From the NCBI GenBank assembly GCA_036003045.1, contig DASYSS010000057.1, positions 124,001-188,000 of the forward strand: DNA of 64,000 nucleotides, in the 5' to 3' direction. Source of the stretch: Gemmatimonadaceae bacterium (GTDB lineage: Bacteria; Gemmatimonadota; Gemmatimonadetes; Gemmatimonadales; Gemmatimonadaceae). Numbering within the stretch: position 1 is the first letter of the stretch; each line of letters begins with the position of its first letter. Of this stretch, positions 1-64,000 are shown piece by piece. Below the pieces are notes generated by a model. That model did no database searches and had not been told where the DNA came from. It saw nothing but the letters and a program-made list of their open reading frames with translations. Position numbers and translations under genes: made by a program.

Positions 1-314
1 CCAATCGGTTCACCGCAGTTCTGTTGGGCCCGCTTCAGTCAACCGCACCATCGTGCTGCTGTCTGACGACGCGATGGGAAGGAGCGTGCTGAGGTCCGGC
101 GAGTCGCCGCCGATCATCTTGCCGATTTTGTCCGACCCGGGCGCCGTGCGACGAGAGAAATCTTCACTCTTGATCGCCAGCCCAATGCGACGAATGCGGG
201 GGGAACGATCCTGCATGCGACACCGTCCGTTGAGGCCGATAATCCTAGGTCAAATTCTGTGCCCCTGCTGTGCTCGGAGTCACGGCGCTCCGCGCGCGCG
301 CGTCGAGCTGCACG
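1..314. other. Window edge, no confident gene
   Basis: I see no convincing gene here. A minus-strand ORF of 68 codons (10-216) has a plausible start but no recognisable domain and no clear ribosome binding site. The stretch 217-314 lies just past the stop codon of the kinase gene and shows no strong hairpin. Confidence 0.3.
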
Positions 315-1526
315 TCAGCGCCGCGTAGCCGCCGAAGCTCGTCGCGACATTCGCGACGACGCTCGCGTCGCGGCCAGCTTCCAGAACTGCCGCTCGCCGA
401 TCACCGTCACCTTGTGCCCCTTCGACGCGAGGCGCCGGACGTTGATCAGCTTCGAGCCCCCGTCCTTTCCGGCGATTTGCAGGGCGTTCGGACGTCCGCG
501 CACCAACACGTCGGTGCTCTGCCCCGGCTTCGACTGGACGATGGCGCCGGCGCGCTTGGCCGCGGCGATGGCCTCGCGCCTCGGACGCTCGAGGAATCCG
601 GTGAACGACAGGCGCACGCCCTTGAGACTTTTTATACGACCGAGCCGCGGCTCCTTCGGCCGATGTCGCAGCGCCGCGATCAACTCGCTTGCGGCCTCGT
701 AGCGGGCGCCGCGCGAGCCGAGGCAGCGGTGAATGACTTCCTTGAGATGGTCACTGCAGGGAAGGCCCCGCACATCCTTGCTGCGCATCGGACTCGTGAT
801 GTCGCCGCGCAGCAGCATCCCGGCGATGAGGCCGACCTGGTAGACGTCGTCGCGCCGTTGCCACCGGCGAATTCGACCCCACGCGATTTCATTCGGCGCG
901 TGGAAGACGTTGAACGCGTCGGCGGTGACGCCCCTTCGGCTCAGCTGATGTGTCGCGATGCCGAAGTCGCCGAGCTTGAGCTTTTCGCCCGCGCAGACGA
1001 AGACGTTGAACGGCGTGAGGTCGCGATGCAGCGCCTGACCGCGATGGAGAGCGTCGAGCGCGCTCAAGATCGCGGCGATCTCGCGTCGGACGAAGCGCTC
1101 CGACTGCGCGCCGCGCTGCCCGAGCCAGGCGCCGAGGTCGCCATGCTCGGCGTATTCGAGCGCCAAGCAGTAGCGCACTTCGTCTCCGTCGGCCTCGGCA
1201 AATCGGTCGAAGACGCGAAGCGCGCGGTCCTCGCGGGCGAGGAGGTCGGCGAAATACGCCTCCCGCAGCCAGCCCGACACTCGGTCGCTGATCTTGACGC
1301 AAATCTGGCCCGGTAGCACCGGTCCGCCGATGGTGGTCGCGAGGTACACCTCGCCGAATCCGCCCTTGCCGATGCGCTTGTCGAGCCGGTAGGTGCGTCC
1401 GGATTCCGAGCTGTACGCCGTGCGGTGCGACGCCGCTTCGGGCGGCGGATGCTGAGCCGCGACCGGGGGCGCCGGCCGCGTGTGGTGCCGGGTGACGTGA
1501 GCGCGAAGCGTGACGTTGTCTGCCAT
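315..1526 (-). CDS. Ser/Thr protein kinase with C-terminal BRCT domain
   Basis: Predicted 403-aa cytosolic Hanks-type kinase. The N-terminal 45 residues are Pro/His-rich. The kinase core shows the glycine loop GKGGFGEV (53-60), the ATP lysine in CVKIS (K78), HRDLTPFN (167-174), DFG (187-189) and APNE (210-213), so it should be catalytically competent. The catalytic loop has LTPFN where LKPEN is usual. Residues about 300-385 match a BRCT domain of the DNA-ligase type (LSFTGFLERPRREAI, then GAIV, then DVLVRG, then GGSKL and a final W in FWKL). No membrane segment is visible. The start at 1526 is chosen because the open frame continues upstream to 1964 only as Arg-rich sequence antisense to the next gene. 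It lies 47 bp downstream of the lipoprotein gene on the same strand and may be co-transcribed. A kinase-BRCT fusion suggests a phospho-signal acting at DNA or on phosphoproteins; that role is inference. Confidence 0.85.
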   Translation of the reverse strand: MADNVTLRAHVTRHHTRPAPPVAAQHPPPEAASHRTAYSSESGRTYRLDKRIGKGGFGEVYLATTIGGPVLPGQICVKISDRVSGWLREAYFADLLAREDRALRVFDRFAEADGDEVRYCLALEYAEHGDLGAWLGQRGAQSERFVRREIAAILSALDALHRGQALHRDLTPFNVFVCAGEKLKLGDFGIATHQLSRRGVTADAFNVFHAPNEIAWGRIRRWQRRDDVYQVGLIAGMLLRGDITSPMRSKDVRGLPCSDHLKEVIHRCLGSRGARYEAASELIAALRHRPKEPRLGRIKSLKGVRLSFTGFLERPRREAIAAAKRAGAIVQSKPGQSTDVLVRGRPNALQIAGKDGGSKLINVRRLASKGHKVTVIGERQFWKLAATRASSRMSRRASAATRR

Positions 1527-1573
1527 ACGCCAACCGAAATGTATCGCCCGGCAACTGTGGCCGAGATCGCGAA

Positions 1574-2437
1574 TCAGCAGCCGTCCTGCCTGAGCCAGGG
1601 CTCGTCGAGCTTCGCCGGTGTGGCGGCGGCGAGTCGCTTTCGCCACGCGGACACTATGGTAGTGGTCGCCGGCCCGAGGGGCGTGTCCAAGCTGACGTCC
1701 CCGGCCTCGCCGCGCCATAGCGCGCGCACTGCCGCGACGCCTTTCCGACGTTGAAAAAAGTCGACGAGGCTCGCCGCCGTGTAATACGAGGGGAGTTCGG
1801 GCAGCGTATCGAACGCGGCGCTGGTGAGAAGCGACAACGGAGGCGCCGCGCGGTCGCGCACGTAGCCGGCCGCGATCGCGTCGATCGCATGTCCCTGGCA
1901 CGTGCCAGTCGCCCGAGTGGCCAACCCTTCGTCGAGCCACGTTCCGCTTCGCCGGCGCCCCCAACGGTGCGCGGCGTAGGTGTGCGTGAGCATATGACGG
2001 TAGAACGCGCGGTAGCCATCGCCGGCGACGAGAACGGCGGTGAGCTCGCTCGGGTAGCCGTTGCCGGTGACCGGGTCGCCGATGAGGCGGCGCATGTCAT
2101 CGCGCGTCTCGACGAGAAAAAGCTCGACCGGTTCTTCACCGTCGACCTCGGGCTCGTCGATCAACGCGAGGACGATCCGCCGCGCGTTCTCGACCGAATC
2201 GGCGATCACATCGATCCGCGCGGGATTCATTCCGTTCGCCAGGTGGATGCGAAAGTGCGTCGTGGCGAACGACTTCCAGGTGAAGTTCGAATCCGACAGC
2301 AACTCGCCCGCGATCGCGCCGGTCGTCTCCACCGCCGTCGACGGAATCGGTCGCGGCCGCTCTCGTGCCGGATGATGGCACGCGGTAGAAACCAGAAGCG
2401 TGAGCCAGATCGTCGCGCGCGTCGAAGTCGAGGCCAC
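1574..2437 (-). CDS. Lipoprotein with peptidase MA-like (gluzincin) fold, altered active site
   Basis: A 287-aa protein with a hydrophobic signal and a probable lipobox ending at C20 (VSTAC). The middle has the layout of the peptidase MA-like/DUF-gluzincin family: HMLTH (148-152) where HExxH is expected, followed about 18 residues later by WLDEGLA (167-173), which supplies the third metal ligand E170. The two histidines and the glutamate ligand are kept, but the catalytic Glu of HExxH is Met. It may bind zinc without hydrolysing peptides, or work by another residue. It is predicted to be anchored facing the periplasm. It precedes the kinase-BRCT gene by 47 bp on the same strand. Confidence 0.7.
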   Translation of the reverse strand: MASTSTRATIWLTLLVSTACHHPARERPRPIPSTAVETTGAIAGELLSDSNFTWKSFATTHFRIHLANGMNPARIDVIADSVENARRIVLALIDEPEVDGEEPVELFLVETRDDMRRLIGDPVTGNGYPSELTAVLVAGDGYRAFYRHMLTHTYAAHRWGRRRSGTWLDEGLATRATGTCQGHAIDAIAAGYVRDRAAPPLSLLTSAAFDTLPELPSYYTAASLVDFFQRRKGVAAVRALWRGEAGDVSLDTPLGPATTTIVSAWRKRLAAATPAKLDEPWLRQDGC

Positions 2438-2532
2438 GCCCCGTATGCATCATGACCCGTTCCCGGATGCGTCGTCCGCGCGAACAGCGGCGCGCGTCTG
2501 GCGGGCGGCCCCGGCCGCAGGCAATTTCCCGT

Positions 2533-2808
2533 ATGAAATTCGTCTTGTTCTACGAGTCGGCTCCCGACTTTCGGTCGAAGGTGCCGCTTCACATCGAAGC
2601 GCACCGTGGGCAGTGGCGGTCGTTCTCGGCCGACGGCCGGCTGTTGATGATCGGGCCGTTCGCCGACGAGCCGGCTGGGGGCGCGATGGGCGTTTTTACG
2701 ACCCGGGCCGCGGCCGAGGAGTTCGCGCGGAGTGATCCGTTCGTGACCAACGGCCTCGTCGCCAAGTGGACCATTCGAGAATGGATGGAGGCGCTGGTTC
2801 CCGAGTGA
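2533..2808 (+). CDS. YCII-domain protein
   Basis: A 91-aa ferredoxin-like-fold protein of the YCII family. The N-terminus MKFVLFYESAP and the segments LLMIGPFAD, GAMGVFTTRAAAEEFARSDPF and IREWMEAL follow the family pattern, including the His in PLHIEAH and the Asp-Pro near DPF that line the active-site-like pocket in YciI. The function of these proteins is poorly known. The start at 2533 is preferred because the upstream in-frame stretch is Arg-rich and overlaps the divergent lipoprotein promoter region. Probably a single-gene unit. Confidence 0.75.
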   Translation: MKFVLFYESAPDFRSKVPLHIEAHRGQWRSFSADGRLLMIGPFADEPAGGAMGVFTTRAAAEEFARSDPFVTNGLVAKWTIREWMEALVPE

Positions 2809-2875
2809 TTCGCCGGCGCTTCGTGGCGTTGGACTCACGCAGGCCGCGCATCGTCTTCTTCAAGAAAGGATCACG

Positions 2876-3445
2876 GTGACACTGCCCGAATCGTTGTTCG
2901 CGCCGTGGGAAACGTTCTATGTGATCGTCGGCTCGGCCGGCGGCGCGCTGACCGGTCTTTTGTTCGTCGTCGTCGCGCTCGCCGCGGACCGCGCCACCGC
3001 CGGCACGGAGCGCGGGCTGAGCGCGTTCACCACGCCGTCGGTGTTTCACTTCGTGCTCGTGATGGCGATCTCCGCGATCGTCACGATGCCGCGCCGCGGG
3101 TTGATGAGTCTCAGCCTGGTGCTCGTGGCGTGCGCCGTCGTCGGCGCGACCGTCACCATCGTGGCGACGTGGCGCATCATGACGTTCGAGCAGTACAAGC
3201 CGGTGGCCGAGGATTGGTTGTCGCACGGCGTCGTTCCGGGTGCGTCGTACGTCGCGCTGCTCGTCGCGGCGATCGTGCTGCCGGCGGCGACCGAGCTCGC
3301 GTCGTATCTCATCGCGTCGTCGACGCTGGTGCTGTTGTTCGTCGGGATCCACAACGCGTGGGACGTGGCGCTGTACAGCGCGACGAACATGCCGCGTCGC
3401 GACGACACGCGGCCGCCGGCGCCACCACAACCGCCGCCGCAATAA
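2876..3445 (+). CDS. Hypothetical integral membrane protein
   Basis: A 189-aa protein starting with GTG, preceded by an AAGAAAGGA ribosome binding site at about 2862-2870. Four or five hydrophobic segments are visible (about residues 13-37, 53-72, 76-97, 125-143 and 148-165), followed by a Pro-rich C-terminal tail (PPAPPQPPPQ). I do not recognise a named family. It lies 67 bp after the YCII gene on the same strand. Confidence 0.7.
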   Translation: MTLPESLFAPWETFYVIVGSAGGALTGLLFVVVALAADRATAGTERGLSAFTTPSVFHFVLVMAISAIVTMPRRGLMSLSLVLVACAVVGATVTIVATWRIMTFEQYKPVAEDWLSHGVVPGASYVALLVAAIVLPAATELASYLIASSTLVLLFVGIHNAWDVALYSATNMPRRDDTRPPAPPQPPPQ

Positions 3446-3751
3446 CGGATCACGAGTCGCCGCGCAATCCCCGCGGTGACGACTGTCCCGGCACAGCGGC
3501 TCACGCGGCCCCACCAAACGTTCTCGCGACGCCCGGTGTAGTCGTTTCGGCGCGCAGCCTCTTCGTCCCACGCATGCGCCGGCTGGTCCGCGCGAGGCGT
3601 GCCTTAACAATTCTTAATGCGTGTTTTGTGACGCGCCGCCCGACGCGAGCGGTTGCACCGTCGACAACACGCTGACGCGGGACGGCGACGGGGGGCCGCC
3701 GTGGCGACGACGCGCGCCACCGCGGGACGTGTTCCAACCACATCCTCCGTC
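3446..3751. other. Intergenic region upstream of susC-like gene
   Basis: About 300 bp with no gene. An AT-rich patch around 3604-3632, unusual for this DNA, may hold the promoter of the SusC/SusD unit, but I cannot assign -35 and -10 boxes with confidence. Confidence 0.35.
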
Positions 3752-6700
3752 ATGAGACCATCTGTATTACGAAGAGACCGTCCCGGTCGCGGCCGAACGT
3801 TCGCGCTGGTCGCCGCGCTGCTTCTGCCGTCGCTCGCCGGCGCGCAGGCGACGGTGACCGGCAAGGCCACGGCGGCCGGCCAACCGATCGTCGACGTCCG
3901 CGTCCTCGTTCGCGGCACGAACCTCACCGCGACGACCAACGCGCAAGGCGTCTACACTCTCCGCAACGTGCCGGCCGGCGCGCAGACCATCGAAGCCCTC
4001 CGCGTCGGATACCGGGCGCAGCAAGCCAACGTCCAGGTGACGAACGGTGACACGAAGACCGTCGACTTCACCATGGAGGCCGCGGTCGTACAACTCGCCG
4101 ACGTCGTCACGACGGCGACCGGCGAACAGCGACGCGTCGAGTTGGGCAACGCCATCACGACGCTCGGCGACGTCAACAACACGGTCGAGACGACGCCGAT
4201 CAACTCGCTCGCCGACCTCATGGTCGCGAAAGCGCCCGGCGTCGTCGTGCTCCCCGGCAACGAGACGGGATCGAGCCCGGTCGTGCGCATTCGCGGGACG
4301 AATTCTCTCTCGCTCAGCAACGCCCCGATTTACGTCATCGACGGCGTCCGCATGACGTCGGCGTCGGTCGGCGTGAGCACCGGCGGCACGACGACGAGCT
4401 TCCTGAACGACGTGAGTCCCGAGGAGATCGAGGACATCGAGATCGTGAAGGGACCGTCGGCCGCGACGCTGTACGGTACCGACGCGGCGAACGGCGTCAT
4501 CGTGATCACCACGAAGAAGGGGCGCGCCGGCGCGACGCGGTGGACGTACTTCGGTGAAGCCGGCTCGGTGGACGACCGCAACCAATACGCGAGTCAGTAC
4601 GCGCTCTTCGGCCACAACGCGTCGGGCGCACTGACGCGCTGCGTGCTCGAGACGGTCGCCATCGGCTCGTGCACGCCCGACAGCCTCCTGTCGTTCAACC
4701 CGCTCATGAACTCGAGCGTGACGCCGATTCATCTCGGCCATCGCGACGAGTACGGCGCGCAGGCGAGCGGCGGCAACGAAGCGGTGCGCTTTTTCGTCTC
4801 GGGCGACCTCGAGAACGAGATCGGCCCGATCAAGATGCCCGGCTTCGCCCAGACCTTCCTCGACTCGGTCGCCGACCCCGCAACCAACGGCGAGGTGTAT
4901 CCTGAAGCGTTCCAGCGTCAGAGCCTCCGCGCGAATTTGAACGCGACGCTCTCGTCCAAGCTCGACCTGAACGCGTCCGCCGGTTTCACCAACCGGAACC
5001 AACGCCTGCCGCAGACGGACAACAACAGCACCAGCATCTTCGGCACGGCGCTCAAGAATCCCGGCTTCCAGCCGAACCACGCCGTCTGCAGCGCCACGCC
5101 GGCGAACTGCCTGGGTTACTCCGACGTCGGCAGCCTGGGTGAAGACCTGCACGGATACGGCAATTTCATGCCGGCGCAGACGTTCCAGGATCAGCTGACG
5201 GAGGGCGTGCAGCGCTTCATCGGCGCTCTCGACGCGAACTGGCGACCGTTCGGATGGATGCAGAACGAAGCGAACGTCGGCGTCGACCTCTCCGACCGCG
5301 ACGACTGGCAGCTGTGCAGGCTCAACGAGTGCGCCAATTCGGGAACGACGCGCACCGGGTTCGTGCAGGATCAGCGCGGCGACAACCGCAACTTCTCGGC
5401 GAAGCTCGTCAGCAACTCGAGCTGGCAAGCCAAGACGTGGGCGAACCTCAAGACGACGTTCGGCGCCGACTACATCAACACGATGAGCGACTTCGTCGCA
5501 TCGAACGGCACCGGACTTCCGCCGGGCGCGCAGAACGTCGGACAGGCGGCGGTGCTGGGCGGCAGCAACCAGCTGGAGACGGCGAACAAGACGCTCGGGT
5601 TGTACGCGCAGGAGCAGGCGGGCATTCGCGATCGTCTCTTCCTCACGGCGGCCGTTCGTACCGATCAGAACAGCGCGTTCGGCACGCAGTTCCAGCGCGT
5701 GTTCTATCCGAAGCTGAGCGCGTCGTGGATCCTGAGCGACGAAAGCTTCTTCCCGCGCGTCGGCTGGCTCGACCAGCTTCGTCTGCGCAGCGCGTACGGT
5801 GCGTCGGGCGTCCAGCCGGGCGCCACGACGTCGCTTCAGACGTTCAACGCCGTGACTCGCGCGATCAACACGGTCACGCCGGGCAACGCGACCGGCACCG
5901 ATACGCCGGGTCTCATCGCCAGCGCGCTCGGCAACCCGGCTCTGCGCCCGGAGAAGTCGGCCGAGTTCGAGGGCGGGTTCGAGTCGCGGATGTTCAACAA
6001 CGTGGTGAACCTCGATTTCACGTACTACAACAAGAAGACGCACGACGCGCTGATCGCGCAGCCGATCGCCGGATCCGCCGCGCCGTCGGCGACCAGCGTG
6101 ACGCGCAACCTCGGGTCGGTCCAGAACTCGGGGATCGAAGCGACGATCAACGCGCGGCTGCTCGACCGCCGCGCACTCGGATGGGACATCACGCTCGCCG
6201 GGTCGCACAACTCGAACAAGATTCTCTCGCTCGGCGTCGACGCGACCGGCAAGCCGAATCCGACGATCGGCACCGGCTCGACGCGCGACTCGGTCGGGCT
6301 TCCCGCGAACGGGTGGTTCTTCCTGCCGTACACGTTCGCCGACGCGAACCATGACGGTCTCATCGCGCCGTCCGAGGTGACGGTCGGCTCGCAGGCCATC
6401 TACATGGGGTACTCGCAGCCGCGCGACATCTTCTCGGTGCAGAACGGCTTCGACCTGCTCAACCGCAAGCTCCGCGTGCAGGTCCTGCTCGACTACAAGG
6501 GCGGATTCAGCGTGTTCAACAACACGGTGCAGTTCTACTGCTCGAACCAGCCGACGTGCTACGAGGAGACCAATTCGAGCGCGCCACTCTGGCGGCAGGC
6601 GCGGGTCGTCGCGCAGCGCTACGAGCCGGTGACGACGCAGGCCGGCTACCTCGAGAACGGACAGTTCTGGCGGCTGCGAGAGGTCTCGGCGACGCTGAAC

Positions 6701-6895
6701 ATGCCGAATGCGCTCGCGCAGCGGCTCCGCGCGAGAGACGCGAACCTCGTGTTCAGCGGCCGCAATCTGCATCTCTGGTCCAAGTACACCGACGTCGATC
6801 CGGAACAGAACTACACGACGGGCGACGTGCAGACGGACTTCGAGACGATCGCACCGCCGACGTACTTCATCGTTCGCCTGAATCTTCACTACTAA
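3752..6895 (+). CDS. SusC/RagA-family TonB-linked outer-membrane protein
   Basis: A 1047-aa TonB-dependent outer-membrane transporter. After a signal peptide ending near AGAQ comes a CarboxypepD_reg-like beta domain (about 32-110, TVTGKATAAGQPIVDVRV), then a plug domain with the SusC hallmark VVRIRGTNSLS and YVIDGVR, then DIEIVKGPSAATLYG and the NGVIVITTKKG strand typical of SusC. The rest is beta-barrel ending in IVRLNLHY with an aromatic C-terminus. The partner SusD-like gene starts 26 bp downstream. The substrate cannot be read: no glycosidase, peptidase or regulator is adjacent. The start at 3752 is the ATG directly before the signal peptide; no strong ribosome binding site is seen. Confidence 0.93.
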   Translation: MRPSVLRRDRPGRGRTFALVAALLLPSLAGAQATVTGKATAAGQPIVDVRVLVRGTNLTATTNAQGVYTLRNVPAGAQTIEALRVGYRAQQANVQVTNGDTKTVDFTMEAAVVQLADVVTTATGEQRRVELGNAITTLGDVNNTVETTPINSLADLMVAKAPGVVVLPGNETGSSPVVRIRGTNSLSLSNAPIYVIDGVRMTSASVGVSTGGTTTSFLNDVSPEEIEDIEIVKGPSAATLYGTDAANGVIVITTKKGRAGATRWTYFGEAGSVDDRNQYASQYALFGHNASGALTRCVLETVAIGSCTPDSLLSFNPLMNSSVTPIHLGHRDEYGAQASGGNEAVRFFVSGDLENEIGPIKMPGFAQTFLDSVADPATNGEVYPEAFQRQSLRANLNATLSSKLDLNASAGFTNRNQRLPQTDNNSTSIFGTALKNPGFQPNHAVCSATPANCLGYSDVGSLGEDLHGYGNFMPAQTFQDQLTEGVQRFIGALDANWRPFGWMQNEANVGVDLSDRDDWQLCRLNECANSGTTRTGFVQDQRGDNRNFSAKLVSNSSWQAKTWANLKTTFGADYINTMSDFVASNGTGLPPGAQNVGQAAVLGGSNQLETANKTLGLYAQEQAGIRDRLFLTAAVRTDQNSAFGTQFQRVFYPKLSASWILSDESFFPRVGWLDQLRLRSAYGASGVQPGATTSLQTFNAVTRAINTVTPGNATGTDTPGLIASALGNPALRPEKSAEFEGGFESRMFNNVVNLDFTYYNKKTHDALIAQPIAGSAAPSATSVTRNLGSVQNSGIEATINARLLDRRALGWDITLAGSHNSNKILSLGVDATGKPNPTIGTGSTRDSVGLPANGWFFLPYTFADANHDGLIAPSEVTVGSQAIYMGYSQPRDIFSVQNGFDLLNRKLRVQVLLDYKGGFSVFNNTVQFYCSNQPTCYEETNSSAPLWRQARVVAQRYEPVTTQAGYLENGQFWRLREVSATLNMPNALAQRLRARDANLVFSGRNLHLWSKYTDVDPEQNYTTGDVQTDFETIAPPTYFIVRLNLHY

Positions 6896-6921
6896 ACGCC
6901 GACCGGATCGAGGACTATCTG

Positions 6922-8298
6922 ATGCTACGATTGCTTCGAAGCGCCGCATCGGCGCTCGTGACCGGCGCGACGACACTTGCGTTGCTCGCCACGACGGCGT
7001 GCAACGCCAAGGATGAGCTGCTCGCGCCGCAACAACCCGGGGTCATTTCCCCCGGCAACGTGCAAAGCCCCATCGCCGCGGAAGGTCTGTACAACGGCGC
7101 CGTCGGCCAGTTCAAGCAGGGGTTGCTGGGCGGCAACGGCAACCAGGAAACGATCTGGCAGTTCACCGGCCTGTTCACCGACGAGTACCGATCGAGCGAC
7201 ACCTTCTCCCAGCGGAACGACGCCGATCAGCGGGTGACGCAGACCCAGGACGCGGTTCTCAGTCCGCTGTACATCACGCTGCAGCAGACCCGCGGCTTCG
7301 CGCACAACGCGCTGCTCGCGCTGCAGCAGTTCGAGCCGACGACGAGCAACACGCACCAAGCGGAGATGTACTTCGTCATCGCGTTCGCCCAGATCCAGCT
7401 CGGCGAGGATTTCTGCAACGGGATTCCGCTGAGCTACACCATCGGCGGCATTCCGCAGTACACCGATCCGATGACCGACTCGGCGGTCTTCGCTCTGGCC
7501 GCCGCGCAAGCCGACAGCGGACTCGCGCTCGCGACGGCGACAGACGCGGCGACGACGCAGGTAAGGAACGCGCTGACGATCGCCAAGGGCCGTGCACAGC
7601 TCGATCTCGGGCAGGCCGCGGCCGCGGCGGCGACAGTGGCGTCGGTGCCCGCGAGTTTCCAGTACGCCGGGAACTACTCGCAGACCACCAACGACAACGG
7701 CTGGTGGATCATGACGACGAGCAGCAAGCGCTACTCGGTGGGCGACAGCGCCGACGCGACCGGCACGATCACCAACGCACTGCCGTTCGTCTCGGCGAAG
7801 GACCCGCGCGTGCCGACGACGCGGATCGGCAACGGCTTCGACAGCACGACGCCGTACTTCCAGCAGGGGATCTGGAACCGCGACGATCCGGTCGCCATCG
7901 TCGACGGGTTGGACGGCCAGCTGATTCAAGCAGAAGCGAAGCTGCGCGGCGGCGACATCGGCGGAATGATGTCGATCCTCAACGCGCTCCGCGCCACTCC
8001 GCCGACGCAAGGAATCTTCAAGCTGGCGAGTACGCTGTCTCCACTCGCGACGCCGGGAAGTCAGTCGGCCGCGCAGTCGCTGTTCTTCCGCGAAAAGGCG
8101 TTCTGGACGTTCGGGCGCGGCCAGCGGCTGGGTGACCTGCGGCGTCAGGTGCGTCAGTACGCGTTGCCGATGAATCAGGTGTACGAGGTCGGCTCGTTCT
8201 TCAAGAATGGCCAGTACGGAACGCTCACCCAGTTCCCGGTTCCGGACAGTGAACGAAGCAACCCGAATTTCCACGGGTGTCTGGATACGAATCCGTAG
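6922..8298 (+). CDS. RagB/SusD-family substrate-binding lipoprotein
   Basis: A 458-aa outer-membrane lipoprotein. The signal ends at C27 (LLATTAC). Recognisable SusD features are the N-terminal FTDEYRSSDTF segment, tetratricopeptide-like helices through the middle (NALLALQQFE, MYFVIAFAQIQLGEDFCNG), and the C-terminal FFREKAFWTFGRGQRLGDLRR block that is highly typical of Gemmatimonadota and Bacteroidota SusD proteins. It would cap the SusC barrel and present the ligand. A GAGG ribosome binding site lies about 9 bp before the ATG. Translation is probably coupled to the SusC gene in one mRNA. Confidence 0.9.
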   Translation: MLRLLRSAASALVTGATTLALLATTACNAKDELLAPQQPGVISPGNVQSPIAAEGLYNGAVGQFKQGLLGGNGNQETIWQFTGLFTDEYRSSDTFSQRNDADQRVTQTQDAVLSPLYITLQQTRGFAHNALLALQQFEPTTSNTHQAEMYFVIAFAQIQLGEDFCNGIPLSYTIGGIPQYTDPMTDSAVFALAAAQADSGLALATATDAATTQVRNALTIAKGRAQLDLGQAAAAAATVASVPASFQYAGNYSQTTNDNGWWIMTTSSKRYSVGDSADATGTITNALPFVSAKDPRVPTTRIGNGFDSTTPYFQQGIWNRDDPVAIVDGLDGQLIQAEAKLRGGDIGGMMSILNALRATPPTQGIFKLASTLSPLATPGSQSAAQSLFFREKAFWTFGRGQRLGDLRRQVRQYALPMNQVYEVGSFFKNGQYGTLTQFPVPDSERSNPNFHGCLDTNP

Positions 8299-8308
8299 AG
8301 TCGGTAGG

Positions 8309-8344
8309 CCGGTGGACCGGTGGACCGGTGGACCGGTGGACCGG
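8309..8344. repeat. 8-bp tandem repeat, 4.5 copies
   Basis: The unit CCGGTGGA is repeated without change four and a half times, starting 10 bp after the SusD stop codon. It is a short perfect microsatellite-like array and may vary in copy number. Confidence 0.9.
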
Positions 8345-8357
8345 AACGACTTACGGC

Positions 8358-8386
8358 GGGCGGTCGGCGTTCAGCGCCGGCCGCCC
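8358..8386. terminator. Strong hairpin between convergent susD-like and dps genes
   Basis: A 12-bp stem (8358-8369 with 8375-8386, one G-U/T-G pair) closes a 5-nt loop. It sits between two converging genes, as expected for a two-way terminator, though no clear T-run follows on either side. Confidence 0.55.
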
Positions 8387-8442
8387 GTCCGTGCAAGGTA
8401 GCGGTGAATTCGGCGAGCAAGACGCGCGGCGGTTCCCGCCGC

Positions 8443-9111
8443 TCAGAAACGCGCGACCGCGGTCGGCGTGTCCACCAGGTGCTCGGCGACGAACCACACT
8501 TGCAGCTCGTTCGTCCGCAGCACGTCCGAGACAAGGATGTCGTTCGACGATTGATCGTCGAGATCATCGGCCCGCCCGGCGAGCTTCCGCGCCTCGTCGA
8601 TGATCAACTCGTGCGCCTCGAGCAGCCGCGAGAGCATCGACGGGACTTCTTCCGCGCCGTCGGGCGGACGTGGAATGCTCGTGAGCTCCGCGACGTGCCG
8701 GCCGTCGCCGACGGCGATGGCGCCGAGCGTTTGAATGCGTTCGGCGAGGAGGTCGATCAATTCTTCCTGCTCCTCAGCGTGTTTGTCCATGAGCAGATGC
8801 AATTGATAGAACGTATGTCCTCGCATCAGCCAGTGAGTCTTCTTGTACAGGTCGTACAGAACTCGCGTGTCCGCCAGGACCCGGTTGAGGCGCTGAGCCA
8901 TTTCCGCCCGCACGTTCGCGGACAGTCCGATCGGCATGTCGACGAGTTGGTCGAATCGCTGAACCTCGGCCCCGTGCTGATGGAGCCGCGGCTGGGATTC
9001 GCCGTTGGCGAGGCGCGAGGCGGAATGGGCGGTCTGTGACGGTTCGCCGTTGTGGTGGCGGGCTTTTTCCCCGTTGTGGTGGCGGGCTTTGGACAGTGCT
9101 CGCTTGATCAT
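8443..9111 (-). CDS. dps: Dps-family DNA-protecting ferritin
   Basis: A 222-aa Dps-like protein. All five inter-subunit ferroxidase ligands can be placed: H93 (KKTHW), H105 and D109 (QLHLLMD), D120 and E124 (IDLLAER). It should oxidise and store iron and protect DNA in stress. It carries an N-terminal extension of about 45 residues rich in Lys, Arg and His, with the octapeptide KARHHNGE present twice in tandem; positively charged Dps tails of this sort often bind DNA. The start at 9111 (MIKR) is the first ATG that gives a plausible Dps length; the frame stays open upstream only as low-complexity sequence. Converges on the SusC/SusD unit. Confidence 0.9.
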   Translation of the reverse strand: MIKRALSKARHHNGEKARHHNGEPSQTAHSASRLANGESQPRLHQHGAEVQRFDQLVDMPIGLSANVRAEMAQRLNRVLADTRVLYDLYKKTHWLMRGHTFYQLHLLMDKHAEEQEELIDLLAERIQTLGAIAVGDGRHVAELTSIPRPPDGAEEVPSMLSRLLEAHELIIDEARKLAGRADDLDDQSSNDILVSDVLRTNELQVWFVAEHLVDTPTAVARF

Positions 9112-9338
9112 TGGACTCTGCTCTCTGCGCGATATGGGGGGATGGCGACTGACACGGCCGGCGTCAGCCGCCCGATGAGACTGTGCAAGGAACGGCCCGT
9201 AATCAGTCGACGCTTCTACGGCGACGCGGCGGCGACGCAGCTGACCACGCCGTTCGAGCAGCACATCAGCATCGCCGGCGAGCTCGTCGCCGCCGCCTTG
9301 ACGTTCGCCCTTTGGCACCCCTCGTGGTTTCCCCTGGC

Positions 9339-9575
9339 GTGACGCTTGCATCCAGCGTGGCGCCCGTGATCGAGCGCCGAGGCGATTTCGGAACGCGCGA
9401 GCGATTCGCGGCGACATGCGGGGAGATTCGAATCCTCATGGAGCGGACGTCCCCCGGAATGCCTGCGCCGCAGCTCGAGCGGTTGGTCGCCGAGATGGCG
9501 CGCGTGCAGCTCCGCTTCGAGCCGCTCGGCGAGTCGCTCGCCGATCGGTACTTCGTCCCGCACCGCCGCGGTTGA
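9339..9575 (+). CDS. Small hypothetical protein
   Basis: A possible 78-aa protein from a GTG start, with an ordinary amphipathic composition (for example ERLVAEMARVQLRF). No domain is recognised and no clear ribosome binding site is seen. Kept at low confidence because composition and codon use look more gene-like than the antisense frames. Confidence 0.3.
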   Translation: MTLASSVAPVIERRGDFGTRERFAATCGEIRILMERTSPGMPAPQLERLVAEMARVQLRFEPLGESLADRYFVPHRRG

Positions 9576-9701
9576 AAAAGCGGCACTGTCTTGGCGGGGG
9601 GATCTCCAGCGCAATCGCGAGGAGACGCTGCGCGCGCTGGCCGGATCGACTAATGTGAATGTCGTGCGACCCGATGACCTTCCACCCGGCCGGCAATCGC
9701 G

Positions 9702-9992
9702 GTGAGCGCTCCCTGCCCGACCCTCGGCTACACGATCAGCGTCGAACCGCGCGCAACGGTGGACTTCTCCGCGCTGGCGGACGACTTGCGCCGACTGGCC
9801 GTGGCAAACGGCCTCGTCGTCTCGCGTCATGGACCGCGCGACCCACGCCCGCTCGCGTTCGAGGTCACCCGCGAGGGAAGTCAGGCCACACAAGCCGATC
9901 GCGAGCTCCTTCTGAATTGGGCCGCGCGCTGGAACCGCGTCGCCATGATTTCCGTTTCTGATCTGGAGGATGTGAGTTCCGCCGAGGGATGA
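9702..9992 (+). CDS. Small hypothetical protein
   Basis: A possible 96-aa cytosolic protein from a GTG start, with alternating helical and strand-like segments (VDFSALADDLRRLAVANGL, PLAFEVTREG, ELLLNWAARWNRVAMISV). No family recognised. It ends 47 bp before the start of the next secreted protein on the same strand. Confidence 0.4.
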   Translation: MSAPCPTLGYTISVEPRATVDFSALADDLRRLAVANGLVVSRHGPRDPRPLAFEVTREGSQATQADRELLLNWAARWNRVAMISVSDLEDVSSAEG

Positions 9993-10039
9993 GCTGGAGT
10001 CATACGGCTCGGCTCGCTCGGCCTTCAACCGAGGCTTCG

Positions 10040-11029
10040 ATGCGATCTCTCCGGGCTGCGGCACTCCTGCTCTGGTTGTTCCCCGCCGCTCTCGTCGCGC
10101 AATCGGCAACCCCGACGTCGTTCGTCACCACGGTCGGAAAGGACACGTTCTGTCTCGAGCAGTACGTCCGGACGGGCAACGTCGTCTCGGGAACGTGGGT
10201 CGTGATGCACCCACCGGGCGTGTACGTCCACGACTACCGAATCACGCTCGGCGACGACGGCATCCCCACGCGCTACGTGATGAAGTACAGCACCCCCGGT
10301 TCGCCGACACCCAGCCTCGATTCGCTGACGGTAGCCTACGGGCGTGATTCGGCCGAGCTGCGATTCTTCGAACGAGACTCGTCGTTCACACGGCGGATCG
10401 CGATGCACGAAGCTTTTCCACTGCTCGGACAGTCGTTCGTCGGCGTCGAGCTCGCGTTGACCCGGCTTCGCCGAATGCACGCGGACTCGATGACGATCAC
10501 CCTCCACCCGCCCTCGGAACCGAACCGCCCGATGACGGTCGCTCCGATTCGATTCGTCGGCAAGGATTCGGCGTACTTGGGCGCCGCGGTGCGCCTGAGC
10601 GTCGCGGCCGATGGCGGCATCCTCGGTCTTCGATCCGGAGCTCTCGAACTTCGCCGCGTCGCACCCTACGACATTCGCGCGATCACGGACGGGTTCGTGA
10701 AGGCGTATGCGCCGCGCATCGCCGCGCTGGCCGCTGCCGCGGCCGCCCGAGTGGAAATCCCACTCTCGGGCGTACAACTCGACCGTTTCGTCGGCGAATA
10801 CTCACTCGGCGCGACGACGATCCCGGTCGTGCGCGCCGGTGATCACCTTCAGATCCGCTTGCCGCAGGCTAGCCCGCTGCAACTCCTCGCGATGTCGCCA
10901 ACCGAGTTCTTCATTCGCCAGCCGGATCTCGTGATCGCCTTCGAGACCGATTCGGCCGGCCACGTCACCGGCCTCACCCTGACGCAGGGCGAAGCGAAGC
11001 AGCAGCTGCGCCGCACGAAGTCCCCTTAG
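10040..11029 (+). CDS. Secreted protein with C-terminal DUF3471-like domain
   Basis: A 329-aa exported protein: signal peptide ending near LVAQS, then a beta-rich body of unknown family with many Thr and Ser residues. The last 80 residues (from LDRFVGEYSLGATTIPVV to LTLTQGEAKQQLRR) match the pattern of the DUF3471 domain often found behind beta-lactamase-like or peptidase domains. No catalytic domain is recognised here. The start at 10040 puts the Met directly before the signal sequence. Confidence 0.65.
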   Translation: MRSLRAAALLLWLFPAALVAQSATPTSFVTTVGKDTFCLEQYVRTGNVVSGTWVVMHPPGVYVHDYRITLGDDGIPTRYVMKYSTPGSPTPSLDSLTVAYGRDSAELRFFERDSSFTRRIAMHEAFPLLGQSFVGVELALTRLRRMHADSMTITLHPPSEPNRPMTVAPIRFVGKDSAYLGAAVRLSVAADGGILGLRSGALELRRVAPYDIRAITDGFVKAYAPRIAALAAAAAARVEIPLSGVQLDRFVGEYSLGATTIPVVRAGDHLQIRLPQASPLQLLAMSPTEFFIRQPDLVIAFETDSAGHVTGLTLTQGEAKQQLRRTKSP

Positions 11030-11049
11030 CGCCGTCGTTACAATGAGGG

Positions 11050-12156
11050 GTGAGCCCACCGCGCGCGAAAACCAACCTAGACACGAACGCCGTGGTGGCC
11101 GGCCTGCTCCGCGACCTGTCCGCGGCAAAGTCCGATCGGCAATCGAGCTTGGGTTACAAGCGCGCCGCCGGCGCCGTGTTCGATCTCGAGGAACCGCTCG
11201 AGAGCTACGTCGAGCCTGGTGGCGCGCTGCGCAAGATTGCGAATGTCGGACCGAAGTCCGAACGAGTCGCGCTCGACGTGCTGCGCACTGGTGGCTCGGA
11301 GTATGTCGAAACCACCGTTCGCGCGAGTGAAAATGCGGACGACGTAGCACAGGGTCGCGCGGTGCGCGAGAACTTCATGAGCCGCGCGCGAGTCCTGGAA
11401 GCGCTCGCCGCGCCTGCGCCGGGCGCGATCGAGGTGAGCGACTATCGGGGTGACTTGCAGATGCACTCGACGTGGAGCGACGGTCGCCAGACGCTCGAGG
11501 ACATCATCGAGGCGGCGCTCGAGCGGGGCTACGCGTTTTGCGGCGTCACCGATCACTCGTACGGCCTTCGCATCGCGCGCGGCGTGTCGATGGCCGACCT
11601 CGCCGAGGAGCATCGTGAGATCGACGCTCTCAACCAGCGATACGAGGGACGCTTCCGGCTGATCAAAGGAATCGAAGCGAACGTGATGCCCGACGGCTCG
11701 ATCGACATGAAGCCCGACGAGCTCGCCCGCCTCGAGTTCGTCGTCGCCGCGCCTCATTCCGCGCTCCGCACGCCGGCCGACCAAACGGCTCGAATGGTGA
11801 CAGCCGTTCGCGCGCACGGGGTGCACATCCTCGGACACCCGCGCGGCCGTCACTACAGCGAGAGACTCGGCATTCAAGCGGATTGGCCGGAGGTCTTCGC
11901 CGCGGCGGCCAACGCGAACGTCGCGGTGGAAGTCGACGGTGACCCTTGGCGACAGGACGTCGACTTCGAGCTCGCGCGCGACGCGCTCGCCGCCGGCTGC
12001 CTTTTCGCTCTCGACAGCGACGCACACTCGCCGCCGGAATTGCGCAACGCGGAAATCGCCGTCGCCCACGCCCGGTTGGCCGGCGTTCCCGCTGACCGGG
12101 TCATCAACTGCTGGCCGTTCGACCGATTGATGGACTGGTTCGCCGATCGACGCTGA
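11050..12156 (+). CDS. HhH-PHP protein resembling PolX without its polymerase core
   Basis: A 368-aa protein starting with GTG. Residues 10-80 resemble the N-terminal helix-hairpin-helix region of bacterial PolX (NAVVAGLLRDLSAAK, LGYKRAAGAVFDLEEPL, LRKIANVGPKS). From about 133 onward it is a PHP phosphoesterase: DLQMHSTWSDG (H139, D144), GVTDHS (168-170), GIEANV (E209), HILGHPRG and DSDAHSP supply the usual metal ligands. PolX is about 570 aa with a nucleotidyltransferase core between these parts; that core of roughly 200 aa is missing. A 3'-5' exonuclease or AP-site/phosphoesterase role on DNA is likely but inferred. Confidence 0.8.
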   Translation: MSPPRAKTNLDTNAVVAGLLRDLSAAKSDRQSSLGYKRAAGAVFDLEEPLESYVEPGGALRKIANVGPKSERVALDVLRTGGSEYVETTVRASENADDVAQGRAVRENFMSRARVLEALAAPAPGAIEVSDYRGDLQMHSTWSDGRQTLEDIIEAALERGYAFCGVTDHSYGLRIARGVSMADLAEEHREIDALNQRYEGRFRLIKGIEANVMPDGSIDMKPDELARLEFVVAAPHSALRTPADQTARMVTAVRAHGVHILGHPRGRHYSERLGIQADWPEVFAAAANANVAVEVDGDPWRQDVDFELARDALAAGCLFALDSDAHSPPELRNAEIAVAHARLAGVPADRVINCWPFDRLMDWFADRR

Positions 12157-12169
12157 TCGGAATCGTCGC

Positions 12170-12216
12170 CGAAACGATTGTTCGTTTTGACGAATTCCTC
12201 CGGGCGGGCTTAGCTT
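12170..12216 (+). promoter_or_regulatory. Candidate MarR promoter with operator-like inverted repeat
   Basis: CGAAACGA (12170-12177) and TCGTTTTG (12182-12189) form an inverted repeat with one mismatch around TTGT. It overlaps a -35-like TTGACG (12187-12192). A weak -10 (TAGCTT, 12211-12216) follows at 18 bp, which would place the transcript start at or next to the ATG at 12224. The -10 is poor, so this is tentative. Confidence 0.4.
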
Positions 12217-12223
12217 CGCGGAC

Positions 12224-12682
12224 ATGACCATCGATCAGGTCGTCCAGGTGGTGCAAGTCGCCTATCCGCAGGTCTACCTCGCCTGCCACACGCGCCACCA
12301 GCGAAAGCGCTCCACCGACCACCGGCTTTCAGCGCGCGACGCGGCCATCCTCGCGCACCTCGACGTCGAGCGCCCGATGCAACCGTCGCGGCTCGCTCAT
12401 CACTTGAACGTCACACGCTCGACCTTGTCCGAAGCGCTGAAGCGCCTCACCGCGCTCGGCTTCGTGGCGCGCGTTTCCGCATCGGCGGACCGGCGTTCCT
12501 CGGGCGCGCTGCTCACTCCCAAGGGCGCGCGGGCGATTCACGACACCTCGGTGCTCGAGACGCGTCAGCTCCGCGCCGCGATCGAGCTGGCCCCGCGCGA
12601 CGACCGCGCGGCGATCGTGCTCGGCATGAACCGTCTCGCCGATGCCTGCCGGCGAATGACCGAACGGCGGGCGCGCGCATGA
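12224..12682 (+). CDS. MarR-family transcriptional regulator
   Basis: A 152-aa winged-helix regulator. The HTH is in residues about 40-75 (DAAILAHLDVERPMQPSRLAHHLNVTRSTLSEALKRL split over two helices), followed by the wing ASADRRSSGALLTPKG. The dimerising helices lie at the termini. Its stop overlaps the next start codon by the ATGA motif, so it is translationally coupled to the SRPBCC gene, which is its probable target together with itself. Confidence 0.85.
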   Translation: MTIDQVVQVVQVAYPQVYLACHTRHQRKRSTDHRLSARDAAILAHLDVERPMQPSRLAHHLNVTRSTLSEALKRLTALGFVARVSASADRRSSGALLTPKGARAIHDTSVLETRQLRAAIELAPRDDRAAIVLGMNRLADACRRMTERRARA

Positions 12683-13179
12683 AATACTCTCTGATCGCGC
12701 TCGGCGTCGTCGCTCTGCTGCTCGTCGTCTTGATCGCGGCCGGCTACACGTTGCCGGTCAAACACCGCGCGACGGTGGACGCTACGATCTCCGCTCAGCC
12801 CGACCGGGTGTACGCTCTCATCACGAACGTGGCGTCGTTTCCGAACTGGCGAACGGGCGTGAAATCCGTCGAAGTTCTGCCGTCCTCCGACGGGAAGCAG
12901 CGCTGGCGAGAAGTGTCCAAGAACGGAACGATTCCATTCGTCGTCGAGGCGGAGGACCCGCCGAACCGGCTCGTTGGGCGAATCGATTCTAAGTCGTTGC
13001 CGTTCGGCGGAACGTGGACCTACGAGCTCCGATCCGACTCGGCCGGACGAACCAATCTTCGGATCACCGAAGACGGCGAGATCTACAACCCGATCTTCCG
13101 GCTCATCAGCCGATTCTTCATCGGCTACGAGGGCACGATTCGCCAGTATCTCGCCGACGTCGAGCGAAAGTTGCGGTAA
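12679..13179 (+). CDS. SRPBCC-family protein with N-terminal membrane anchor
   Basis: A 166-aa protein with one N-terminal hydrophobic segment (residues 4-24) followed by a START/Bet v1-like domain of the polyketide-cyclase type (HRATVDATISAQPDRVYALI, then FPNWRTGVKSVEVLP). The ligand is unknown. The gene overlaps the MarR gene by 4 bp and forms a two-gene operon with it. Confidence 0.8.
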   Translation: MKYSLIALGVVALLLVVLIAAGYTLPVKHRATVDATISAQPDRVYALITNVASFPNWRTGVKSVEVLPSSDGKQRWREVSKNGTIPFVVEAEDPPNRLVGRIDSKSLPFGGTWTYELRSDSAGRTNLRITEDGEIYNPIFRLISRFFIGYEGTIRQYLADVERKLR

Positions 13180-13182
13180 GGT

Positions 13183-13494
13183 TTAGCTGTGCGCGAGAAC
13201 TCGGAGCCCGAACGTGGGCATCGGGTCAAATCCTACGTCGTCCACGTAGCAGTATCCCCACTCGTCGCCGGGCTCGAAGCTTCGAATCACCGGGTGCTGC
13301 GTCTGATGAAAATGTTTCGTGGCGTGTTTGTTCGGCGACTCGTCGCAGCAGCCTACGTGCCCGCACGTCAGGCAGAGTCGCAGGTGCACCCATTCGCCTC
13401 CCGACACGAGACACTCTTCGCATCCGTCGGGTGTGCGGGGCTCTTTGGGATGAAGTCCGACGAGATGGTCGCAGCGCGGAGGACGAGTTGACAT
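13183..13494 (-). CDS. UBP-type zinc finger protein
   Basis: A 103-aa protein that is almost entirely a ZnF-UBP domain: CDHL, CEECL, then CLTCGHVGCCDESPNKHATK with HFHQTQHPV give the Cys/His ligands typical of this fold, plus the aromatic DEWGYCYVDD end. Bacterial members are common next to unrelated genes and their role is unknown. The ATG at 13494 is chosen because earlier in-frame sequence is Arg-rich. Confidence 0.85.
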   Translation of the reverse strand: MSTRPPRCDHLVGLHPKEPRTPDGCEECLVSGGEWVHLRLCLTCGHVGCCDESPNKHATKHFHQTQHPVIRSFEPGDEWGYCYVDDVGFDPMPTFGLRVLAHS

Positions 13495-13594
13495 GTGACC
13501 GGTCGTTTTCAGTTCGAGGGTAAATTGGGCCGGGCGACAATCGCCTGCGAGGCCCTTCCGAGAATTTGCTCCCCGCCCCAAGGGCTCACGACGG

Positions 13595-14386
13595 CTACAG
13601 GCTCGACGTGCCAAGCCCTGCCGCGCTCGCCGTCGAGTCGGTGACGAGCATGCAGCCGGGCGCGTGCGTGATCGCAAACGGAATCTTCGCTGTCGCGATC
13701 GCCGCCTGCGGCGTCACTCCACAGGCCCAGAACACCGGGACCTCCCCGGGCGCGACCTCGGCGGGATCTCCGTATGGCGGCGACGAAAGGTCCTCGATGC
13801 CGATCGCTCCCGGCGACCCGACGTGCACCGGCGCGCCGTGAGCCGACGGAAATCGCGATGTGATCTCGATCGCCCGCGCAACGTCGCCCGCGGCGAGAGG
13901 GCGCATCGAGACGACGAGCGGCCCGGCGAACGGGCCCGCGCGCGCGCACTGAAGGTTCGTACGGTACATCGCGACGTTCGTCCGCGATGCGAGATGTTTG
14001 AGCGGAATTCCGGCCGCGGTGAGCGCCGCCTCGAAGGTGAACGAGCATCCGAGGACGAACGCGACGAGATCGTCGCGTTCCCGCCAGAGACCCGAAACGT
14101 CGGTGATCTCTTTGGCCAACATACCGTCGCGCCAGACACGGTAGCGCGGTACGTCGGTGCTCACGTCGATGTCGGCGCCGAGCGCCGGAAGTTGAGTCGT
14201 GCCGGGCTCGGTTCTTCCGATCACCGGACACGGCTTGGGATTCAGCCGGCAGAACGTCGCGAAGTGGTCGGCCACGTCCATCGGAACGGCGACGAGGTTG
14301 CCCTGCACGAATCCGGGCGCGAGTCCGGCGGTCGGCCCGTTCAGCGCGCCGGCTCTGGCGGCCAGCCGAACCTCCCGCCCGTTCAT
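13595..14386 (-). CDS. DUF1445 / D-glutamate cyclase-like (putative hydro-lyase) family protein
   Basis: A 263-aa protein of the DUF1445 (YcsI-like) family. Family signatures include the N-terminal [17 protein letters not shown], then [30 protein letters not shown] and [13 protein letters not shown], and the C-terminal [11 protein letters not shown] with [12 protein letters not shown]. The ATG overlaps the end of the MFS transporter gene by 4 bp, so the two are translationally coupled. The combination suggests uptake and first-step conversion of an organic or amino acid; the substrate is not visible. Confidence 0.88.
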
Positions 14387-15681
14387 GATTCCAGCGCTCG
14401 GCCGCGCGTCTCCGGCAGAAGGAACGCGGCGATTCCCATGAGGCTGTACGCGATCGTCGCGAAGATGGCGATCGCGCGCGACAACGGCATCGTCGCTGAG
14501 ATGTAACCGACGAGCGCGGGGAACGTCGCGCCGATGCCACGCCCGAAGTTGTAGGCGAATCCCATCGCCGAGCCGCGGACGCGCGTCGGAAACAGCTCCG
14601 AGAAGAAAGCGCCGAGTCCGGAGAAGTAGCCGGACGCGACGAAGCCGAGTGGAAAGCCGAGAACCCAGAGGACGTTGTTCGTGACGGGCGCGCGCGTGTA
14701 CACGAGCGTCATGACGAGCGCGCCGGCGGAGAACATGAGAAAGAGCATTCGCCGTCCGACACGGTCGGCCAGCCACGCTCCGGTGAGATAGCCGGTGAAC
14801 GCGCCGGTGATGAGGAACGCCAGGTAGCTCGTCGAACCGACGATCGTGAGATGTCGTTCCGTTTGGAGAAACACCGGCAGCCACGTGTTGATGGCGTAGT
14901 ATCCGCCCTGGGCTCCCGTGCCGAGCAGCGCGGCAAGCGCGGTCGTCTTGAGCAGACCGGGGCTGAAGATCTCCCACATCGAGCCCATTGCCGCCCGCTC
15001 GCCTCGCGCCGCGGCGGCGACCGGCGGCTCCTCAACGAAGCGCCGAATTACGAGCACGTAGATCGCCGGCACGAAACCGAGCGCGAACATCCAGCGCCAC
15101 GCCTGCTGCTCCGGAAGCAACGAGTACACGATCGCCTGAAGCAGCACGGCGCTCCCCCAGCCCACTGCCCATCCCGATTGAACGCATCCCACCGCGCGGC
15201 CGCGATAGCGCGGACGAATCGTTTCGCTCATCAACGCCGCGGCGGCCGTCCACTCGCCGCCGAACCCGAAACCGAGTAGCGCGCGAAAAATCGCGAGCTG
15301 GGTGAAGCTCTGCGCGAACGCCGAGAGAAGACTGAACGCCGCGAACCACAGCACCGTGATCTGCACCGCGCGCACTCTTCCCACGTGATCGGAGACGTAG
15401 CCCGCGATCCAACCTCCGAACGCCGAGCACAAGAGCGTCGCGCTGACCGTGAGGCCCGCCGATCCGCGGTCCACATGCCAGAGCGAGATCACGCTCCCCA
15501 GCACCAGTGTGTAGATCGTGAAATCGAGGCCATCCAGCGCGTACCCGAGCGCGCAGGCGAGCATCGTGCGACGCTCGCGCAGCGTCATGCCGCGGTAGAA
15601 CGCGGCCAGCCCCGAGTCGTCGGTTTCGGCGGTGGCCTGCGTGGCGAGCGTGGCTTCGATGGGGTCGGTCACCGGCGCCAA
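14383..15681 (-). CDS. MFS transporter, organic-acid/sugar symporter type
   Basis: A 432-aa protein with the 12-helix MFS layout: [14 protein letters not shown] in TM1, the inter-helix motif [13 protein letters not shown] after TM2, [17 protein letters not shown] in TM4, a long central loop near residues 205-225, and a second GRR motif ([11 protein letters not shown]). The TM1 Asp pattern resembles aromatic-acid and related proton symporters. It begins with TTG at 15681; a GTG three codons later is equally possible. First gene of an operon with the DUF1445 protein. Confidence 0.88.
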
Positions 15682-15836
15682 CGTATCGCCCCAACGACGC
15701 GCACGCCATCGACCATTTCCTCCGGCGTGGGCCGTGGATTCCGACCTCTTGGCGATTCTGGCCCGCCTACCGAGGAGACGATATCTTGCGTCGCACAGAC
15801 GCTCATTCCCGCCCCCTCCGACGACGGAGCGACGCC

Positions 15837-18428
15837 GTGTCCGAGTCTTTCCACGCCCCGCTCACCGCGATACTCGGCGAGCGCTACACGATCGAACGCG
15901 AGCTTGGAGCGGGCGGCATGGCGATCGTCTATCTGGCCCACGATCGCAAGCTCGATCGCGACGTCGCGCTCAAGGTTCTCCGCCCGGAGCTCGGCGCGGT
16001 CCTCGGCGCCGAGCGGTTCCTGACCGAGATCAAGATCTCGGCGCGGTTGGACCATCCACACATCCTGACGCTCATCGACTCGGGCGATGCCGACGGCATG
16101 TTGTACTACGTGTTGCCGTACGTCCGCGGCGAGAGCCTGCGGGACAAGCTGAAGCGCCAGCACCAACTGAGTCTCGACGAGGCGCTCACGATCACGAAGC
16201 AGGTCGCGAGCGCGCTCGACTACGCGCATCGCCAGGGGCTCGTGCATCGCGACATCAAGCCCGAGAACATTCTGCTGCAGGAAGGCGAAGCGATGCTGAC
16301 CGACTTCGGCATCGCTCTCGCCGTCACCGAGGCGGGCGGCAACCGCCTCACACAGACCGGACTTTCGCTCGGCACGCCGCAGTACATGAGCCCCGAGCAG
16401 GCGACGGGCGACCGCACCGTCGACGCGCGGAGCGACGTGTACTCGCTCGCGTCGGTGTTGTACGAGATGCTCGCCGGCGAGCCGCCGGTCTCCGGCGGCA
16501 GCGCTCAAGCGATGATCGCCAAGCTGATGACCGAGAAGCCGACGCGTCTTCGGATTCTGCGTGACACGCTGCCGGACGCGGTCGACGAGGCGGTGGCGAA
16601 GGCGCTGGCGAAGACGCCGGCCGACCGGTTCGCTTCCGCCGGCGAGTTCATCCGCGCTTTGGACGCGGGGGGCGGCGCGACACAACCGAAAGTCGCCGCC
16701 GCGCCGAGACGAAAGACGGCGGTCTTCGGCGCGATCGCGGCGGTCGTCGTGCTGGGTGCGGCCGCGGTTGCCGCGCGCGGAACGTTCAGCCATAAATCTT
16801 CGCGCGCGTCGCTCGGACCGAAGACGCAACTCACCGTATCCGGCGGCGTGTACGTGCCGGCGATCTCGCCGGACGGCAAACAGCTCGCGTTCGTCACCCG
16901 CACGTGCGGCGCCGGTGGCTGCACATTCTCGGTGGTCGAGCAAGACATCGGCGGAGCCACGACACGCTCGATTCTGGAAGGCGCGACGGCCGCGTATGAG
17001 CTGCAGTGGAGTCCCGATCGTCGCAACCTGCTCTTCAACGGCACGGTAGGCGGGCGGTTCGGTACGTTCCTCGTCTCGGCGCTCGGCGGGCCGCCGCGTT
17101 TCCTCACCGCGGGAGCCGCAGCGTTCTACGCCGACGGCGATTCGTTGTTGGTAGGTCCAGGCACGCGCGGAGATTCCGTCTATACCATAGCTGTCTCCGG
17201 TCTCGACGGCGTGCGTCGCGACAGCATCGTCGTTCGGGGCGCGGGCCAGGGGCTCGCGGAACTCTCCGTGATTCCCGGCACGAACTGGATCGTCACGCTC
17301 ATTCTCCAAGCGCCACACGGATTGTGGCAGGTCATCGATCGAACGGGCAAAGTCGCCGATCGTGTTGTCAATGCGTGCACGTGCGGCGGCATCGGCAGCA
17401 TCGACGCGGTCTGGCTCCGACGCGAAGGCGACGCCGCCGGCGAATCGATCGTCCGCATCGCAGTGGACCGTGCAACCGGACATCTGTCGACGATGCAGGA
17501 CACGATGGTCACGGCCCTGTTCACCAATTTTACCGTCACGTCCGACGGGTCGAAGATGGTAATGGACGAGGGCACGCTGGAGTATGGCGTGTGGGCCACC
17601 GATCTTTCCGCCATCGTCAAAGGGCAACTGCCGAACGACGGTCGAGTCGCGCGCGCGTCCAACGACGTGCAGGCCAGCGTTTCGCCCGACGGCGCGCGTC
17701 TGCTCCTCCGCCGAGTCGTGCCGACGACGGGCGTTCATACGGGAGTGCAGTTCGGGGTCCGTGCCTATGGAAGCCCGACGGAGACTCCACTCTCGATCAG
17801 CGGCGCGCCCATCGGCGCCCGGTGGGCCGACTCCGTGACCGTGAGTGTCAAATCGCGTGTCGACTCGAAGATTCACTTCGCTCTCGTCGACGTGCGAACC
17901 GGCGCTCTGAGCAACACACTGGCACTCGACGACTCGACGACCGGCGAGGCGGCCCCGATTGCCGATGGATGGGCATGGATCGCCGCGTCACATGATCGCG
18001 TGATCGTGCAGCAGGGTGGAAAACGCCGAGAGATTCGCGCACCCGCGTGGTACGCGGGATTCACTCGGCTTCTGTCGGACCCAACGAACGGCCGGCTGTT
18101 CGTCGGCGGATTCAACCGAACGACGTCCGACACCCTTGGCATCGGGGCGATCAACCTCTCCGACGGATCGTTCACGCAATGGATGTCTGCGTTCGGCGAG
18201 GATGGCGATTTCACGCTGCTGGATCACGGCGAGCTCTTTGCGGCGTTACACCGCACCCAAGAATCGTTGGACCTCTACCGATTGAGCGGCCCAGGTAAAA
18301 TCCAACTCCTCGGCAGTCCCTCGCGGCCGCTCGTCGGCGTGAGCGTCTCGCGCGATCTCAAGCGCGCGGCCGCATTCGATCGCGAGTATCACGCCGACGC
18401 GTGGATGCACACGGTCGTGAAGTACTGA
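15837..18428 (+). CDS. PknB-type Ser/Thr kinase with transmembrane segment and TolB-like sensor region
   Basis: An 863-aa membrane kinase. The cytoplasmic kinase domain (about 15-275) has GAGGMAIVYLA, K46 in VALKVL, HRDIKPEN (137-144), DFGIA (156-160) and GTPQYMSPEQ. A hydrophobic segment at about 296-313 crosses the inner membrane. The remaining 540 residues are repeated beta-propeller-like blades (VYVPAISPDGKQLAFVTR, YELQWSPDRRNLLFNG, VSPDGARLLLRR) of the TolB/WD40-like PD40 kind, probably a periplasmic sensor. I chose the GTG at 15837 because GGAG lies 7 bp upstream; a TTG at 15786 would add 17 residues. The FAH-family gene follows by 20 bp. Confidence 0.92.
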   Translation: MSESFHAPLTAILGERYTIERELGAGGMAIVYLAHDRKLDRDVALKVLRPELGAVLGAERFLTEIKISARLDHPHILTLIDSGDADGMLYYVLPYVRGESLRDKLKRQHQLSLDEALTITKQVASALDYAHRQGLVHRDIKPENILLQEGEAMLTDFGIALAVTEAGGNRLTQTGLSLGTPQYMSPEQATGDRTVDARSDVYSLASVLYEMLAGEPPVSGGSAQAMIAKLMTEKPTRLRILRDTLPDAVDEAVAKALAKTPADRFASAGEFIRALDAGGGATQPKVAAAPRRKTAVFGAIAAVVVLGAAAVAARGTFSHKSSRASLGPKTQLTVSGGVYVPAISPDGKQLAFVTRTCGAGGCTFSVVEQDIGGATTRSILEGATAAYELQWSPDRRNLLFNGTVGGRFGTFLVSALGGPPRFLTAGAAAFYADGDSLLVGPGTRGDSVYTIAVSGLDGVRRDSIVVRGAGQGLAELSVIPGTNWIVTLILQAPHGLWQVIDRTGKVADRVVNACTCGGIGSIDAVWLRREGDAAGESIVRIAVDRATGHLSTMQDTMVTALFTNFTVTSDGSKMVMDEGTLEYGVWATDLSAIVKGQLPNDGRVARASNDVQASVSPDGARLLLRRVVPTTGVHTGVQFGVRAYGSPTETPLSISGAPIGARWADSVTVSVKSRVDSKIHFALVDVRTGALSNTLALDDSTTGEAAPIADGWAWIAASHDRVIVQQGGKRREIRAPAWYAGFTRLLSDPTNGRLFVGGFNRTTSDTLGIGAINLSDGSFTQWMSAFGEDGDFTLLDHGELFAALHRTQESLDLYRLSGPGKIQLLGSPSRPLVGVSVSRDLKRAAAFDREYHADAWMHTVVKY

Positions 18429-18448
18429 CAGTTCACGCTCTCAGCTCA

Positions 18449-19381
18449 ATGCGCATCATCTCGTTCGCGACCGAAGAATCCAAATGGGAGTCGCCCCGCG
18501 TGGGCATCATTCTCCACGCCAACGGCGTCGACACCCGGCAACGGCTCGACTGCGAAAAGTTGTTCGCGCCGGAGGATCGGCCGTCGAATCCGCTCGCCTG
18601 GTTCGACATGGATGGACCCTGGTTCCGAATCGCGCGCGACACGGCTGCCCGACTGGAGCGCGGCGATCCAACCGCGCTCTCGGATGCTCGCGAGAAGGGT
18701 TGGCTCGTGCCGGCTGAAGCGGCGTACTGGTTCGCGCCGGTCCCGAGGCCGGGCAAGATCGTATGCATTGGAATGAACTATCACGATCACGCGGGCGAGA
18801 TCGGCCTCAACGTGCCGAAGACCCCGGCGATCTTCTCGAAGTTCTCGAGCTGCGTCGTGGCTCCCGGGGAGCCCGTCGTCATTCCACCGTCGAGCGAGCA
18901 GGTGGATTACGAGGCCGAGCTAGCCGTCGTGATCGGCCGCCGCGCGACCCGCGTCTCCGCTGATCGCGCCTACGACCACGTCCTTGGCTACACCGCCTTC
19001 AACGACGTCACCGCGCGCGACTTTCAGTTCGGCGACGTACAGTGGCAGCGCGGCAAGTCGTGCGACACCTTCGCGCCGATGGGCCAGACGATCGTCACGA
19101 CCGACGAGATTCCGGATCCCCACACGCTCGGCATCAAGCTCACGGTGAACGGTCAGGTGATGCAGGACTCGAATACGAGCCAACTCATCTTCCGCGTGCC
19201 GCAGCTCATCGAGTTTATCACGCGCAGCATCACGCTCGAGCCGGGAGACGTCATCGCGACCGGCACGCCCGCGGGCGTCGGCCATGGACGCAAACCTCCG
19301 GTCTACCTCAAGCCTGGCGACGTGATGCAGGTGAAGATCGATCGGATCGGCGAATTGGGGAATCCGGTCGTGGCGGGGTAG
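18449..19381 (+). CDS. Fumarylacetoacetate hydrolase (FAH) family protein
   Basis: A 310-aa enzyme of the FAH superfamily. The core shows IGMNYHDHAGE, then VDYEAELAVVIGR with the metal-binding Glu pair (E155, E157), GYTAFNDVTARDFQ with the third acidic ligand (D186), and the C-terminal GDVIATGTPAGVG. Members hydrolyse or decarboxylate acylpyruvates and related ring-cleavage products; the substrate here is unknown. It follows the sensor kinase by 20 bp and may share its mRNA. Confidence 0.9.
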   Translation: MRIISFATEESKWESPRVGIILHANGVDTRQRLDCEKLFAPEDRPSNPLAWFDMDGPWFRIARDTAARLERGDPTALSDAREKGWLVPAEAAYWFAPVPRPGKIVCIGMNYHDHAGEIGLNVPKTPAIFSKFSSCVVAPGEPVVIPPSSEQVDYEAELAVVIGRRATRVSADRAYDHVLGYTAFNDVTARDFQFGDVQWQRGKSCDTFAPMGQTIVTTDEIPDPHTLGIKLTVNGQVMQDSNTSQLIFRVPQLIEFITRSITLEPGDVIATGTPAGVGHGRKPPVYLKPGDVMQVKIDRIGELGNPVVAG

Positions 19382-19409
19382 ATCGGGTGACGGGCAACCG
19401 GGCTCCCGA

Positions 19410-21833
19410 TCAGTCAGCCCTTATCGCGAGCAACGGATCCACAGCGGCTGCCCGTCTCGCAGGCACCAGACTCGCCGCCAACGCGACGATCAGAAGCACC
19501 ACCGCGACGACGATGAACGTCATCGGATCCGCGGCACCGATCTCGAACAGCATCGACCGCACGAGTCGCGTCGCGAACAGGGCGGCAACGACGCCGATTC
19601 CGACGCCGATGATCGCCAGCGCGGAGCCTTCGCCGAGTACGAGTCGCACGATGTCGGAGCGCTGTGCGCCCAGCGTCATGCGTACGCCGATCTCTTGGCG
19701 TCGCTGAGCCACCGAGTACGACACGACTCCGTAAATGCCGAGCGTCGCGAGCAGCAACGCCGCGCTCGCGAACACGCCGAGCAGCGCGATGTTGAGCCTC
19801 GGCTGCGCGGTCGACTGCTCGACGATCGACTCCATCGTCTGAACGTTGTAGAGCGGCAGCGCCGCGTCGATCGAACGCAGCGCGGCGCGCAGCGTCGCCA
19901 CCGTCGTCGCGACGTCGACGCCGGGGCGCGCGCGCACGACGACGGTCATCGTGTGAAACACTCTGGCGTAGCGGCGCATCGACAGATAGACGATCGGCGC
20001 CGGCGCCGTCGCGAGGCTCGCCTGCCGCGTGTCATTCACTTCGCCGACGATCGGGTACGGCGTCGGCTGCACGTTGAACCCGATCGACTTGTCGAGCACC
20101 GACTGGCTCGGCCAGAACGCCTCGGCCGCGCCTTTGCTCAGCACGATCGACGTCGTCGGCTCGTTCCATTCGAGGTCGTGGCCGGCGATCAAGTGCATTC
20201 CCAGCGCGCGGAAATATCCCGGAGTGATCGAGCGAATCGTGCTCATGAGCGGGGAGTTCGCCGGGCGCGGCGGCTGGCCGATGAGGCGGATCGACGTGAA
20301 GATTCCGCCGCCACCCAACGGCGGCGTATCGGTCGCGCCCGCCGCTTCGATGCCGGGCCGGCCCTCGAGATCCGTCAGCAGCATTCTATAGAAGGAAACG
20401 GCCGCTGAATCGGGGTAGTTCTTGCCGAGGGTGATCGACGCGGTCACCACGCCCTGCGGACGAAAGCCCGGGTCGACGGCGAGCATGCGCCGAACGCTCC
20501 GCCACACGAGACCCGCGCACACGGCGAGCACGAACGCCAACGAGAGCTCGGCCACGACCAGTGTGCGACGCGTGCCCGCGCGCGCCGCGCCACTCGGAGA
20601 ACGATCGCGAAGATCATCGCTGAGCTTCGACGACGAGCTGCCGGACCGCAACGCCGGCCATGCGCCAAATGCGAGCGCGGCGGCGAGACTGATGACGAGT
20701 GCGAAGGCGAGCACCGGGGCGCTCATGCGAATGTCGTCGGCCCGCGCGATCACGCCGAACGGAACCATGCCGCGAATCGCGCGCATCGCGAGCGCCGCGA
20801 TTCCGGCGCCGAGCACGCCGCCGCACACCGCGAGAATCGCGCTCTCGACGAGAAATTGCATCGCGAGCCGCGAGCGCGACGCGCCGAGCGCCTGGCGCAC
20901 CGCGATCTCTCGCGCGCGCGTCGCGCCGCGCACGAGAAGCAAGTTGGCGACGTTGATGCACGCGATCACCAGCAGCAGCAACGACGCCGCGAGCAGAATG
21001 AGGAGCGGCTGCTTGGTGTTGAGCGACAGATCGTCGGCGACGTAGAATACGCTTGCCGTCCAGCCCGCGATCTCAGGGTTCTCGGTCGCGACCCGCGTCT
21101 CGGTCTGGAGAATGTCGGCGCGAGCCGCGTCCAGCGTCACGCCGCGCTTGAGGCGGCCGATCGCGCCGAACAGGTGCTGCGCGTGCCGCTCGACGTTCGA
21201 ATAGCTCGACAGCTCCATCACCGTCATGATATCGAGCGGAGCACCGACGAACGCCGGCCCGAGTAGCTCGGCGTCGGCCGGCAGGACGCCGATGATCGTG
21301 CGCGGCCGGCCGTTCACCGTGACCGAGCGGCCGACGACGGACCGATCGCCCGCGAATCGGCGCTGCCAGTAGCCGTAGCTGAGGACGACGGTATTGCTCG
21401 ACTCACCGCGCTCGTCCTCGGCGCCGAACCCGCGCCCGAGGGCGGGCTTGATGCCGAGCACGTTCAGGAAGTTGGAGCTCACGTACAAACACGCGACGCT
21501 CTCCGGACCTTCGGGTGCGATGAGCGTCGTGACGTTGCCCACGTACAGCGACATGTCGTCGAACGAGTGCGAGCGCTGCTTCCAGTCGCGGAAGTCCGGC
21601 CAGGATACACCAAATCGCGGAATGCTCTTGTCCGGGTTCGTGCCCCAAATCGAGACGAGCCGGTCGCCGTCGGCGAAAGGCAACGGTTGCAGCATCACCG
21701 CGCGCACCGCGCTGAAGATCGCCGTCGTCGCTCCCACGCCGAGCGCGATGGTCAAGAGAACGAGCGTCGTGAACAGCGGGAATCGTCGCGCGAGACGCAG
21801 CGCGAGTCTGGCGTCCTGGATGAGGAATGACAT
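19410..21833 (-). CDS. ADOP-type MacB/FtsX permease (copy 1)
   Basis: An 807-aa orphan ABC permease of the acidobacterial-duplicated type: one N-terminal transmembrane helix (about 20-45, FTTLVLLTIALGVGATTAIF), a periplasmic MacB_PCD domain, a three-helix FtsX block with the VIACINVANLLLVRGATRAREIAVRQ motif, a second periplasmic domain, and a C-terminal FtsX block (GVVSYSVAQRRQEIGVRMTLG). No ATPase gene is nearby. It lacks the N-terminal PadR-like adaptor helices seen in ADOP copy 2. The start at 21833 (MSFLIQDARLALR) is the family's usual N-terminus. Converges on the FAH gene. Confidence 0.9.
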   Translation of the reverse strand: MSFLIQDARLALRLARRFPLFTTLVLLTIALGVGATTAIFSAVRAVMLQPLPFADGDRLVSIWGTNPDKSIPRFGVSWPDFRDWKQRSHSFDDMSLYVGNVTTLIAPEGPESVACLYVSSNFLNVLGIKPALGRGFGAEDERGESSNTVVLSYGYWQRRFAGDRSVVGRSVTVNGRPRTIIGVLPADAELLGPAFVGAPLDIMTVMELSSYSNVERHAQHLFGAIGRLKRGVTLDAARADILQTETRVATENPEIAGWTASVFYVADDLSLNTKQPLLILLAASLLLLVIACINVANLLLVRGATRAREIAVRQALGASRSRLAMQFLVESAILAVCGGVLGAGIAALAMRAIRGMVPFGVIARADDIRMSAPVLAFALVISLAAALAFGAWPALRSGSSSSKLSDDLRDRSPSGAARAGTRRTLVVAELSLAFVLAVCAGLVWRSVRRMLAVDPGFRPQGVVTASITLGKNYPDSAAVSFYRMLLTDLEGRPGIEAAGATDTPPLGGGGIFTSIRLIGQPPRPANSPLMSTIRSITPGYFRALGMHLIAGHDLEWNEPTTSIVLSKGAAEAFWPSQSVLDKSIGFNVQPTPYPIVGEVNDTRQASLATAPAPIVYLSMRRYARVFHTMTVVVRARPGVDVATTVATLRAALRSIDAALPLYNVQTMESIVEQSTAQPRLNIALLGVFASAALLLATLGIYGVVSYSVAQRRQEIGVRMTLGAQRSDIVRLVLGEGSALAIIGVGIGVVAALFATRLVRSMLFEIGAADPMTFIVVAVVLLIVALAASLVPARRAAAVDPLLAIRAD

Positions 21834-22298
21834 GCCTGCACTCTGTCCGCGCGGGCGGCCGATCGTCAAGGATTCCTTCAGGAACCGAACCAGCCGATGT
21901 CGATCGTAAATGCAAGGCGTTGTAACACGGCCGCGGCGGCGGCGCGATGCATGGGCCGTTGCACGTACGAGAGGACGCGACCCTCGCGGTCCCAATCGGG
22001 CCGACGAGAAATGCCCGGGTCCCTTTCGTTCGGGCGCCGAACAAGAACGCCTGGTCGCTTCGCTGTTTACCGAACCATGGCCCGCGGAGCCGAGCGCGCG
22101 GCCGCCGCAACTGGACCGACCGAATACCAACCAGTTACGGTCCCGGCCAGTCCGTGATATGGCCACGCACGAACGAGGCAACGCGGTTGCAAACGCGGAG
22201 AGTCAGCCCGGAGGCTCGCGAGTGGACCGCGGCTCGTCAACGGCGTCTAATATGAACTAGCTCGGCCTCCCACCCCACTCGCACGGTCCGTTGCCGGG
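21834..22298. other. Divergent intergenic region
   Basis: About 465 bp between the ADOP gene (minus) and the HAD gene (plus). Several frames are open but look random. TAATAT at 22248-22253 is a fair -10 for the HAD gene but has no matching -35 at the proper distance. Nothing else is visible. Confidence 0.4.
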
Positions 22299-23006
22299 AT
22301 GTCCTTATTTGCGCTCCGATTCGTGAGGCAGCCTCGCGCCATTCTGCTCGACCTCGGCGACACGATTCTCCGACAGCATTGGTTCGACCTGTCGGTCGGG
22401 ATCGACGCCGTCGTCCGAGACCGCACACGGTCGGACGAGTTGGCGAGCGCGTTCCGCGCGTACGAGCTGCCGGCCTACGTTCGCGGCGACGAGTGCCTGT
22501 TGGCGGAATGGCTGCGCATGCAGGTTCCATCGCTTGCCGAGCAGACTCGCGACGCTATCGAGGATCGTATCTGGACCGCCGTCGTGCGTATGGAGCCATT
22601 GCCCGGCATCGCCGAGGTATTGAAGCGCATGTCCGAAGATCGCGTGCCGATCGGCGCGGTGAGCAACGCTGCGTTCTCGGGACGCGCGCTCAGGGCAGAG
22701 CTTGCGCGGCATGGACTCGACGCGAAATTCCGATTCGTGCTCTCGAGCGCCGATCTCCGCGTACGAAAACCGTCCTCCGGTATCTTCACGGCCGCACTCG
22801 AGCGGCTGGGCACTTCGGCGTCGGACACGTGGTTCGTCGGTGACACGTTTAACGAAGACATCGTCGGCGCCCTCGCCGTCGGCTTACAGCCGGTGTGGCT
22901 CGCGGACGATCGCGAGCGGCCGCACACCGCGCCGAACGTTCTCGTCGTGCGCGACTGGAGCGAGTTCTTCACGCTCTACTCGTCGTGCCGGGCTGAGGCG
23001 CGATGA
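22299..23006 (+). CDS. HAD-superfamily hydrolase
   Basis: A 235-aa Rossmann-like phosphohydrolase. Motif I is LLDLGDTI (nucleophile D at about 18; the +2 position is Gly where many HADs have Asp), motif II is GAVSNA, the lysine is in RVRKPSSGIF, and motif III is FVGDTFNEDIVGA. A helical cap lies between motifs I and II. Members with DxGDT can still act as phosphatases, but the missing +2 Asp leaves the activity uncertain. Confidence 0.85.
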   Translation: MSLFALRFVRQPRAILLDLGDTILRQHWFDLSVGIDAVVRDRTRSDELASAFRAYELPAYVRGDECLLAEWLRMQVPSLAEQTRDAIEDRIWTAVVRMEPLPGIAEVLKRMSEDRVPIGAVSNAAFSGRALRAELARHGLDAKFRFVLSSADLRVRKPSSGIFTAALERLGTSASDTWFVGDTFNEDIVGALAVGLQPVWLADDRERPHTAPNVLVVRDWSEFFTLYSSCRAEAR

Positions 23007-23106
23007 ACACCGGCGCCGAGCGCCCATCGGGCTCGTGTTGAGGACGCTGCTTGCGATCATCGGCGTCGCGGCGCTCGCCCGTGCGCGACTGACGGGTAAA
23101 TCACAG

Positions 23107-23213
23107 AGTGCCGTCCGGGAGTCGAACCCGGCACCTGGCTCCGGCGCCCAGGATGTGTCGTGGGAATCGAACCCACCGCTCCGGCCTTCCCGTGGGCAAC
23201 CACTCCACGGCAC
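23107..23213 (-). tRNA. Atypical tRNA-like element (possible Ser-type, long variable arm)
   Basis: On the minus strand a 7-bp acceptor-like stem (23213-23207 with 23114-23108) encloses a perfect T-arm (stem 23115-23119/23127-23131, loop TTCGACT), a 5-bp variable-arm-like hairpin (23134-23138/23148-23152) and a 5-bp stem with 7-nt loop TTCGATT (23160-23164/23172-23176). If the last is an anticodon arm it reads CGA, a serine anticodon. The D-arm region is 30 nt, too long, with only a 4-bp stem (23192-23195/23200-23203). Both 7-nt loops look like T-loops, so this may instead be a degraded or chimeric tRNA. No CCA is encoded. Confidence 0.35.
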
Positions 23214-23262
23214 CGCACAAACCTAGCGCCCCGCTGTCACCCGACCACGGACCGTCGTCGGC

Positions 23263-23553
23263 TCAGCGGTGACTGTCCAGGAACCATCGGCACGCGTCCG
23301 CCATCGCCCGCGCGACCTTGAGGTCGGCCTCGAGCGAAGCCGCCGCCTCGGCATGCGGGGTCGCGTCCCACAGGGCGCTTCTCGCGGCGAGGTCATCACC
23401 GGCGTATATCGCCTCGATCGCTCGTACTTCGATCGTGTGTTGCTGTGCGCGAACGTCACTCAGGCGCCGCTCGATCGCGACAATCTCGGACTCGAGCTCC
23501 GTCAACTCCGCGCGAAGCGACGCCAGAGCCGAGTCTGCAGCCTCATGCATCAT
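23263..23553 (-). CDS. Small coiled-coil protein
   Basis: A 96-aa protein with a long heptad-rich helix (SLRAELTELESEIVAIERRL and onward) and a second short helix ending in FLDSHR. No family recognised. An alternative start at 23625 would add 24 residues; I prefer the MM pair at 23553, though neither start has a strong ribosome binding site. Confidence 0.5.
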   Translation of the reverse strand: MMHEAADSALASLRAELTELESEIVAIERRLSDVRAQQHTIEVRAIEAIYAGDDLAARSALWDATPHAEAAASLEADLKVARAMADACRWFLDSHR

Positions 23554-23746
23554 AAAGAGCGCCCGTGTACGCCGCTTAATTACGACCCTGTAAAGCGATT
23601 CCCTGTCTCCGATCTTTCCAGTCACCAGCCAACTTCTGTTACCACTCGACTACCCCGTACATCACCGAATTCTCTTCAGTTTTGCATGAGTTTGGTCCCT
23701 GCTCTGGTCAACATCGTTTCACCTCTCCTCACAACTCCGCCTTCAC

Positions 23747-24196
23747 GTGAGCGAAATCGACTGGAACCTCGAGCTCCGCAAGATCGAGCGTGAGTACGAC
23801 GGACTTCCCCCTGAGCGTTCGCGGACCCAGCTCCGCCTGCAGAAGATTCAAGAAATCGCCGCCAAGGACCGATTCTACGAGCGCCTCGCCATGCTCGGGA
23901 TTTGGGCCCGGCTGGCCCTGATCGCGGCGCTCGGGCTATCGCTGTTCTGGTGGCCCTACGGCAGCCACTGTGGCATGCCGCTCACCGGCTACCTGCTGTC
24001 CAACGTGGTGGTGATCGTCGGCGCCGCCTCACTGGCCATCCACGGCTGGCGAGAACGCATGGTCGGGCTGTTCGTCGGCTCGGCCGGCTGCGTCCTCGTG
24101 GCGTGGACGGTCATCGCGCTGAATGTCTTGCCGCGAATGGGCTACTCGCCCGCCGGCGGGCATGTGGCGTGGAGCTGCACGACGAAGGGCCCCTAG
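23747..24196 (+). CDS. Hypothetical membrane protein
   Basis: A 149-aa protein with a GTG start. An N-terminal soluble helical stretch (residues 1-48, charged, ELRKIEREYDGLPPERSRT) is followed by three hydrophobic segments (about 50-68, 79-97 and 104-127). Family not recognised. It converges on the next gene. Confidence 0.65.
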   Translation: MSEIDWNLELRKIEREYDGLPPERSRTQLRLQKIQEIAAKDRFYERLAMLGIWARLALIAALGLSLFWWPYGSHCGMPLTGYLLSNVVVIVGAASLAIHGWRERMVGLFVGSAGCVLVAWTVIALNVLPRMGYSPAGGHVAWSCTTKGP

Positions 24197-24217
24197 AGCG
24201 TCACGGTAGCGCTGGGC

Positions 24218-24802
24218 TCATTTGCCGGCGCACTGCTCGAGCACGCGACCGGCGCGGTCGAGCGGCCTTCCGAGCTGATCCAGCGATCCGGCGACGTCCG
24301 CGCTGCCCATGGCCATCTGATCGGGGAATCCGCCCCCACGGTTGGCCAGGATCGCGCGGCCTTGGCTGTAGTCCAGCGTGATGGTCGTCGATCGCACGGC
24401 GCGCGCGGCAGCGGCGATTTGGGACGGGGTGGCGCGCGCCTCCTGACCCAAAGGAACGGCGGGTCGAAGCGGCGGACCACGACGTTCAGCAACTCGGACG
24501 ATCCTCCGCGTCGAGTCAAACATGACGACGACCGTTTCTCTCGTATCCGCGGCGCTCGGGAACGAGGCGGAAACGGAAGTCAGGTTTGCGCCCATGGCTT
24601 CACGGGTTCCGCATTCGAATTGTCCGTCGATGGCGAGCAGATCGGGGACAAAATTCACGAGCGGTATCACGGTTGCCGGCGTACTGCCGACCATTACGTC
24701 GTTCGGTCGCGGCGGGCTCGACGGCGCCGGCGGTCGTTGTGCGTTCGCTCGCAAGCCAAGGGCTACGAGAGACAACGAGACGAGAACGGAACGGCACGAC
24801 AT
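24218..24802 (-). CDS. Secreted hypothetical protein
   Basis: A 194-aa exported protein: signal peptide ending near RANAQ, a Pro-rich linker, then a small domain with two Cys (ECGTREAM and LEQCAGK) that could form a disulfide. The ATG has GAGG 5 bp upstream. No family recognised. It is transcribed away from the exonuclease-like gene, which ends about 60 bp upstream on the same strand. Confidence 0.6.
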   Translation of the reverse strand: MSCRSVLVSLSLVALGLRANAQRPPAPSSPPRPNDVMVGSTPATVIPLVNFVPDLLAIDGQFECGTREAMGANLTSVSASFPSAADTRETVVVMFDSTRRIVRVAERRGPPLRPAVPLGQEARATPSQIAAAARAVRSTTITLDYSQGRAILANRGGGFPDQMAMGSADVAGSLDQLGRPLDRAGRVLEQCAGK

Positions 24803-24864
24803 GCGACCTCACGGGATGAAATCGGCAACATCACTCATCGCGCGACGTCGCGCATAGTGCTCAA

Positions 24865-25581
24865 TCACGCGGTCACGAACTCCACGAGTAACGCCGAGTG
24901 GTCCGACAGGCGCGTCTCGCGTTCGACATGAGAGTAATAACATCGCGTCGCCTCGCTCGCCAACGATTGCGACGCCAGCGCGTGATCGATGCGAAAGCCG
25001 TTGAGCGCCACGCCACCCCGGCCGAAGCTGAACCACGTGTGCTCGGTCTCCGCGTTGCTCGCGCGCCACAGATCCACGAACCCCGCGCCGCGAATCGCAA
25101 CGAGATAGTCGGAGCTCATGAACTTGTACGCGTTCGCGTCGACGAACGACTCGCCCGCGTTGAAATCGCCGATGAGCAGGTAGCGGCGGCGGGCGCGTCT
25201 CGAGGCGTGCCCAACCATTCGATCCCAAAAGGTGCGCAGCGTCGCGCGGCTGAGCGGACCGTACACCGCGCCGACCGTTGCCCAATCGCCGACGTCTACC
25301 TCGAGAAGTCCATGGGCAAAGACTCGCGCGGGTGTTCCCGCGCGGCGCCGGCGGAGCGGCGCGCGCGCCGCGATCAGCGTTCCATTTTCAGCGCTGAGCG
25401 GCGCCGTGTGCTCGTGAAAGCACAACCCGCGCGCGTGAAGCGCCGCCACCAACTCCGGCGTCGTGCGAGCGCGCAACTCGTTGATCACGACCAGGTCGGG
25501 TTGATGGCCGGCGATCGCCGAGACGATGGCGTCGAGGCGGCTCCCGCCGCCCTGGCGAATGTTCCAGGACAGGACCTTCAT
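24865..25581 (-). CDS. Endonuclease/exonuclease/phosphatase (EEP) family protein
   Basis: A 238-aa EEP-fold enzyme. Motifs in order: LSWNIRQGG (Asn), VINELRA (metal-binding Glu), AVYGPLS, LLIGDFNAG (Asp-Phe-Asn), IDHALAS, and the C-terminal SDHSALLVEF with the general-base His. All expected catalytic residues are in place. There is no signal peptide, so it should be cytosolic; the substrate may be DNA, RNA or a phosphoester. Confidence 0.85.
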   Translation of the reverse strand: MKVLSWNIRQGGGSRLDAIVSAIAGHQPDLVVINELRARTTPELVAALHARGLCFHEHTAPLSAENGTLIAARAPLRRRRAGTPARVFAHGLLEVDVGDWATVGAVYGPLSRATLRTFWDRMVGHASRRARRRYLLIGDFNAGESFVDANAYKFMSSDYLVAIRGAGFVDLWRASNAETEHTWFSFGRGGVALNGFRIDHALASQSLASEATRCYYSHVERETRLSDHSALLVEFVTA

Positions 25582-25684
25582 CCGCGTACGTAGAGGCGAT
25601 GAGGTCGAAATCGCCAGCTATTGTCTTGTCTCGCCCCTCGTTGGCGGACGGCCGCCTCCGGAGAGGCGGCCGGACCACGACGAC

Positions 25685-25981
25685 CTAGCGGACGTGGACG
25701 CTCACTTTCCCGGCTCCGGAGCCACGTCCTTTTCGGGGCGCGACGCGAACCTCGACGTCGCAGCCGAGCCGCGCGAGATACTTGACCAGACGGTCGAGCG
25801 AGAAGCCGCGCAGTCGCCCATTGGTGATCAGCGAGAGCTGCGAGGGCTGTTCGCGAATGAGATACGACGCCTCCGTCTGCGTCATCTGGCGATCGCGCAG
25901 AATACGTCCGATTTGTCGCGCCAACACTTCCTTTCGCAGGTCGATCTCGGCCGGCTTGGCCAACCGTAGCTTCGTCGCCAT
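25685..25981 (-). CDS. XRE-family HTH protein, antitoxin-like
   Basis: A 98-aa Cro/C1-type DNA-binding protein. Residues about 30-75 hold the HTH (RQMTQTEASYLI, then QPSQLSLITNGRLRGFSLDRLVKYLARLG in shortened form), the layout of the HTH_37 group that pairs with HigB/Gp49-like toxins. No toxin gene is present on either side: the upstream position, where such a toxin normally sits, is occupied by the degenerate repeat at 26104-26270. GGAGAA lies just upstream of the ATG. Confidence 0.78.
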   Translation of the reverse strand: MATKLRLAKPAEIDLRKEVLARQIGRILRDRQMTQTEASYLIREQPSQLSLITNGRLRGFSLDRLVKYLARLGCDVEVRVAPRKGRGSGAGKVSVHVR

Positions 25982-26103
25982 CGGTTTCTCCAGGGGTTAT
26001 GGTCGCGCGGCACTTCCTTGCCGCCGCAATCTGGCGCCATTCGGGTCGCTCGGCCAGCCATCTCCGAGTGTATGCATCCGTTGGCGTCTCCAAACGATCA
26101 GCC

Positions 26104-26270
26104 CCTAACGTCGGGAACGTCGCAGCTGATGAAGGCGCGAACTCCCGAGGGCGCCGACTCCCGAACGGCGCGACCTTCCGGGTGGCGCGAAGTGCGCGAA
26201 CTGCCAAGAGGCGCCCGGAAGAAGTCAGCGCTCCGAGGAAGTCAGCGCCCAAAGGAAGGAGGCGTTAGGA
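26104..26270. repeat. Degenerate 17-bp-phased repeat, copy 1
   Basis: About 165 bp built from diverged units near 17 bp long that begin GCGC or GGCGC and carry ACTCCCGA or AGGAAGTCA. The element starts with CCTAACG and ends with CGTTAGG, a 7-bp terminal inverted repeat. A closely similar stretch occurs in inverted orientation at 36660-36845. It lies upstream of the orphan HTH gene. Confidence 0.8.
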
Positions 26271-26363
26271 ATTTGTCGAGATTGTGCGGACGTGAATCCG
26301 CGGAGCGAGATTTCACGTCGTATCTCGCATCTCAGCTCCACAGACCCGCCGGAGGAATCCCCG

Positions 26364-27014
26364 ATGATTCGCTCACTCGGTCGCGGCATGACCCGATGCG
26401 GGACCGCGACGCTGCTCGCCACGGTCGCGCTCCCCCTCCAACTCGCGGGACAACGCCTCGCGACAAGTGGCCGCATCACGCGGCTGCCCGCGCCGGTTGC
26501 GATCGATACGACCGGCCGTTTCCTGGCAGCCGCGGTGCGGGTCGGTGACGATTTTTTCATCGCCGGGCAGCCGACCGAGCTCGGTCTCAGAGAAATGAAG
26601 GCAAAGGGAGTGACGACCGTCGTCAATCTTCGCTCGCCCCAGGAGATGCAGACGCAAGTGAAGTTCGACGAGCCGGCGGTCGTGAAGGAGCTGGGGATGA
26701 AATACGTGTACCTGCCGATGCGCGGCACCCCCGAGCTCCCCTACTCGCCTGACGCCGTGAGCAAGCTCGCCGCGGCGGTCGCCGGCGCCGACGGCAAAGT
26801 GCTGTTGCACTGCACGATCGCCTGGCGTGCCAGCCACCTGTGGGCCGCGTATCTGATCAAGGAGCGCGGCGTCGACGTCGAGACCGCGCTGACCAACGCG
26901 CGCGCGATCAATCTCATGGACGACCATCGCATGGGGCCCGGCGGACGTCAGCCGGTCGAAGACTTTCTGGACAAAGCGCTCCCCACACTCGGACATCCGA
27001 AGCCGGCGCCATAG
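26364..27014 (+). CDS. Exported DUF442 / beta-lactamase-hydrolase-like phosphatase
   Basis: A 216-aa protein with a signal peptide (TLLATVALPLQLAGQ) and a dual-specificity-phosphatase-like domain of the DUF442/BLH type: FFIAGQPTELGLREMKAKG, VVNLRSPQE, and the P-loop LLHCTIAWRASHLWAAYL. The catalytic C150 and R155 are spaced C-x4-R, as in this family rather than the C-x5-R of classical tyrosine phosphatases. The ATG at 26364 has GGAGGAA 7 bp upstream. It is probably periplasmic. Confidence 0.85.
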   Translation: MIRSLGRGMTRCGTATLLATVALPLQLAGQRLATSGRITRLPAPVAIDTTGRFLAAAVRVGDDFFIAGQPTELGLREMKAKGVTTVVNLRSPQEMQTQVKFDEPAVVKELGMKYVYLPMRGTPELPYSPDAVSKLAAAVAGADGKVLLHCTIAWRASHLWAAYLIKERGVDVETALTNARAINLMDDHRMGPGGRQPVEDFLDKALPTLGHPKPAP

Positions 27015-27064
27015 GACTCCAGATCGCTTTTCACGACGGACGGGCTCGCCCGCCGGGCTGATCC

Positions 27065-27120
27065 TCAACCGAACGGTTGACAATTAGCCGCCTGGCCCTA
27101 TCTTCAACCACATGGTTGAA
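27065..27120 (+). promoter_or_regulatory. ArsR-operon promoter with two operator palindromes; predicted leaderless
   Basis: Two copies of CAACC-N4-GGTTG are present: TCAACC/GGTTGA at 27065-27080 and TTCAACC/GGTTGAA at 27103-27120. A consensus -35 TTGACA (27077-27082) starts inside the first, and a -10 TATCTT (27099-27104) overlaps the second at a 16-bp spacing. The second palindrome covers the ATG at 27112. Transcription should start at or beside the ATG, giving a leaderless mRNA, and repressor bound to both sites would block RNA polymerase. Confidence 0.75.
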
Positions 27121-27462
27121 CAACTAGCCCGACTCGACCTCGTGTTCCGCGCTCTCTCCGACCGGACCAGGCGCGCCATGCTCGAGCGTCTCGCGAAAAG
27201 CGAGCAGACGGTTGGCGAGCTCGCCGCCCCCTACCGGATGTCCCTCGCCGCCGCCTCGAAGCACATCCAGACCCTCGAGAAGGCCGGCCTCGTGAAACGC
27301 ACCGTGCGCGGACGCATCCACTACTGCCGCATCGATCCGCGGCCGCTCGAGCGCGCCGACGATTGGCTCCGCGGCTACGAACGCCTCTGGGACACGCGGA
27401 TCGACCGACTCACCGAGCTTCTGCGTCACCCCGACAACGAAGACCCTTCAGACGCCAAATGA
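27112..27462 (+). CDS. ArsR-family winged-helix repressor
   Basis: A 116-aa ArsR/SmtB-type regulator without the metal-binding Cys of ArsR. The HTH spans about 10-75: VFRALSDRTRRAMLERLAK, then TVGELAAPYRMSLAAASKHI and the recognition helix into VKRTVRGRIHYCRIDP. This is the SdpR-like group that commonly controls adjacent SRPBCC (AHSA1) genes. There is no ribosome binding site, in line with the leaderless promoter. Two identical-core palindromes overlap the promoter, so autorepression is very likely. Confidence 0.9.
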   Translation: MVEQLARLDLVFRALSDRTRRAMLERLAKSEQTVGELAAPYRMSLAAASKHIQTLEKAGLVKRTVRGRIHYCRIDPRPLERADDWLRGYERLWDTRIDRLTELLRHPDNEDPSDAK

Positions 27463-27470
27463 GGACCGCC

Positions 27471-27947
27471 ATGCCGACCACCACGACCGCAGCCTCCGCC
27501 TCCACCGACCGCATCGAAAAGCTCGTCACCCTCGACGCGCCGCGCTCCCGCGTGTGGCGAGCGCTCACCGACTACACGCAGTTCAATCAATGGTTCGGCG
27601 TGTCGCTGACGTCACCCTTCATTCCAGGCGCGGCCGCCAGCGGCAAGATCAACATCCGCAACTACGACCACGTCACGATGACCATCTGGATCGAATCGAT
27701 CGAGCCGGAGCGATTCTTCTCGTTTCGATGGCATCCGTACGCGATCGAGGAGGGCGTCGATTACAGCGCCGAGCCGACCACGCTCGTGACGTTCACGCTC
27801 GAAGACGCCGGAGCCGGCACCAAGCTCACGATCGTCGAATCCGGCTTCGACGCGATTCCCGAATCGCGGCGCGCGAAGGCGTTCAGCATGAACGAGCGGG
27901 GCTGGGCAGGCCAAGCGGAGAACATCCGCAAGTTTCTCGCTGCCTGA
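27471..27947 (+). CDS. SRPBCC (AHSA1-like) family protein
   Basis: A 158-aa single-domain protein of the AHSA1/START-like fold (IEKLVTLDAPRSRVWRALTD, QWFGVSL, ESIEPERFFSFRWHPY, GTKLTIVESGFDAIP). Two starts are possible: the ATG at 27459, overlapping the repressor stop as ATGA, or the ATG at 27471, which has GAGGA 5 bp upstream and is preferred. It forms an operon with the ArsR gene. The ligand is unknown. Confidence 0.85.
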   Translation: MPTTTTAASASTDRIEKLVTLDAPRSRVWRALTDYTQFNQWFGVSLTSPFIPGAAASGKINIRNYDHVTMTIWIESIEPERFFSFRWHPYAIEEGVDYSAEPTTLVTFTLEDAGAGTKLTIVESGFDAIPESRRAKAFSMNERGWAGQAENIRKFLAA

Positions 27948-27993
27948 CGAGACAGGGCCAACGTCGCGCTACGCCAATCGCGACCTGATAACG

Positions 27994-28019
27994 ACGGGGG
28001 TCCCGCGCCGGTCCCCCGT
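27994..28019. terminator. Hairpin between convergent genes
   Basis: ACGGGGG (27994-28000) pairs with CCCCCGT (28013-28019), with two more G-C pairs possible inside the loop. It sits between the SRPBCC gene and the converging DUF6328 gene, in the place expected for a shared terminator. No T-run is seen. Confidence 0.5.
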
Positions 28020-28023
28020 GTGG

Positions 28024-28473
28024 TCACTCGAGGCGCGCGCGCCACGGCAAAACGAACCAGAACCCGGCGAAGAACGCGAGAGCGACGGCGGCGACGATCA
28101 CGCTCGGCACGAACGCTTTTGTGATCATGGTCGCCACGATGTACACGTCGCACGCGAGGCCGATCGCGAGCGGCGGCATGCTCCACATCAAGAGCGATGA
28201 AGACAGCCGGACGAATCGCCGAGAAACGCTCATCGGCTCACGCAATCGATGCAACGCCGCGGGCGTCATCACGAGCGCGATCGCCACGACCACGCAGAGA
28301 ATGGCGAATAGGTGCAACCGTTGAATGCCCCGCGATAGATCCATGAACGGCGGCTGAAACACCACGATGAGCTGAAAGCCGAGCAGCGTCTGGACGCCGG
28401 GCAACACCATGCGGCACTCATTGAGCAGCTGAGACGACGCCTCGCTCAGCGACAAGCGAGTGCCGCTTTCCAT
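28024..28473 (-). CDS. DUF6328-like integral membrane protein
   Basis: A 149-aa protein. The N-terminal LSEASSQLLNECRMVLPGVQTLLGFQL block and the following FQPPFMDLSRGIQRLHL are characteristic of the DUF6328 family. Four hydrophobic segments follow (about 53-71, 94-112 and two more toward the C-terminus). The function is unknown. It begins 9 bp after the pyrophosphatase gene and is probably co-transcribed with it. Confidence 0.75.
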   Translation of the reverse strand: MESGTRLSLSEASSQLLNECRMVLPGVQTLLGFQLIVVFQPPFMDLSRGIQRLHLFAILCVVVAIALVMTPAALHRLREPMSVSRRFVRLSSSLLMWSMPPLAIGLACDVYIVATMITKAFVPSVIVAAVALAFFAGFWFVLPWRARLE

Positions 28474-28482
28474 GATGCGCCG

Positions 28483-29022
28483 CTATCTCGCTGACGCGGT
28501 GAACCGACGCTTGCCGCGCCGCACGCAGTGAAGCGCTCGCTTCTGCCCGCGATGGTCCTTGGCGACGAAGCTCTTGCCTTCGAGACGGTTGTAGCTCACG
28601 AAAAACTCTTCGATTTGCTCGATGACGGCGGTTGGCAAATCGGACAGCTTGCGAACCTTCTCGTACAACATCGACGACGCGCCCACGGCCAGCAGGCGAT
28701 CGTTCTCTTCCTCCTCACCCTCGTCGTCCTTTTGTATCGCCTCGATCACTCCGATCAGGCGGGCGGGCACGACGGTGCCACTCGGCACGGATTCGTCGAG
28801 CAGGAGAATCACGTCGAGCGGGTCGCCGTCGTCGCCCTTCGTCGACGGGATGAAGCCGTAGTCGAACGGAAAGCTCATCCCCTCCGGCAGCACCTTGCTG
28901 ACGACGAAACATTGATGCTTCGAGTCGTAGTCGAGCTTCGTCCGGCTGCCTTTGGTCGTCTCCACTATCGCGGTGACGTTTCCGTTTGCGCCGACGCCTT
29001 TGAGTTTTCCGAGGTTTGTCAA
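28483..29022 (-). CDS. ppa: Family I inorganic pyrophosphatase
   Basis: A 179-aa soluble pyrophosphatase that hydrolyses PPi to phosphate. Family I motifs are complete: ETTKGSRTKLDYD (E and K of the active site), FPFDYGFIPSTKGDDGDPLDVI with the signature D-x-D-P-x-D, an acidic DDEGEEEENDRLLAV segment, and EEFFVSYNRLEGKSFVAKDHRG near the end. The acidic loop has more Glu than in E. coli PPase. Cytosolic. It heads a unit with the DUF6328 gene. Confidence 0.92.
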   Translation of the reverse strand: MTNLGKLKGVGANGNVTAIVETTKGSRTKLDYDSKHQCFVVSKVLPEGMSFPFDYGFIPSTKGDDGDPLDVILLLDESVPSGTVVPARLIGVIEAIQKDDEGEEEENDRLLAVGASSMLYEKVRKLSDLPTAVIEQIEEFFVSYNRLEGKSFVAKDHRGQKRALHCVRRGKRRFTASAR

Positions 29023-29158
29023 AGCGAAGCGATCCGTGAGCAGTTCAAACGGAAAAGGTCAAGATCCATGCCCTCTGCCGCCCGGCGACCTGACGCGAAA
29101 TCGCCGAGTTGGAACGCAACTTGAGCCGTTCGTCCGCTGCCATCCCATGGAGGTTCAC

Positions 29159-29389
29159 ATGGCTGCGAGAAAACACCATAGCTCCAGCCGCCGCAGTGGC
29201 GGCCGGAAATACTCGAAGGGCGCCAGCAAGCGCGTCGCGAGCGCGATGCGCCGCAAGAAGCACGGAACGCTTCGCCGAGGTAAACACGGTCACGGCGGAA
29301 AGGTGAAGAGCCGAAAGCAGGCGATCGCCATCGGACTCTCAGAGGCGCGCAAGAAGGGGGCGAAGGTCCCGCGCCGAAAGAGCCACTAG
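29159..29389 (+). CDS. Small basic DUF6496-like protein
   Basis: A 76-aa Lys/Arg/Gly/Ser-rich protein (GRKYSKGASKRVASAMRRKK, then GKVKSRKQAIAIGLSEARKKG), the pattern of DUF6496. The C-terminal half recalls histone-H1-like or nucleoid-associated tails. GGAGG lies 5 bp before the ATG at 29159, which decides the start. A nucleic-acid-binding role is inferred from composition only. Confidence 0.78.
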   Translation: MAARKHHSSSRRSGGRKYSKGASKRVASAMRRKKHGTLRRGKHGHGGKVKSRKQAIAIGLSEARKKGAKVPRRKSH

Positions 29390-29435
29390 AAACGCGCGTC
29401 GAAAAGCACGCGGCGCCGCACCAAGGAGACTTCTC

Positions 29436-30356
29436 ATGACGACAAAACAACTCCGGCGGCGCCGCGCTTCGAACGGGCGCGCTTCGCGTCGCGCCGACAA
29501 GCCCAAGCCGCCGTTTCCAAAGCAGAGTCAACGAAAGCCGGGCTTGGAATCAGCGATGTCACCGAAGCCACGGTTCTTCGCGCCGAGTTATCGTGGCGCC
29601 GGGCGGTTGGCCGGGAAAGTCGCGCTCATCACCGGCGGCGACTCCGGAATCGGACGGGCCGTCGCGGTGTTGTATGCGCGAGAGGGCGCCGACGTCGCGA
29701 TCGTTTATCTGAAGACCGAGCAGAGCGACGCGCTCGAGACGCAAACGGTCATCGAGGCCGAGGGCGCACGCTGCCTTCTGCTACCTGGAGACGTCCGCAG
29801 CTCGGCGTTTTGCGACCGCGCGGTGCAACGCACCATGGACGAGCTCGGCCGGCTCGACGTGCTTGTGAACAACGCGGCCTTTCAACAACACGTGAAGTCG
29901 ATCGAAGACCTTACCGACGAACAGATCGAGACGACCTTCCGCACCAACATCTTCGGCTACTTCTACATGGCGCGCGCGGCCGTGCGTCAAATGAAGCCGG
30001 GCAGCGCCATCGTCAACACCGGCTCCATCACCGGTCTCGAAGGCAGCGAGCACCTGCTCGATTACTCGGCGACGAAGGGCGCGATCCACGCCTTCACGAA
30101 GTCGCTGGCGCAGAGCCTCGTCGAGAAGAAGATTCGCGTGAACTGTGTGGCGCCGGGACCGGTGTGGACGCCACTCAACGTCGCCGACAAGCCCGCCGAA
30201 GCCGCGGCGAAGCACGGCCAAGAAACGCCGATGAAGCGGCCGGGCCAGCCCGAGGAGATCGCCCCGAGTTACGTATTCTTCGCCTCGAACACCGACTCGA
30301 GCTACATCACGGGCGAAGTACTCACGTTGCTGGGCGGGGAAACGACCGCGGGCTGA
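29436..30356 (+). CDS. SDR-family oxidoreductase (YghA/YhdF-like)
   Basis: A 306-aa NAD(P)-dependent short-chain dehydrogenase with a basic N-terminal extension of about 55 residues. Cofactor motif ITGGDSGIGRA, LVNNAAFQQ, active-site Ser in NTGSITGLEG, and the YSATK Tyr/Lys pair are all present, with the PG motif at VNCVAPGPVWTPL. The extension and overall length match the YghA/YhdF group, which often appears with stress genes. AAGGAGA lies 7 bp upstream. It converges on the DUF892 gene. Confidence 0.9.
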   Translation: MTTKQLRRRRASNGRASRRADKPKPPFPKQSQRKPGLESAMSPKPRFFAPSYRGAGRLAGKVALITGGDSGIGRAVAVLYAREGADVAIVYLKTEQSDALETQTVIEAEGARCLLLPGDVRSSAFCDRAVQRTMDELGRLDVLVNNAAFQQHVKSIEDLTDEQIETTFRTNIFGYFYMARAAVRQMKPGSAIVNTGSITGLEGSEHLLDYSATKGAIHAFTKSLAQSLVEKKIRVNCVAPGPVWTPLNVADKPAEAAAKHGQETPMKRPGQPEEIAPSYVFFASNTDSSYITGEVLTLLGGETTAG

Positions 30357-30376
30357 CCCTCGACGGTTCGCGGCCT

Positions 30377-30970
30377 CTAGGCTCGAACGTCGTCCCCGCC
30401 GCGCTTCGCCCGCCGTTGCGCGCCTCCCGAAGAGCGACGGACCTCGGGTTCGATCGAGACTTCTCGCTCCCCCTCGCCCTCCCCCTCCGAAATTGGCGCG
30501 AGCAGCGATAGACCGATCGCCGTCAGCTTCTCGTCGGTCTCCGCCTCCTCATCGAGCGTCTGCTGGAGCAACTCGACGTCGTCATCCAGGCCGAGCGCCT
30601 CGGCGAACGTTCGCGCGCAGCCGTAGGCGGCGATCTCGTAGTGCTCCACGCGCTGGGCCGCGGCGATCAGGCCGGCATCCGTGATCGTCGGCTCACCTTC
30701 CTCGCCGACCGCCTCTTCGCCTTCCTTGAGGAGTCCCGCCATACCCTTGCACTTCTTCCCGCCGATCTTCTCCTCCATCCGCTCACCGATTTCCTCGAGC
30801 CGCCGCACGTGCTCCCGGGTCTGCTCGAGGTGTTTCGCGAATCCGTCGCTCAACTCCTGATTCGCCGCCGCTTCGACCATTTTCGGCAATGCGTCGACGA
30901 TCTGCTGCTCGGCGCTGTAGAGATCACGAATCTGTTCGAAGTAGAGGTCCTGCAGTGTATCCAAGCTCAT
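30377..30970 (-). CDS. DUF892 (YciE-like) ferritin-like protein, copy 1
   Basis: A 197-aa helical protein of the DUF892 family with ferritin-like fold. MSLDTLQDLYFEQIRDLYSA is the family N-terminus, with carboxylate- and His-bearing helices (LEQTREHVRRLEEI, AAQRVEHYEIAAYG, TLDEEAETDEKL) that probably hold a di-metal site. A charged tail follows. GGAGG lies upstream of the ATG at 30970. It is a close paralogue of the gene at 61429. Confidence 0.9.
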   Translation of the reverse strand: MSLDTLQDLYFEQIRDLYSAEQQIVDALPKMVEAAANQELSDGFAKHLEQTREHVRRLEEIGERMEEKIGGKKCKGMAGLLKEGEEAVGEEGEPTITDAGLIAAAQRVEHYEIAAYGCARTFAEALGLDDDVELLQQTLDEEAETDEKLTAIGLSLLAPISEGEGEGEREVSIEPEVRRSSGGAQRRAKRGGDDVRA

Positions 30971-31135
30971 GGTGCGCCTCCGCGCGAAACGGTGAAGAAC
31001 AAACGGGGCGCCACGGCGCGCACGAATTGCGCCCGGCCTCGACTTTTCTGCCTGGTGTACGGGGCCGTTGTTACCAGGCTCTAATGGAACGGCGATTGCC
31101 AGATGGGGCGCAACACTCGCTGACACGAGGCAGAC

Positions 31136-31285
31136 ATGCTGTGGACTCTCGCGGTCGTCCTGTTCGTTCTTTGGTTGTTGGGTTTCGTCGCGTTTCACGT
31201 CGGGGGCGGCCTCATCCACCTCCTGCTCGTCGTCGCGATCATTGTCGTCGTAATTCGTTTGCTCACGGGAAGACGCCCCGTCTAA
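31136..31285 (+). CDS. lmo0937-family small membrane protein
   Basis: A 49-aa protein, shorter than most gene-finder limits. Sequence begins MLWTLAVVLFVLWLLGFVAF and ends with RLLTGRRPV; two hydrophobic stretches flank a Gly-rich HVGGGLIHLL turn, as in the lmo0937 family of stress-linked small membrane proteins. It follows the DUF892 gene's divergent promoter region by about 165 bp. Confidence 0.8.
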   Translation: MLWTLAVVLFVLWLLGFVAFHVGGGLIHLLLVVAIIVVVIRLLTGRRPV

Positions 31286-31498
31286 CGACGAATCGCGGCG
31301 AAACGGGCGGCGCCGCCGATGCTCGTGCTCTTCGAGCGCGGCGGCCTCCCGCTACCAGGCGCGGCCCGGGTAGGTCGCCTGGGACGAGACGGATCCGGAG
31401 TGGAGGGTGCCCCCAAGTGTTGCCGCGTGGACGATTTTTTATCGGCTTAGGGGAAATGCCTTGCTCGGATTTGCACGCGCACCTTCCGGCGACTCGAC

Positions 31499-32410
31499 TT
31501 ACCGGTCTCGCGAGTCCGCGACCCACATTGCTCCGCTCTTCGGATGCACCGGGTGTCCGCGCGCGGCGGCGAAGTGTTCGGTGAATTCGGCACCGAACAG
31601 CAACAGGATGCCGGCGTAGTAGATCCACACGAGGATGACGGCGAACGTGCGGGCGGCGCCGAACGCGTTGCCCGGATTGGTCTGTCCGAGGTAGAGGCCG
31701 ATCGCGAACTTGCCGGCCTCGAACAACACCGCCGTCGCGATGCCGCCGACCCACACCGATCGCCATCTGATCTCGGCGTCGGGCAGAAACTTGAACATCG
31801 CCGCGAAGAGTACTGACAACGCCGCGAGAGCGACGAGCGAATTCAGCACCTGGATGATCCAGCCCACGTCGCCCAAGGCGTGGACCAACGCGGCGAGGAG
31901 AGCCGTAATCGCGAGCGACACCACGAGGAGAAAGGCGACGCCCATCGTCATCGCGATGGAGACGAGCCGCTTGAGAAGGAACCGACGCACGCCTCCCTGC
32001 TTGGGATCCGGCGCGACGCCCCACACGGCATTGAGGGCGCCCTGAAGGGCGAGAAACTCGCCGGTCGCGCCAAGCGCGAGCCCGATGATGCCATATGTCG
32101 TGGCGATCCATCCATGTCCCGTCCGCGACGCGTTCGTCACCATGTCGTGAACGGCCTGCGCGCCATCACCGCCAATCAAGGCGGCGAATTCACCTTCGAT
32201 CGAGTGCTGGATCTGCTCCGGCGACCAGAGAGCGCCGGCGAGTTTGATGAGCACGATGAGCAGCGGCGGCAGCGCGAAGATCGTGGCGTAGCTGAGCGCT
32301 GCCGCGCGCAATGTGCACTTGTCCTTCGAGAAGTCTTTCCCGGCACCGATCAGGATCCCGACAATGCCCCGGTGGCCGGCCGGTGAAGCAGAATTCGCCT
32401 TACCGCTCAT
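31499..32410 (-). CDS. YihY/BrkB-family membrane protein
   Basis: A 303-aa inner-membrane protein. The N-terminal LRAAALSYATIFALPPLLIV is the YihY/BrkB signature, followed by a periplasmic-side helical segment and five further hydrophobic segments, with GASLT-like FEAGKFAIGLYLG and AVILVWIYYAGILLLFGAEF at the end. Despite the old name RNase BN, members are now seen as membrane proteins of unsettled function. It is divergent from the histidine kinase. Confidence 0.88.
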   Translation of the reverse strand: MSGKANSASPAGHRGIVGILIGAGKDFSKDKCTLRAAALSYATIFALPPLLIVLIKLAGALWSPEQIQHSIEGEFAALIGGDGAQAVHDMVTNASRTGHGWIATTYGIIGLALGATGEFLALQGALNAVWGVAPDPKQGGVRRFLLKRLVSIAMTMGVAFLLVVSLAITALLAALVHALGDVGWIIQVLNSLVALAALSVLFAAMFKFLPDAEIRWRSVWVGGIATAVLFEAGKFAIGLYLGQTNPGNAFGAARTFAVILVWIYYAGILLLFGAEFTEHFAAARGHPVHPKSGAMWVADSRDR

Positions 32411-32519
32411 TCACGACGCCAATTGCGCGAACCATGCCCGATCACCTCGCCGGTTCGCGCGATTCGTGCGCCGTGTCGCGACTGCCCGGGTCTCATGTTT
32501 GCACCATGGCCGACCGGCC

Positions 32520-33647
32520 ATGTCATTGTCATCTTTCATAACGTCACATCGCGAAGCGATCCTGGCGGAATGGGAGGACAACGCGCGACGCCGTATCATC
32601 GGCGACCTCGACATCGACATCCCTCAATTGCGAGATCATTTGGGGGAACTGTTGGATACTGTCGCCGGCGAACTCGAGCTTCGCGAACGCGCCCAAACAG
32701 CGGTCACCAATCCGTCGGCGCCGTCGGCGTCCATCGATCAGGTGGACGCGGCCGCTGAAAAGCACGGAGCGCGGCGAGCGCAGCAGGGCATGACCGTGAA
32801 GCAGGTGGTTGCCGAGTTCCCCATCATGCGGTCGTGTGTGATGCGCCTGTGGTTGCGTTCGTTGGCGGGCACTGGCCCGGCCGACCTCGAGAGCTTGATC
32901 CGATTCGACGAGGCCCTCGACCACGCGCTCACGCAATCCGTCGGTGAATTCATGAACCGGCTCGACCGAGCCCGAGAGACGTTTCTCGGAATTCTCAGCC
33001 ACGATCTTCGCGATCCGATTTCGACCGTCATCACGGGCGGGAAACTGCTGCTCGAGCCCGGAATCGACGAGGGGACGTCGCGCGACGTCTTGCTGCGAAT
33101 CGTCGCCACTGGCGAGCGCATGAGGTTGCTCGTCGCCGATCTGCTCGATGCAGTCCGGACGCAACTCGGTGGCCCATTGCCCATCCAGCCGCACGACGCC
33201 GACCTCGCCGATACCATGCGGCACATCGCCGGCGAATTCGCCACGGCGCATCCGAATCGCGAGCTCAAACTGCATGTGTCGGGCGATCTACGTGGACAGT
33301 GGGACGACCGGCGAGTTGGACAGGCGGTCGCGAATCTGGTCACGAACGCGCTCCAATACGGGTCGCCTGGTACGCCGATCGACGTATCGATCACGACCGA
33401 CCGCGAAGTGCACATCGCCGTCCACAACGACGGCCCGCCGATTCCAGACCAACGCCGCGCCTCGCTGTTCGAGCTATTCGCCGGAGCCGGCGATCATGGG
33501 GCGGCGCGCGATCACAAGCGCCTTCACCTCGGGCTTTATATCGCCAAGGCGATCGTCGACGGGCACCACGGCCGCTTGGAAGTCGACTCGGCGGCGGATC
33601 GCGGGACGACCTTCACGATTCACCTCCCCCGAGTCCCAGCGGACTGA
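32520..33647 (+). CDS. Soluble histidine kinase with RsbRD-like N-terminal domain
   Basis: A 375-aa sensor kinase with no transmembrane segment. Residues 5-145 form a helical domain like RsbRD_N (ITSHREAILAEWEDNARRR, EKHGARRAQQGMTVKQVVAE). HisKA follows with H161 in LGILSHDLRDPIS; HATPase_c has the N-box NLVTNALQYG, the HNDGPPIP G1 box and LGLYIAKAIVDGHHG. All catalytic parts are there. No response regulator is next to it, so it is an orphan. Its 3' end overlaps the converging PRC-barrel gene by 28 bp. Confidence 0.88.
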   Translation: MSLSSFITSHREAILAEWEDNARRRIIGDLDIDIPQLRDHLGELLDTVAGELELRERAQTAVTNPSAPSASIDQVDAAAEKHGARRAQQGMTVKQVVAEFPIMRSCVMRLWLRSLAGTGPADLESLIRFDEALDHALTQSVGEFMNRLDRARETFLGILSHDLRDPISTVITGGKLLLEPGIDEGTSRDVLLRIVATGERMRLLVADLLDAVRTQLGGPLPIQPHDADLADTMRHIAGEFATAHPNRELKLHVSGDLRGQWDDRRVGQAVANLVTNALQYGSPGTPIDVSITTDREVHIAVHNDGPPIPDQRRASLFELFAGAGDHGAARDHKRLHLGLYIAKAIVDGHHGRLEVDSAADRGTTFTIHLPRVPAD

Positions 33648-33946
33648 GCGTCGTCGTCGATCGATCCGACGACGCGCGGATCGTCGGGGTCGGAAAAATC
33701 CATCTTCGACCACGGCACCCGGGATACTCGCTTCGCCGCCGGCAACAGCCGGAAGAACGGAAGTTGGAGAGCGTATCCGCCGAGCCGTTCCCATAGCGCC
33801 GCCGGTCCGAGATGGATTTCGGTGACGACCGTCTCCCCATCGATGACGTCGGCGCGCAACTCCTCGATGCGCCCCAAGACTGCGCCATCGTCGTCGCGCA
33901 CGCGGCGGCCGAGTAGCCGCTCGACGTGAAGCTCGCTGCCACTCAT
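33620..33946 (-). CDS. PRC-barrel-like protein
   Basis: A 108-aa beta-rich protein (LHVERLLGRRVRDDDGAVLG, then IEELRADVIDG) that fits the PRC-barrel pattern of a conserved strand-turn with GxVxDxxGxxLG. Last gene of a three-gene operon: its start overlaps the stop of the preceding gene by ATGA. Co-encoded with an Nramp-like transporter, it may regulate transport or bind a cation, as PRC and MgtE-N domains do elsewhere; that is inference. Confidence 0.65.
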   Translation of the reverse strand: MSGSELHVERLLGRRVRDDDGAVLGRIEELRADVIDGETVVTEIHLGPAALWERLGGYALQLPFFRLLPAAKRVSRVPWSKMDFSDPDDPRVVGSIDDDAQSAGTRGR

Positions 33947-34308
33947 CGATGCGACCCCGGAATCCGTTTTACGATTCGGTCGCGCAGCCAGCGCTCGAGC
34001 GCGTTGATCGGCGTGTCATCGACCACTTCGTGCAACTTCAAGTGACGCCTCCCGCGATCGACGCTCATCCACGCGACGCGAAACGGTGTGCCGCGGTCCG
34101 GTCCAAGCCGCGCGTCCCATCGGGCGTACCAGCGCGCCAAGCGGCGATTGAATCGCGCGAGCAGCGTGATCGGGCTGATCTCGATGGCTTTGACGAGGGG
34201 TCGCCTTCCCTCTCTCAGCTCCAGAACGATTCCGTCGACGCGCCCGGCCTTCGTTCCCCGCGCATCGACGACCTGTTTGTCGAGCACTTCGGCGACCAGT
34301 CGGATCAT
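33943..34308 (-). CDS. PRC-barrel-like protein
   Basis: A 121-aa protein. Residues 1-40 (LVAEVLDKQVVDARGTKAGR, VDGIVLELREG) look like a PRC-barrel strand pair, followed by a helical Arg-rich stretch and a second beta segment (RVAWMSVDRGRRHLKLHEV), then an amphipathic tail. Its ATG overlaps the transporter stop by one base and its stop overlaps the next start by four, so the three genes are tightly coupled. Confidence 0.65.
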   Translation of the reverse strand: MIRLVAEVLDKQVVDARGTKAGRVDGIVLELREGRRPLVKAIEISPITLLARFNRRLARWYARWDARLGPDRGTPFRVAWMSVDRGRRHLKLHEVVDDTPINALERWLRDRIVKRIPGSHR

Positions 34309-35525
34309 CAGCTTCCCCCAATCAGCTCCAACGGGATCGACACCACGGCGAGGACCATTGCCATGACGCTGATCACGAGAACGATCGCGTTTCCGAAATG
34401 CCCGTTGACGTGCTCACCGAGGTAATGGCGATCGTTCATGAGGACGAGAAACGGCAGCACGCCGAGCGGCAGCGACGCCGACGTGAGAGCCATCGAGATT
34501 TGCGTGAGCGCGAGCGGATCCACGCCGAACAGGACGAACAACGCCGCGACGACGATGAGCAACGAGTACGTAAGGCTGAAGCGGGCGTCGGTGTCGGGCG
34601 GTTGATCCTCGCCCCACTGCCAGCCGAAGCCCTGCGCGATCAGGTAGGCGAGCGAGAGCGAGATTTCGAGCGTCGCTCCGAAACAGGCGATACCCAACGC
34701 CGCGACGAACAGCCAGAAGCCCGGCTTGTGCAGAATGGGGGTCACCAGTTGCGGCAGGTCGTGAAAACTTTGAATGGCTCGGCCGATCGGGTGAAAAAGG
34801 ATCGCGGCCAGGACGAGCACGGCGACGGACAGCAGGCCGCCGAACCCCATGCCGATTCCGGCGATCCAGCGATTCAGCCCGAGATAGCTTTCGTCCCACT
34901 TTTCCTCGATCGCGCCCGAGGAGTAGAAGTAGTACAGGTAGGGAGATACGGATGCGCCCAGTACACTGACGGCGACGAACCAGTAGTGCGCGCCGGACGT
35001 GGCGGGAAGCGACGGCAAGACACCGCGCAGCAAGGCCCCGTAGTCCGGATGCCCCTTCACCGCCGCAACCGCGAAGACGATCGTCACGAGTCCGAGGCCG
35101 GAGACACCATTTTCGATGACGCTGAAGTTCGACCGCCAGAGCAGTCCCCACGCGAGGAGCGCGACCGGCACGGCCCACACCGGCAACCTCACGGACGTGG
35201 CCAACTCGAGCGCCGCCGCAACGCCGCCCATCTCGGCGGCCAGAACCAACAACGACACGGCCAGCATAACGACTAACGGAATGGCGAACAGGTTCATCCC
35301 GAATCGCTCGCGCATGGCGTCCGGAATCGTGCTCTTGCTGCAGGCCGAGAATCGCCCCGACATCTCGATGAGAAACGCGATGCATAGGGAGCCGAGGGCG
35401 ATCGTCCACACGAGCTGATATCCGAAGGCCGAGCCCGCCTGAGCGGCAGTCGTGATCGAACCGATCTCCAGAAAGCCGCCGACGCTCGTCACGATCCCCA
35501 GCGACAGTTGAAGAAGCTTGTTCAT
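34308..35525 (-). CDS. Nramp-family (SLC11-like) transporter with non-canonical metal site
   Basis: A 405-aa inner-membrane protein with about 11 helices. The Nramp frame is clear (AQAGSAFGYQLVW after TM1; VLGASVSPYLYYFYSSG in TM6; EISLSLAYLIAQ; LALTQISMALTS), but the TM1 motif DPGN reads EIGS and the TM6 motif MPH reads SPY. Those positions bind Mn/Fe in classical Nramps, so this one is unlikely to be a standard MntH. It could transport Mg or another hard cation, as Nramp-related magnesium transporters do. First gene of an operon with two PRC-barrel-like genes. Confidence 0.85.
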   Translation of the reverse strand: MNKLLQLSLGIVTSVGGFLEIGSITTAAQAGSAFGYQLVWTIALGSLCIAFLIEMSGRFSACSKSTIPDAMRERFGMNLFAIPLVVMLAVSLLVLAAEMGGVAAALELATSVRLPVWAVPVALLAWGLLWRSNFSVIENGVSGLGLVTIVFAVAAVKGHPDYGALLRGVLPSLPATSGAHYWFVAVSVLGASVSPYLYYFYSSGAIEEKWDESYLGLNRWIAGIGMGFGGLLSVAVLVLAAILFHPIGRAIQSFHDLPQLVTPILHKPGFWLFVAALGIACFGATLEISLSLAYLIAQGFGWQWGEDQPPDTDARFSLTYSLLIVVAALFVLFGVDPLALTQISMALTSASLPLGVLPFLVLMNDRHYLGEHVNGHFGNAIVLVISVMAMVLAVVSIPLELIGGS

Positions 35526-35679
35526 GGTTCGTTGGCCCGAGGGCGATCAGCCACGCCGCATCGCGCGCCGGCGCCGGCAAAGTTGGTCAGCAAGCATGGG
35601 CGCTCATTTTAGAGCACGGCTGAAATAAGTTGTATGGGGAGAACTCCCGAACGCGACTCGCGGTACTCGCAACGATTCC

Positions 35680-36240
35680 ATGATCAAACGACCGCGCAAA
35701 ATCGTCGCCTATCTCGCCGTCAGTCTCGACGGCTACATCGCGCGCCCCGACGGCGACGTCGAGTGGCTCAACCGCCGACCTCACACCGTCGATTACGGGT
35801 ACGCGAAGTTCACCGCGTCGGTCGACACCATTCTGCTCGGGCGGGGCACGTACGACTGGGCTGTCCGCTACATGAAGAAACACCCTGGAGCGCCCGTGTT
35901 CGATTCGCGGGCGACACACTACGTCTTCACGCGTCGGCCGCCCAGGCGCGGCGTATCCGGCGTCCAATTCACTTCGGAACCAGCCAAGGCCTTCGCGCGC
36001 CGGCTCCGCGCTCAGCGCGGAAAGAACATCTGGATGATGGGCGGCGGCCAGCTCATCGCGTCGTTCCTCGACGCCGGCGAGATCGATGAGTTCGATCTCC
36101 ACGTGATCCCGGTGCTGATCGGCAAGGGAATCCCGCTGATCGCCCCGCGTCACCGCGACATCGAGCTGCGCCTCGTTGGGGCAAAGAAGTACGCCGACGG
36201 CGTCGTTCGCCTACGCTACGAGGTCCCGCGACGGCGCTGA
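35680..36240 (+). CDS. RibD_C / dihydrofolate reductase-like protein
   Basis: A 186-aa protein of the RibD C-terminal (DHFR-like) family: VAYLAVSLDGYIARPDGDVEWL at the N-terminus, TILLGRGTYDW, and the cofactor-binding GKNIWMMGGGQLIASFLDAG, ending with IPVLIGKGIPLI. It probably binds NADPH; the substrate is unknown. It shares its fold with the gene at 39535 but the two are only distantly similar. Converges on the small gene at 36246. Confidence 0.88.
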   Translation: MIKRPRKIVAYLAVSLDGYIARPDGDVEWLNRRPHTVDYGYAKFTASVDTILLGRGTYDWAVRYMKKHPGAPVFDSRATHYVFTRRPPRRGVSGVQFTSEPAKAFARRLRAQRGKNIWMMGGGQLIASFLDAGEIDEFDLHVIPVLIGKGIPLIAPRHRDIELRLVGAKKYADGVVRLRYEVPRRR

Positions 36241-36245
36241 GAACT

Positions 36246-36521
36246 TCACCTCGATCGAGGCCGCCGGAACATCGCCCACATGATCAGGGCGAGAACGAAG
36301 GTGACGACCACGACGAAGGCGTGGTCTTCGACGAACTGCAACGAATCCGGCAGTGGTATTCGGGAGAACCTGCTCGATGCATTCGTTGCGAAGAGGCTCT
36401 TCTGCGGCGAGAGCTGAACCACCGACCATCCGCAGAAGATCGCGAGAGCAATGCACACCAGCGCAAACCACGGCACTCTCGCACTCGGTCGCCGCGGCGG
36501 TTCGCTCGAATGGGTGATCAC
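36246..36521 (-). CDS. Small hypothetical membrane protein
   Basis: A 91-aa protein with two hydrophobic segments (about 17-36 and 66-84) around a 30-residue loop and a short basic tail (FRRPRSR). No family recognised. It ends 5 bp from the stop of the converging RibD_C gene. Confidence 0.55.
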   Translation of the reverse strand: MITHSSEPPRRPSARVPWFALVCIALAIFCGWSVVQLSPQKSLFATNASSRFSRIPLPDSLQFVEDHAFVVVVTFVLALIMWAMFRRPRSR

Positions 36522-36659
36522 GTTTTGTTTTCTCTCAACCCGCGCCGATTGAGTCGCTGTAACGTTGCGTGAACGTTGTGCGGCTGATGGCGCGAATTGG
36601 AATTGGTGAAAACCCGTTTTACTGAGATGTAAGAGGTTGGGGGACCCCCGATCTGGTAG

Positions 36660-36836
36660 AGGCGACCGCGTGGGCGCTCACTTCCTCAGGGCGCTGACTT
36701 CTCAAAGCGCCGACTTCCTCGGGGCGCCTTTTGGGAGTGCGCGCACTTCGCGCCGCTCGGAAGTTCGCGTCCTTCGGAAGTCGGCGCCCTTCGGGAGTTG
36801 CGCCGTCATCAGCTGCGAAGCTCCCGTCGTCACGCC
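36660..36836. repeat. Degenerate 17-bp-phased repeat, copy 2 (inverted relative to copy 1)
   Basis: The reverse complement of this stretch aligns end to end with 26104-26270. Shared landmarks in order include CGCAGCTGATGA, AACTCCCGA, GGGCGCCGACT, GGCGCGAAGTGCGCG and GAAGTCAGCGC. Units run at about 17 bp and are diverged. It passes directly into the regular tandem array at 36837. Confidence 0.8.
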
Positions 36837-36996
36837 GTTAGGACGTCAGCGCCGTTAGGACGTCAGCGCCGTTAGGACGTCAGCGCCGTTAGGGCGTCAG
36901 CGCCGTTAGGGCGTCAGCGCCGTTAGGACCTCAGCGCTGCTAGGACGTCAGCGCCGTTAGGACGTCAGCGCTGTTAGGACGTCATCGCTCCTAGGC
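36837..36996. repeat. 17-bp tandem repeat array, about 9.5 copies
   Basis: The unit GTTAGGACGTCAGCGCC starts at 36837, 36854, 36871, 36888, 36905, 36922, 36939, 36956, 36973 and 36990, exactly 17 bp apart. Units differ at one to three positions (A/G after GTTAGG; GCTAGG once), and the last is partial. GACGTC in the unit is palindromic. There are no spacers, so this is not CRISPR. Confidence 0.95.
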
Positions 36997-37002
36997 AATC
37001 AT

Positions 37003-37668
37003 CTACGCCGTAGACGCCGCCCGAAACTCCGCCGGTCTCTCTCGTCTCGCCGACCCAAGTGCCGCCTGCGCCCGCTCCGAGTTCATCTCCGCGCCGTACA
37101 CCGGTGTCCCTGGCTGTTGCCGCCACGAATCGGCCAGCTTGCCCGTGTCGACCCCGTCGAATCCCAGCTCATCAATCAAGCGGAGCACGAGCGCCTTCGC
37201 CTCGGGATCGTCACCGGCCACAGGCAGCGCGAGACGGCCGGACTGATCGGCGGCCCGGCCGCGCTCCAGAATATTTTTCGCATACATCGTGTTGAACGCC
37301 TTCACCACAGGCCGGCCGAGCTGCTGCGAGACCCACAGGCTTTCCGGCGTTCCCTCTTCGATCCCCGATATCCGTCCGTCGCGTTGCGGATAATAGTTGC
37401 CCGTGTCGACGACGACCGTGCGATCCGCTTGCGCGAACAAGTCTTTCGGCAGATCGCGGACGCTCTTCTCCGGAATGGCGACGATCACGAGATCCTTTCC
37501 GCGCGCGGCCTCGAGGAGGGTGACTGCCTTCGCGCCCGACTGTGACTCCAGCGCGGCGAGCGTTTCTGGCCCTCGTGAGTTTGCGATCGAGACCTCGTGC
37601 CCAAGCGCGCTCAGGCGACGCGCGAGTGTGCCGCCGATGTGGCCGGCGCCGATGATTCCGATTTTCAT
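37003..37668 (-). CDS. NADP oxidoreductase, F420-dependent-like (Rossmann fold)
   Basis: A 221-aa protein with an N-terminal dinucleotide-binding motif KIGIIGAGHIGGTLARRLSALGH cut to its core, the ISNSRGP-like segment IANSRGPETL that recognises the NADP phosphate, and VVDTGNYYPQRDG. This is the F420_oxidored family pattern (NADPH:F420 reductase and relatives). Whether it uses F420 cannot be told from sequence. GGAGG precedes the ATG. It ends at the edge of the repeat array. Confidence 0.85.
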   Translation of the reverse strand: MKIGIIGAGHIGGTLARRLSALGHEVSIANSRGPETLAALESQSGAKAVTLLEAARGKDLVIVAIPEKSVRDLPKDLFAQADRTVVVDTGNYYPQRDGRISGIEEGTPESLWVSQQLGRPVVKAFNTMYAKNILERGRAADQSGRLALPVAGDDPEAKALVLRLIDELGFDGVDTGKLADSWRQQPGTPVYGAEMNSERAQAALGSARRERPAEFRAASTA

Positions 37669-37733
37669 GTTGGCCTCCGCCGAGAGAACGTGGAGTGAAC
37701 CGCCTCGCGGCGAGGCAGCAAATTCTCGGCCTA

Positions 37734-37949
37734 CTAGTCGAGTGCGTAGACGCCGCTCTCGTCGAGCGCGTCCGCCTCCCGCCGAAGGTGCCGGTACACG
37801 TTCACGAAGAGGCCCCCATACGCTTGGATCGTGAAGTACCCGTGGAGGAGACCGAGCTGCCCCTCAGGCGAGCGCGCCGCCGGCGAATCGCCGGCGATTC
37901 GCGGCGGGAGGACGTCGGAGCCCGCCGGTCTTCGCTGATACTCGGCCAC
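37734..37949 (-). CDS. Small hypothetical protein
   Basis: A possible 71-aa protein from a GTG start, 12 bp after the membrane protein gene upstream. The C-terminal half (LHGYFTIQAYGGLFVNVYRH) looks gene-like, but the N-terminal half covers a 20-bp perfect palindrome at 37883-37902. No family recognised. Confidence 0.35.
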   Translation of the reverse strand: MAEYQRRPAGSDVLPPRIAGDSPAARSPEGQLGLLHGYFTIQAYGGLFVNVYRHLRREADALDESGVYALD

Positions 37950-37961
37950 CGGAGCGCGCCG

Positions 37962-38426
37962 CTATCGAATGACCATGCGCGCGTCCTGCGCGTTGGGGAG
38001 CGCGTCCGCGTCGTTCGGTGAGATCGCGCGCCGCGCGATAGCGAGTGCCGCCACGCCGGCGCCAAATCCAAGTACTCCGCCGACGGCCGCCACGAGCGAA
38101 CTTTGAAAGACGAAGCCGAGTGTGCCCGCGGTCGCGATGCCGCCCCACACGCCGAAGCGCCAGGAGCGAAGCTCCTCGATCTTCTTGTTTCTTTCGGTCG
38201 CGAGAACGAGGCCCGACAGGCTGAGCCCGTTGATGACGCCGATGATCGCGCCGGCGAGGGTGAGCGCTCCGACGAGCCCGCCCGGCACGGGACGTCCCAG
38301 AGTGATGTAGACGTGGGGAATGAGGTTGAATCGAAACACCATTCCGATCAGAAACCCCAAGGTCGTCCAGGGAATAGCGGTGACGATCGTGGTGCGAAGG
38401 ATTCCGCGAAGTCGTTGGCGAAGCAT
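37962..38426 (-). CDS. Hypothetical membrane protein
   Basis: A 154-aa protein with four hydrophobic segments (about 12-31, 46-72, 95-110 and 113-132), a basic start (MLRQRLRGILR) and a soluble tail (PNDADALPNAQDARM). A short charged loop (ATERNKKIEELRSWR) sits in the middle. Family not recognised. Confidence 0.6.
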   Translation of the reverse strand: MLRQRLRGILRTTIVTAIPWTTLGFLIGMVFRFNLIPHVYITLGRPVPGGLVGALTLAGAIIGVINGLSLSGLVLATERNKKIEELRSWRFGVWGGIATAGTLGFVFQSSLVAAVGGVLGFGAGVAALAIARRAISPNDADALPNAQDARMVIR

Positions 38427-38613
38427 CGGCCCCTCGAAGAGCGCTCCTTCAAACTAACGCTCGGCGGGGAGCGCTTGTCGAGGGGCCAGCGATGCGTGCG
38501 ACGCTTTCGCTTGGCCACCGTCGCGCCCTACTGTCGCGCGCGGAACCACTCTCGGCGGCGTCCTACATTTTCGTCTATACCGGGGCACGGAACGTGATCG
38601 CGGTGCCTCGGAG

Positions 38614-39528
38614 ATGTCCGACTCTTCTCCAAGAGCGATCTACGTCGCCGTCGGGGCGAACGCGGCGGTTGCCGCCACCAAATTCGCCGCGGGCGCCGTC
38701 GCCGGTAGCTCGGCGATCCTGGCTGAGGCCGTCCATTCCCTCATCGACGCGTGCGACGGTCTGCTGCTCCTGTTCGGCAGACGTCGCGCCGCGAGGCCGC
38801 CGGATGAGAAGCACCCGTTCGGTCACGGGCGAGAAGCATACTTCTGGAGCTTCGTGGTCGCTCTGCTCTTCTTTTCGTTCGGGTCCGCGCTCACCGTCGC
38901 ACAAGGCGTGCGCCAATGGCTGAACCCGAGCAGTCTCGGACATCCCGGGTGGGGATATCTCGTCCTCGGCGCGTCGGCGATCTTCGACGCGACCTCGTTC
39001 GCCGTCGCCTACAAACAGTTGCGACAGGACGCGCGCGGCAGAAGCACTTGGACGGTGATCCACGAGAGCAAGAACCCGGCGCTCTTCAGCATCGTCCTCG
39101 AGGATTTTGCCGACTTGGTCGGCTTGGTCATCGCGTTCCTCGGGCTCGCGTTGAGCCATGCCCTGAACATGCCGCGCATTGACGCCGTGGCGGCGATCGC
39201 CATCGGCGTGCTGCTCGGCGCGATCGCGTTCGTGTTGTTGGTCGAAACCCACGGATTGTTGATCGGCGAAGCCGCCGGCCCGCGCGTGCTGGCCGATGTC
39301 TGCTCGATCGCGACCAACGTGCCGGGCGTCGTGAAGGCGACGAGCCCAAGCTCCTTGCATTTCGGTCCGGACGACGTCGTCGTGGCAATGTGGGTGCAGT
39401 TCGATCATGCGCTCGATGCCGACGAGGTCGCCCAGCGCGTAGCGCTCATCGAGCAACGAATTCGGGGCGAACACCCCGAAGTGCGCCACGTCTACCTCCA
39501 GAGTGGCCCATTGGCTGAGACGCGGTAA
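38614..39528 (+). CDS. Cation diffusion facilitator (CDF) family efflux transporter
   Basis: A 304-aa inner-membrane protein with six predicted helices and a cytosolic C-terminal domain. TM2 carries AEAVHSLIDACDG and TM5 carries LEDFADLVG, placing His/Asp and Asp/Asp at the transport site; the loop has HPFGHGREAYFWSF, typical of CDF proteins. The C-terminal part (FGPDDVVVAMWVQFDHAL) is the metal-sensing ferredoxin-like domain. It probably exports Zn, Fe or Mn by proton exchange. Confidence 0.92.
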   Translation: MSDSSPRAIYVAVGANAAVAATKFAAGAVAGSSAILAEAVHSLIDACDGLLLLFGRRRAARPPDEKHPFGHGREAYFWSFVVALLFFSFGSALTVAQGVRQWLNPSSLGHPGWGYLVLGASAIFDATSFAVAYKQLRQDARGRSTWTVIHESKNPALFSIVLEDFADLVGLVIAFLGLALSHALNMPRIDAVAAIAIGVLLGAIAFVLLVETHGLLIGEAAGPRVLADVCSIATNVPGVVKATSPSSLHFGPDDVVVAMWVQFDHALDADEVAQRVALIEQRIRGEHPEVRHVYLQSGPLAETR

Positions 39529-39534
39529 CCGGGG

Positions 39535-40098
39535 TTATCGAACTTCGTAGCGCAGCTCGACCATGCCGTTCTTGTACGCTTTCAGGTCGGCGAGGTGCAG
39601 GGCGACGTCGCGGTCGAGCTTCTCGAAGAACGAAACTCCGTCGCCGATCAAGACCGGCAGAATCGAATAGAGCACTTCGTCGGCCAGACCGCGACGAAGG
39701 CATTCTCCGGCAACGAGCCCGCCGCCGACGAACCAGATGGACCGAAACTCGGGCCGCAATCGCTCGGTCACGAGCTGCGCGAGATCTCCCGAGTAGAACT
39801 GCACGGTCTCACGAACCTTGCGCAGCTCGCGACGGGTCAGGACGAACGTCGGTTTGTCGCCGTACGACCACCCGAATCCCTTGGCTTCGAAATTCAGGGC
39901 CGTCTCGTACGTGCGCGACCCCATCACGTAGCAATCGATCGTCTTGAGGAACGCTTCGACGAATCCCGGCTCCATGGTGGCGCCGTCAGCGAATTCATCC
40001 GACGTCTCGAGCCAGTCGACGCTCCCATCCTTTCGAGCGATGAACCCGTCGAGGCTCGCCGCCATGTGGATGGTGACGCGAGAGTCAGAGTTGGCCAT
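39535..40098 (-). CDS. RibD_C / dihydrofolate reductase-like protein
   Basis: A 187-aa DHFR-like protein (IHMAASLDGFIARKDGSVDW, YVMGSRTYETAL, SIWFVGGGLVAGECLRRG, SILPVLIGDGVSFF). Third gene of an overlapping operon: its ATG at 40098 lies 14 bp inside the end of the DUF998 gene. A longer open frame upstream is Arg-rich and antisense-like, so the ATG at 40098 is preferred. The substrate is unknown. Confidence 0.88.
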   Translation of the reverse strand: MANSDSRVTIHMAASLDGFIARKDGSVDWLETSDEFADGATMEPGFVEAFLKTIDCYVMGSRTYETALNFEAKGFGWSYGDKPTFVLTRRELRKVRETVQFYSGDLAQLVTERLRPEFRSIWFVGGGLVAGECLRRGLADEVLYSILPVLIGDGVSFFEKLDRDVALHLADLKAYKNGMVELRYEVR

Positions 40099-40867
40099 TG
40101 AGGCTTTCGGGCGGGAGAGTCGTGATAGAGAACGGCGCGCCGCGATCCAGACGGCGAAGCAGCGCGTACAACCAGAGCAACGGCACGACGAACGCCCCGC
40201 GTTCGAACGTCCCCGCGAAGCCGCTCGACTTCGTGCTCCAAACGCCATACACGGTCACACAACCGATCACCGCGACGGCGGCCGCCAACGAATACGCGGA
40301 CCAGCCACTCCACGCCGGATCACGGGCAAGACGAGTCGCCATCACCACCAAGCAGACGACGGACGAGAGAGCCGCGACGCCGGCGACGGCGATGTGAACG
40401 AGTCCGTGTGGCGTCGGCGCGGTGAGCGCCAAGCCGGCGGGGTCGTACCCTGGTGCGGGATCCTGCGGAACGATGCCCACCACGACGAAGCTGAACCCGA
40501 GCAGCGTGGTGAAGACCGGATACGCCGTGCTCCCCTTCCCCCCAATGAGAATTCGGCGCCATACGGGAACGGTGGTCAGCACGACCACGCCGAACACGAT
40601 CAGGTTCAGCATCTGGATCCATCCACCCGGACCGAGGCTCAGCGCGCTCACGGCCTGCTGCCATCCGTCGTACCCCTCACGGAGGATTCCTTGAATCGTC
40701 GTCAGCACGAGCGAGAAAACGCCAACGGCGAAGGCAAGCCAGAGCCGACGAACCAGCGTTTCGGGAACTCGAACAGTCCGATCGTCGGCGAATGTGTCAG
40801 CCATTTGACCACTGTCGCCGCGCCGAAGCGGTTCGTGTGAGGGGCTCTCCTCAGTACTCGAGCTCAT
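40085..40867 (-). CDS. DUF998-family membrane protein
   Basis: A 260-aa integral membrane protein with six hydrophobic segments. REGYDGWQQAVSALSLGPGGW followed by IQMLNLIVFGVVVL, and later GIVPQDPAPGYDPAG, are DUF998 landmarks. I chose the ATG at 40867, which overlaps the upstream gene by 17 bp; an ATG at 40804 would give 239 aa. The function is unknown. Middle gene of a three-gene overlapping operon. Confidence 0.82.
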   Translation of the reverse strand: MSSSTEESPSHEPLRRGDSGQMADTFADDRTVRVPETLVRRLWLAFAVGVFSLVLTTIQGILREGYDGWQQAVSALSLGPGGWIQMLNLIVFGVVVLTTVPVWRRILIGGKGSTAYPVFTTLLGFSFVVVGIVPQDPAPGYDPAGLALTAPTPHGLVHIAVAGVAALSSVVCLVVMATRLARDPAWSGWSAYSLAAAVAVIGCVTVYGVWSTKSSGFAGTFERGAFVVPLLWLYALLRRLDRGAPFSITTLPPESLNGQL

Positions 40868-41222
40868 CGGGTTGCTTTCCAACGTAGTCGGGGGGCGGAT
40901 CTTCGGCGAACTGCACGGCATCGATCGTCGAACGCCCCTGGAGCAGCGCCTTGGTCACACGATGCCGCCCGTCCATCACACAGCCGTCGGCGGCGAGAAT
41001 GATCGGGTACGAGAGGTCGGCGGCGTTGACCAGCTCGAGGTGCTCGACGAGCGAACGCCACGTCACCGGCTCGTTGTCGCCGTGGATCGATTCGTCCAGC
41101 TCCCGGATTTGCGAGAGCGGCACCGGTCGAACGTGAAGCGCCCGCGCGAGCAGCACGAGCCGGTCGACATCCCACGCCAGCAAGCCTGTTGGAGATTTGC
41201 GGAAGTAGTATTGCTTGCGCAT
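40851..41222 (-). CDS. ParB/sulfiredoxin-fold-like small protein
   Basis: A 123-aa protein. YPIILAADGCVMDGRHRVTKALLQG is the ParB/Srx-type core in which a Gly-His-Arg motif (here DGRHR) binds a nucleotide. No HTH or dimerisation domain follows, so it is not a partitioning ParB. GAGGAG precedes the ATG. It starts the operon that continues with DUF998 and RibD_C genes. The role is not known. Confidence 0.72.
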   Translation of the reverse strand: MRKQYYFRKSPTGLLAWDVDRLVLLARALHVRPVPLSQIRELDESIHGDNEPVTWRSLVEHLELVNAADLSYPIILAADGCVMDGRHRVTKALLQGRSTIDAVQFAEDPPPDYVGKQPDELEY

Positions 41223-41371
41223 ACGCTCCTCAGTAGCCGACCGATCGCCCTAAGCTAGCCGGAAACCGATCCCGTGACCCCGAGCGAGGACCCGCCGCCG
41301 GGCTGTCCCCGAACCCTTGCGCCCTCTCGTATCGCACCCTACACTCCCCTCTAACACAGAGGGAACAGAGC

Positions 41372-44107
41372 ATGCGCCGCGTATTCCGGATTCCGTTCAG
41401 CCGTTCCCGGCTCGCCCGCGAAGTGGATGACGAAATTCTGTTCCATCTCCAATCGCGCATCGACGCGCTCGTCGCCGGCGGCATGCCTCCGGATCGGGCG
41501 CGCGAGACGGCGCTCACACAGTTCGGCGACGTGCGCGGCCCGCGCGGCGAGATGCTCGTGCTCGACGAAGCGCGCGAAACCGCCGCTCATCGAGCGAGCA
41601 TCGCCGCCGAGATCAGGCAGGACGTCGTCTACGGCATGCGCACCCTCAGGCGCAACGCGCTTCTCACTGGACTCGTGATCGGCGGCCTCGCGCTCGGCAT
41701 CGGCGCGAATGCCGCGATCTACTCACTCATCGAAGCAGTGCTCGTTCGGACGCTACCCGTGGCCAACGCCGGCCGCCTCATCATCGTCGGCGACCCGCAC
41801 TACGTCGACTCGCGCGGACATGGCACGCCAGACGGCAATCTGTACTCGTATCCGCTGTACATGGACGTGCGGAACCGGGCGACCGCATTCGATGGACTCG
41901 CCGCCGTTGGCGACGCGGAGCGTGTGGACGCGTATATCGACGACGTGCAAGCGAGCGTCGAGCATCCGCACGGACGTCTCGTGTCCGGCAACTACTTCTC
42001 CGTGCTCGGCGTACGCGCCGCGGCAGGGCGCACCTTCAACACCTCGGCCGACGAGCCGGGCGCGCCAGCGGAAGCGACGATCAGCTACGAGTACTGGACG
42101 CGGCGCTTTCACCAGGATGCGTCCATCGTCGGACGCGACGTCCGGATGAACGGCATTCGCCTGACGATCACCGGCGTCGCGCAGGCCGGGTTCAGCGGAG
42201 AGATCGTCGGCGCAAAGACGGACGTGTGGTTGCCCGTTGCGCTCCGCGACCGTCTGCACCCGAACACCGCGATGCTCGACGACCGACGCATGATGTGGTT
42301 GCTCCTCATCGGTCGACTGAAGCCGGGCCTTACGCTCGAACAGGCGCGTGCCCAGACGACGCCGCTGGTCGAAGCGGCCATTCGCGCGACCTCAAAACCG
42401 GACGAGCTTGCCGAGATCAAGGAGCGGGGCTTCACGATCGCGTTCGCGCCGGGCGCGCGGGGGCTCTCGAGCATCCGCGACACCTTCGGAAATCCGCTCG
42501 TCGCGCTGATGCTCGGTGTTGCGCTCCTCCTCGGCATCGTCTGCGTGAACGTCGCGAACCTGTTGCTCGCGCGAGGCGTCGCTCGCCGTCGCGAGATGTC
42601 GTTGCGTCTCGCCCTGGGCGCCAGCCGAGCGCGCATCGTGCGACAGCTGCTGACGGAAAGCCTCCTTCTTTCGCTCTTCAGCGGCGCCGCCGCGCTCCTC
42701 GTCGCATGGTGGGGAGGCCGGGCGTTGGTGACGATGGCAAGCGAGGGTGACTCGATCAGCGTGTCGCTCGGTCTCACCCCCGGCCTGCTGGCGTTCACGT
42801 TCGGCCTCTCGACGGTGTCCGTGGTTGTCTTCGGCCTCGTGCCAGCCCTCCGCGCGTCGCGCGTCGATCTCGCGGCGACGCTGCGCACGACCGCGCGCAC
42901 CGTCACCCGGGGGGCGCGCTTCGGCGCGCTGCTGATCAGCGGACAAGTCGCGCTGTCGCTTGTGCTTCTCGTGGGCGCGTCGATACTCACGCGCAGTCTG
43001 CGTCGTACGGAGTCCGTTCCGCTCGGCTTCGATCGCGATCATCTGATCGAGGCCGAGCTCGACGTGGCGACTCCGGGATACGCGGACGCGCGACTCGCCA
43101 ACGTCGTGCACGCGATTCGCGATCGGGTTGCTTCGATTCCCGGCGTGGCCGCCGTGTCGTACTCGCAGAACGGCATCTTCAGCGGTACCGAATGGCACAC
43201 TGATATCCATGTCGCCGGCTTCGTACCGCAGGCGTCGAAGGACTCGAGCACCGCCGCCGACGAGGCGGGTGCCGGGTACGCCGCGTCGCTCGGCGCGCAT
43301 CTCGTCGCGGGACGCGACCTCGACGCGAGCGACGAAGGCATCGCGCCGCATACCGCGCTCGTCAACGCGTCGTTCGCGCAATTCTATTTTCGAGGCACCG
43401 GTGCCGTCGGTCAGCTCGTGCGCTTCGACGACTCGAGCGTGGTAGCGATTGTCGGCGTCATGGCCGACGTCCGTGGCCAATCGCTCGATACGTCGAGTGC
43501 CAACGGCGCCGCGCGACGCATCTATATCCCGTATCTGCACCAGAGCGGCACGACCAAGTTCTCGCAGCCGAAGCGTCTGCGGCTTCTCGTGCGCACCACG
43601 GTCGACCCGTCGGCGCTAACGCAGCAGGTGCGCCGCGCGATCGTCGAGGCCGATCGCCTCATGCCGATCGACGACCTCGAGCCGGTGAGTCAGCTGATCC
43701 GCTTCACGATTCGCGACGAGCGCCTCGTCGCGCGCCTCGCGACGGGCCTCGGCGCGCTGGCGCTGCTCTTGGCAGCGATCGGACTTTTCGGCGTCACGAC
43801 CTACACCATCGCGCGCCGTACGAGCGAGATCGGCGTCCGCATCGCACTCGGCGCGCGTCGAGCCGACGTCGCGCGCTTGGTGATGCTCGACGGGCTGCGT
43901 CCCGTCGCGATCGGCGCAGCGATCGGCTTACCGCTGTCGCTCGGCGCCGTACGGATCCTCGAGCACCACCTCAACGATATCTCGGGCGATCCACTCTCCG
44001 TAGCGGCAGCCGTCGCCGTGCTGTTCCTGAGCGCCATCGCCGCCGTCCTCATCCCCGCCCGCCGCGCAACGCTGATCGACCCACTGAGCGCCTTGCGCGA
44101 AGAATGA
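41372..44107 (+). CDS. ADOP-type MacB/FtsX permease with N-terminal adaptor helices (copy 2)
   Basis: A 911-aa permease of the full ADOP form. The first 60 residues (LAREVDDEILFHLQSRIDAL, then GMPPDRARETALTQFGD) are the PadR-linked adaptor seen in ADOPs. Then follow the first transmembrane helix (LVIGGLALGIGANAAIYSLI), a MacB_PCD domain with EYWTRRFHQDASIVGR, FtsX block 1 (VCVNVANLLLARGVARRREMSLRLALG), a second periplasmic domain, and FtsX block 2 ending LIPARRATLIDPLSALREE. There is no PadR regulator and no ATPase nearby. Confidence 0.92.
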   Translation: MRRVFRIPFSRSRLAREVDDEILFHLQSRIDALVAGGMPPDRARETALTQFGDVRGPRGEMLVLDEARETAAHRASIAAEIRQDVVYGMRTLRRNALLTGLVIGGLALGIGANAAIYSLIEAVLVRTLPVANAGRLIIVGDPHYVDSRGHGTPDGNLYSYPLYMDVRNRATAFDGLAAVGDAERVDAYIDDVQASVEHPHGRLVSGNYFSVLGVRAAAGRTFNTSADEPGAPAEATISYEYWTRRFHQDASIVGRDVRMNGIRLTITGVAQAGFSGEIVGAKTDVWLPVALRDRLHPNTAMLDDRRMMWLLLIGRLKPGLTLEQARAQTTPLVEAAIRATSKPDELAEIKERGFTIAFAPGARGLSSIRDTFGNPLVALMLGVALLLGIVCVNVANLLLARGVARRREMSLRLALGASRARIVRQLLTESLLLSLFSGAAALLVAWWGGRALVTMASEGDSISVSLGLTPGLLAFTFGLSTVSVVVFGLVPALRASRVDLAATLRTTARTVTRGARFGALLISGQVALSLVLLVGASILTRSLRRTESVPLGFDRDHLIEAELDVATPGYADARLANVVHAIRDRVASIPGVAAVSYSQNGIFSGTEWHTDIHVAGFVPQASKDSSTAADEAGAGYAASLGAHLVAGRDLDASDEGIAPHTALVNASFAQFYFRGTGAVGQLVRFDDSSVVAIVGVMADVRGQSLDTSSANGAARRIYIPYLHQSGTTKFSQPKRLRLLVRTTVDPSALTQQVRRAIVEADRLMPIDDLEPVSQLIRFTIRDERLVARLATGLGALALLLAAIGLFGVTTYTIARRTSEIGVRIALGARRADVARLVMLDGLRPVAIGAAIGLPLSLGAVRILEHHLNDISGDPLSVAAAVAVLFLSAIAAVLIPARRATLIDPLSALREE

Positions 44108-44127
44108 GTGGACGCCGTTCGGCGCCC

Positions 44128-44877
44128 TCACAGCTCCGCGGTAACGATCCGATACCCAATGTCGAGCGCATCCAACTCGAGCACTCGCCCAAATCGCGCG
44201 CGCCAAGTTCCATCCGCCAGATCCGCGCGTAGTTTCGCCAGCCCCGCCGAGGTATCGATCCGGGCGAACGACGATATCCCGTCCCGAACGTTCGGATCGA
44301 GGTACGCCTCCGGCCGCGCCCAGAACGCGCCCAAGAATCCGTCGACGCAATCCCGCGGAATCGGCACCGGAATGCTTTCGACGCGCGCGCCCGGCCCGAA
44401 AGCGCCGGCGAACGCGTCCATCGATAGAAACTGTTCGCGGTCGAGCGCCATGAAGAGCGGCAGGTAGTGCTGCGTCAGCCAAAACCCGCCCGGCTCCGGG
44501 TCCCACGTGAGCAACACGACTCGGGAACGGGCCACACGAGTGCATTCGCGGAGACCGGCCATCTGGTCGGACCAGTGATGCAACGTGAGCACGCCGAGCA
44601 CGGCGTCGAACGACGCGTCGGCGAACGGCAATCGCTCGGCGCGTCCGAGTACCACCGGCGCTGACTCACTGTCCCGTTGCGCGATCATCACGCGCGACGG
44701 CTCGACCGCCACGACCCGCCGGCTGCGCGGCTCGTACGACCCTGCGCCCGCCCCGACGTTCAGTACGGAGCCCGCGTCGCCAAGTGCGGTCTCGATCGCG
44801 GCAGCGATCCGCGGATCAGGGCGCCGCTGTCGAGTGTAGCCTTGCCCTATGACGTCGTAGAGTGGCTCGTCGGACAG
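44128..44877 (-). CDS. Class I SAM-dependent methyltransferase, non-standard start
   Basis: About 249 aa. Motif I is VLNVGAGAGSYEP, followed by VVAVEPSRVMIAQ, then LPFADASFDAVLGVLTLHHW, the usual order for ubiE-like class I enzymes. Motif I lies upstream of the first GTG (44712), so translation must begin earlier, yet there is no ATG, GTG or TTG before the in-frame stop at 44910-44908. The N-terminus LYDVIGQGY suggests a start near the CTG at 44877. A strong AGGAGG (44916-44911) lies upstream, 9 nt from an ATC codon at 44901. Either CTG or ATC is used, or the start has been lost by mutation. Confidence 0.75.
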   Translation of the reverse strand: MSDEPLYDVIGQGYTRQRRPDPRIAAAIETALGDAGSVLNVGAGAGSYEPRSRRVVAVEPSRVMIAQRDSESAPVVLGRAERLPFADASFDAVLGVLTLHHWSDQMAGLRECTRVARSRVVLLTWDPEPGGFWLTQHYLPLFMALDREQFLSMDAFAGAFGPGARVESIPVPIPRDCVDGFLGAFWARPEAYLDPNVRDGISSFARIDTSAGLAKLRADLADGTWRARFGRVLELDALDIGYRIVTAEL

Positions 44878-44960
44878 GAGGCGGGTCTCGGTCGAGGAGA
44901 TTCGATTTTACCTCCTCTCACACTACGCCGCCACGTGGCCGTGCGTCGGCGCGAGATCCG

Positions 44961-45146
44961 TCAGATTCGACGGCGTGCGCGGGCCGTCAACATGAGGATG
45001 GCCATCCCCAAACACGTGACGAAGCCTTCCCCGCTCCGCGAAATCCCGGCGAGTGCGGCGACGACGAGGAGAGCCGCCGCGACACGATCGGTTCCGCGAT
45101 CGTGATCGAACAGGAGGCTGTTGAGACTCAACACGAGGCGCATCAT
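44961..45146 (-). CDS. Small hypothetical membrane protein
   Basis: A possible 61-aa protein with two hydrophobic segments (about 22-34 and 42-53) and a basic end (TARARRRI). No good ribosome binding site. Composition is membrane-protein-like, but it could be spurious. Confidence 0.4.
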   Translation of the reverse strand: MMRLVLSLNSLLFDHDRGTDRVAAALLVVAALAGISRSGEGFVTCLGMAILMLTARARRRI

Positions 45147-45224
45147 CGAAGGAGGCTACGTCAACCCAACGCTAGTTGAAAGGCCCCTGGTGTGAATTGT
45201 GATGAACGACCGCGATGCTTCGCC

Positions 45225-45579
45225 TCATTCGAGACGTATACGATTCACGGCGTCGAACTGGGACACGTCGGACACGATCAGGCTGTCGCCGAGCTTCGCG
45301 CCGCTCTGAATCTCCAACCTGTCGTTCGAAGCTCGCCCGAACCGCCACGGTAATGCGCTCCGCCACTCCAGAATTGGGGACGTTCCGGAACAGTCCGACG
45401 GTGTCGTCTGAATTGATTCCGACAGGCCGCGCGACGTTGAGCGCGTCGCCCAACATCCATCCGCGCTTGACGACGTCGACCCAAATTGCGGTTCGCTGTA
45501 GGCGTGGCCGCTCGGCCCGGTAATACGGGACTGTGGTCGCGACGGCGAGCATCGCGAGCCCATGCCAATGGGTTGTCAT
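45225..45579 (-). pseudogene. Remnant of a HlyD/RND-type efflux adaptor gene
   Basis: The N-terminal part (YYRAERPRLQRTAIWVDVVKRG) matches the start of periplasmic adaptors that accompany ADOP-type and MacB exporters. It is joined directly to their C-terminal part (RPVGINSDDTVGLF, then GVAERITV), so roughly 300 residues of barrel-sandwich and hairpin are missing. About position 45343-45349 an extra base shifts the frame; in the new frame the expected end follows (FGRASNDRLEIQSGAKLGD, then LIVSDVSQFDAVNRIRL). The gene has a large internal deletion plus a frameshift and cannot make an adaptor. Confidence 0.75.
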
Positions 45580-45709
45580 TTCTCGCCTATTTCGCCTGTC
45601 TCCCGAATCTGACCGATTCAGGGACGGCTGTTCCCAAAATCGACCGCCGCCTCAGCACGACGAAACCCGTCCGCCTCTTGTTACATGAACAGCTTTGCGA
45701 GTCAGTACA

Positions 45710-46264
45710 TCAGATTTGGAGCTCGCCCTCCGACGCGGCACGTCGCGCCGGTCTCCTGAGGTGCGACCGGGCCCACCCGAGGAGCGTGAGCGCCAGAAAC
45801 GGGTACGCGTCGAACGGCAGCGGCGACGACAGCGGATTCAGCGGCGCTCCGAGAAATATTCGCACCGCCGTGACGGCGAAGAGAACCGCCGCGATCGCGC
45901 CTGTGCCTCTCACGAACGCCGGTAACAGCGGCGACGCGCTGACCAACGCGAGACCGGCCGCCCACAGCGCTGCACCAGCGGCGAACAGTGGTGCGCTCGC
46001 CGCGAGGTCCATTCCCGACGCGGAGACGATGAGCGTCTCGCCGGCCACGAAGACGAGGAAGCCAGCCGCCAACAGCTCGTGGCCTTCGCGAAGGTGATGG
46101 ACGACGAGCAGCGCGCCGGCGAGAACGAGGGCCGTGCCATCGGCGCCCCACGCGAGCGCGCGGAGCTCGGGAGAGGGGGCGAACGTGCCGGCCATTCCCA
46201 ACAGCGCGCCGATCACCAGCCCTGCCGCGACAACACCGCGGAGTCTCTCGTCGCTCATGATCAA
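45710..46264 (-). CDS. Hypothetical membrane protein
   Basis: A 184-aa Ala/Leu-rich protein with six hydrophobic segments and a basic C-terminus (SHLRRPARRAASEG). Starts at 46264 or at the second ATG, 46258. No family recognised. Single gene between the adaptor remnant and the CarboxypepD_reg gene. Confidence 0.62.
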   Translation of the reverse strand: MIMSDERLRGVVAAGLVIGALLGMAGTFAPSPELRALAWGADGTALVLAGALLVVHHLREGHELLAAGFLVFVAGETLIVSASGMDLAASAPLFAAGAALWAAGLALVSASPLLPAFVRGTGAIAAVLFAVTAVRIFLGAPLNPLSSPLPFDAYPFLALTLLGWARSHLRRPARRAASEGELQI

Positions 46265-46354
46265 TTGTCCTGAGGGTGGGTGGAAAGAAACTATCCCGAG
46301 AAGGCTCAGGTCCTCAACGGCGGCAGCAGTGCGCGGACGAATGCGCGAGGGTCG

Positions 46355-47389
46355 TTACCTCGGTCGAACGTCCTCGAACCCCCAATAGTTGAACGCTAGC
46401 GTTCCGATCGCGGTCGTTCCGCGCGGCGCGTTCGCCAACTGGGCGGAAAACGAGCCGCTGGTCGGGAGACGCAGAGGTGTCCCCGCTATCGCAATGTCCG
46501 CATAGCGAACCGTGACTTGGCTGATCGGTTTGTCGCGGTCGAGATGCTCGAGCTCCAACCGTTGCATGAGGCGAGTCGTCGCATCCACCCAGATCGTGCC
46601 TTGAAGGCCGAAGCCGCCCTCGCCACGTGAGCCCTGTCGAAACTGCACCCCGGTCGAGCCATTCTCGCCGAGAACGTTCGGCACGATGCAGTGCGTGCCG
46701 AGGAATGAGTCGTCGAGCAGCTCGCGCTCGTCCGGCAGCGTGAAGCTGTTCCCCTTTCCGAAGCCTTCTTTGGCGCGCTGTGCGCGCACGCGTTCTTCGC
46801 GAACGAGCGCCGAGTCGGGTTCGTTGGTCGTGGTGTCCGCCCGCTGGCGTCGCATCGCCGGCCGGGACGGCACGAGCGTCTCGCTCGTCTGCGCGAGCTC
46901 TCGCTTGTATCGATATCGCTGATCGAACGAGCGGCGAATCTCGACACCCTGCCTCACGTCGTTCCACAGCGCCGACAGGTACGGATCGTGCGCGACGCGC
47001 TCGCCGCTCAAGCACGTCCCGTCGGCGTATACCATGACGGTTGGCAGAGGAAGACCGACCATCGAGCCGCGAAGCTCGTGCTCGGTCGTCTCGCCCGGCC
47101 GCACCTCGAGAGTCGGCGACGTCACGGGCCGAAATCCGATGCGCAGGAGCTGAAGCCGATACGCGCCGGGCTTGACCGACGAGAATTGAAATCGCCCCTG
47201 CGCGCTCGTGATGCCCTGCTGTCCGCCGCCGCTCGCCGAATCGACCGGGAGCAGGCGAACGAGAGCGAACGATATCGGCGCGCCGTCTTCCGTGGACTTG
47301 GCGACTCCATTCACCGCACCGGTGTTCCCTTGCCCGATCGCGGACGCAAGAGGAACCAGTATCAGGAAGAGCACGCGTCCAAGACGCAT
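46355..47389 (-). CDS. Secreted protein with CarboxypepD_reg-like domain
   Basis: A 344-aa exported protein: signal peptide ending LASAIGQ, then a carboxypeptidase-regulatory-like beta sandwich (about 22-105: GAVNGVAKSTEDGAPISFAL, GRFQFSSVKPGAYRLQLLRIG), a Cys in GTCLSGERVAHDPYL, and a beta-rich remainder (IWVDATTRLMQRLELEHLDRD). The layout resembles the N-terminal part of TonB-linked proteins without plug or barrel. The start codon lies 2 bp after the VOC gene's stop, so the two form an operon. Confidence 0.7.
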   Translation of the reverse strand: MRLGRVLFLILVPLASAIGQGNTGAVNGVAKSTEDGAPISFALVRLLPVDSASGGGQQGITSAQGRFQFSSVKPGAYRLQLLRIGFRPVTSPTLEVRPGETTEHELRGSMVGLPLPTVMVYADGTCLSGERVAHDPYLSALWNDVRQGVEIRRSFDQRYRYKRELAQTSETLVPSRPAMRRQRADTTTNEPDSALVREERVRAQRAKEGFGKGNSFTLPDERELLDDSFLGTHCIVPNVLGENGSTGVQFRQGSRGEGGFGLQGTIWVDATTRLMQRLELEHLDRDKPISQVTVRYADIAIAGTPLRLPTSGSFSAQLANAPRGTTAIGTLAFNYWGFEDVRPR

Positions 47390-47391
47390 GG

Positions 47392-47877
47392 TCAGCCGCG
47401 GCGTGCCGCTTCGATGGTGGCGATGTCGATCTTGGTCATCGGCATCATCGCGTCGAACGCGCGCTTGGCGGCGGCGCGGTCCGGATCGGTGATCGCTTTG
47501 GTCAGCGCGATCGGCGTGATCTGCCAGGACACTCCCCATTTGTCCTTGCACCATCCGCACGCACTCTCCTCCCCGCCGTTGCCGACGATCGCGTTCCAAT
47601 AGCGATCCGTTTCGGCTTGGTCGTCAGTCGCGATCTGAAACGAGAACGCTTCAGTGTGCTTGAAGGTGGGCCCGCCGTTGAGGCCGAGGCACGGGATGCC
47701 GATCACGGTGAATTCGACGGTCAGCACGTCGCCCTGTTTCCCTGACGGATAGTCCCCCGGCGCGCGGTGCACCGCGCCGACGTGCGAATCGGGAAACGTG
47801 TTGGCGTAGAAGTGAGCCGCATCTTCGGCGTCTTTGTCGTACCAGAGGCAAATCGTATTCTTGGCTGGCTTGGTCAT
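47392..47877 (-). CDS. VOC / PhnB-like family protein
   Basis: A 161-aa protein of the 3-demethylubiquinone-methyltransferase-like VOC group (PhnB family): NTICLWYDKDAEDAAHFYAN, then FTVIGIPCLGLNGGPTF, QIATDDQAETDRYW, GWCKDKWGVSWQITPIAL, and the C-terminal AFDAMMPMTKIDIATI. GGAGAG precedes the ATG at 47877. The ligand or substrate is unknown; this group is abundant and often of unclear role. Confidence 0.88.
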   Translation of the reverse strand: MTKPAKNTICLWYDKDAEDAAHFYANTFPDSHVGAVHRAPGDYPSGKQGDVLTVEFTVIGIPCLGLNGGPTFKHTEAFSFQIATDDQAETDRYWNAIVGNGGEESACGWCKDKWGVSWQITPIALTKAITDPDRAAAKRAFDAMMPMTKIDIATIEAARRG

Positions 47878-47889
47878 GCGACTCTCCAT

Positions 47890-48217
47890 CGAGATGAGGC
47901 GCTCGAACGACTCAGCCTCAAGCTAGCCGAACACGCCTCAGTCATCGATTGGCTCGACACCGGCGAAGCTGAGCTGCGAGCGCATTGGCTTCCGCATAGT
48001 GCCTCTCGCAAGAACGACGAGTTCGCGGGCGAACCGTTAGAGGCGCGACCGCAAGCCGCGCAACATTCCTTAGATCACTTGACGGCTTTGGCGTTCGTCA
48101 GGTCGCTGGCGCATCGAGCTCCGACAAAGACAGCGAGAACGGTCCAGACAAGCCCGTCTCGCCCCGCCCGTAGGTCGCGCGCACCAGTTCGGCCGGTTCC
48201 TTGCTGTCTCTCGGGTC
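47890..48217. other. Intergenic region
   Basis: About 330 bp between two divergent genes. I see no gene, repeat or clear promoter. Open frames here have no recognisable content. Confidence 0.35.
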
Positions 48218-48640
48218 ATGCCTGAGAAACCACGAAGAGCATTGTTGCCGTTGGCGCTTCTCGCCTCAGCGTCGGGCGCGCGCACGTTCTCCGGCGTTGC
48301 CGCCGTGTCAGGCCGGAGACCGCCGAGGCTGTTCGCGGCCGGGGAGTTGATCTACGACAAGGTCCCGAGCGTCCCGAGTCGCGTTGCTCCGCGGCTGATC
48401 GTCGGACGTGTTGCGGCGGGGGCACTCATCGGCACCATCGTCGCGAATCGCACCGGACGAAGCCGCACCGGCTCCGCCATCCTCGGCGGCTTGATCGCGT
48501 TCGCGGGAGCGCACCTCACCTATAGAATGCGACGCGCGCTGAGCGAACGCATCCCGGCGTTCGCGGCTGCACTCGTCGAAGACGCACTCGTCGTCGGCGC
48601 GGCGACAGCCGGCGCCGTCCTGCTCCACTCGGAAGACTGA
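48218..48640 (+). CDS. Hypothetical membrane protein, DUF4126-like
   Basis: A 140-aa protein with three or four weak hydrophobic segments, an internal VAAGALIGTIVANRTGRSRTG and a conserved-looking end AGAHLTYRMRRALSERIPAF with ALVEDALVVGAATAGAVLL. The end resembles DUF4126-type proteins, but the match is loose. No clear ribosome binding site. Confidence 0.55.
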   Translation: MPEKPRRALLPLALLASASGARTFSGVAAVSGRRPPRLFAAGELIYDKVPSVPSRVAPRLIVGRVAAGALIGTIVANRTGRSRTGSAILGGLIAFAGAHLTYRMRRALSERIPAFAAALVEDALVVGAATAGAVLLHSED

Positions 48641-48725
48641 CGGGCCCGTTCCGCGAGCATCACGCGGCGTTCGTCGGCACGATCGTCCAATGTGACGAAA
48701 CGACCGGTCGACGAAGATTTGCCGG

Positions 48726-50075
48726 ATGCGCAGGCTCAATCGCCGTCGCTTCTGCACCGCCGCAGCCGCCGGCATCGCCGCGGGCCCCCTGGGGCTTGCC
48801 GCTTTCTCTAGACGATTATTGGCCATGACCGACGTGATGGCGGAAGTTGAGACGGGCAGCGAGGGCGAGGCGAACGACGTCCGTCCGTTCCATCCCAAGT
48901 TTCCGGACGGGGACGTGACTGAAATGCGCCGCCGCGTGGCCGCTACCAGGTGGCCCGAGCGAGAGACGGTCCCCGACGCGTCGCAAGGCGTTCAACTCGC
49001 CACGATCCAGAAGCTCGCTCGCTATTGGAGCAGCGAGTACGACTGGAACAATTGCCAGGCGAAGCTCGACGCCACGCCGCAATTCATGACGACGATCGAC
49101 GGCCTCGACATCCACTTCATTCACGTGCGCTCGAAGCACGAGAATGCGATGCCGATCATTATCACCCACGGCTGGCCGGGCTCGATCATCGAGCAGATGA
49201 AAGTCATCGATCCGCTCGTCAATCCCACCGCGCACGGCGGCACGGCCGCCGATGCATTCCACGTCGTGATTCCGTCGCTTCCGGGGTACGGATTCTCAGG
49301 CAAGCCGGCCGCGCCGGGGTGGAATCCCATCACCATCGCGCGCGCATGGACGACGCTCATGCGTCGCCTCGGGTACAAGCAGTTCGTGGCGCAGGGCGGC
49401 GACTGGGGAAACGCGGTTTCGGAGACGATGGCTCTTCAAGCGCCGCCGGAGTTGCTCGGCATTTCCACGAACATGCCGGCCACGGTACCGCCCGAGATCG
49501 CCAAGGTGCTCGCGATGGGTGGACCGGCGCCGGCCGGTCTTTCGGCGGAGGAGAAGAACGCCTTCGACCAGCTCGACTTCTTCTACAAGAAGGGGCTGGG
49601 CTACGCCAACGAGATGGGCCTCCGCCCGCAGACGTTGTACGCGATCGCCGACTCGCCCGTGGGGCTCGCCGCATGGATGATCGACCACGACGCGCGCAGC
49701 TACGATCTCATCGTGCGCGTCTTCGACGGGCGGCGTGAAGGGCTCACCCGCGACGACATTCTCGACAATGTCTCGCTCTATTGGTTGACGAATACCGCGA
49801 TTTCATCCGGCCGGCTCTACTGGGACACACGTCAATTGCCGGCCGCCGGCGGCTTCTTCGATGCGAGGGGCGTGGCCATCCCGGTCGTCGTCACTGTTTT
49901 TCCGGACGAGATCTACGCGGCTCCGCGCAGCTGGGCGGAGCGCGCCTACTCGAAGATGATCTACTTCGTGCGGCACGACCGAGGGACACACTTCGCCGCG
50001 TGGGAGCAGCCGCAACTCCTCGTCGAGGATCTTCGCGTCGGCTTCAGGCCACTGCGGGAGAAGCTGGCGCGCTAG
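48726..50075 (+). CDS. Epoxide hydrolase-family alpha/beta hydrolase
   Basis: A 449-aa exported enzyme with a twin-arginine-type signal (RRRFCTAAAAGIAAG). An EHN (epoxide-hydrolase N-terminal) domain occupies about 50-160 (FHPKFPDGDVTEMRRRVAAT, WPERETVPD, WNNCQAKLD), then the alpha/beta-hydrolase core: IIITHGWPGSI (oxyanion HGWP), QGGDWGN with the Asp nucleophile, and the C-terminal His in DRGTHFAAWEQP. Tyr residues in the cap are plausible epoxide-polarising groups. Probably folded in the cytosol and exported by Tat. Confidence 0.88.
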   Translation: MRRLNRRRFCTAAAAGIAAGPLGLAAFSRRLLAMTDVMAEVETGSEGEANDVRPFHPKFPDGDVTEMRRRVAATRWPERETVPDASQGVQLATIQKLARYWSSEYDWNNCQAKLDATPQFMTTIDGLDIHFIHVRSKHENAMPIIITHGWPGSIIEQMKVIDPLVNPTAHGGTAADAFHVVIPSLPGYGFSGKPAAPGWNPITIARAWTTLMRRLGYKQFVAQGGDWGNAVSETMALQAPPELLGISTNMPATVPPEIAKVLAMGGPAPAGLSAEEKNAFDQLDFFYKKGLGYANEMGLRPQTLYAIADSPVGLAAWMIDHDARSYDLIVRVFDGRREGLTRDDILDNVSLYWLTNTAISSGRLYWDTRQLPAAGGFFDARGVAIPVVVTVFPDEIYAAPRSWAERAYSKMIYFVRHDRGTHFAAWEQPQLLVEDLRVGFRPLREKLAR

Positions 50076-50078
50076 CGC

Positions 50079-50819
50079 TTACGCCGACGACGTCGCCGCA
50101 GCCCTTGGCGACGCCGGGATCAGTCCGTGACCGATGACGAGCCTCGGCAACACGCCGAGGTGTGAGATCAGGTGCGTGTGCGGGGCGTGTCGGAGTTGCG
50201 CCGCCGTGTGAGATCCGTTCATCAACCCCACGACGAGTCCACAGTCCGCGGCTGCGCCCATCTCGAGATCGATCGGGGTATCGCCGACCGCCGCGACCGC
50301 GTCGGTTCGCCGCACGCCGGTGAGCGACATCGCTCTCATGATGAAATCGGGAAAGGGGCGGCCGCGTCCCACTTCATCCACGGACACGGTGGCGTCGATC
50401 AAACCCGGGCTGCGCCATCGGAGACGCTCGAGCAAAGCGTCGAGAACCACTCTGCCGAACGGAGCGACGAGCGCGACGCGCACGCCGGCGTGCTTCATTC
50501 GGACGAGCGTTTCCTCGCAGTGCGGCGTCGGTTCCACGCCGGCGCCCCGCCGATATTGATCGGTGACGCGGTGGAGAAAGTCCGCGTGGATTTCGCTCAC
50601 CCGCTCGTCGGTCGCGCGGTCGGCACCGATGAACCTCTCGATGAGTCTTCGAATCGCGACTGTCTTGGGGACTCCAGCCATCTCGACCACCGCGTCGCGC
50701 GTCACCGGTACGTTGGCGGCGACGAGCGCGTTGCGCATGCAGTCGTTTCCAACTTCCGCCGGCCGGATCGTGGTTCCTTCCACGCCGAACACGACGAGAT
50801 CGATTCTCACGCTTGTCAT
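50079..50819 (-). CDS. HAD-superfamily phosphonatase-like protein lacking the nucleophile
   Basis: A 246-aa HAD protein (LRWRSPGLIDATVSVDEVGR, GRPFPDFIMRAMS, AAVGDTPIDLEMGAAA are all in place). Motif I reads VVFGVEGTT: the nucleophilic Asp is Gly (residue 12, codon GGC) and the +2 residue is Glu. A single A-to-G change from GAC would explain it. Unless another residue takes over, it cannot form the aspartyl-phosphate intermediate. GGAGGAAG precedes the ATG. It is convergent with the epoxide hydrolase (3-bp gap). Confidence 0.85.
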   Translation of the reverse strand: MTSVRIDLVVFGVEGTTIRPAEVGNDCMRNALVAANVPVTRDAVVEMAGVPKTVAIRRLIERFIGADRATDERVSEIHADFLHRVTDQYRRGAGVEPTPHCEETLVRMKHAGVRVALVAPFGRVVLDALLERLRWRSPGLIDATVSVDEVGRGRPFPDFIMRAMSLTGVRRTDAVAAVGDTPIDLEMGAAADCGLVVGLMNGSHTAAQLRHAPHTHLISHLGVLPRLVIGHGLIPASPRAAATSSA

Positions 50820-50944
50820 CGTCACTTCCTCCGCTGACAGAACGATGGCGGGCGAGTTTCCGCGACCTGTGTCGGCCGGGTCACGAGTTTGCCACACGAC
50901 GCAATTGGCGCCGCTGAGCTTGCATTTTCTTAGTGGGTCGCGCC

Positions 50945-53383
50945 TCACTCGATTCTCATCGCGATGACAGGATCCGCCCGCGACGCTTTCATCGCCGGCA
51001 CGACGGTCGCGAGCAGCGTCGCGAGGACGAGACTCACGCCCGCGAACAACCACGTCGACGCATCCACCGGGCTCACGCCGTACAGAATTGACCTCATGAA
51101 TCGCGTGAGTCCGAAGCTCGCTACCAACCCGAAAAGCGCCCCCAGACCGACCAGCTCCGCTCCATCGACGGTGACGAGCCGGACGAGTCGGGCGCGCGAG
51201 CTGCCAAGCGCCACTCGAATCCCCAACTCGCGAGTACGCTGCGCGACGGCGTAGCTCAGCACGCCGTACAGCCCGGCGACCGTCAGCACGAGCGCGACCG
51301 CCGCGAACGCGCCGAGCATCAGCATATAGAAACGCGTCCGCCCAAGGCTCTTGGCGACGATGTCCGGCATCGCGTTCACATTCGAGATCGCCGCCGTCGG
51401 ATCCGCCTCACGGATCGCGCGCCGCACGCCCGCGACGACGTCAGTCGGATTGCCGCGCGTGCGAATCATGATCGGGAATCCGCTCGCGCCCGGCTGCGCT
51501 TGCAGATACGTCCAATACATCTCGGGCGCCGGGTTGGCGACCGGACCCACATTGCGGATGTCACTCACCACGCCGACGATCGTCGCGAACGACGTGTCGG
51601 AGATGTAGAAGCGATGGCCAATCGGGTTCGCTCCTTTCAAGTCGCGCTTGACCAGCGCCTCGTTGACGACGACCACCGGCGCTGCCTTCGGACTGTCATC
51701 GTCGCCCGCGTTGAGCAGCCGGCCCGCGACGAGCCGTTGGCGCGTGACCGAGAAGAACTCGGGTGTCGCGGCGCGTTGTTCGACGAGGGGCATGCGAGTC
51801 GGGTCTTCCTTTCCTACCCCCTCGTAGCGGATGTTGCTGTTCCAGCCCCAGTTCTCGTAAGGCACCACGTTGATCGACGCCGCCGCTTCGACACCCGGCA
51901 ACTTGCGCACGGCGTCGAGCGCCGGCTCGAGGAATCGCCGCGTGGACGAATTGTTGGGATAGCGCGCGCTCGCGACGGTGACGTCGAGCTTGAGCACGTG
52001 CGCCGTCTCGAACCCCGGATCCTTGCCCAGCAGGCGCGCGAATGCCTTCAGAATCAACCCGGCGCCGATGAGCAGCACGAGCGAGAGCGCGATCTCGGCG
52101 ACGACCAGGGTCCGCAACGCGCGGTGATGCTCTCGTCCGGCTCCGCCTCCTCGGCCGCCGCGAAGCGCCTCGTGCGGATCGATCGTCGTCGTGCGCCACG
52201 CGGGCACCGCTCCGCACGCGAGACTCACTACGACCGCGATTCCCACGCCGAGCGCGATCACGCGCCAATCGACGCTCAGCCCACTGAGCTGCGGCATGCG
52301 CGCGGCCGCGAGTGCACCGATCGTCCGCACGCCCGCGACCGCAAGCGCGAGCCCGAGCGCCGTTCCCGAAATGCTGATGATCACACTCTCGGCCAACGCC
52401 GGTACCATGACGTGCCAGCGCGATGCGCCGAGGGCCGTGCGAACCGCGACTTCTCGCCGGCGCTGGACGCCTCGCGCGAGAAGCAGCGCCGCGACGTTGG
52501 TCGCGGCGATCAGCAGCACCATGCACACGGCACCGAAGAGAAGAAGTAGCGGCTGACGCACCGTCGCCGCGCTCTCCGCGGCGAGCGGGGCAACTCGCAC
52601 GTTGTCGCCCTTGAGGTCGGGGTATTCGTCCACGAGCCGCGCGAACAAACTCCTGAGCTCAGCCTCCGCGGACACCGTTGTCGCTCCGGGCGCGAGCCGG
52701 CCGAGCATGAGCAGCGAGTTGCTCCTCCGTTGGGCGAGTACGTTCGGCGTGAACCGAATCGGCGACCAGACGTCCGAGTGGAGCACGTTCGAGCCATGCG
52801 GGACGCGGAACTGCGGCGGCGTAATGCCGACGATCGTGGTCGGCGTGCCGTCGATGTCCACCGTGCGGCCGACGACGGACTGATCGGCGCGGAACTTCTC
52901 GCGCCAGAATTCGTCGCTGAGCATCGCCGTGATCGGCGCGTCGAGTCGGTCGTCAGCCGGGGTGATGAGCCGGCCGAACTCGGCCGTCACGCCGAGCATC
53001 GGAAACAGATTTCCGGTGACGTAGAGCTGCGACGCCTGTACGGTTTCCGAGCCGAGGTTCACGAACGCCGTTCCGAACCTGACGGCGGCAAGTAAATTGA
53101 CCGTTCGCGAATCGCGCGCGAGATCGGCGTAGTTGGCGGGAGACTGGGGCCACGTTCCGTTGGGCCCCGACTGCGGCGTGATCCGGTGAACGGCGACCAG
53201 CTGCCAGGGGTCGCGCACCGGGAGTGGTTGCAACAGCGCCCGACTGATCGCACTCGCCACCGCCGTCGCCCCACCAACGCCGAGCGCGACGCAGAGGACC
53301 GCGGCCACCGTCATCCCGGGAACGCGGGCGAGGCTGCGGATGGCGTTTCGAAGCTCACCGGAGAGTCTCACGTTGCCTCCCAT
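50945..53383 (-). CDS. ADOP-type MacB/FtsX permease (copy 3)
   Basis: An 812-aa orphan ABC permease. First transmembrane helix in VAAVLCVALGVGGATAVASA, MacB_PCD with DEFWREKFRADQSVVGR, FtsX block 1 (IAATNVAALLLARGVQRRREVAVRTALGASR in shortened form), a second periplasmic domain (EFFSVTRQRLVAGRLL), and FtsX block 2 (GVLSYAVAQRTRELGIRVALG). No adaptor helices at the N-terminus and no ATPase nearby. The start at 53383 follows the family; an ATG-less extension to 53461 is possible. Confidence 0.9.
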   Translation of the reverse strand: MGGNVRLSGELRNAIRSLARVPGMTVAAVLCVALGVGGATAVASAISRALLQPLPVRDPWQLVAVHRITPQSGPNGTWPQSPANYADLARDSRTVNLLAAVRFGTAFVNLGSETVQASQLYVTGNLFPMLGVTAEFGRLITPADDRLDAPITAMLSDEFWREKFRADQSVVGRTVDIDGTPTTIVGITPPQFRVPHGSNVLHSDVWSPIRFTPNVLAQRRSNSLLMLGRLAPGATTVSAEAELRSLFARLVDEYPDLKGDNVRVAPLAAESAATVRQPLLLLFGAVCMVLLIAATNVAALLLARGVQRRREVAVRTALGASRWHVMVPALAESVIISISGTALGLALAVAGVRTIGALAAARMPQLSGLSVDWRVIALGVGIAVVVSLACGAVPAWRTTTIDPHEALRGGRGGGAGREHHRALRTLVVAEIALSLVLLIGAGLILKAFARLLGKDPGFETAHVLKLDVTVASARYPNNSSTRRFLEPALDAVRKLPGVEAAASINVVPYENWGWNSNIRYEGVGKEDPTRMPLVEQRAATPEFFSVTRQRLVAGRLLNAGDDDSPKAAPVVVVNEALVKRDLKGANPIGHRFYISDTSFATIVGVVSDIRNVGPVANPAPEMYWTYLQAQPGASGFPIMIRTRGNPTDVVAGVRRAIREADPTAAISNVNAMPDIVAKSLGRTRFYMLMLGAFAAVALVLTVAGLYGVLSYAVAQRTRELGIRVALGSSRARLVRLVTVDGAELVGLGALFGLVASFGLTRFMRSILYGVSPVDASTWLFAGVSLVLATLLATVVPAMKASRADPVIAMRIE

Positions 53384-53528
53384 AGTGGGAGTATGGACAC
53401 CCGGCTGAGTTGATTGGTTGGGCGGGCGAATGTTAGGCCCGGCGGCAGCCAAGCGACCCATCGTCTACAGCCGGCGGCAAGTAAGAGGACGAGACTACCG
53501 CGAAGTGCGCGGAAGAGGGGCAAAGAGC

Positions 53529-53792
53529 TCACTCGAGCGGCTTCGCAAACTCCCAGTGGTGGCCGAATGGATCGGCCACTCGGCCCGTGCGCCAACCGTG
53601 TGCGTTGTGCATCGATGCCACCGCGTTTGCACCGCCCGCGACCGCGCGCCCGAATAGCTGATCGGGATCACCGACGACCACGATCCCAGCGTCTTCGAGC
53701 CGCTCCGACTCGACCGCACCAAACGCCGCCGTGTAGAAACGGAGAGCGGCACCCGCGTCGGGAACCGAGAGCCAAGGAGCGATGCTCGTCAA
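53529..53792 (-). CDS. Shortened VOC (glyoxalase-like) protein
   Basis: An 87-aa protein with both ends of a PhnB-like VOC domain: SIAPWLSVPDAGAALRFYTA at the start and MHNAHGWRTGRVADPFGHHW with WEFAKPLE at the end. The usual domain is 120-140 aa; the stretch between GAVESERLEDAG and IVVVGDPDQLFGRAV seems to lack about 40 residues, so the fold may be broken. It starts with TTG, which is consistent with a weakly or no longer expressed gene. Confidence 0.55.
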   Translation of the reverse strand: MTSIAPWLSVPDAGAALRFYTAAFGAVESERLEDAGIVVVGDPDQLFGRAVAGGANAVASMHNAHGWRTGRVADPFGHHWEFAKPLE

Positions 53793-53859
53793 CGACGTTG
53801 GGGTTTGCGCCTTCGAGTGCCGACATCGTCGTCACCGTTCCAGTAGATCACCCTGGCCG

Positions 53860-54162
53860 TCAATCGATTGGATAGCCGCACTCCGGGCACGTGCCTTCGA
53901 ACTCTTCCTGCCAGCCTCGCCCCGTCAGGAGCCGCCCCTCGCAGCGTGGACACCGCTGCAATTCGCCCATCATGATCGCGATGGCCTCGACGAAGAATAG
54001 AGCGACTCCGGCGACGGCGAACCAGCCCGTCCATCGCGACAGGTAGAAAGTTGCGACGAGCGTCGGCACGACGAGCGCTTTTCCCCAGCGCGCGACACGC
54101 TGCCGGCGTGCGATCGACTGAGTCACCCGCTTCGCGAGCCTGGACACCGAATGGTCAGGCAT
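53860..54162 (-). CDS. Membrane protein with C-terminal zinc ribbon
   Basis: A 100-aa protein with two hydrophobic segments (about 29-44 and 48-66) and a C-terminal zinc ribbon, CPRCEGRLL with CPECGYPID. It starts 12 bp after the gene at 54175-54639 and is probably co-transcribed with it. No named family. Confidence 0.72.
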   Translation of the reverse strand: MPDHSVSRLAKRVTQSIARRQRVARWGKALVVPTLVATFYLSRWTGWFAVAGVALFFVEAIAIMMGELQRCPRCEGRLLTGRGWQEEFEGTCPECGYPID

Positions 54163-54174
54163 ATTCCGCCGGAG

Positions 54175-54639
54175 TCATCCGAGCCCATCGTAGAAGCTCG
54201 CGCGTCCGCGCCGATGCAGCGCGGCATGCGTCACGAGCTCGACGCCGACGAAGCCCAAGCCGGCCCTCGGCCAGGTCAGCCATCCCATGGACAGGTGCGC
54301 GAAGATGAGTCCTGCCGTCAACCGGGCGCCCAGCGCCAGGACGACGCCGGCGACAAACCAGGTTGCTAATCGCGCGCCGCGTTGAACGAGCGGCGTCGGC
54401 GGAAGATTCGGCCGCAAGACATTCAGAAAGAAAACGTCGACCCAGTGTCCGCCGAACGCGGGCCACAGCATCAACACGGCCAGCCCTGGCCAATGGCGAA
54501 AACCACCTGCCCACAGAGCCGCGATGGCGGCCGCGACGGTGGCGATGCCGACCGTCCGCGTAAGCGTTACGCGAATTGGTTCGTGGAACACAGCGAAACG
54601 GCCCTGAGGCGTTTCTGTCGATCCGTTCGAGGAAGACAT
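54175..54639 (-). CDS. Hypothetical membrane protein
   Basis: A 154-aa protein with four hydrophobic segments (for example TVGIATVAAAIAALWAGG and WPGLAVLMLWPAFGGHW), ending with ALHRRGRASFYDGLG. Starts at 54639; an earlier TTG or GTG near 54657 is possible. First of a two-gene unit with the zinc-ribbon protein. Family not recognised. Confidence 0.6.
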   Translation of the reverse strand: MSSSNGSTETPQGRFAVFHEPIRVTLTRTVGIATVAAAIAALWAGGFRHWPGLAVLMLWPAFGGHWVDVFFLNVLRPNLPPTPLVQRGARLATWFVAGVVLALGARLTAGLIFAHLSMGWLTWPRAGLGFVGVELVTHAALHRRGRASFYDGLG

Positions 54640-54799
54640 GTCGACCGACACAAGCATTCGTTAGCGAAGCCGCACGGTTCGGACACCGCGACCGAGAACT
54701 TCGTGTTTCGGAATCGTGACCCGAATCCCCGTTGAATGGAAGAGTCACGAGCGATCCTGCGGGCCCACGATGTTCAACCCGCTTCAATCGGAGGAGTCA

Positions 54800-56008
54800 A
54801 TGTCGCACGTGAGATGGTCTGGCGCGATTGGCACGTTCGCCCTTCTCGCCAGCTTGGGCAGCAGTGACGCCGGTGCGCAGCAAATCAAGACCGTGTTCGT
54901 CATCGCGATGGAGAACCACAATTGGACGCAGCCGGCGAACCAATTCACCGGCACCATCCAACAGATCTTCCAGAACCCGGCTGCGCCGTTCATCAACAGT
55001 CTCGTCGACGGCTCGGCCTACGCCATGGTCAACGGGTCGCTCGTTCACATCAGTGAGCAGGTCGCCTACGCCACGAACTACCGCAGTGTTCTCGCCACGC
55101 CCGGCGGCAACAACCCCCACATCCACCCGTCAGAGCCCAACTATCTCTGGGCCGAGGCCGGCACCAACTTCGGCGTGTTGAACGACAACGATCCGTTCGA
55201 CGCCAAGGGGCCGACCAATCAGGACACGCCGCTGCACCTCACCGGCTTGCTCCAGGATGCCGGCAGAACGTGGCGGTCGTACCAGGAAGACGTCGACCTC
55301 CCGAAGGACGCCGCCGGCCATTTCATCAACATCCCGTTGCCCAGGGATCAGTGGACCGTTCCCCTCAAGAGCTTCAGCGGAAACTACGCCGCCGGCTACG
55401 CGAACGCGTTCGACGTGTCCTCTCAGCTGAACTATGCCGCGAAGCACAATCCGATGGTCTTTTTCACGAACACCAACGGCGGCAATGATCTCACTCCCTC
55501 GAACCCTCTATCACAGAACTACGCTCCGCTGCAACAGCTGTTCATGGACCTCGCCGCTGACCAAGTCGCGGAATACAACTGGATCACGCCAAACCAGTTC
55601 AACGACATGCACACCGCCCTCGCGGCGGGCTACAAGGGGCTCACCGGCGACCCGGCCAAGATCAAGCAGGGCGACGATTTCCTCGCGCAGATCGTTCCAG
55701 TGATCATGGCATCGAATGCCTACAAGCAGCACGGCGCGATCATCATCTGGTTCGACGAGTCCGAGGCGGACGCGACCGGCGACAATCCCGACGACCTGAC
55801 GCACACCATCGCCGAGATCGTCATCTCATCCCGCGCGCACGACAACGTCGAAGGCCTCCCGTACGCCAGCGACATCTTCTACACGCATTCGTCGGATCTC
55901 CGCACGATGCAGAACATCTTCCACGTCGGGCCGTACCTCGGGGATGCGGTTACGGCGCACGACCTGGCGGATCTGTTCAAGCCAGGGGTTGTTCCGAAGA
56001 AGCCGTAA
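54800..56008 (+). CDS. Secreted phosphoesterase (acid phosphatase/phospholipase C-like)
   Basis: A 402-aa exported protein of the phosphoesterase (alkaline-phosphatase superfamily) group. After a signal ending GAQQ comes VFVIAMENHNWTQP, the family's metal/nucleophile-region motif, then a large alpha/beta body with HIHPSEPNYLW, WRSYQEDVDLP, HNPMVFFTNTN and IIIWFDESEADATGDNPDD, and IVISSRAH. The start at 54800 has GGAGGAG 5 bp upstream. Probably hydrolyses a phosphomonoester or phospholipid outside the inner membrane. Confidence 0.85.
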   Translation: MSHVRWSGAIGTFALLASLGSSDAGAQQIKTVFVIAMENHNWTQPANQFTGTIQQIFQNPAAPFINSLVDGSAYAMVNGSLVHISEQVAYATNYRSVLATPGGNNPHIHPSEPNYLWAEAGTNFGVLNDNDPFDAKGPTNQDTPLHLTGLLQDAGRTWRSYQEDVDLPKDAAGHFINIPLPRDQWTVPLKSFSGNYAAGYANAFDVSSQLNYAAKHNPMVFFTNTNGGNDLTPSNPLSQNYAPLQQLFMDLAADQVAEYNWITPNQFNDMHTALAAGYKGLTGDPAKIKQGDDFLAQIVPVIMASNAYKQHGAIIIWFDESEADATGDNPDDLTHTIAEIVISSRAHDNVEGLPYASDIFYTHSSDLRTMQNIFHVGPYLGDAVTAHDLADLFKPGVVPKKP

Positions 56009-56024
56009 CTCCGTAGCGGCTCAA

Positions 56025-56052
56025 GCCTCAGGACTGAGGGCAGTCCTGAGGC
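56025..56052 (+). terminator. Hairpin after the phosphoesterase gene
   Basis: A perfect 12-bp stem (56025-56036 with 56041-56052) with the loop AGGG begins 16 bp after the stop codon of the phosphoesterase. A run of three T follows a few bases later. Probable terminator. Confidence 0.65.
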
Positions 56053-56167
56053 CTGGGTTTGGTCGCAGTGGCGAGTCAAGGCACGTGGAGTTCAACGCAG
56101 CTCTCGCCCTCACAACCTCGACGCTGTATGCTCGATGCTGGTCTCAGGCCTCAGTCGGGCCGCTCTA

Positions 56168-56434
56168 TTACAGCGTCGCCTGCAGCCTTCGGATCGGCGT
56201 GCCCTGCACGTCCGCCGGCAGCCCGAACAGCTGCACTGCGTCGAAACGCGCGATCAGCTCCGACTCCAGCTCCGTCAGATCCATTTGCCACGCCGGCGTC
56301 GCGACCCAGAGGTGGAGCGTGCCATCCTCGTCGAGCGCCGTCGGCCCGCTGGCCGCGCCGAGGTGTGGTCCGACGATCTTCTGCCAATCTCGCTTGAACA
56401 ACTCGAGCGTCACCGCGATTCGACTGTATGCCAT
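56168..56434 (-). CDS. Small DUF721 (DciA)-like protein
   Basis: An 88-aa protein. FKRDWQKIVGPHLGAASGPTAL, then GTLHLWVATPAWQMDLTELE and LIARF follow the core of the DUF721/DciA domain (W..iVG..., LxVxVxxxaWxxxL). It is shorter than usual DciA. DciA loads the replicative helicase; whether this protein does is uncertain. No clear ribosome binding site. Confidence 0.5.
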   Translation of the reverse strand: MAYSRIAVTLELFKRDWQKIVGPHLGAASGPTALDEDGTLHLWVATPAWQMDLTELESELIARFDAVQLFGLPADVQGTPIRRLQATL

Positions 56435-56739
56435 GCACGACCTGCCCTGATGATTCGTCTATTTACGCGCGCACACTGACCCCGAGCGCGCCAAGTTAAT
56501 CATCGCGGCACCGCGACCATGGCGCGACGCCAAGATTTTGCAGCGACGTGCGCAGATTGATACCGCGGCGTCGATGTGTCACAGATTGTTCCCGACGCGA
56601 ATCGCCTGCGAGTACGGCCCGATGCGGGGCACGCGGGGGCTGTCGACGACCTCGGATGGCAGGGCCACGGAGTCTCTCAGTTTGGCGTGGTTGGATGCAC
56701 TAACGAGAGACGCGAAATCGCCGCTAGACCGGCCGCCGG
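56435..56739. other. Intergenic region
   Basis: About 300 bp. A plus-strand frame at 56538-56777 is open but has no domain and overlaps the next gene's end. I see no promoter or repeat that I can support. Confidence 0.35.
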
Positions 56740-57159
56740 TTATCGAGCCGGCGCGCCCGAGCGGCTTCCTTGGGTGATCCGCGACAGCAGTGCTCCGACC
56801 GCACTCGCCTCAGTCGCGAAACTCGCAAGCACAACGATCCCGCCGTCGGATGGGCTCTCGAGAAGATTCACGAAGTCCGCCCGCGCATCTTCGCCGCTCG
56901 TATCGGCCAACGTGAGCCGCAGACGCGCCGCGAGAGCCAGAGCCCTCCGCCAGCGGCGTCTGTCGGCCGAAATGGGAGGAAGCATCGGCGCGACAGCGTC
57001 GAAGAGCCCCAGGTGAAGAAAGGCGTCGGTGGCTTCTCGGACCAAGGCCGCCACCGCATCGTACTCGGGCGAACGCTCCAATCGCGCGGCAACGAGGCGG
57101 CCGGCGGGCAAGTCCACGAGGCCCAATGACGCATTGCCCGTGCGCACGCTGAACAACAT
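56740..57159 (-). CDS. Hypothetical protein
   Basis: A 139-aa mainly helical protein with a beta-like N-terminal hairpin (MLFSVRTGNASLGLVDLPAG) and helical middle (VAALVREATDAFLHLGLFDA). GGAGAA lies 7 bp before the ATG at 57159. Family not recognised. Confidence 0.6.
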   Translation of the reverse strand: MLFSVRTGNASLGLVDLPAGRLVAARLERSPEYDAVAALVREATDAFLHLGLFDAVAPMLPPISADRRRWRRALALAARLRLTLADTSGEDARADFVNLLESPSDGGIVVLASFATEASAVGALLSRITQGSRSGAPAR

Positions 57160-57190
57160 GAGAGTTCTCCAAGTCCGCACGCCGTGACGG

Positions 57191-57225
57191 AAAGAAAAGA
57201 GCTCCGCCGAAAAACGGCGGAGCTC
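57191..57225 (-). terminator. Rho-independent terminator
   Basis: Minus-strand hairpin with an 11-bp perfect stem (57215-57225 with 57199-57209) around a loop of five bases, followed by TTTTCTTT (57198-57191). It fits intrinsic termination of the small membrane-protein gene at 57332, just before the next minus-strand gene begins at 57159. Confidence 0.85.
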
Positions 57226-57331
57226 GGGGAGCGCGATCGAATTGAGAGGCTGTCGGCCTACGTCGGCAGACTCACCTCATCTTAGTCGGCACGCGTACTC
57301 CATAGAAAGGGCCGGCCGTCGCCATCGGCGA

Positions 57332-57616
57332 CTACGAGGCGACATAGGCCACGCCCGCGCTCGCCGTCACGAGAAGCACGAGGACCAGCGGCAAAAACCA
57401 GATCGGCGCGTGCCCCGGGGCGAGAGTCCGTCCCTCGGCAAGTAGGCGCGCACGAGCCCGCCCGGCGAGTACGAGCGCGGCGATGAACGTGATCGCCGTA
57501 CTGAGTAGCACCGCGGCGAAGCAGACCAACAGGCGAGCGCCGAACCCGAATCCCGACGCGCGGGAAAGGAAGAGTCCGAGGGCGAAGAGCATCGCGGCGT
57601 ACACCGGATAGATCAT
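57332..57616 (-). CDS. Small hypothetical membrane protein
   Basis: A 94-aa protein with three hydrophobic segments (about 5-18, 27-49 and 71-90) separated by a basic loop (GRARARLLAEGRTLAPGH). The ATG at 57616 is preferred over upstream in-frame codons whose translation is Arg-rich. Family not recognised. A terminator follows at 57225-57191. Confidence 0.6.
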   Translation of the reverse strand: MIYPVYAAMLFALGLFLSRASGFGFGARLLVCFAAVLLSTAITFIAALVLAGRARARLLAEGRTLAPGHAPIWFLPLVLVLLVTASAGVAYVAS

Positions 57617-57852
57617 CGGCCCGCGTCGGCTGTAGATCTGCGTGAGGACGCCAACGCAGCTCTCACGACTCGCCATCCCGCTGCTGAAACCTCGATGCTG
57701 GTCTGACAGCCCTCTTCCACGACGCACCTGATCGCGAAGAACACAACACCTAAGCGTACTTCCGCGCCCTCCTCTCCGCAAAGATCCCCTCCGTTCGTTG
57801 ACGCCAAAGCAGTAGCAAGCCATCATCGATCCTCCCGCCCACAAGACCACCG

Positions 57853-58281
57853 GTGATAGAATACTCAACTCAGGTCCTCATCGACTCTCCTCCCGCTCGC
57901 GTCTGGGAGATTCTCACCGACGCCAGCCGATATGCCGACTGGAATCCGGAGGTCCTCGGAATCGAGGGCAGCTTTTCACCCGGCGCCCGGATCACCGCGC
58001 GCGTCCGCCTCGGCGATGGCGCCACGCGCCGCGTCCCGATGCGCGTCACCGAGCTCGCGGCGCCAACGCGGATGGTCTGGACCGGCGGCCTCCCCTTCGG
58101 GCTCTTCGTCGGCCGCCGCACCTATACCATCGTGCCCTCGCCCGGCGGAACGGAATTCCACATGCACCTTGTAATGAGTGGCCCGCTGTCGGGACTGATC
58201 GGTAAATCGGTCGGCGATCGACAACCCGAGATCGATTCCTTCGCCGCCGGCCTCAAGCGCCACGCCGAGCGTCGCGATTGA
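57853..58281 (+). CDS. SRPBCC-family protein
   Basis: A 142-aa START-like protein (STQVLIDSPPARVWEILTDA, then YADWNPEVLGIEG, MVWTGGLPFGLFVGRRTYTI) with the hallmark W-N-P turn. It starts with GTG at 57853. The stop codon overlaps the start of the downstream esterase gene, so the two are translationally coupled. The ligand is unknown. Confidence 0.85.
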   Translation: MIEYSTQVLIDSPPARVWEILTDASRYADWNPEVLGIEGSFSPGARITARVRLGDGATRRVPMRVTELAAPTRMVWTGGLPFGLFVGRRTYTIVPSPGGTEFHMHLVMSGPLSGLIGKSVGDRQPEIDSFAAGLKRHAERRD

Positions 58282-59117
58282 AACGATCGCTACGCGTCGT
58301 CGCCGCATTCGCATTCCTCGGCTGCGCATCGCAGTCGCACGTCGGTGGCGCGGGAGCGTCAAACGCGTCCGCATCGCTCCCGGATTCCGGCGCGTTCGTG
58401 ATCGCCGGCGATCCGCGCGACGCATCCGGTTCACCATGGTCCTTTCGCGGCTCCGTCGACGGCGTTCGGTACGACTTGACGGGAGTCATTCTCGTTCCGG
58501 CCGGCCCTGGTCCTTTTCCGGCGGTTGTTCTGAGCCACGGATCCGGCGGCAACGCGCGATTCATCGCGAGCCAGGTCGGCCGGACGATGGTCACGTGGGG
58601 CTTCGTCTGCATCGCCGTCGATTACACACATGCGGTCGACGTTCCGTTCGGCGCGCCCGGCAGGCCGTCCGAGACCGGCGCGTCGCGCGCCAACGTCTTG
58701 CGCGCGCACATGACCAGGGAACTGCTGCGTCGCCTTCCCTACGTCGACAACAGTCGCGTCGCGGCGCATGGTCACAGCCTCGGCGCCTACCTGCAAGTCG
58801 CTTGGCTCGCCGAGTATCGTGGCGACGTTCAGGTGGCCTCACATACCGGCGGCGGCGTTCGTCCTCCACAGTCCCGCATCGCGCCGGCACCGACCGTCGA
58901 CGAAGCCGCCCGGATCACCGTGCCGTACCAACTGCACCACGGATCGGCCGACGAAACCGTTCCCCTCACCTGGGACGAGCGTCTCGCGAGCGTCCTTCGC
59001 GATCACGGCGTGGAGAACGCCCTTTACGTATACGACGGCGGCCACTTGGCTCCCCGTTCGAATCCACTGATGTTCGACCGCGTTCGTGCATGGTACGCCC
59101 TGCACGGCGTGCGATGA
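58278..59117 (+). CDS. Lipoprotein alpha/beta hydrolase (dienelactone-hydrolase/chlorophyllase-like)
   Basis: A 279-aa lipoprotein: signal ending FLGC (C16), then an alpha/beta-hydrolase fold with oxyanion LSHGSGG, nucleophile S167 in AHGHSLGAYL, the Asp in GSADETVP and the final His in GGHLAPRSNP. It begins with TTG, overlapping the stop of the SRPBCC gene (ATTGA). Predicted to be anchored to a membrane, facing the periplasm. The substrate is an ester of unknown kind. Confidence 0.82.
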   Translation: MKRSLRVVAAFAFLGCASQSHVGGAGASNASASLPDSGAFVIAGDPRDASGSPWSFRGSVDGVRYDLTGVILVPAGPGPFPAVVLSHGSGGNARFIASQVGRTMVTWGFVCIAVDYTHAVDVPFGAPGRPSETGASRANVLRAHMTRELLRRLPYVDNSRVAAHGHSLGAYLQVAWLAEYRGDVQVASHTGGGVRPPQSRIAPAPTVDEAARITVPYQLHHGSADETVPLTWDERLASVLRDHGVENALYVYDGGHLAPRSNPLMFDRVRAWYALHGVR

Positions 59118-59127
59118 GGCGAACGGT

Positions 59128-59451
59128 CTAGCCTCGTCCCCGCAGCGAGGCCAATAGCTCCTCGTGCATCGTCACCAGCTGGCGGAGCGACGCGGCCTGT
59201 TCCTCGCGCAGTGCGATCTCTCGTCGTCTGAGCTCGAGCGTCTCGTGTTGGGTCTGACGCATCTCCTGCGACCGCCGCTCGGCACGATCTCGGTTCGCCA
59301 CCGCCTCGGCCAGTTGCGCGTCGAGTTTTAGACGCAGGTCGCCGTTGTGCTTGGCCAGCATCCGCTGCGCCCGCATCTGTGTAAACATGGACGCGAGCAG
59401 GGCGCCCAGGACGATGAGGAAGAGGATGTTCGATAGTGTGAAGGCTTGCAT
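59128..59451 (-). CDS. Membrane-anchored coiled-coil protein
   Basis: A 107-aa protein with one hydrophobic helix (about 6-23, NILFLIVLGALLASMF) followed by a long charged coiled coil (MRAQRMLAKHNGDLRLKLDA through ELRRREIALREEQAASLRQL). The start at 59451 is the Met just before the helix. No family recognised. It converges on the esterase gene. Confidence 0.6.
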   Translation of the reverse strand: MQAFTLSNILFLIVLGALLASMFTQMRAQRMLAKHNGDLRLKLDAQLAEAVANRDRAERRSQEMRQTQHETLELRRREIALREEQAASLRQLVTMHEELLASLRGRG

Positions 59452-59501
59452 GTCCGACGTCTCCGCGTGACGGATCGATACGATGTCGAAGCTATTCGAA
59501 T

Positions 59502-60140
59502 TCACCCCAACCAGCTCGCGTCACTGCGGACGACGCGGCAGAAGCTGACGCCCATGACGTTTGCGGGTAGGTCATCGAACCCGATGCTGTCTGCCTTTTG
59601 CTTGAACGCCGCGAGCGTCGTCGAGTCGATTGCATCGCGCCGCAGCACGACGCGCGTGGGCAGGCACGTCGGACACGGCCATCCCGGTACGGCTGTGCGA
59701 ACCAGCACTACACTGTCGATCGACGTGTGAACCCGCTTCGGCAGTTGCACGTTCAGCCGGCCCGCGCACAGTGCTAGCCCGAGCGAGTACGACAGACGGC
59801 TGGTCATGCGCCTCCGTGCGCGGACGTGGGCGAAAGCACCTACAGCCTGCCGGGCGGCGCCAGGCATCCCTCGAATCGGAGTGTCGCGATATTGGTCGAG
59901 TAGCGCCTGGTTGAGGCGCCCGCCGGACGACCACCCCATGCTCTCGCCACGTTCGCGCGCGGCGATCATCGCATCGCGATGCTGCGCCCATCCGGTAAGG
60001 GAGGCCAACTCCGCCGCGCGAAACGCGGCTGCCGCGTCCGCGTCGACCATGTCGGCGGCGGCGTCCCACTGTTCCGCGCGCAGGGCGTCGAAGAATGCAA
60101 CTACGGCGTCGAGGGCAGGAGCGATACTAGCATCGGTCAC
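59502..60140 (-). CDS. Hypothetical protein
   Basis: A 212-aa protein, helical and Ala-rich in its first 70 residues (ALDAVVAFFDALRAEQWDAA), then mixed, with two Cys pairs (WPCPTCL and FCR). The GTG at 60140 is the suggested start; 21 further codons of open frame lie upstream. A secondary beta part includes VQLPKRVHTSIDSVVLVRTA. Family not recognised. Confidence 0.55.
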   Translation of the reverse strand: MTDASIAPALDAVVAFFDALRAEQWDAAADMVDADAAAAFRAAELASLTGWAQHRDAMIAARERGESMGWSSGGRLNQALLDQYRDTPIRGMPGAARQAVGAFAHVRARRRMTSRLSYSLGLALCAGRLNVQLPKRVHTSIDSVVLVRTAVPGWPCPTCLPTRVVLRRDAIDSTTLAAFKQKADSIGFDDLPANVMGVSFCRVVRSDASWLG

Positions 60141-60277
60141 GGCGAATTGAATCTTATAACAGTCTGCCGTGGAGCTGCAAACCTTCGGCAACTCCGGTGG
60201 CATCTTCGCTTTGCTGGCCCGCGGCCGTTTGGCAAGAGACTCAATTTTGAGATCGGTCGCCCAACACTGCGTTCAGC

Positions 60278-60691
60278 CTACTGACGCTGGAACTGCACCA
60301 GTCCCGCGGCGCCCGCGAAGGCGCCTTGTATCAGGTTCGGCGAGACCAACGCGCCGTCGAAATGCGACGGCGGATGTGCACCGGGAACCCCACCCGTCTG
60401 CGACACGGGCCTGACGTCCAGGTGAATGCCGCTGGCGTCCACTGCCCCCGTGATCGCGGTCGTTCCTCCGCAGCACGCCTCGGCCGTCCACGTGCCGGTG
60501 CCGGCGATGCCGCCCGCCGTCACGGCGAGCGTCCAAACCTCGCTCGAACCAGGGACTTCACCGAGTTGGCGCCACGTCCCGTTCAGCACCGTGAGCGGCG
60601 CCACGACGGGCTGAGCATTATCGCTGCATCCGGCGGCGGAAATCCCGAAGAGCACGACCGCGAGACCGGTAACTCGAAGCTTCATCATCAT
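60278..60691 (-). CDS. Small lipoprotein
   Basis: A 137-aa lipoprotein with three Met at the start, a hydrophobic signal and the lipobox SAAGC (C22). The mature part is beta-rich (LNGTWRQLGEVPGS, ACCGGTTAITGAVDASGIHL, LIQGAFAGAAGLVQFQR), resembling the repeated beta hairpins of small secreted proteins in this group of bacteria. No named family. Confidence 0.65.
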   Translation of the reverse strand: MMMKLRVTGLAVVLFGISAAGCSDNAQPVVAPLTVLNGTWRQLGEVPGSSEVWTLAVTAGGIAGTGTWTAEACCGGTTAITGAVDASGIHLDVRPVSQTGGVPGAHPPSHFDGALVSPNLIQGAFAGAAGLVQFQRQ

Positions 60692-60783
60692 GGCGGCTAA
60701 ACCGGCGATCGACGGCGCGCGGTCACACGACCGCGGCTGGCGTGATCGATGCGTTCTCGTCGGCGAACGTTTACGAGGCACCT

Positions 60784-60939
60784 ATGCTGCTGATCGTCAT
60801 CATCGTTCTTCTCGTGCTCTGGACACCCGGCTATTACGGCTACGGGCGCAAACGCTGGGGATGGGGCTACGGCGGAGATACGCTCACGCTCATTCTCGTC
60901 ATCCTGCTCGTGTGGGCGCTCGTCGGCGGCCAATTATGA
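60784..60939 (+). CDS. DUF3309-like small membrane protein
   Basis: A 51-aa protein (MLLIVIIVLLVLWTPGYYGY, then GYGGDTLTLILVILLVWAL) with two hydrophobic stretches and a Tyr/Gly/Trp-rich middle, as in DUF3309. It is divergent from the small lipoprotein gene. Members often accompany DUF892 and other stress genes, as here. Confidence 0.7.
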   Translation: MLLIVIIVLLVLWTPGYYGYGRKRWGWGYGGDTLTLILVILLVWALVGGQL

Positions 60940-61020
60940 GCGGATGACGAAGCCTCGCGGGCCGCGGACGAACGAATCATCCACGGCCCGACGAGCCGTA
61001 TCGTGTCTACCACTGAACAG

Positions 61021-61245
61021 CTATCTGCTCTCGCTTTGCGTTCCCGGATCCTTGGATCCCGGGTTCTGCGAGGAACTGTCGTCCCCCGCCAAATCGCCGC
61101 TCGACGAACTACCGGGACTTCCGTGCATCCCGCCATCGCGCTTCTTGGATTCGTCGCCCGAGCTGCCGCGCGACGTCTGATCGTTCTCGTCGCCTTCGTT
61201 GCCGATGTCGTTCGGATCGACCCGGTCTCTCTCGTGGTCCGCCAT
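61021..61245 (-). CDS. Small acidic, probably disordered protein
   Basis: A 74-aa protein very rich in Asp, Ser, Gly and Glu (RVDPNDIGNEGDENDQTSRG, then GSSSSGDLAGDDSSS), so probably unfolded and strongly hydrophilic, like hydrophilins or general-stress small proteins. GAGGAG lies 6 bp before the ATG, which supports that it is a gene. It lies divergent from the DUF892 gene that follows. Confidence 0.65.
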   Translation of the reverse strand: MADHERDRVDPNDIGNEGDENDQTSRGSSGDESKKRDGGMHGSPGSSSSGDLAGDDSSSQNPGSKDPGTQSESR

Positions 61246-61428
61246 CGTCGCTCCTCGCATGAGTGGTTGCCGGACGCATTTCGTTCGGCGAACCGAGTTG
61301 TGCAGTAACAGTGCCATCGCAAAAAAACCGAATCGCGGAGACTCATGACGCGTGCACCTAGGGCTCGAATCGTGCACCCCGCTTTCACTTCCTTTGATCG
61401 TCCATGAGTCTTTCAACGAGGTGGAACA

Positions 61429-62001
61429 ATGAGCTTGGAGTCCTTGCAGGATCTCTATCTCGAACAAATTCGCGACCTCCATAGCGCGGAGCAGCAGATC
61501 ATCGACGCGCTGCCGAACATGGTCGAACGTGCCACGAACCCGAAGCTGAGCGCCGGCTTCACCCGACACCTCGAGCAGACTCGTCAGCAGGCGGGTCGCC
61601 TCGAGCGAATCGGGCAGCGCATGGAGCAGAAGGTCACCGGCAAGAAGTGCAAGGGAATGGAAGGGCTTCTCAAGGAGGGAGATGAAGCGATCGACGAAGA
61701 CGGCGATCCGCAACTCGTCGATGCGGCGCTGATCGCCGCGGCGCAGCGCGTGGAACACTACGAGATCGCCGCGTACGGGTGCGCCCGCACCTACGCCGAG
61801 GCGCTCGGCTTGAACGACGACGTGGCCGTACTTCAGCAGACACTGGACGAAGAAGCCGAGACGGACGAGCAGCTGACACAAATCAGCTTGTCGATCCTCA
61901 GTCCAGACGCACAGACCCGAATCGCCGTCGAGGCGGACGCAGACCGGCCTGCGGCTCGACGGCCGCAAAGTCGTTCGAAAAACACCGAGGCTCGTCCGTA
62001 A
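61429..62001 (+). CDS. DUF892 (YciE-like) ferritin-like protein, copy 2
   Basis: A 190-aa protein, a close paralogue of the gene at 30377-30970: both begin MSL-x-x-LQDLY and share GKKCKGM, LLKEG and AAQRVEHYEIAAYGCART, and TLDEEAETDE. The tails differ. GAGG precedes the ATG. Probably protects against oxidative or metal stress; the di-metal site is inferred from Glu and His placement. Confidence 0.9.
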   Translation: MSLESLQDLYLEQIRDLHSAEQQIIDALPNMVERATNPKLSAGFTRHLEQTRQQAGRLERIGQRMEQKVTGKKCKGMEGLLKEGDEAIDEDGDPQLVDAALIAAAQRVEHYEIAAYGCARTYAEALGLNDDVAVLQQTLDEEAETDEQLTQISLSILSPDAQTRIAVEADADRPAARRPQSRSKNTEARP

Positions 62002-62011
62002 GGAACTCGGA

Positions 62012-62035
62012 GGAGGGCGGCGTGCGCCGCCCTCC
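62012..62035. terminator. Hairpin between convergent genes
   Basis: GGAGGGCGGC (62012-62021) pairs perfectly with GCCGCCCTCC (62026-62035) around a 4-nt loop, between the DUF892 gene and the converging gene at 62050. Probable two-way terminator; no long T-run. Confidence 0.65.
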
Positions 62036-62049
62036 CCTCGAGCGGTGCG

Positions 62050-62526
62050 CTAGAGACCCAGCAATCGCGAGAAGAACGAGCGGTATCGTTGAAACGTCTG
62101 CCGTAGATCTTCAGTCGACACCTCGCCCCCTCGATCCCACTGCGCTTCGAGACGCGAGCGCTGCTTGCCGAATGTATCGGCGATCTCCGTGATCACGTCC
62201 GACACGAGCGCGTTCGCCTGCTCCACCGCGCGACGCGGCTCGTCGACGAAGCTCGCCTGAATGTCGGACCAACGCCGGTTCAGCTTATCCAACTCGCCGG
62301 CCTCGAAGAGCGCCGGCTCCTCCGTCGGACCTGTGTCCGCGGGCGCGTCAGCCACCGGCCGGCGCGACACCTCGCGCTCCGAGACCTGGGCTTCACGCTC
62401 GCGTTGCTCGCTCGCCTCCTCTTCCTCGACCGACCGACCGGAGCCGGTGGAAGTTCGCGGCGGATACGCCGGTGCGGAGTTGGCCTGATCGGTGAACTCC
62501 ACGGGATCCTGTTCGGCGAACGTCAT
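62050..62526 (-). CDS. Hypothetical protein with charged disordered N-terminal half
   Basis: A 158-aa protein. Residues 1-80 are rich in Glu, Ala, Pro and Arg (EEEEASEQREREAQVSERE) and probably unstructured. The C-terminal half is helical (LNRRWSDIQASFVDEPRRAV, then ALVSDVITEIADTFGKQRSRL and TEDLRQTFQRYRSFFSRLLGL), a conserved pattern seen in actinobacterial and related proteins of unknown function. GGGAGG precedes the ATG. Confidence 0.68.
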   Translation of the reverse strand: MTFAEQDPVEFTDQANSAPAYPPRTSTGSGRSVEEEEASEQREREAQVSEREVSRRPVADAPADTGPTEEPALFEAGELDKLNRRWSDIQASFVDEPRRAVEQANALVSDVITEIADTFGKQRSRLEAQWDRGGEVSTEDLRQTFQRYRSFFSRLLGL

Positions 62527-62634
62527 CGTACCTCCCGGTCTGAGCGCGGCGAAGCGACGAAGTGCAGGTCGCGCCTCAGCGTTGCATCTTGGGTGCCAGA
62601 TTGCGAAGTGTGAGGGGAAAGGACGCGTCCTCGC

Positions 62635-64000
62635 TCAATACTTCCAACTCTTCGTGTCTGCGCCCGCCGGCGCATTCTTGTCGACTTGCGCCGACATCTT
62701 TGGTAGGAGCTCCGAGAGCGGCGGCCCCCAACAGTGCGGCGCCATTGGCTGAAACACGATCTCTCCCGACCACTTGGGCGCTGTCGTCGCTCGAAGGAAA
62801 GTGTCGAGCATGTGCACGCCCATATTCAGATAGTACGAATCCGCGTCCCCGACATAGACGTTGATCTTGTTCGCCACCTTCGGGCCGAGCGTCGCCCAAT
62901 TCGTTTCGAGGATGTTCCGCAAATCGTAGCGCTCCTTCCAGTACGCCGCGATCTTGTGGTCGATCACGCCTGAAGTCTTGTCCCAGATGCGCTGCGGGTA
63001 GCCGTCCGCGCCGGCCGGGCCGTACGTCGCTTCCCAGATGTCCCACTGCCCGCCCGAGCGCGAGTGATCGCCCTGCGCGAGTTCCGACCAGTTCTCGTCC
63101 TTCATCATCGCGACGATGTTGCCGTCCGGCCGGCGCTGCGTCGGCCGCTCGACCTTCATCCACGGATGCTCGATGAAATACGCGTTCGTGTCCGAGTAGA
63201 CGTTCACGATCTGGTGATATCGGAAGTCGACCCCGTCCGGACACAGGGACCAGGTTCCTCCATAGAAATCCGGATAGAAGACCTGGTGCGCGAGCGAGAT
63301 CCAGCCGCCGGTCGACCCGCCCGTGAGCAGCCGCGCGTACGGTTGGCCGATCGCCCGGAACTTGGACTCGACCGCCGGAATCAACTCCTTCGTGATCGCG
63401 TCGCCGTACGGGCCGTTGTTCGCCGAGTTGACGCCATAGGAATCGTCGTAGTAGGGCGATGGATGTTGCAGCGTGACCAATAGCATCCGCGGCGTGCCGT
63501 CGGCCTGCCAATAATCGGTGAAGCTCTGCTGCGCTCCCCCGCGTCCGCTGCCGCGTCCACGTCCTCCTGCCCCTCCAAAACCGCCGGGCGCACCGAGTGA
63601 GAAGTGCCCTTCGTCGTAGACGACCGGAAACTTCACGTCGGGATGCTTGTCGTAGTCCTTCGGCAGTAGGATGGTCGCCCCCAGGTATATCGGATGGCCC
63701 CACCACTTCGTGAGGATGTCGCTCTGGATCTTGATCCGCTTCACGTAGTCGTTGTCCGCGGGCACCTTCACCGGCGGAATCACTTTGTCCGCGACGAGCT
63801 TGATCGGTGTCGAAGATTTCGGATCGAAGGTGACCTTTACCGGCTCGCCGAAGAGGTTGCCCGGCGATCGCTGCCAGTGTTGCCCCTCCCACTGATCCAT
63901 GTGCAGCCAAACGGTATGACCGTCGGCGCGCGCGAACTTGGTGTAGACGTTGATGAACGGCTGGACCCAGTACTCGCCGGCGGGAATGTCGCGCAGACTT
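62635..64000 (-). CDS. Esterase-like alpha/beta hydrolase, 5'-truncated by the window edge
   Basis: About 455 residues are visible; the reading frame stays open to the right edge, so the N-terminus is missing. Alpha/beta-hydrolase features are a Gly-rich loop (GAPGGFGGAGGRGRG), ATILLPKDYDKHPDVKFPVV, LVTLQHPSPYYDDSYG, and LLTGGSTGGWISLAHQV with a GGSTGGW Ser nucleophile elbow, followed by LCPDGVDFRYHQI. The residues MDQWEGQHW lie well inside the protein, not at its start. A putative-esterase (feruloyl or carbohydrate-ester) role is plausible but not shown. Confidence 0.8.
   Translation of the reverse strand, partial: SLRDIPAGEYWVQPFINVYTKFARADGHTVWLHMDQWEGQHWQRSPGNLFGEPVKVTFDPKSSTPIKLVADKVIPPVKVPADNDYVKRIKIQSDILTKWWGHPIYLGATILLPKDYDKHPDVKFPVVYDEGHFSLGAPGGFGGAGGRGRGSGRGGAQQSFTDYWQADGTPRMLLVTLQHPSPYYDDSYGVNSANNGPYGDAITKELIPAVESKFRAIGQPYARLLTGGSTGGWISLAHQVFYPDFYGGTWSLCPDGVDFRYHQIVNVYSDTNAYFIEHPWMKVERPTQRRPDGNIVAMMKDENWSELAQGDHSRSGGQWDIWEATYGPAGADGYPQRIWDKTSGVIDHKIAAYWKERYDLRNILETNWATLGPKVANKINVYVGDADSYYLNMGVHMLDTFLRATTAPKWSGEIVFQPMAPHCWGPPLSELLPKMSAQVDKNAPAGADTKSWKY

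Follow-up and report, generated by a model that had tools for sequence, protein, structure and literature searches.

Inverted 17-bp repeat elements of a Gemmatimonadaceae genome: probable gene-less copies of a dispersed IVP hairpin element

The window studied here, a stretch of 64,000 nucleotides from a Gemmatimonadaceae bacterium, contains two related elements built from short diverged units, facing each other across some ten kilobases. What are these elements, and where did they come from? A previous reading, made from the sequence of the window without database searches, had drawn attention to the pair and had offered a lineage-specific satellite, a nucleoid or recombination site, or a structured RNA as possible identities.

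Two worn palindromes between genes

Comparison of the window with itself by BLASTN aligns 26108-26258 on the forward strand (element A) with 36830-36681 on the reverse strand (element B), with 84.9% identity over 152 bp (E = 7e-42). The elements are inverted and about 10.4 kb apart, confirming the sequence-only reading, which had placed inverted copies about 10.5 kb apart. Its unit length, near 17 bp, is also borne out. TRF detects a period of 17 at 26211-26250, 36672-36727, 36747-36804 and 36828-36988 in the window. The last of these is the strongest, with 9.5 copies of the unit CGTCAGCGCCGTTAGGA on the forward strand and 92% matches. Read on the reverse strand it is a tandem array of GCGCTGACGTCCTAACG lying beside the core of B, and it matches the arms of the C74 element discussed below. 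This long array had been overlooked.

Element A (26104-26270, forward strand) was characterised by alignment, TRF, folding and a shuffle test. Its left part consists of degenerate units of about 17 bp, GGCGCgaACTcCCGAa, and its right part of the reverse complement, GGAAGTCAGCGCc, with GGCGCGAAGTGCGCG near the centre. The core of element B (36681-36830, reverse strand) is 85% identical to A and is internally palindromic, as judged by BLASTN and the shuffle test. Since the units of the left half run one way and those of the right half the other, A and B are each a worn palindrome. The palindrome score of the A core is 25, a value reached by 2 of 300 dinucleotide shuffles; that of the B core is 34, and none of 300 shuffles attained it. 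The ends of A had been described as CCTAACG and CGTTAGG. Both sequences are there, as the outermost half-unit at the left end (26104-26110, forward strand) and, inverted, at the right end (26263-26269, reverse strand; CGTTAGG as read on the forward strand, by sequence reading). They are the tails of GCGCTGACGTCCTAACG units facing inward from either side, however, and not a separate terminal motif.

The ends of A and of B are complementary and can form a stem. Folding gave z = -3.9 for A as DNA and z = -2.8 for B as RNA, and to the extent of a foldable, RNA-like form the suggestion of a structured RNA holds; Rfam returned no match in the window at the gathering score. The elements were rightly described as noncoding and unlike a known insertion sequence. 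A, B and the other copies that we examined in this genome all lie between genes, as predicted with our own hexamer model, and tblastn found no IVP open reading frame within A or B. For a nucleoid or recombination site we found no support.

The neighbouring genes were identified by ORF scan and hexamer prediction. A occupies a divergent intergenic gap, not a gene 3′ end. To its left is a short gene on the reverse strand (25685-25981) that points away from it and looks HTH-like by eye, and to its right a gene on the forward strand (26364-27014). The former has no clear toxin partner and resembles a lone antitoxin, by eye only. B is flanked on the left by a gene resembling a RibD-like reductase (35680-36240, forward strand) and on the right by one resembling an NADPH-F420 reductase (37003-37668, reverse strand), both by eye. 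The 3′ end of the latter abuts the array, with 15 bp between array and stop codon. Homologues of this right-hand gene in three other species of the genus (G002, G003 and G004) have no array at the 3′ end, and synteny is broken there. Flanking-gene homologues were found in only three and one of eight relatives, in broken synteny, and a syntenic site lacking A or B was not seen; nor did the comparisons, which used draft assemblies and one genome per species, reveal an insertion with a target-site duplication.

An IVP gene in the loop of fuller copies

DNA searches of the genome of origin (5.37 Mb in 106 contigs) gave 22 matches with A and 26 with B, at about 18 distinct loci in all. A pattern of two units occurs 50 times in forward and 74 times in reverse orientation, and its reversed control not at all. 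Most of the stronger loci are two arrays set face to face across a short gap. A third composite copy, also missed previously, lies at C87:18764-18909 (77%); it shares with A and B a composite order of units over about 150 bp, together with unique stretches such as CGCAGCTGATGA. The units vary, with both ACTTCC and ACGTCC occurring, and CGTC is not conserved. Contigs C34 and C17 end inside arrays, as expected where repeats stop an assembler.

Among 58 relatives, the two-unit pattern was found 22 and 25 times in a member of the same genus (G005) and three times in each orientation in a genome of another genus (G024); the remaining counts were 0 to 2. The family is lineage-specific, as had been proposed, being clear in the congener, weak in G024 and at background in the other relatives searched. 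The description as a satellite fares less well, because fuller members carry a gene in the loop, and this shifts the reading toward a gene-less derivative of a hairpin element.

That gene is of the IVP family (23S_rRNA_IVP, a four-helix bundle), which encodes a small protein and is most familiar from insertions within ribosomal RNA. In the genome of origin an IVP-family reading frame lies between or beside the arms at three loci, C74, C86 and C69, and a gene of the same family occupies the loop of an element in the congener (G005:C7). The arms at C74 are at 31315-31463 and 31824-32117, and those at C86 at 30619-30736 and 31150-31320. TIGR02436 exceeds its cut-off at all three. PF05635 matches seven of seven members of the subfamily alignment with E ≤ 0.01, C74 falling just below the gathering score, and a search with the subfamily profile matches the solved family proteins 2rld and 2gsc.

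A and B have inverted arms of tandem units homologous to the arms of these genes. A aligns with the downstream arm of the C69 element (77% over 95 bp, E = 2e-11), and the B array with the arms of the C74 element (E = 3e-21). Sequence of A, B or the array matches arms at only 4 of 73 IVP loci, namely C69, C74, C86 and G005:C7; these four have an IVP gene in the loop, and A and B do not. Short GC-rich units could inflate the homology between arms; the 85% match of A with B includes stretches outside the units. On a tree of 72 IVP proteins, from which C74 was left out as too short, the IVPs with units of about 17 bp form one clade, with support of 100/99. Unit length changes state once on this tree, compared with a mean of 5.9 changes on shuffling, and none of 500 shuffles gave as low a value. 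In the congener, a single IVP-bearing element (arms of 233 bp, 94%) is accompanied by six hairpins with no detectable IVP, whose arms, of 126-269 bp with identities of 76-83%, are homologous to those of that element.

The reading that we prefer, with a probability of roughly three in four, takes A and B for gene-less MITE-like copies, in part decayed, of a dispersed IVP hairpin element. Because neither retains any remnant of an IVP gene, the argument for descent from a gene-bearing copy is one of arm homology, and we file A and B only as putative gene-less derivatives. They are probably old copies, B having later undergone a one-sided expansion of its array.

Arms, placement and turnover of IVP elements

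Inverted arms are common at IVP loci in general. For each locus or interval the 450 bp on the downstream side were reverse-complemented and aligned with the 450 bp on the upstream side, and the best alignment gave an arm score. Its median is 64.5 at 72 IVP loci and 24 at 720 random intervals from the same loci; 72% of the former and 0.4% of the latter score at least 50 (p = 5e-30). This level was reached by 3 of 451 control genes, by none of 132 small genes and by 2 of 94 genes flanked by gaps on both sides. One control gene, a long one at L063:12109-15414 with a score of 101, is bracketed by two inverted loci of 17-bp arrays. The arms are particular to their locus: matches of at least 50 are found within loci in 72% of cases, between loci of one genome in 1.9%, and between genomes in 0.4%. 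In the bacterial group to which the 72 loci belong the arm units are mostly of 7, 8 and 13-17 bp. An IVP gene at G000:C7:6544-6774 (L188) has on either side a very long array with a 16-bp unit, CCGAAACTGCCGAACG; the arms align over 303 columns at 70%.

One clade of five IVP genes is entirely without arms and provides an inner negative control. It comprises genes in four species of the host genus (G000:C87:16565-16885, G002:C25:54607-54927, G004:C9:157524-157844 and G005:C12:39187-39507) and one in G018 (contig C10), and has the look of a family member that has settled and is inherited vertically.

The association extends over many phyla. Among 77 loci in named genomes, 39% have a score of at least 40, compared with 1.1% of controls (p = 2e-32), and 7-bp units dominate. 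The survey suggests a widespread, little-described kind of mobile element. Scans of plasmids and phages turned up IVP genes chiefly on plasmids of cyanobacteria, and in one phage. Cyanobacterial IVP genes (L278) occur with heptads of the GGGAACA type, which may be linked with the tandem heptamers already known from cyanobacteria and Beggiatoaceae.

Where do the elements sit? With 330 gaps of at least 80 bp as controls, convergent gaps hold 24 of 51 clear-armed IVP elements and make up 55 of the 330 gaps (Fisher p = 7e-6), and the corresponding figures for divergent gaps are 6 of 51 and 99 of 330 (p = 0.007). The median distance from the arm edge is 7 bp to gene 3′ ends and 65 bp to 5′ ends. 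A role purely as convergent terminators was considered for the 17-bp loci and set aside: their contexts in the genome of origin look mixed, the 3′-end bias appearing in the larger IVP set.

This placement is what would be expected if the elements were kept as bidirectional terminators or as hairpins at mRNA 3′ ends, with slippage expanding the repeats and selection keeping the arms complementary. B conforms to it; A, in a divergent gap, does not. The arms themselves also argue against such an origin. They reach 91 bp at 100%, 231 bp at 94% and 279 bp at 89%, too alike for slow selection base by base, and look copied. Nor does a terminator function account for an IVP gene in the loop, or for a junction that is empty in 20 species of Rhizobium. 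We consider this explanation unlikely.

The Rhizobium junction was met in the survey of phyla, where four alphaproteobacterial loci share one position for the element, the gap from nuoC to nuoD (gene names read from sequence). From 100 genomes of Rhizobium, the genus of L237, 48 junctions could be read. Twenty are empty, 24 are occupied, three have the right arm only and one is partly deleted. Empty junctions measure 64-68 bp and contain a small GGCGGGC/GCCCGCC hairpin; occupied ones measure 472-494 bp, and a further occupied junction, in Methylobacterium (L259), 496 bp. At least three types of arm unit are present among the occupied junctions, each complementary within itself by eye; the automatic labels of unit type are rough, and L327 is probably misassigned. 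The states are interspersed on a tree of nuoD, the starred branches alone forcing at least seven changes for ‘empty’. At the level of sequence, the comparison shows turnover of the element class at this site, which could reflect insertion and loss, or recombination that swaps intergenic alleles between strains. Among the Rhizobiales junctions (L237, L210, L230, L259 and L288-L344) the element is present, absent or decayed in closely related species, and at some of them an arm overlaps the nuoC stop codon.

Origin of A and B

The intervening sequences (IVSs) of 23S rRNA have been suspected of mobility for decades, with no free-standing relatives to show how they might move (PMC4990558). IVP hairpin elements are best read as free-standing cousins of these. 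Like the gene-bearing relatives described here, IVSs with an S23p/IVP reading frame, such as that of Coxiella burnetii, have complementary ends that form a stem and an IVP reading frame in the loop; they are of about 430-550 bp and are placed where a hairpin loop was (PMC4990558). By contrast, the present elements are free-standing between protein genes and not inside a 23S rRNA helix, there are many in a genome, and their arms are locus-specific tandem units; A and B moreover lack the reading frame.

We propose the following scheme. The arms of the full element would be two inverted arrays whose short tandem units measure about 17 bp here, and its loop would hold an IVP gene of about 110 amino acids. 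A transcribed or single-stranded hairpin might move and insert itself at the 3′ ends of genes, rather as an IVS takes the place of a hairpin loop in 23S rRNA. The arms could then lengthen by slippage, and template switching across the hairpin could copy one arm onto the other, so that each locus would drift to its own unit yet stay self-complementary. Finally, IVP-less hairpins such as A, B and others would displace the gene-bearing ones as they spread, in the manner of MITEs or REPINs, and would then decay in place. Movement within the element class is supported by the sequence comparisons, and the arm-copying step is suggested by arms that are near-identical but locus-specific. From their association with the hairpins, we infer that IVP proteins may have a part in movement. 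We know of no catalytic site or activity in these proteins, and movement driven by them would therefore be conjectural.

A more general proposal, to which we give even odds, is that IVP genes (four-helix-bundle, S23/Avd-like) mark out, across bacteria, a class of hairpin elements that are small, mobile and without a known transposase. Each locus would have its own inverted tandem arrays as arms, and copying from arm to arm would restore them as a matched pair; the elements would settle at gene 3′ ends, with 23S rRNA IVSs as one special case and gene-less derivatives like A and B. If IVP genes do mark a widespread intergenic hairpin class with gene-less derivatives, the question of mobility becomes testable, and empty and filled sites in different species are at hand at the Rhizobium nuoC-nuoD junction. 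It would also explain where some of the puzzling intergenic minisatellites of bacteria come from. In the open-licence literature we found no account of IVP genes that are intergenic and enclosed by inverted tandem arrays, which is weak evidence of novelty.

The nearest parallel among gene-less repeats is the REPIN/RAYT system with its GTAG/CGTC-tagged REPs (PMC3116915, PMC3733652). A and B are short, gene-less and palindromic, and like REPINs they are intergenic and dispersed in several copies. In both systems rarer gene-bearing relatives carry the same ends as the gene-less copies, the relatives here being C69, C74 and C86. The partner differs, however, being an IVP gene, not a known transposase and in particular not an HUH/Y1 one, and the arms here are tandem arrays. 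It could be argued that A and B belong to a REPIN or MITE family driven by an unrelated transposase such as a RAYT, with the loop IVP genes as passengers, a role that would suit a protein of no known catalytic activity. But IVP genes occupy such hairpins in many phyla, and unit length tracks the IVP clade, which is not expected of a passenger; we regard this account as distinctly unlikely.

Two other repeats invite comparison with the IVP hairpin elements. The BrickBuilt MITE of Porphyromonas gingivalis (PMC4596501) similarly has a minisatellite, of 23 nt, in an intergenic MITE-like element with about 19 copies, but its ends are short IS5-like terminal inverted repeats and its array is internal and one-sided, whereas in the present elements it is the inverted arms that consist of arrays. 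The TAACTGA heptamer repeats of Beggiatoaceae and cyanobacteria (PMC4679880) are intergenic 7-bp tandem units like those of many IVP arms in other phyla; the published description is of direct repeats preceding start codons, with no link to IVP.

Could each 17-bp array be a plain minisatellite, made by independent local slippage with no moving element? The units are indeed homogenised within arrays and different between them. This is nevertheless very improbable in view of the composite order and unique stretches common to A, B and the C87 copy, and of the occurrence of arrays as inverted pairs. Lastly, the notion that A and B are remnants of integron attC sites, prompted by the CCTAACG/CGTTAGG ends, by an integron integrase in the genome and by an attI-like GCCTAAC at the end of its contig, can largely be dismissed, since CTTACG, CTAGGA or CTCGGA stands at the core position in other arrays, so that an attC core is not conserved, and there is no cassette spacing. 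In A the ends, CCCTAAC and GTTAGGA, do not fit the RYYYAAC/GTTRRRY core sites.

The integrase gene itself, IntI (C81:38258-39196, L084), scores 394 bits with TIGR02249 against a cut-off of 265. Its contig ends about 300 bp further on; close to that end is an attI-like GCAGCCTAACGACGCTG, and a cassette array may lie past the break.
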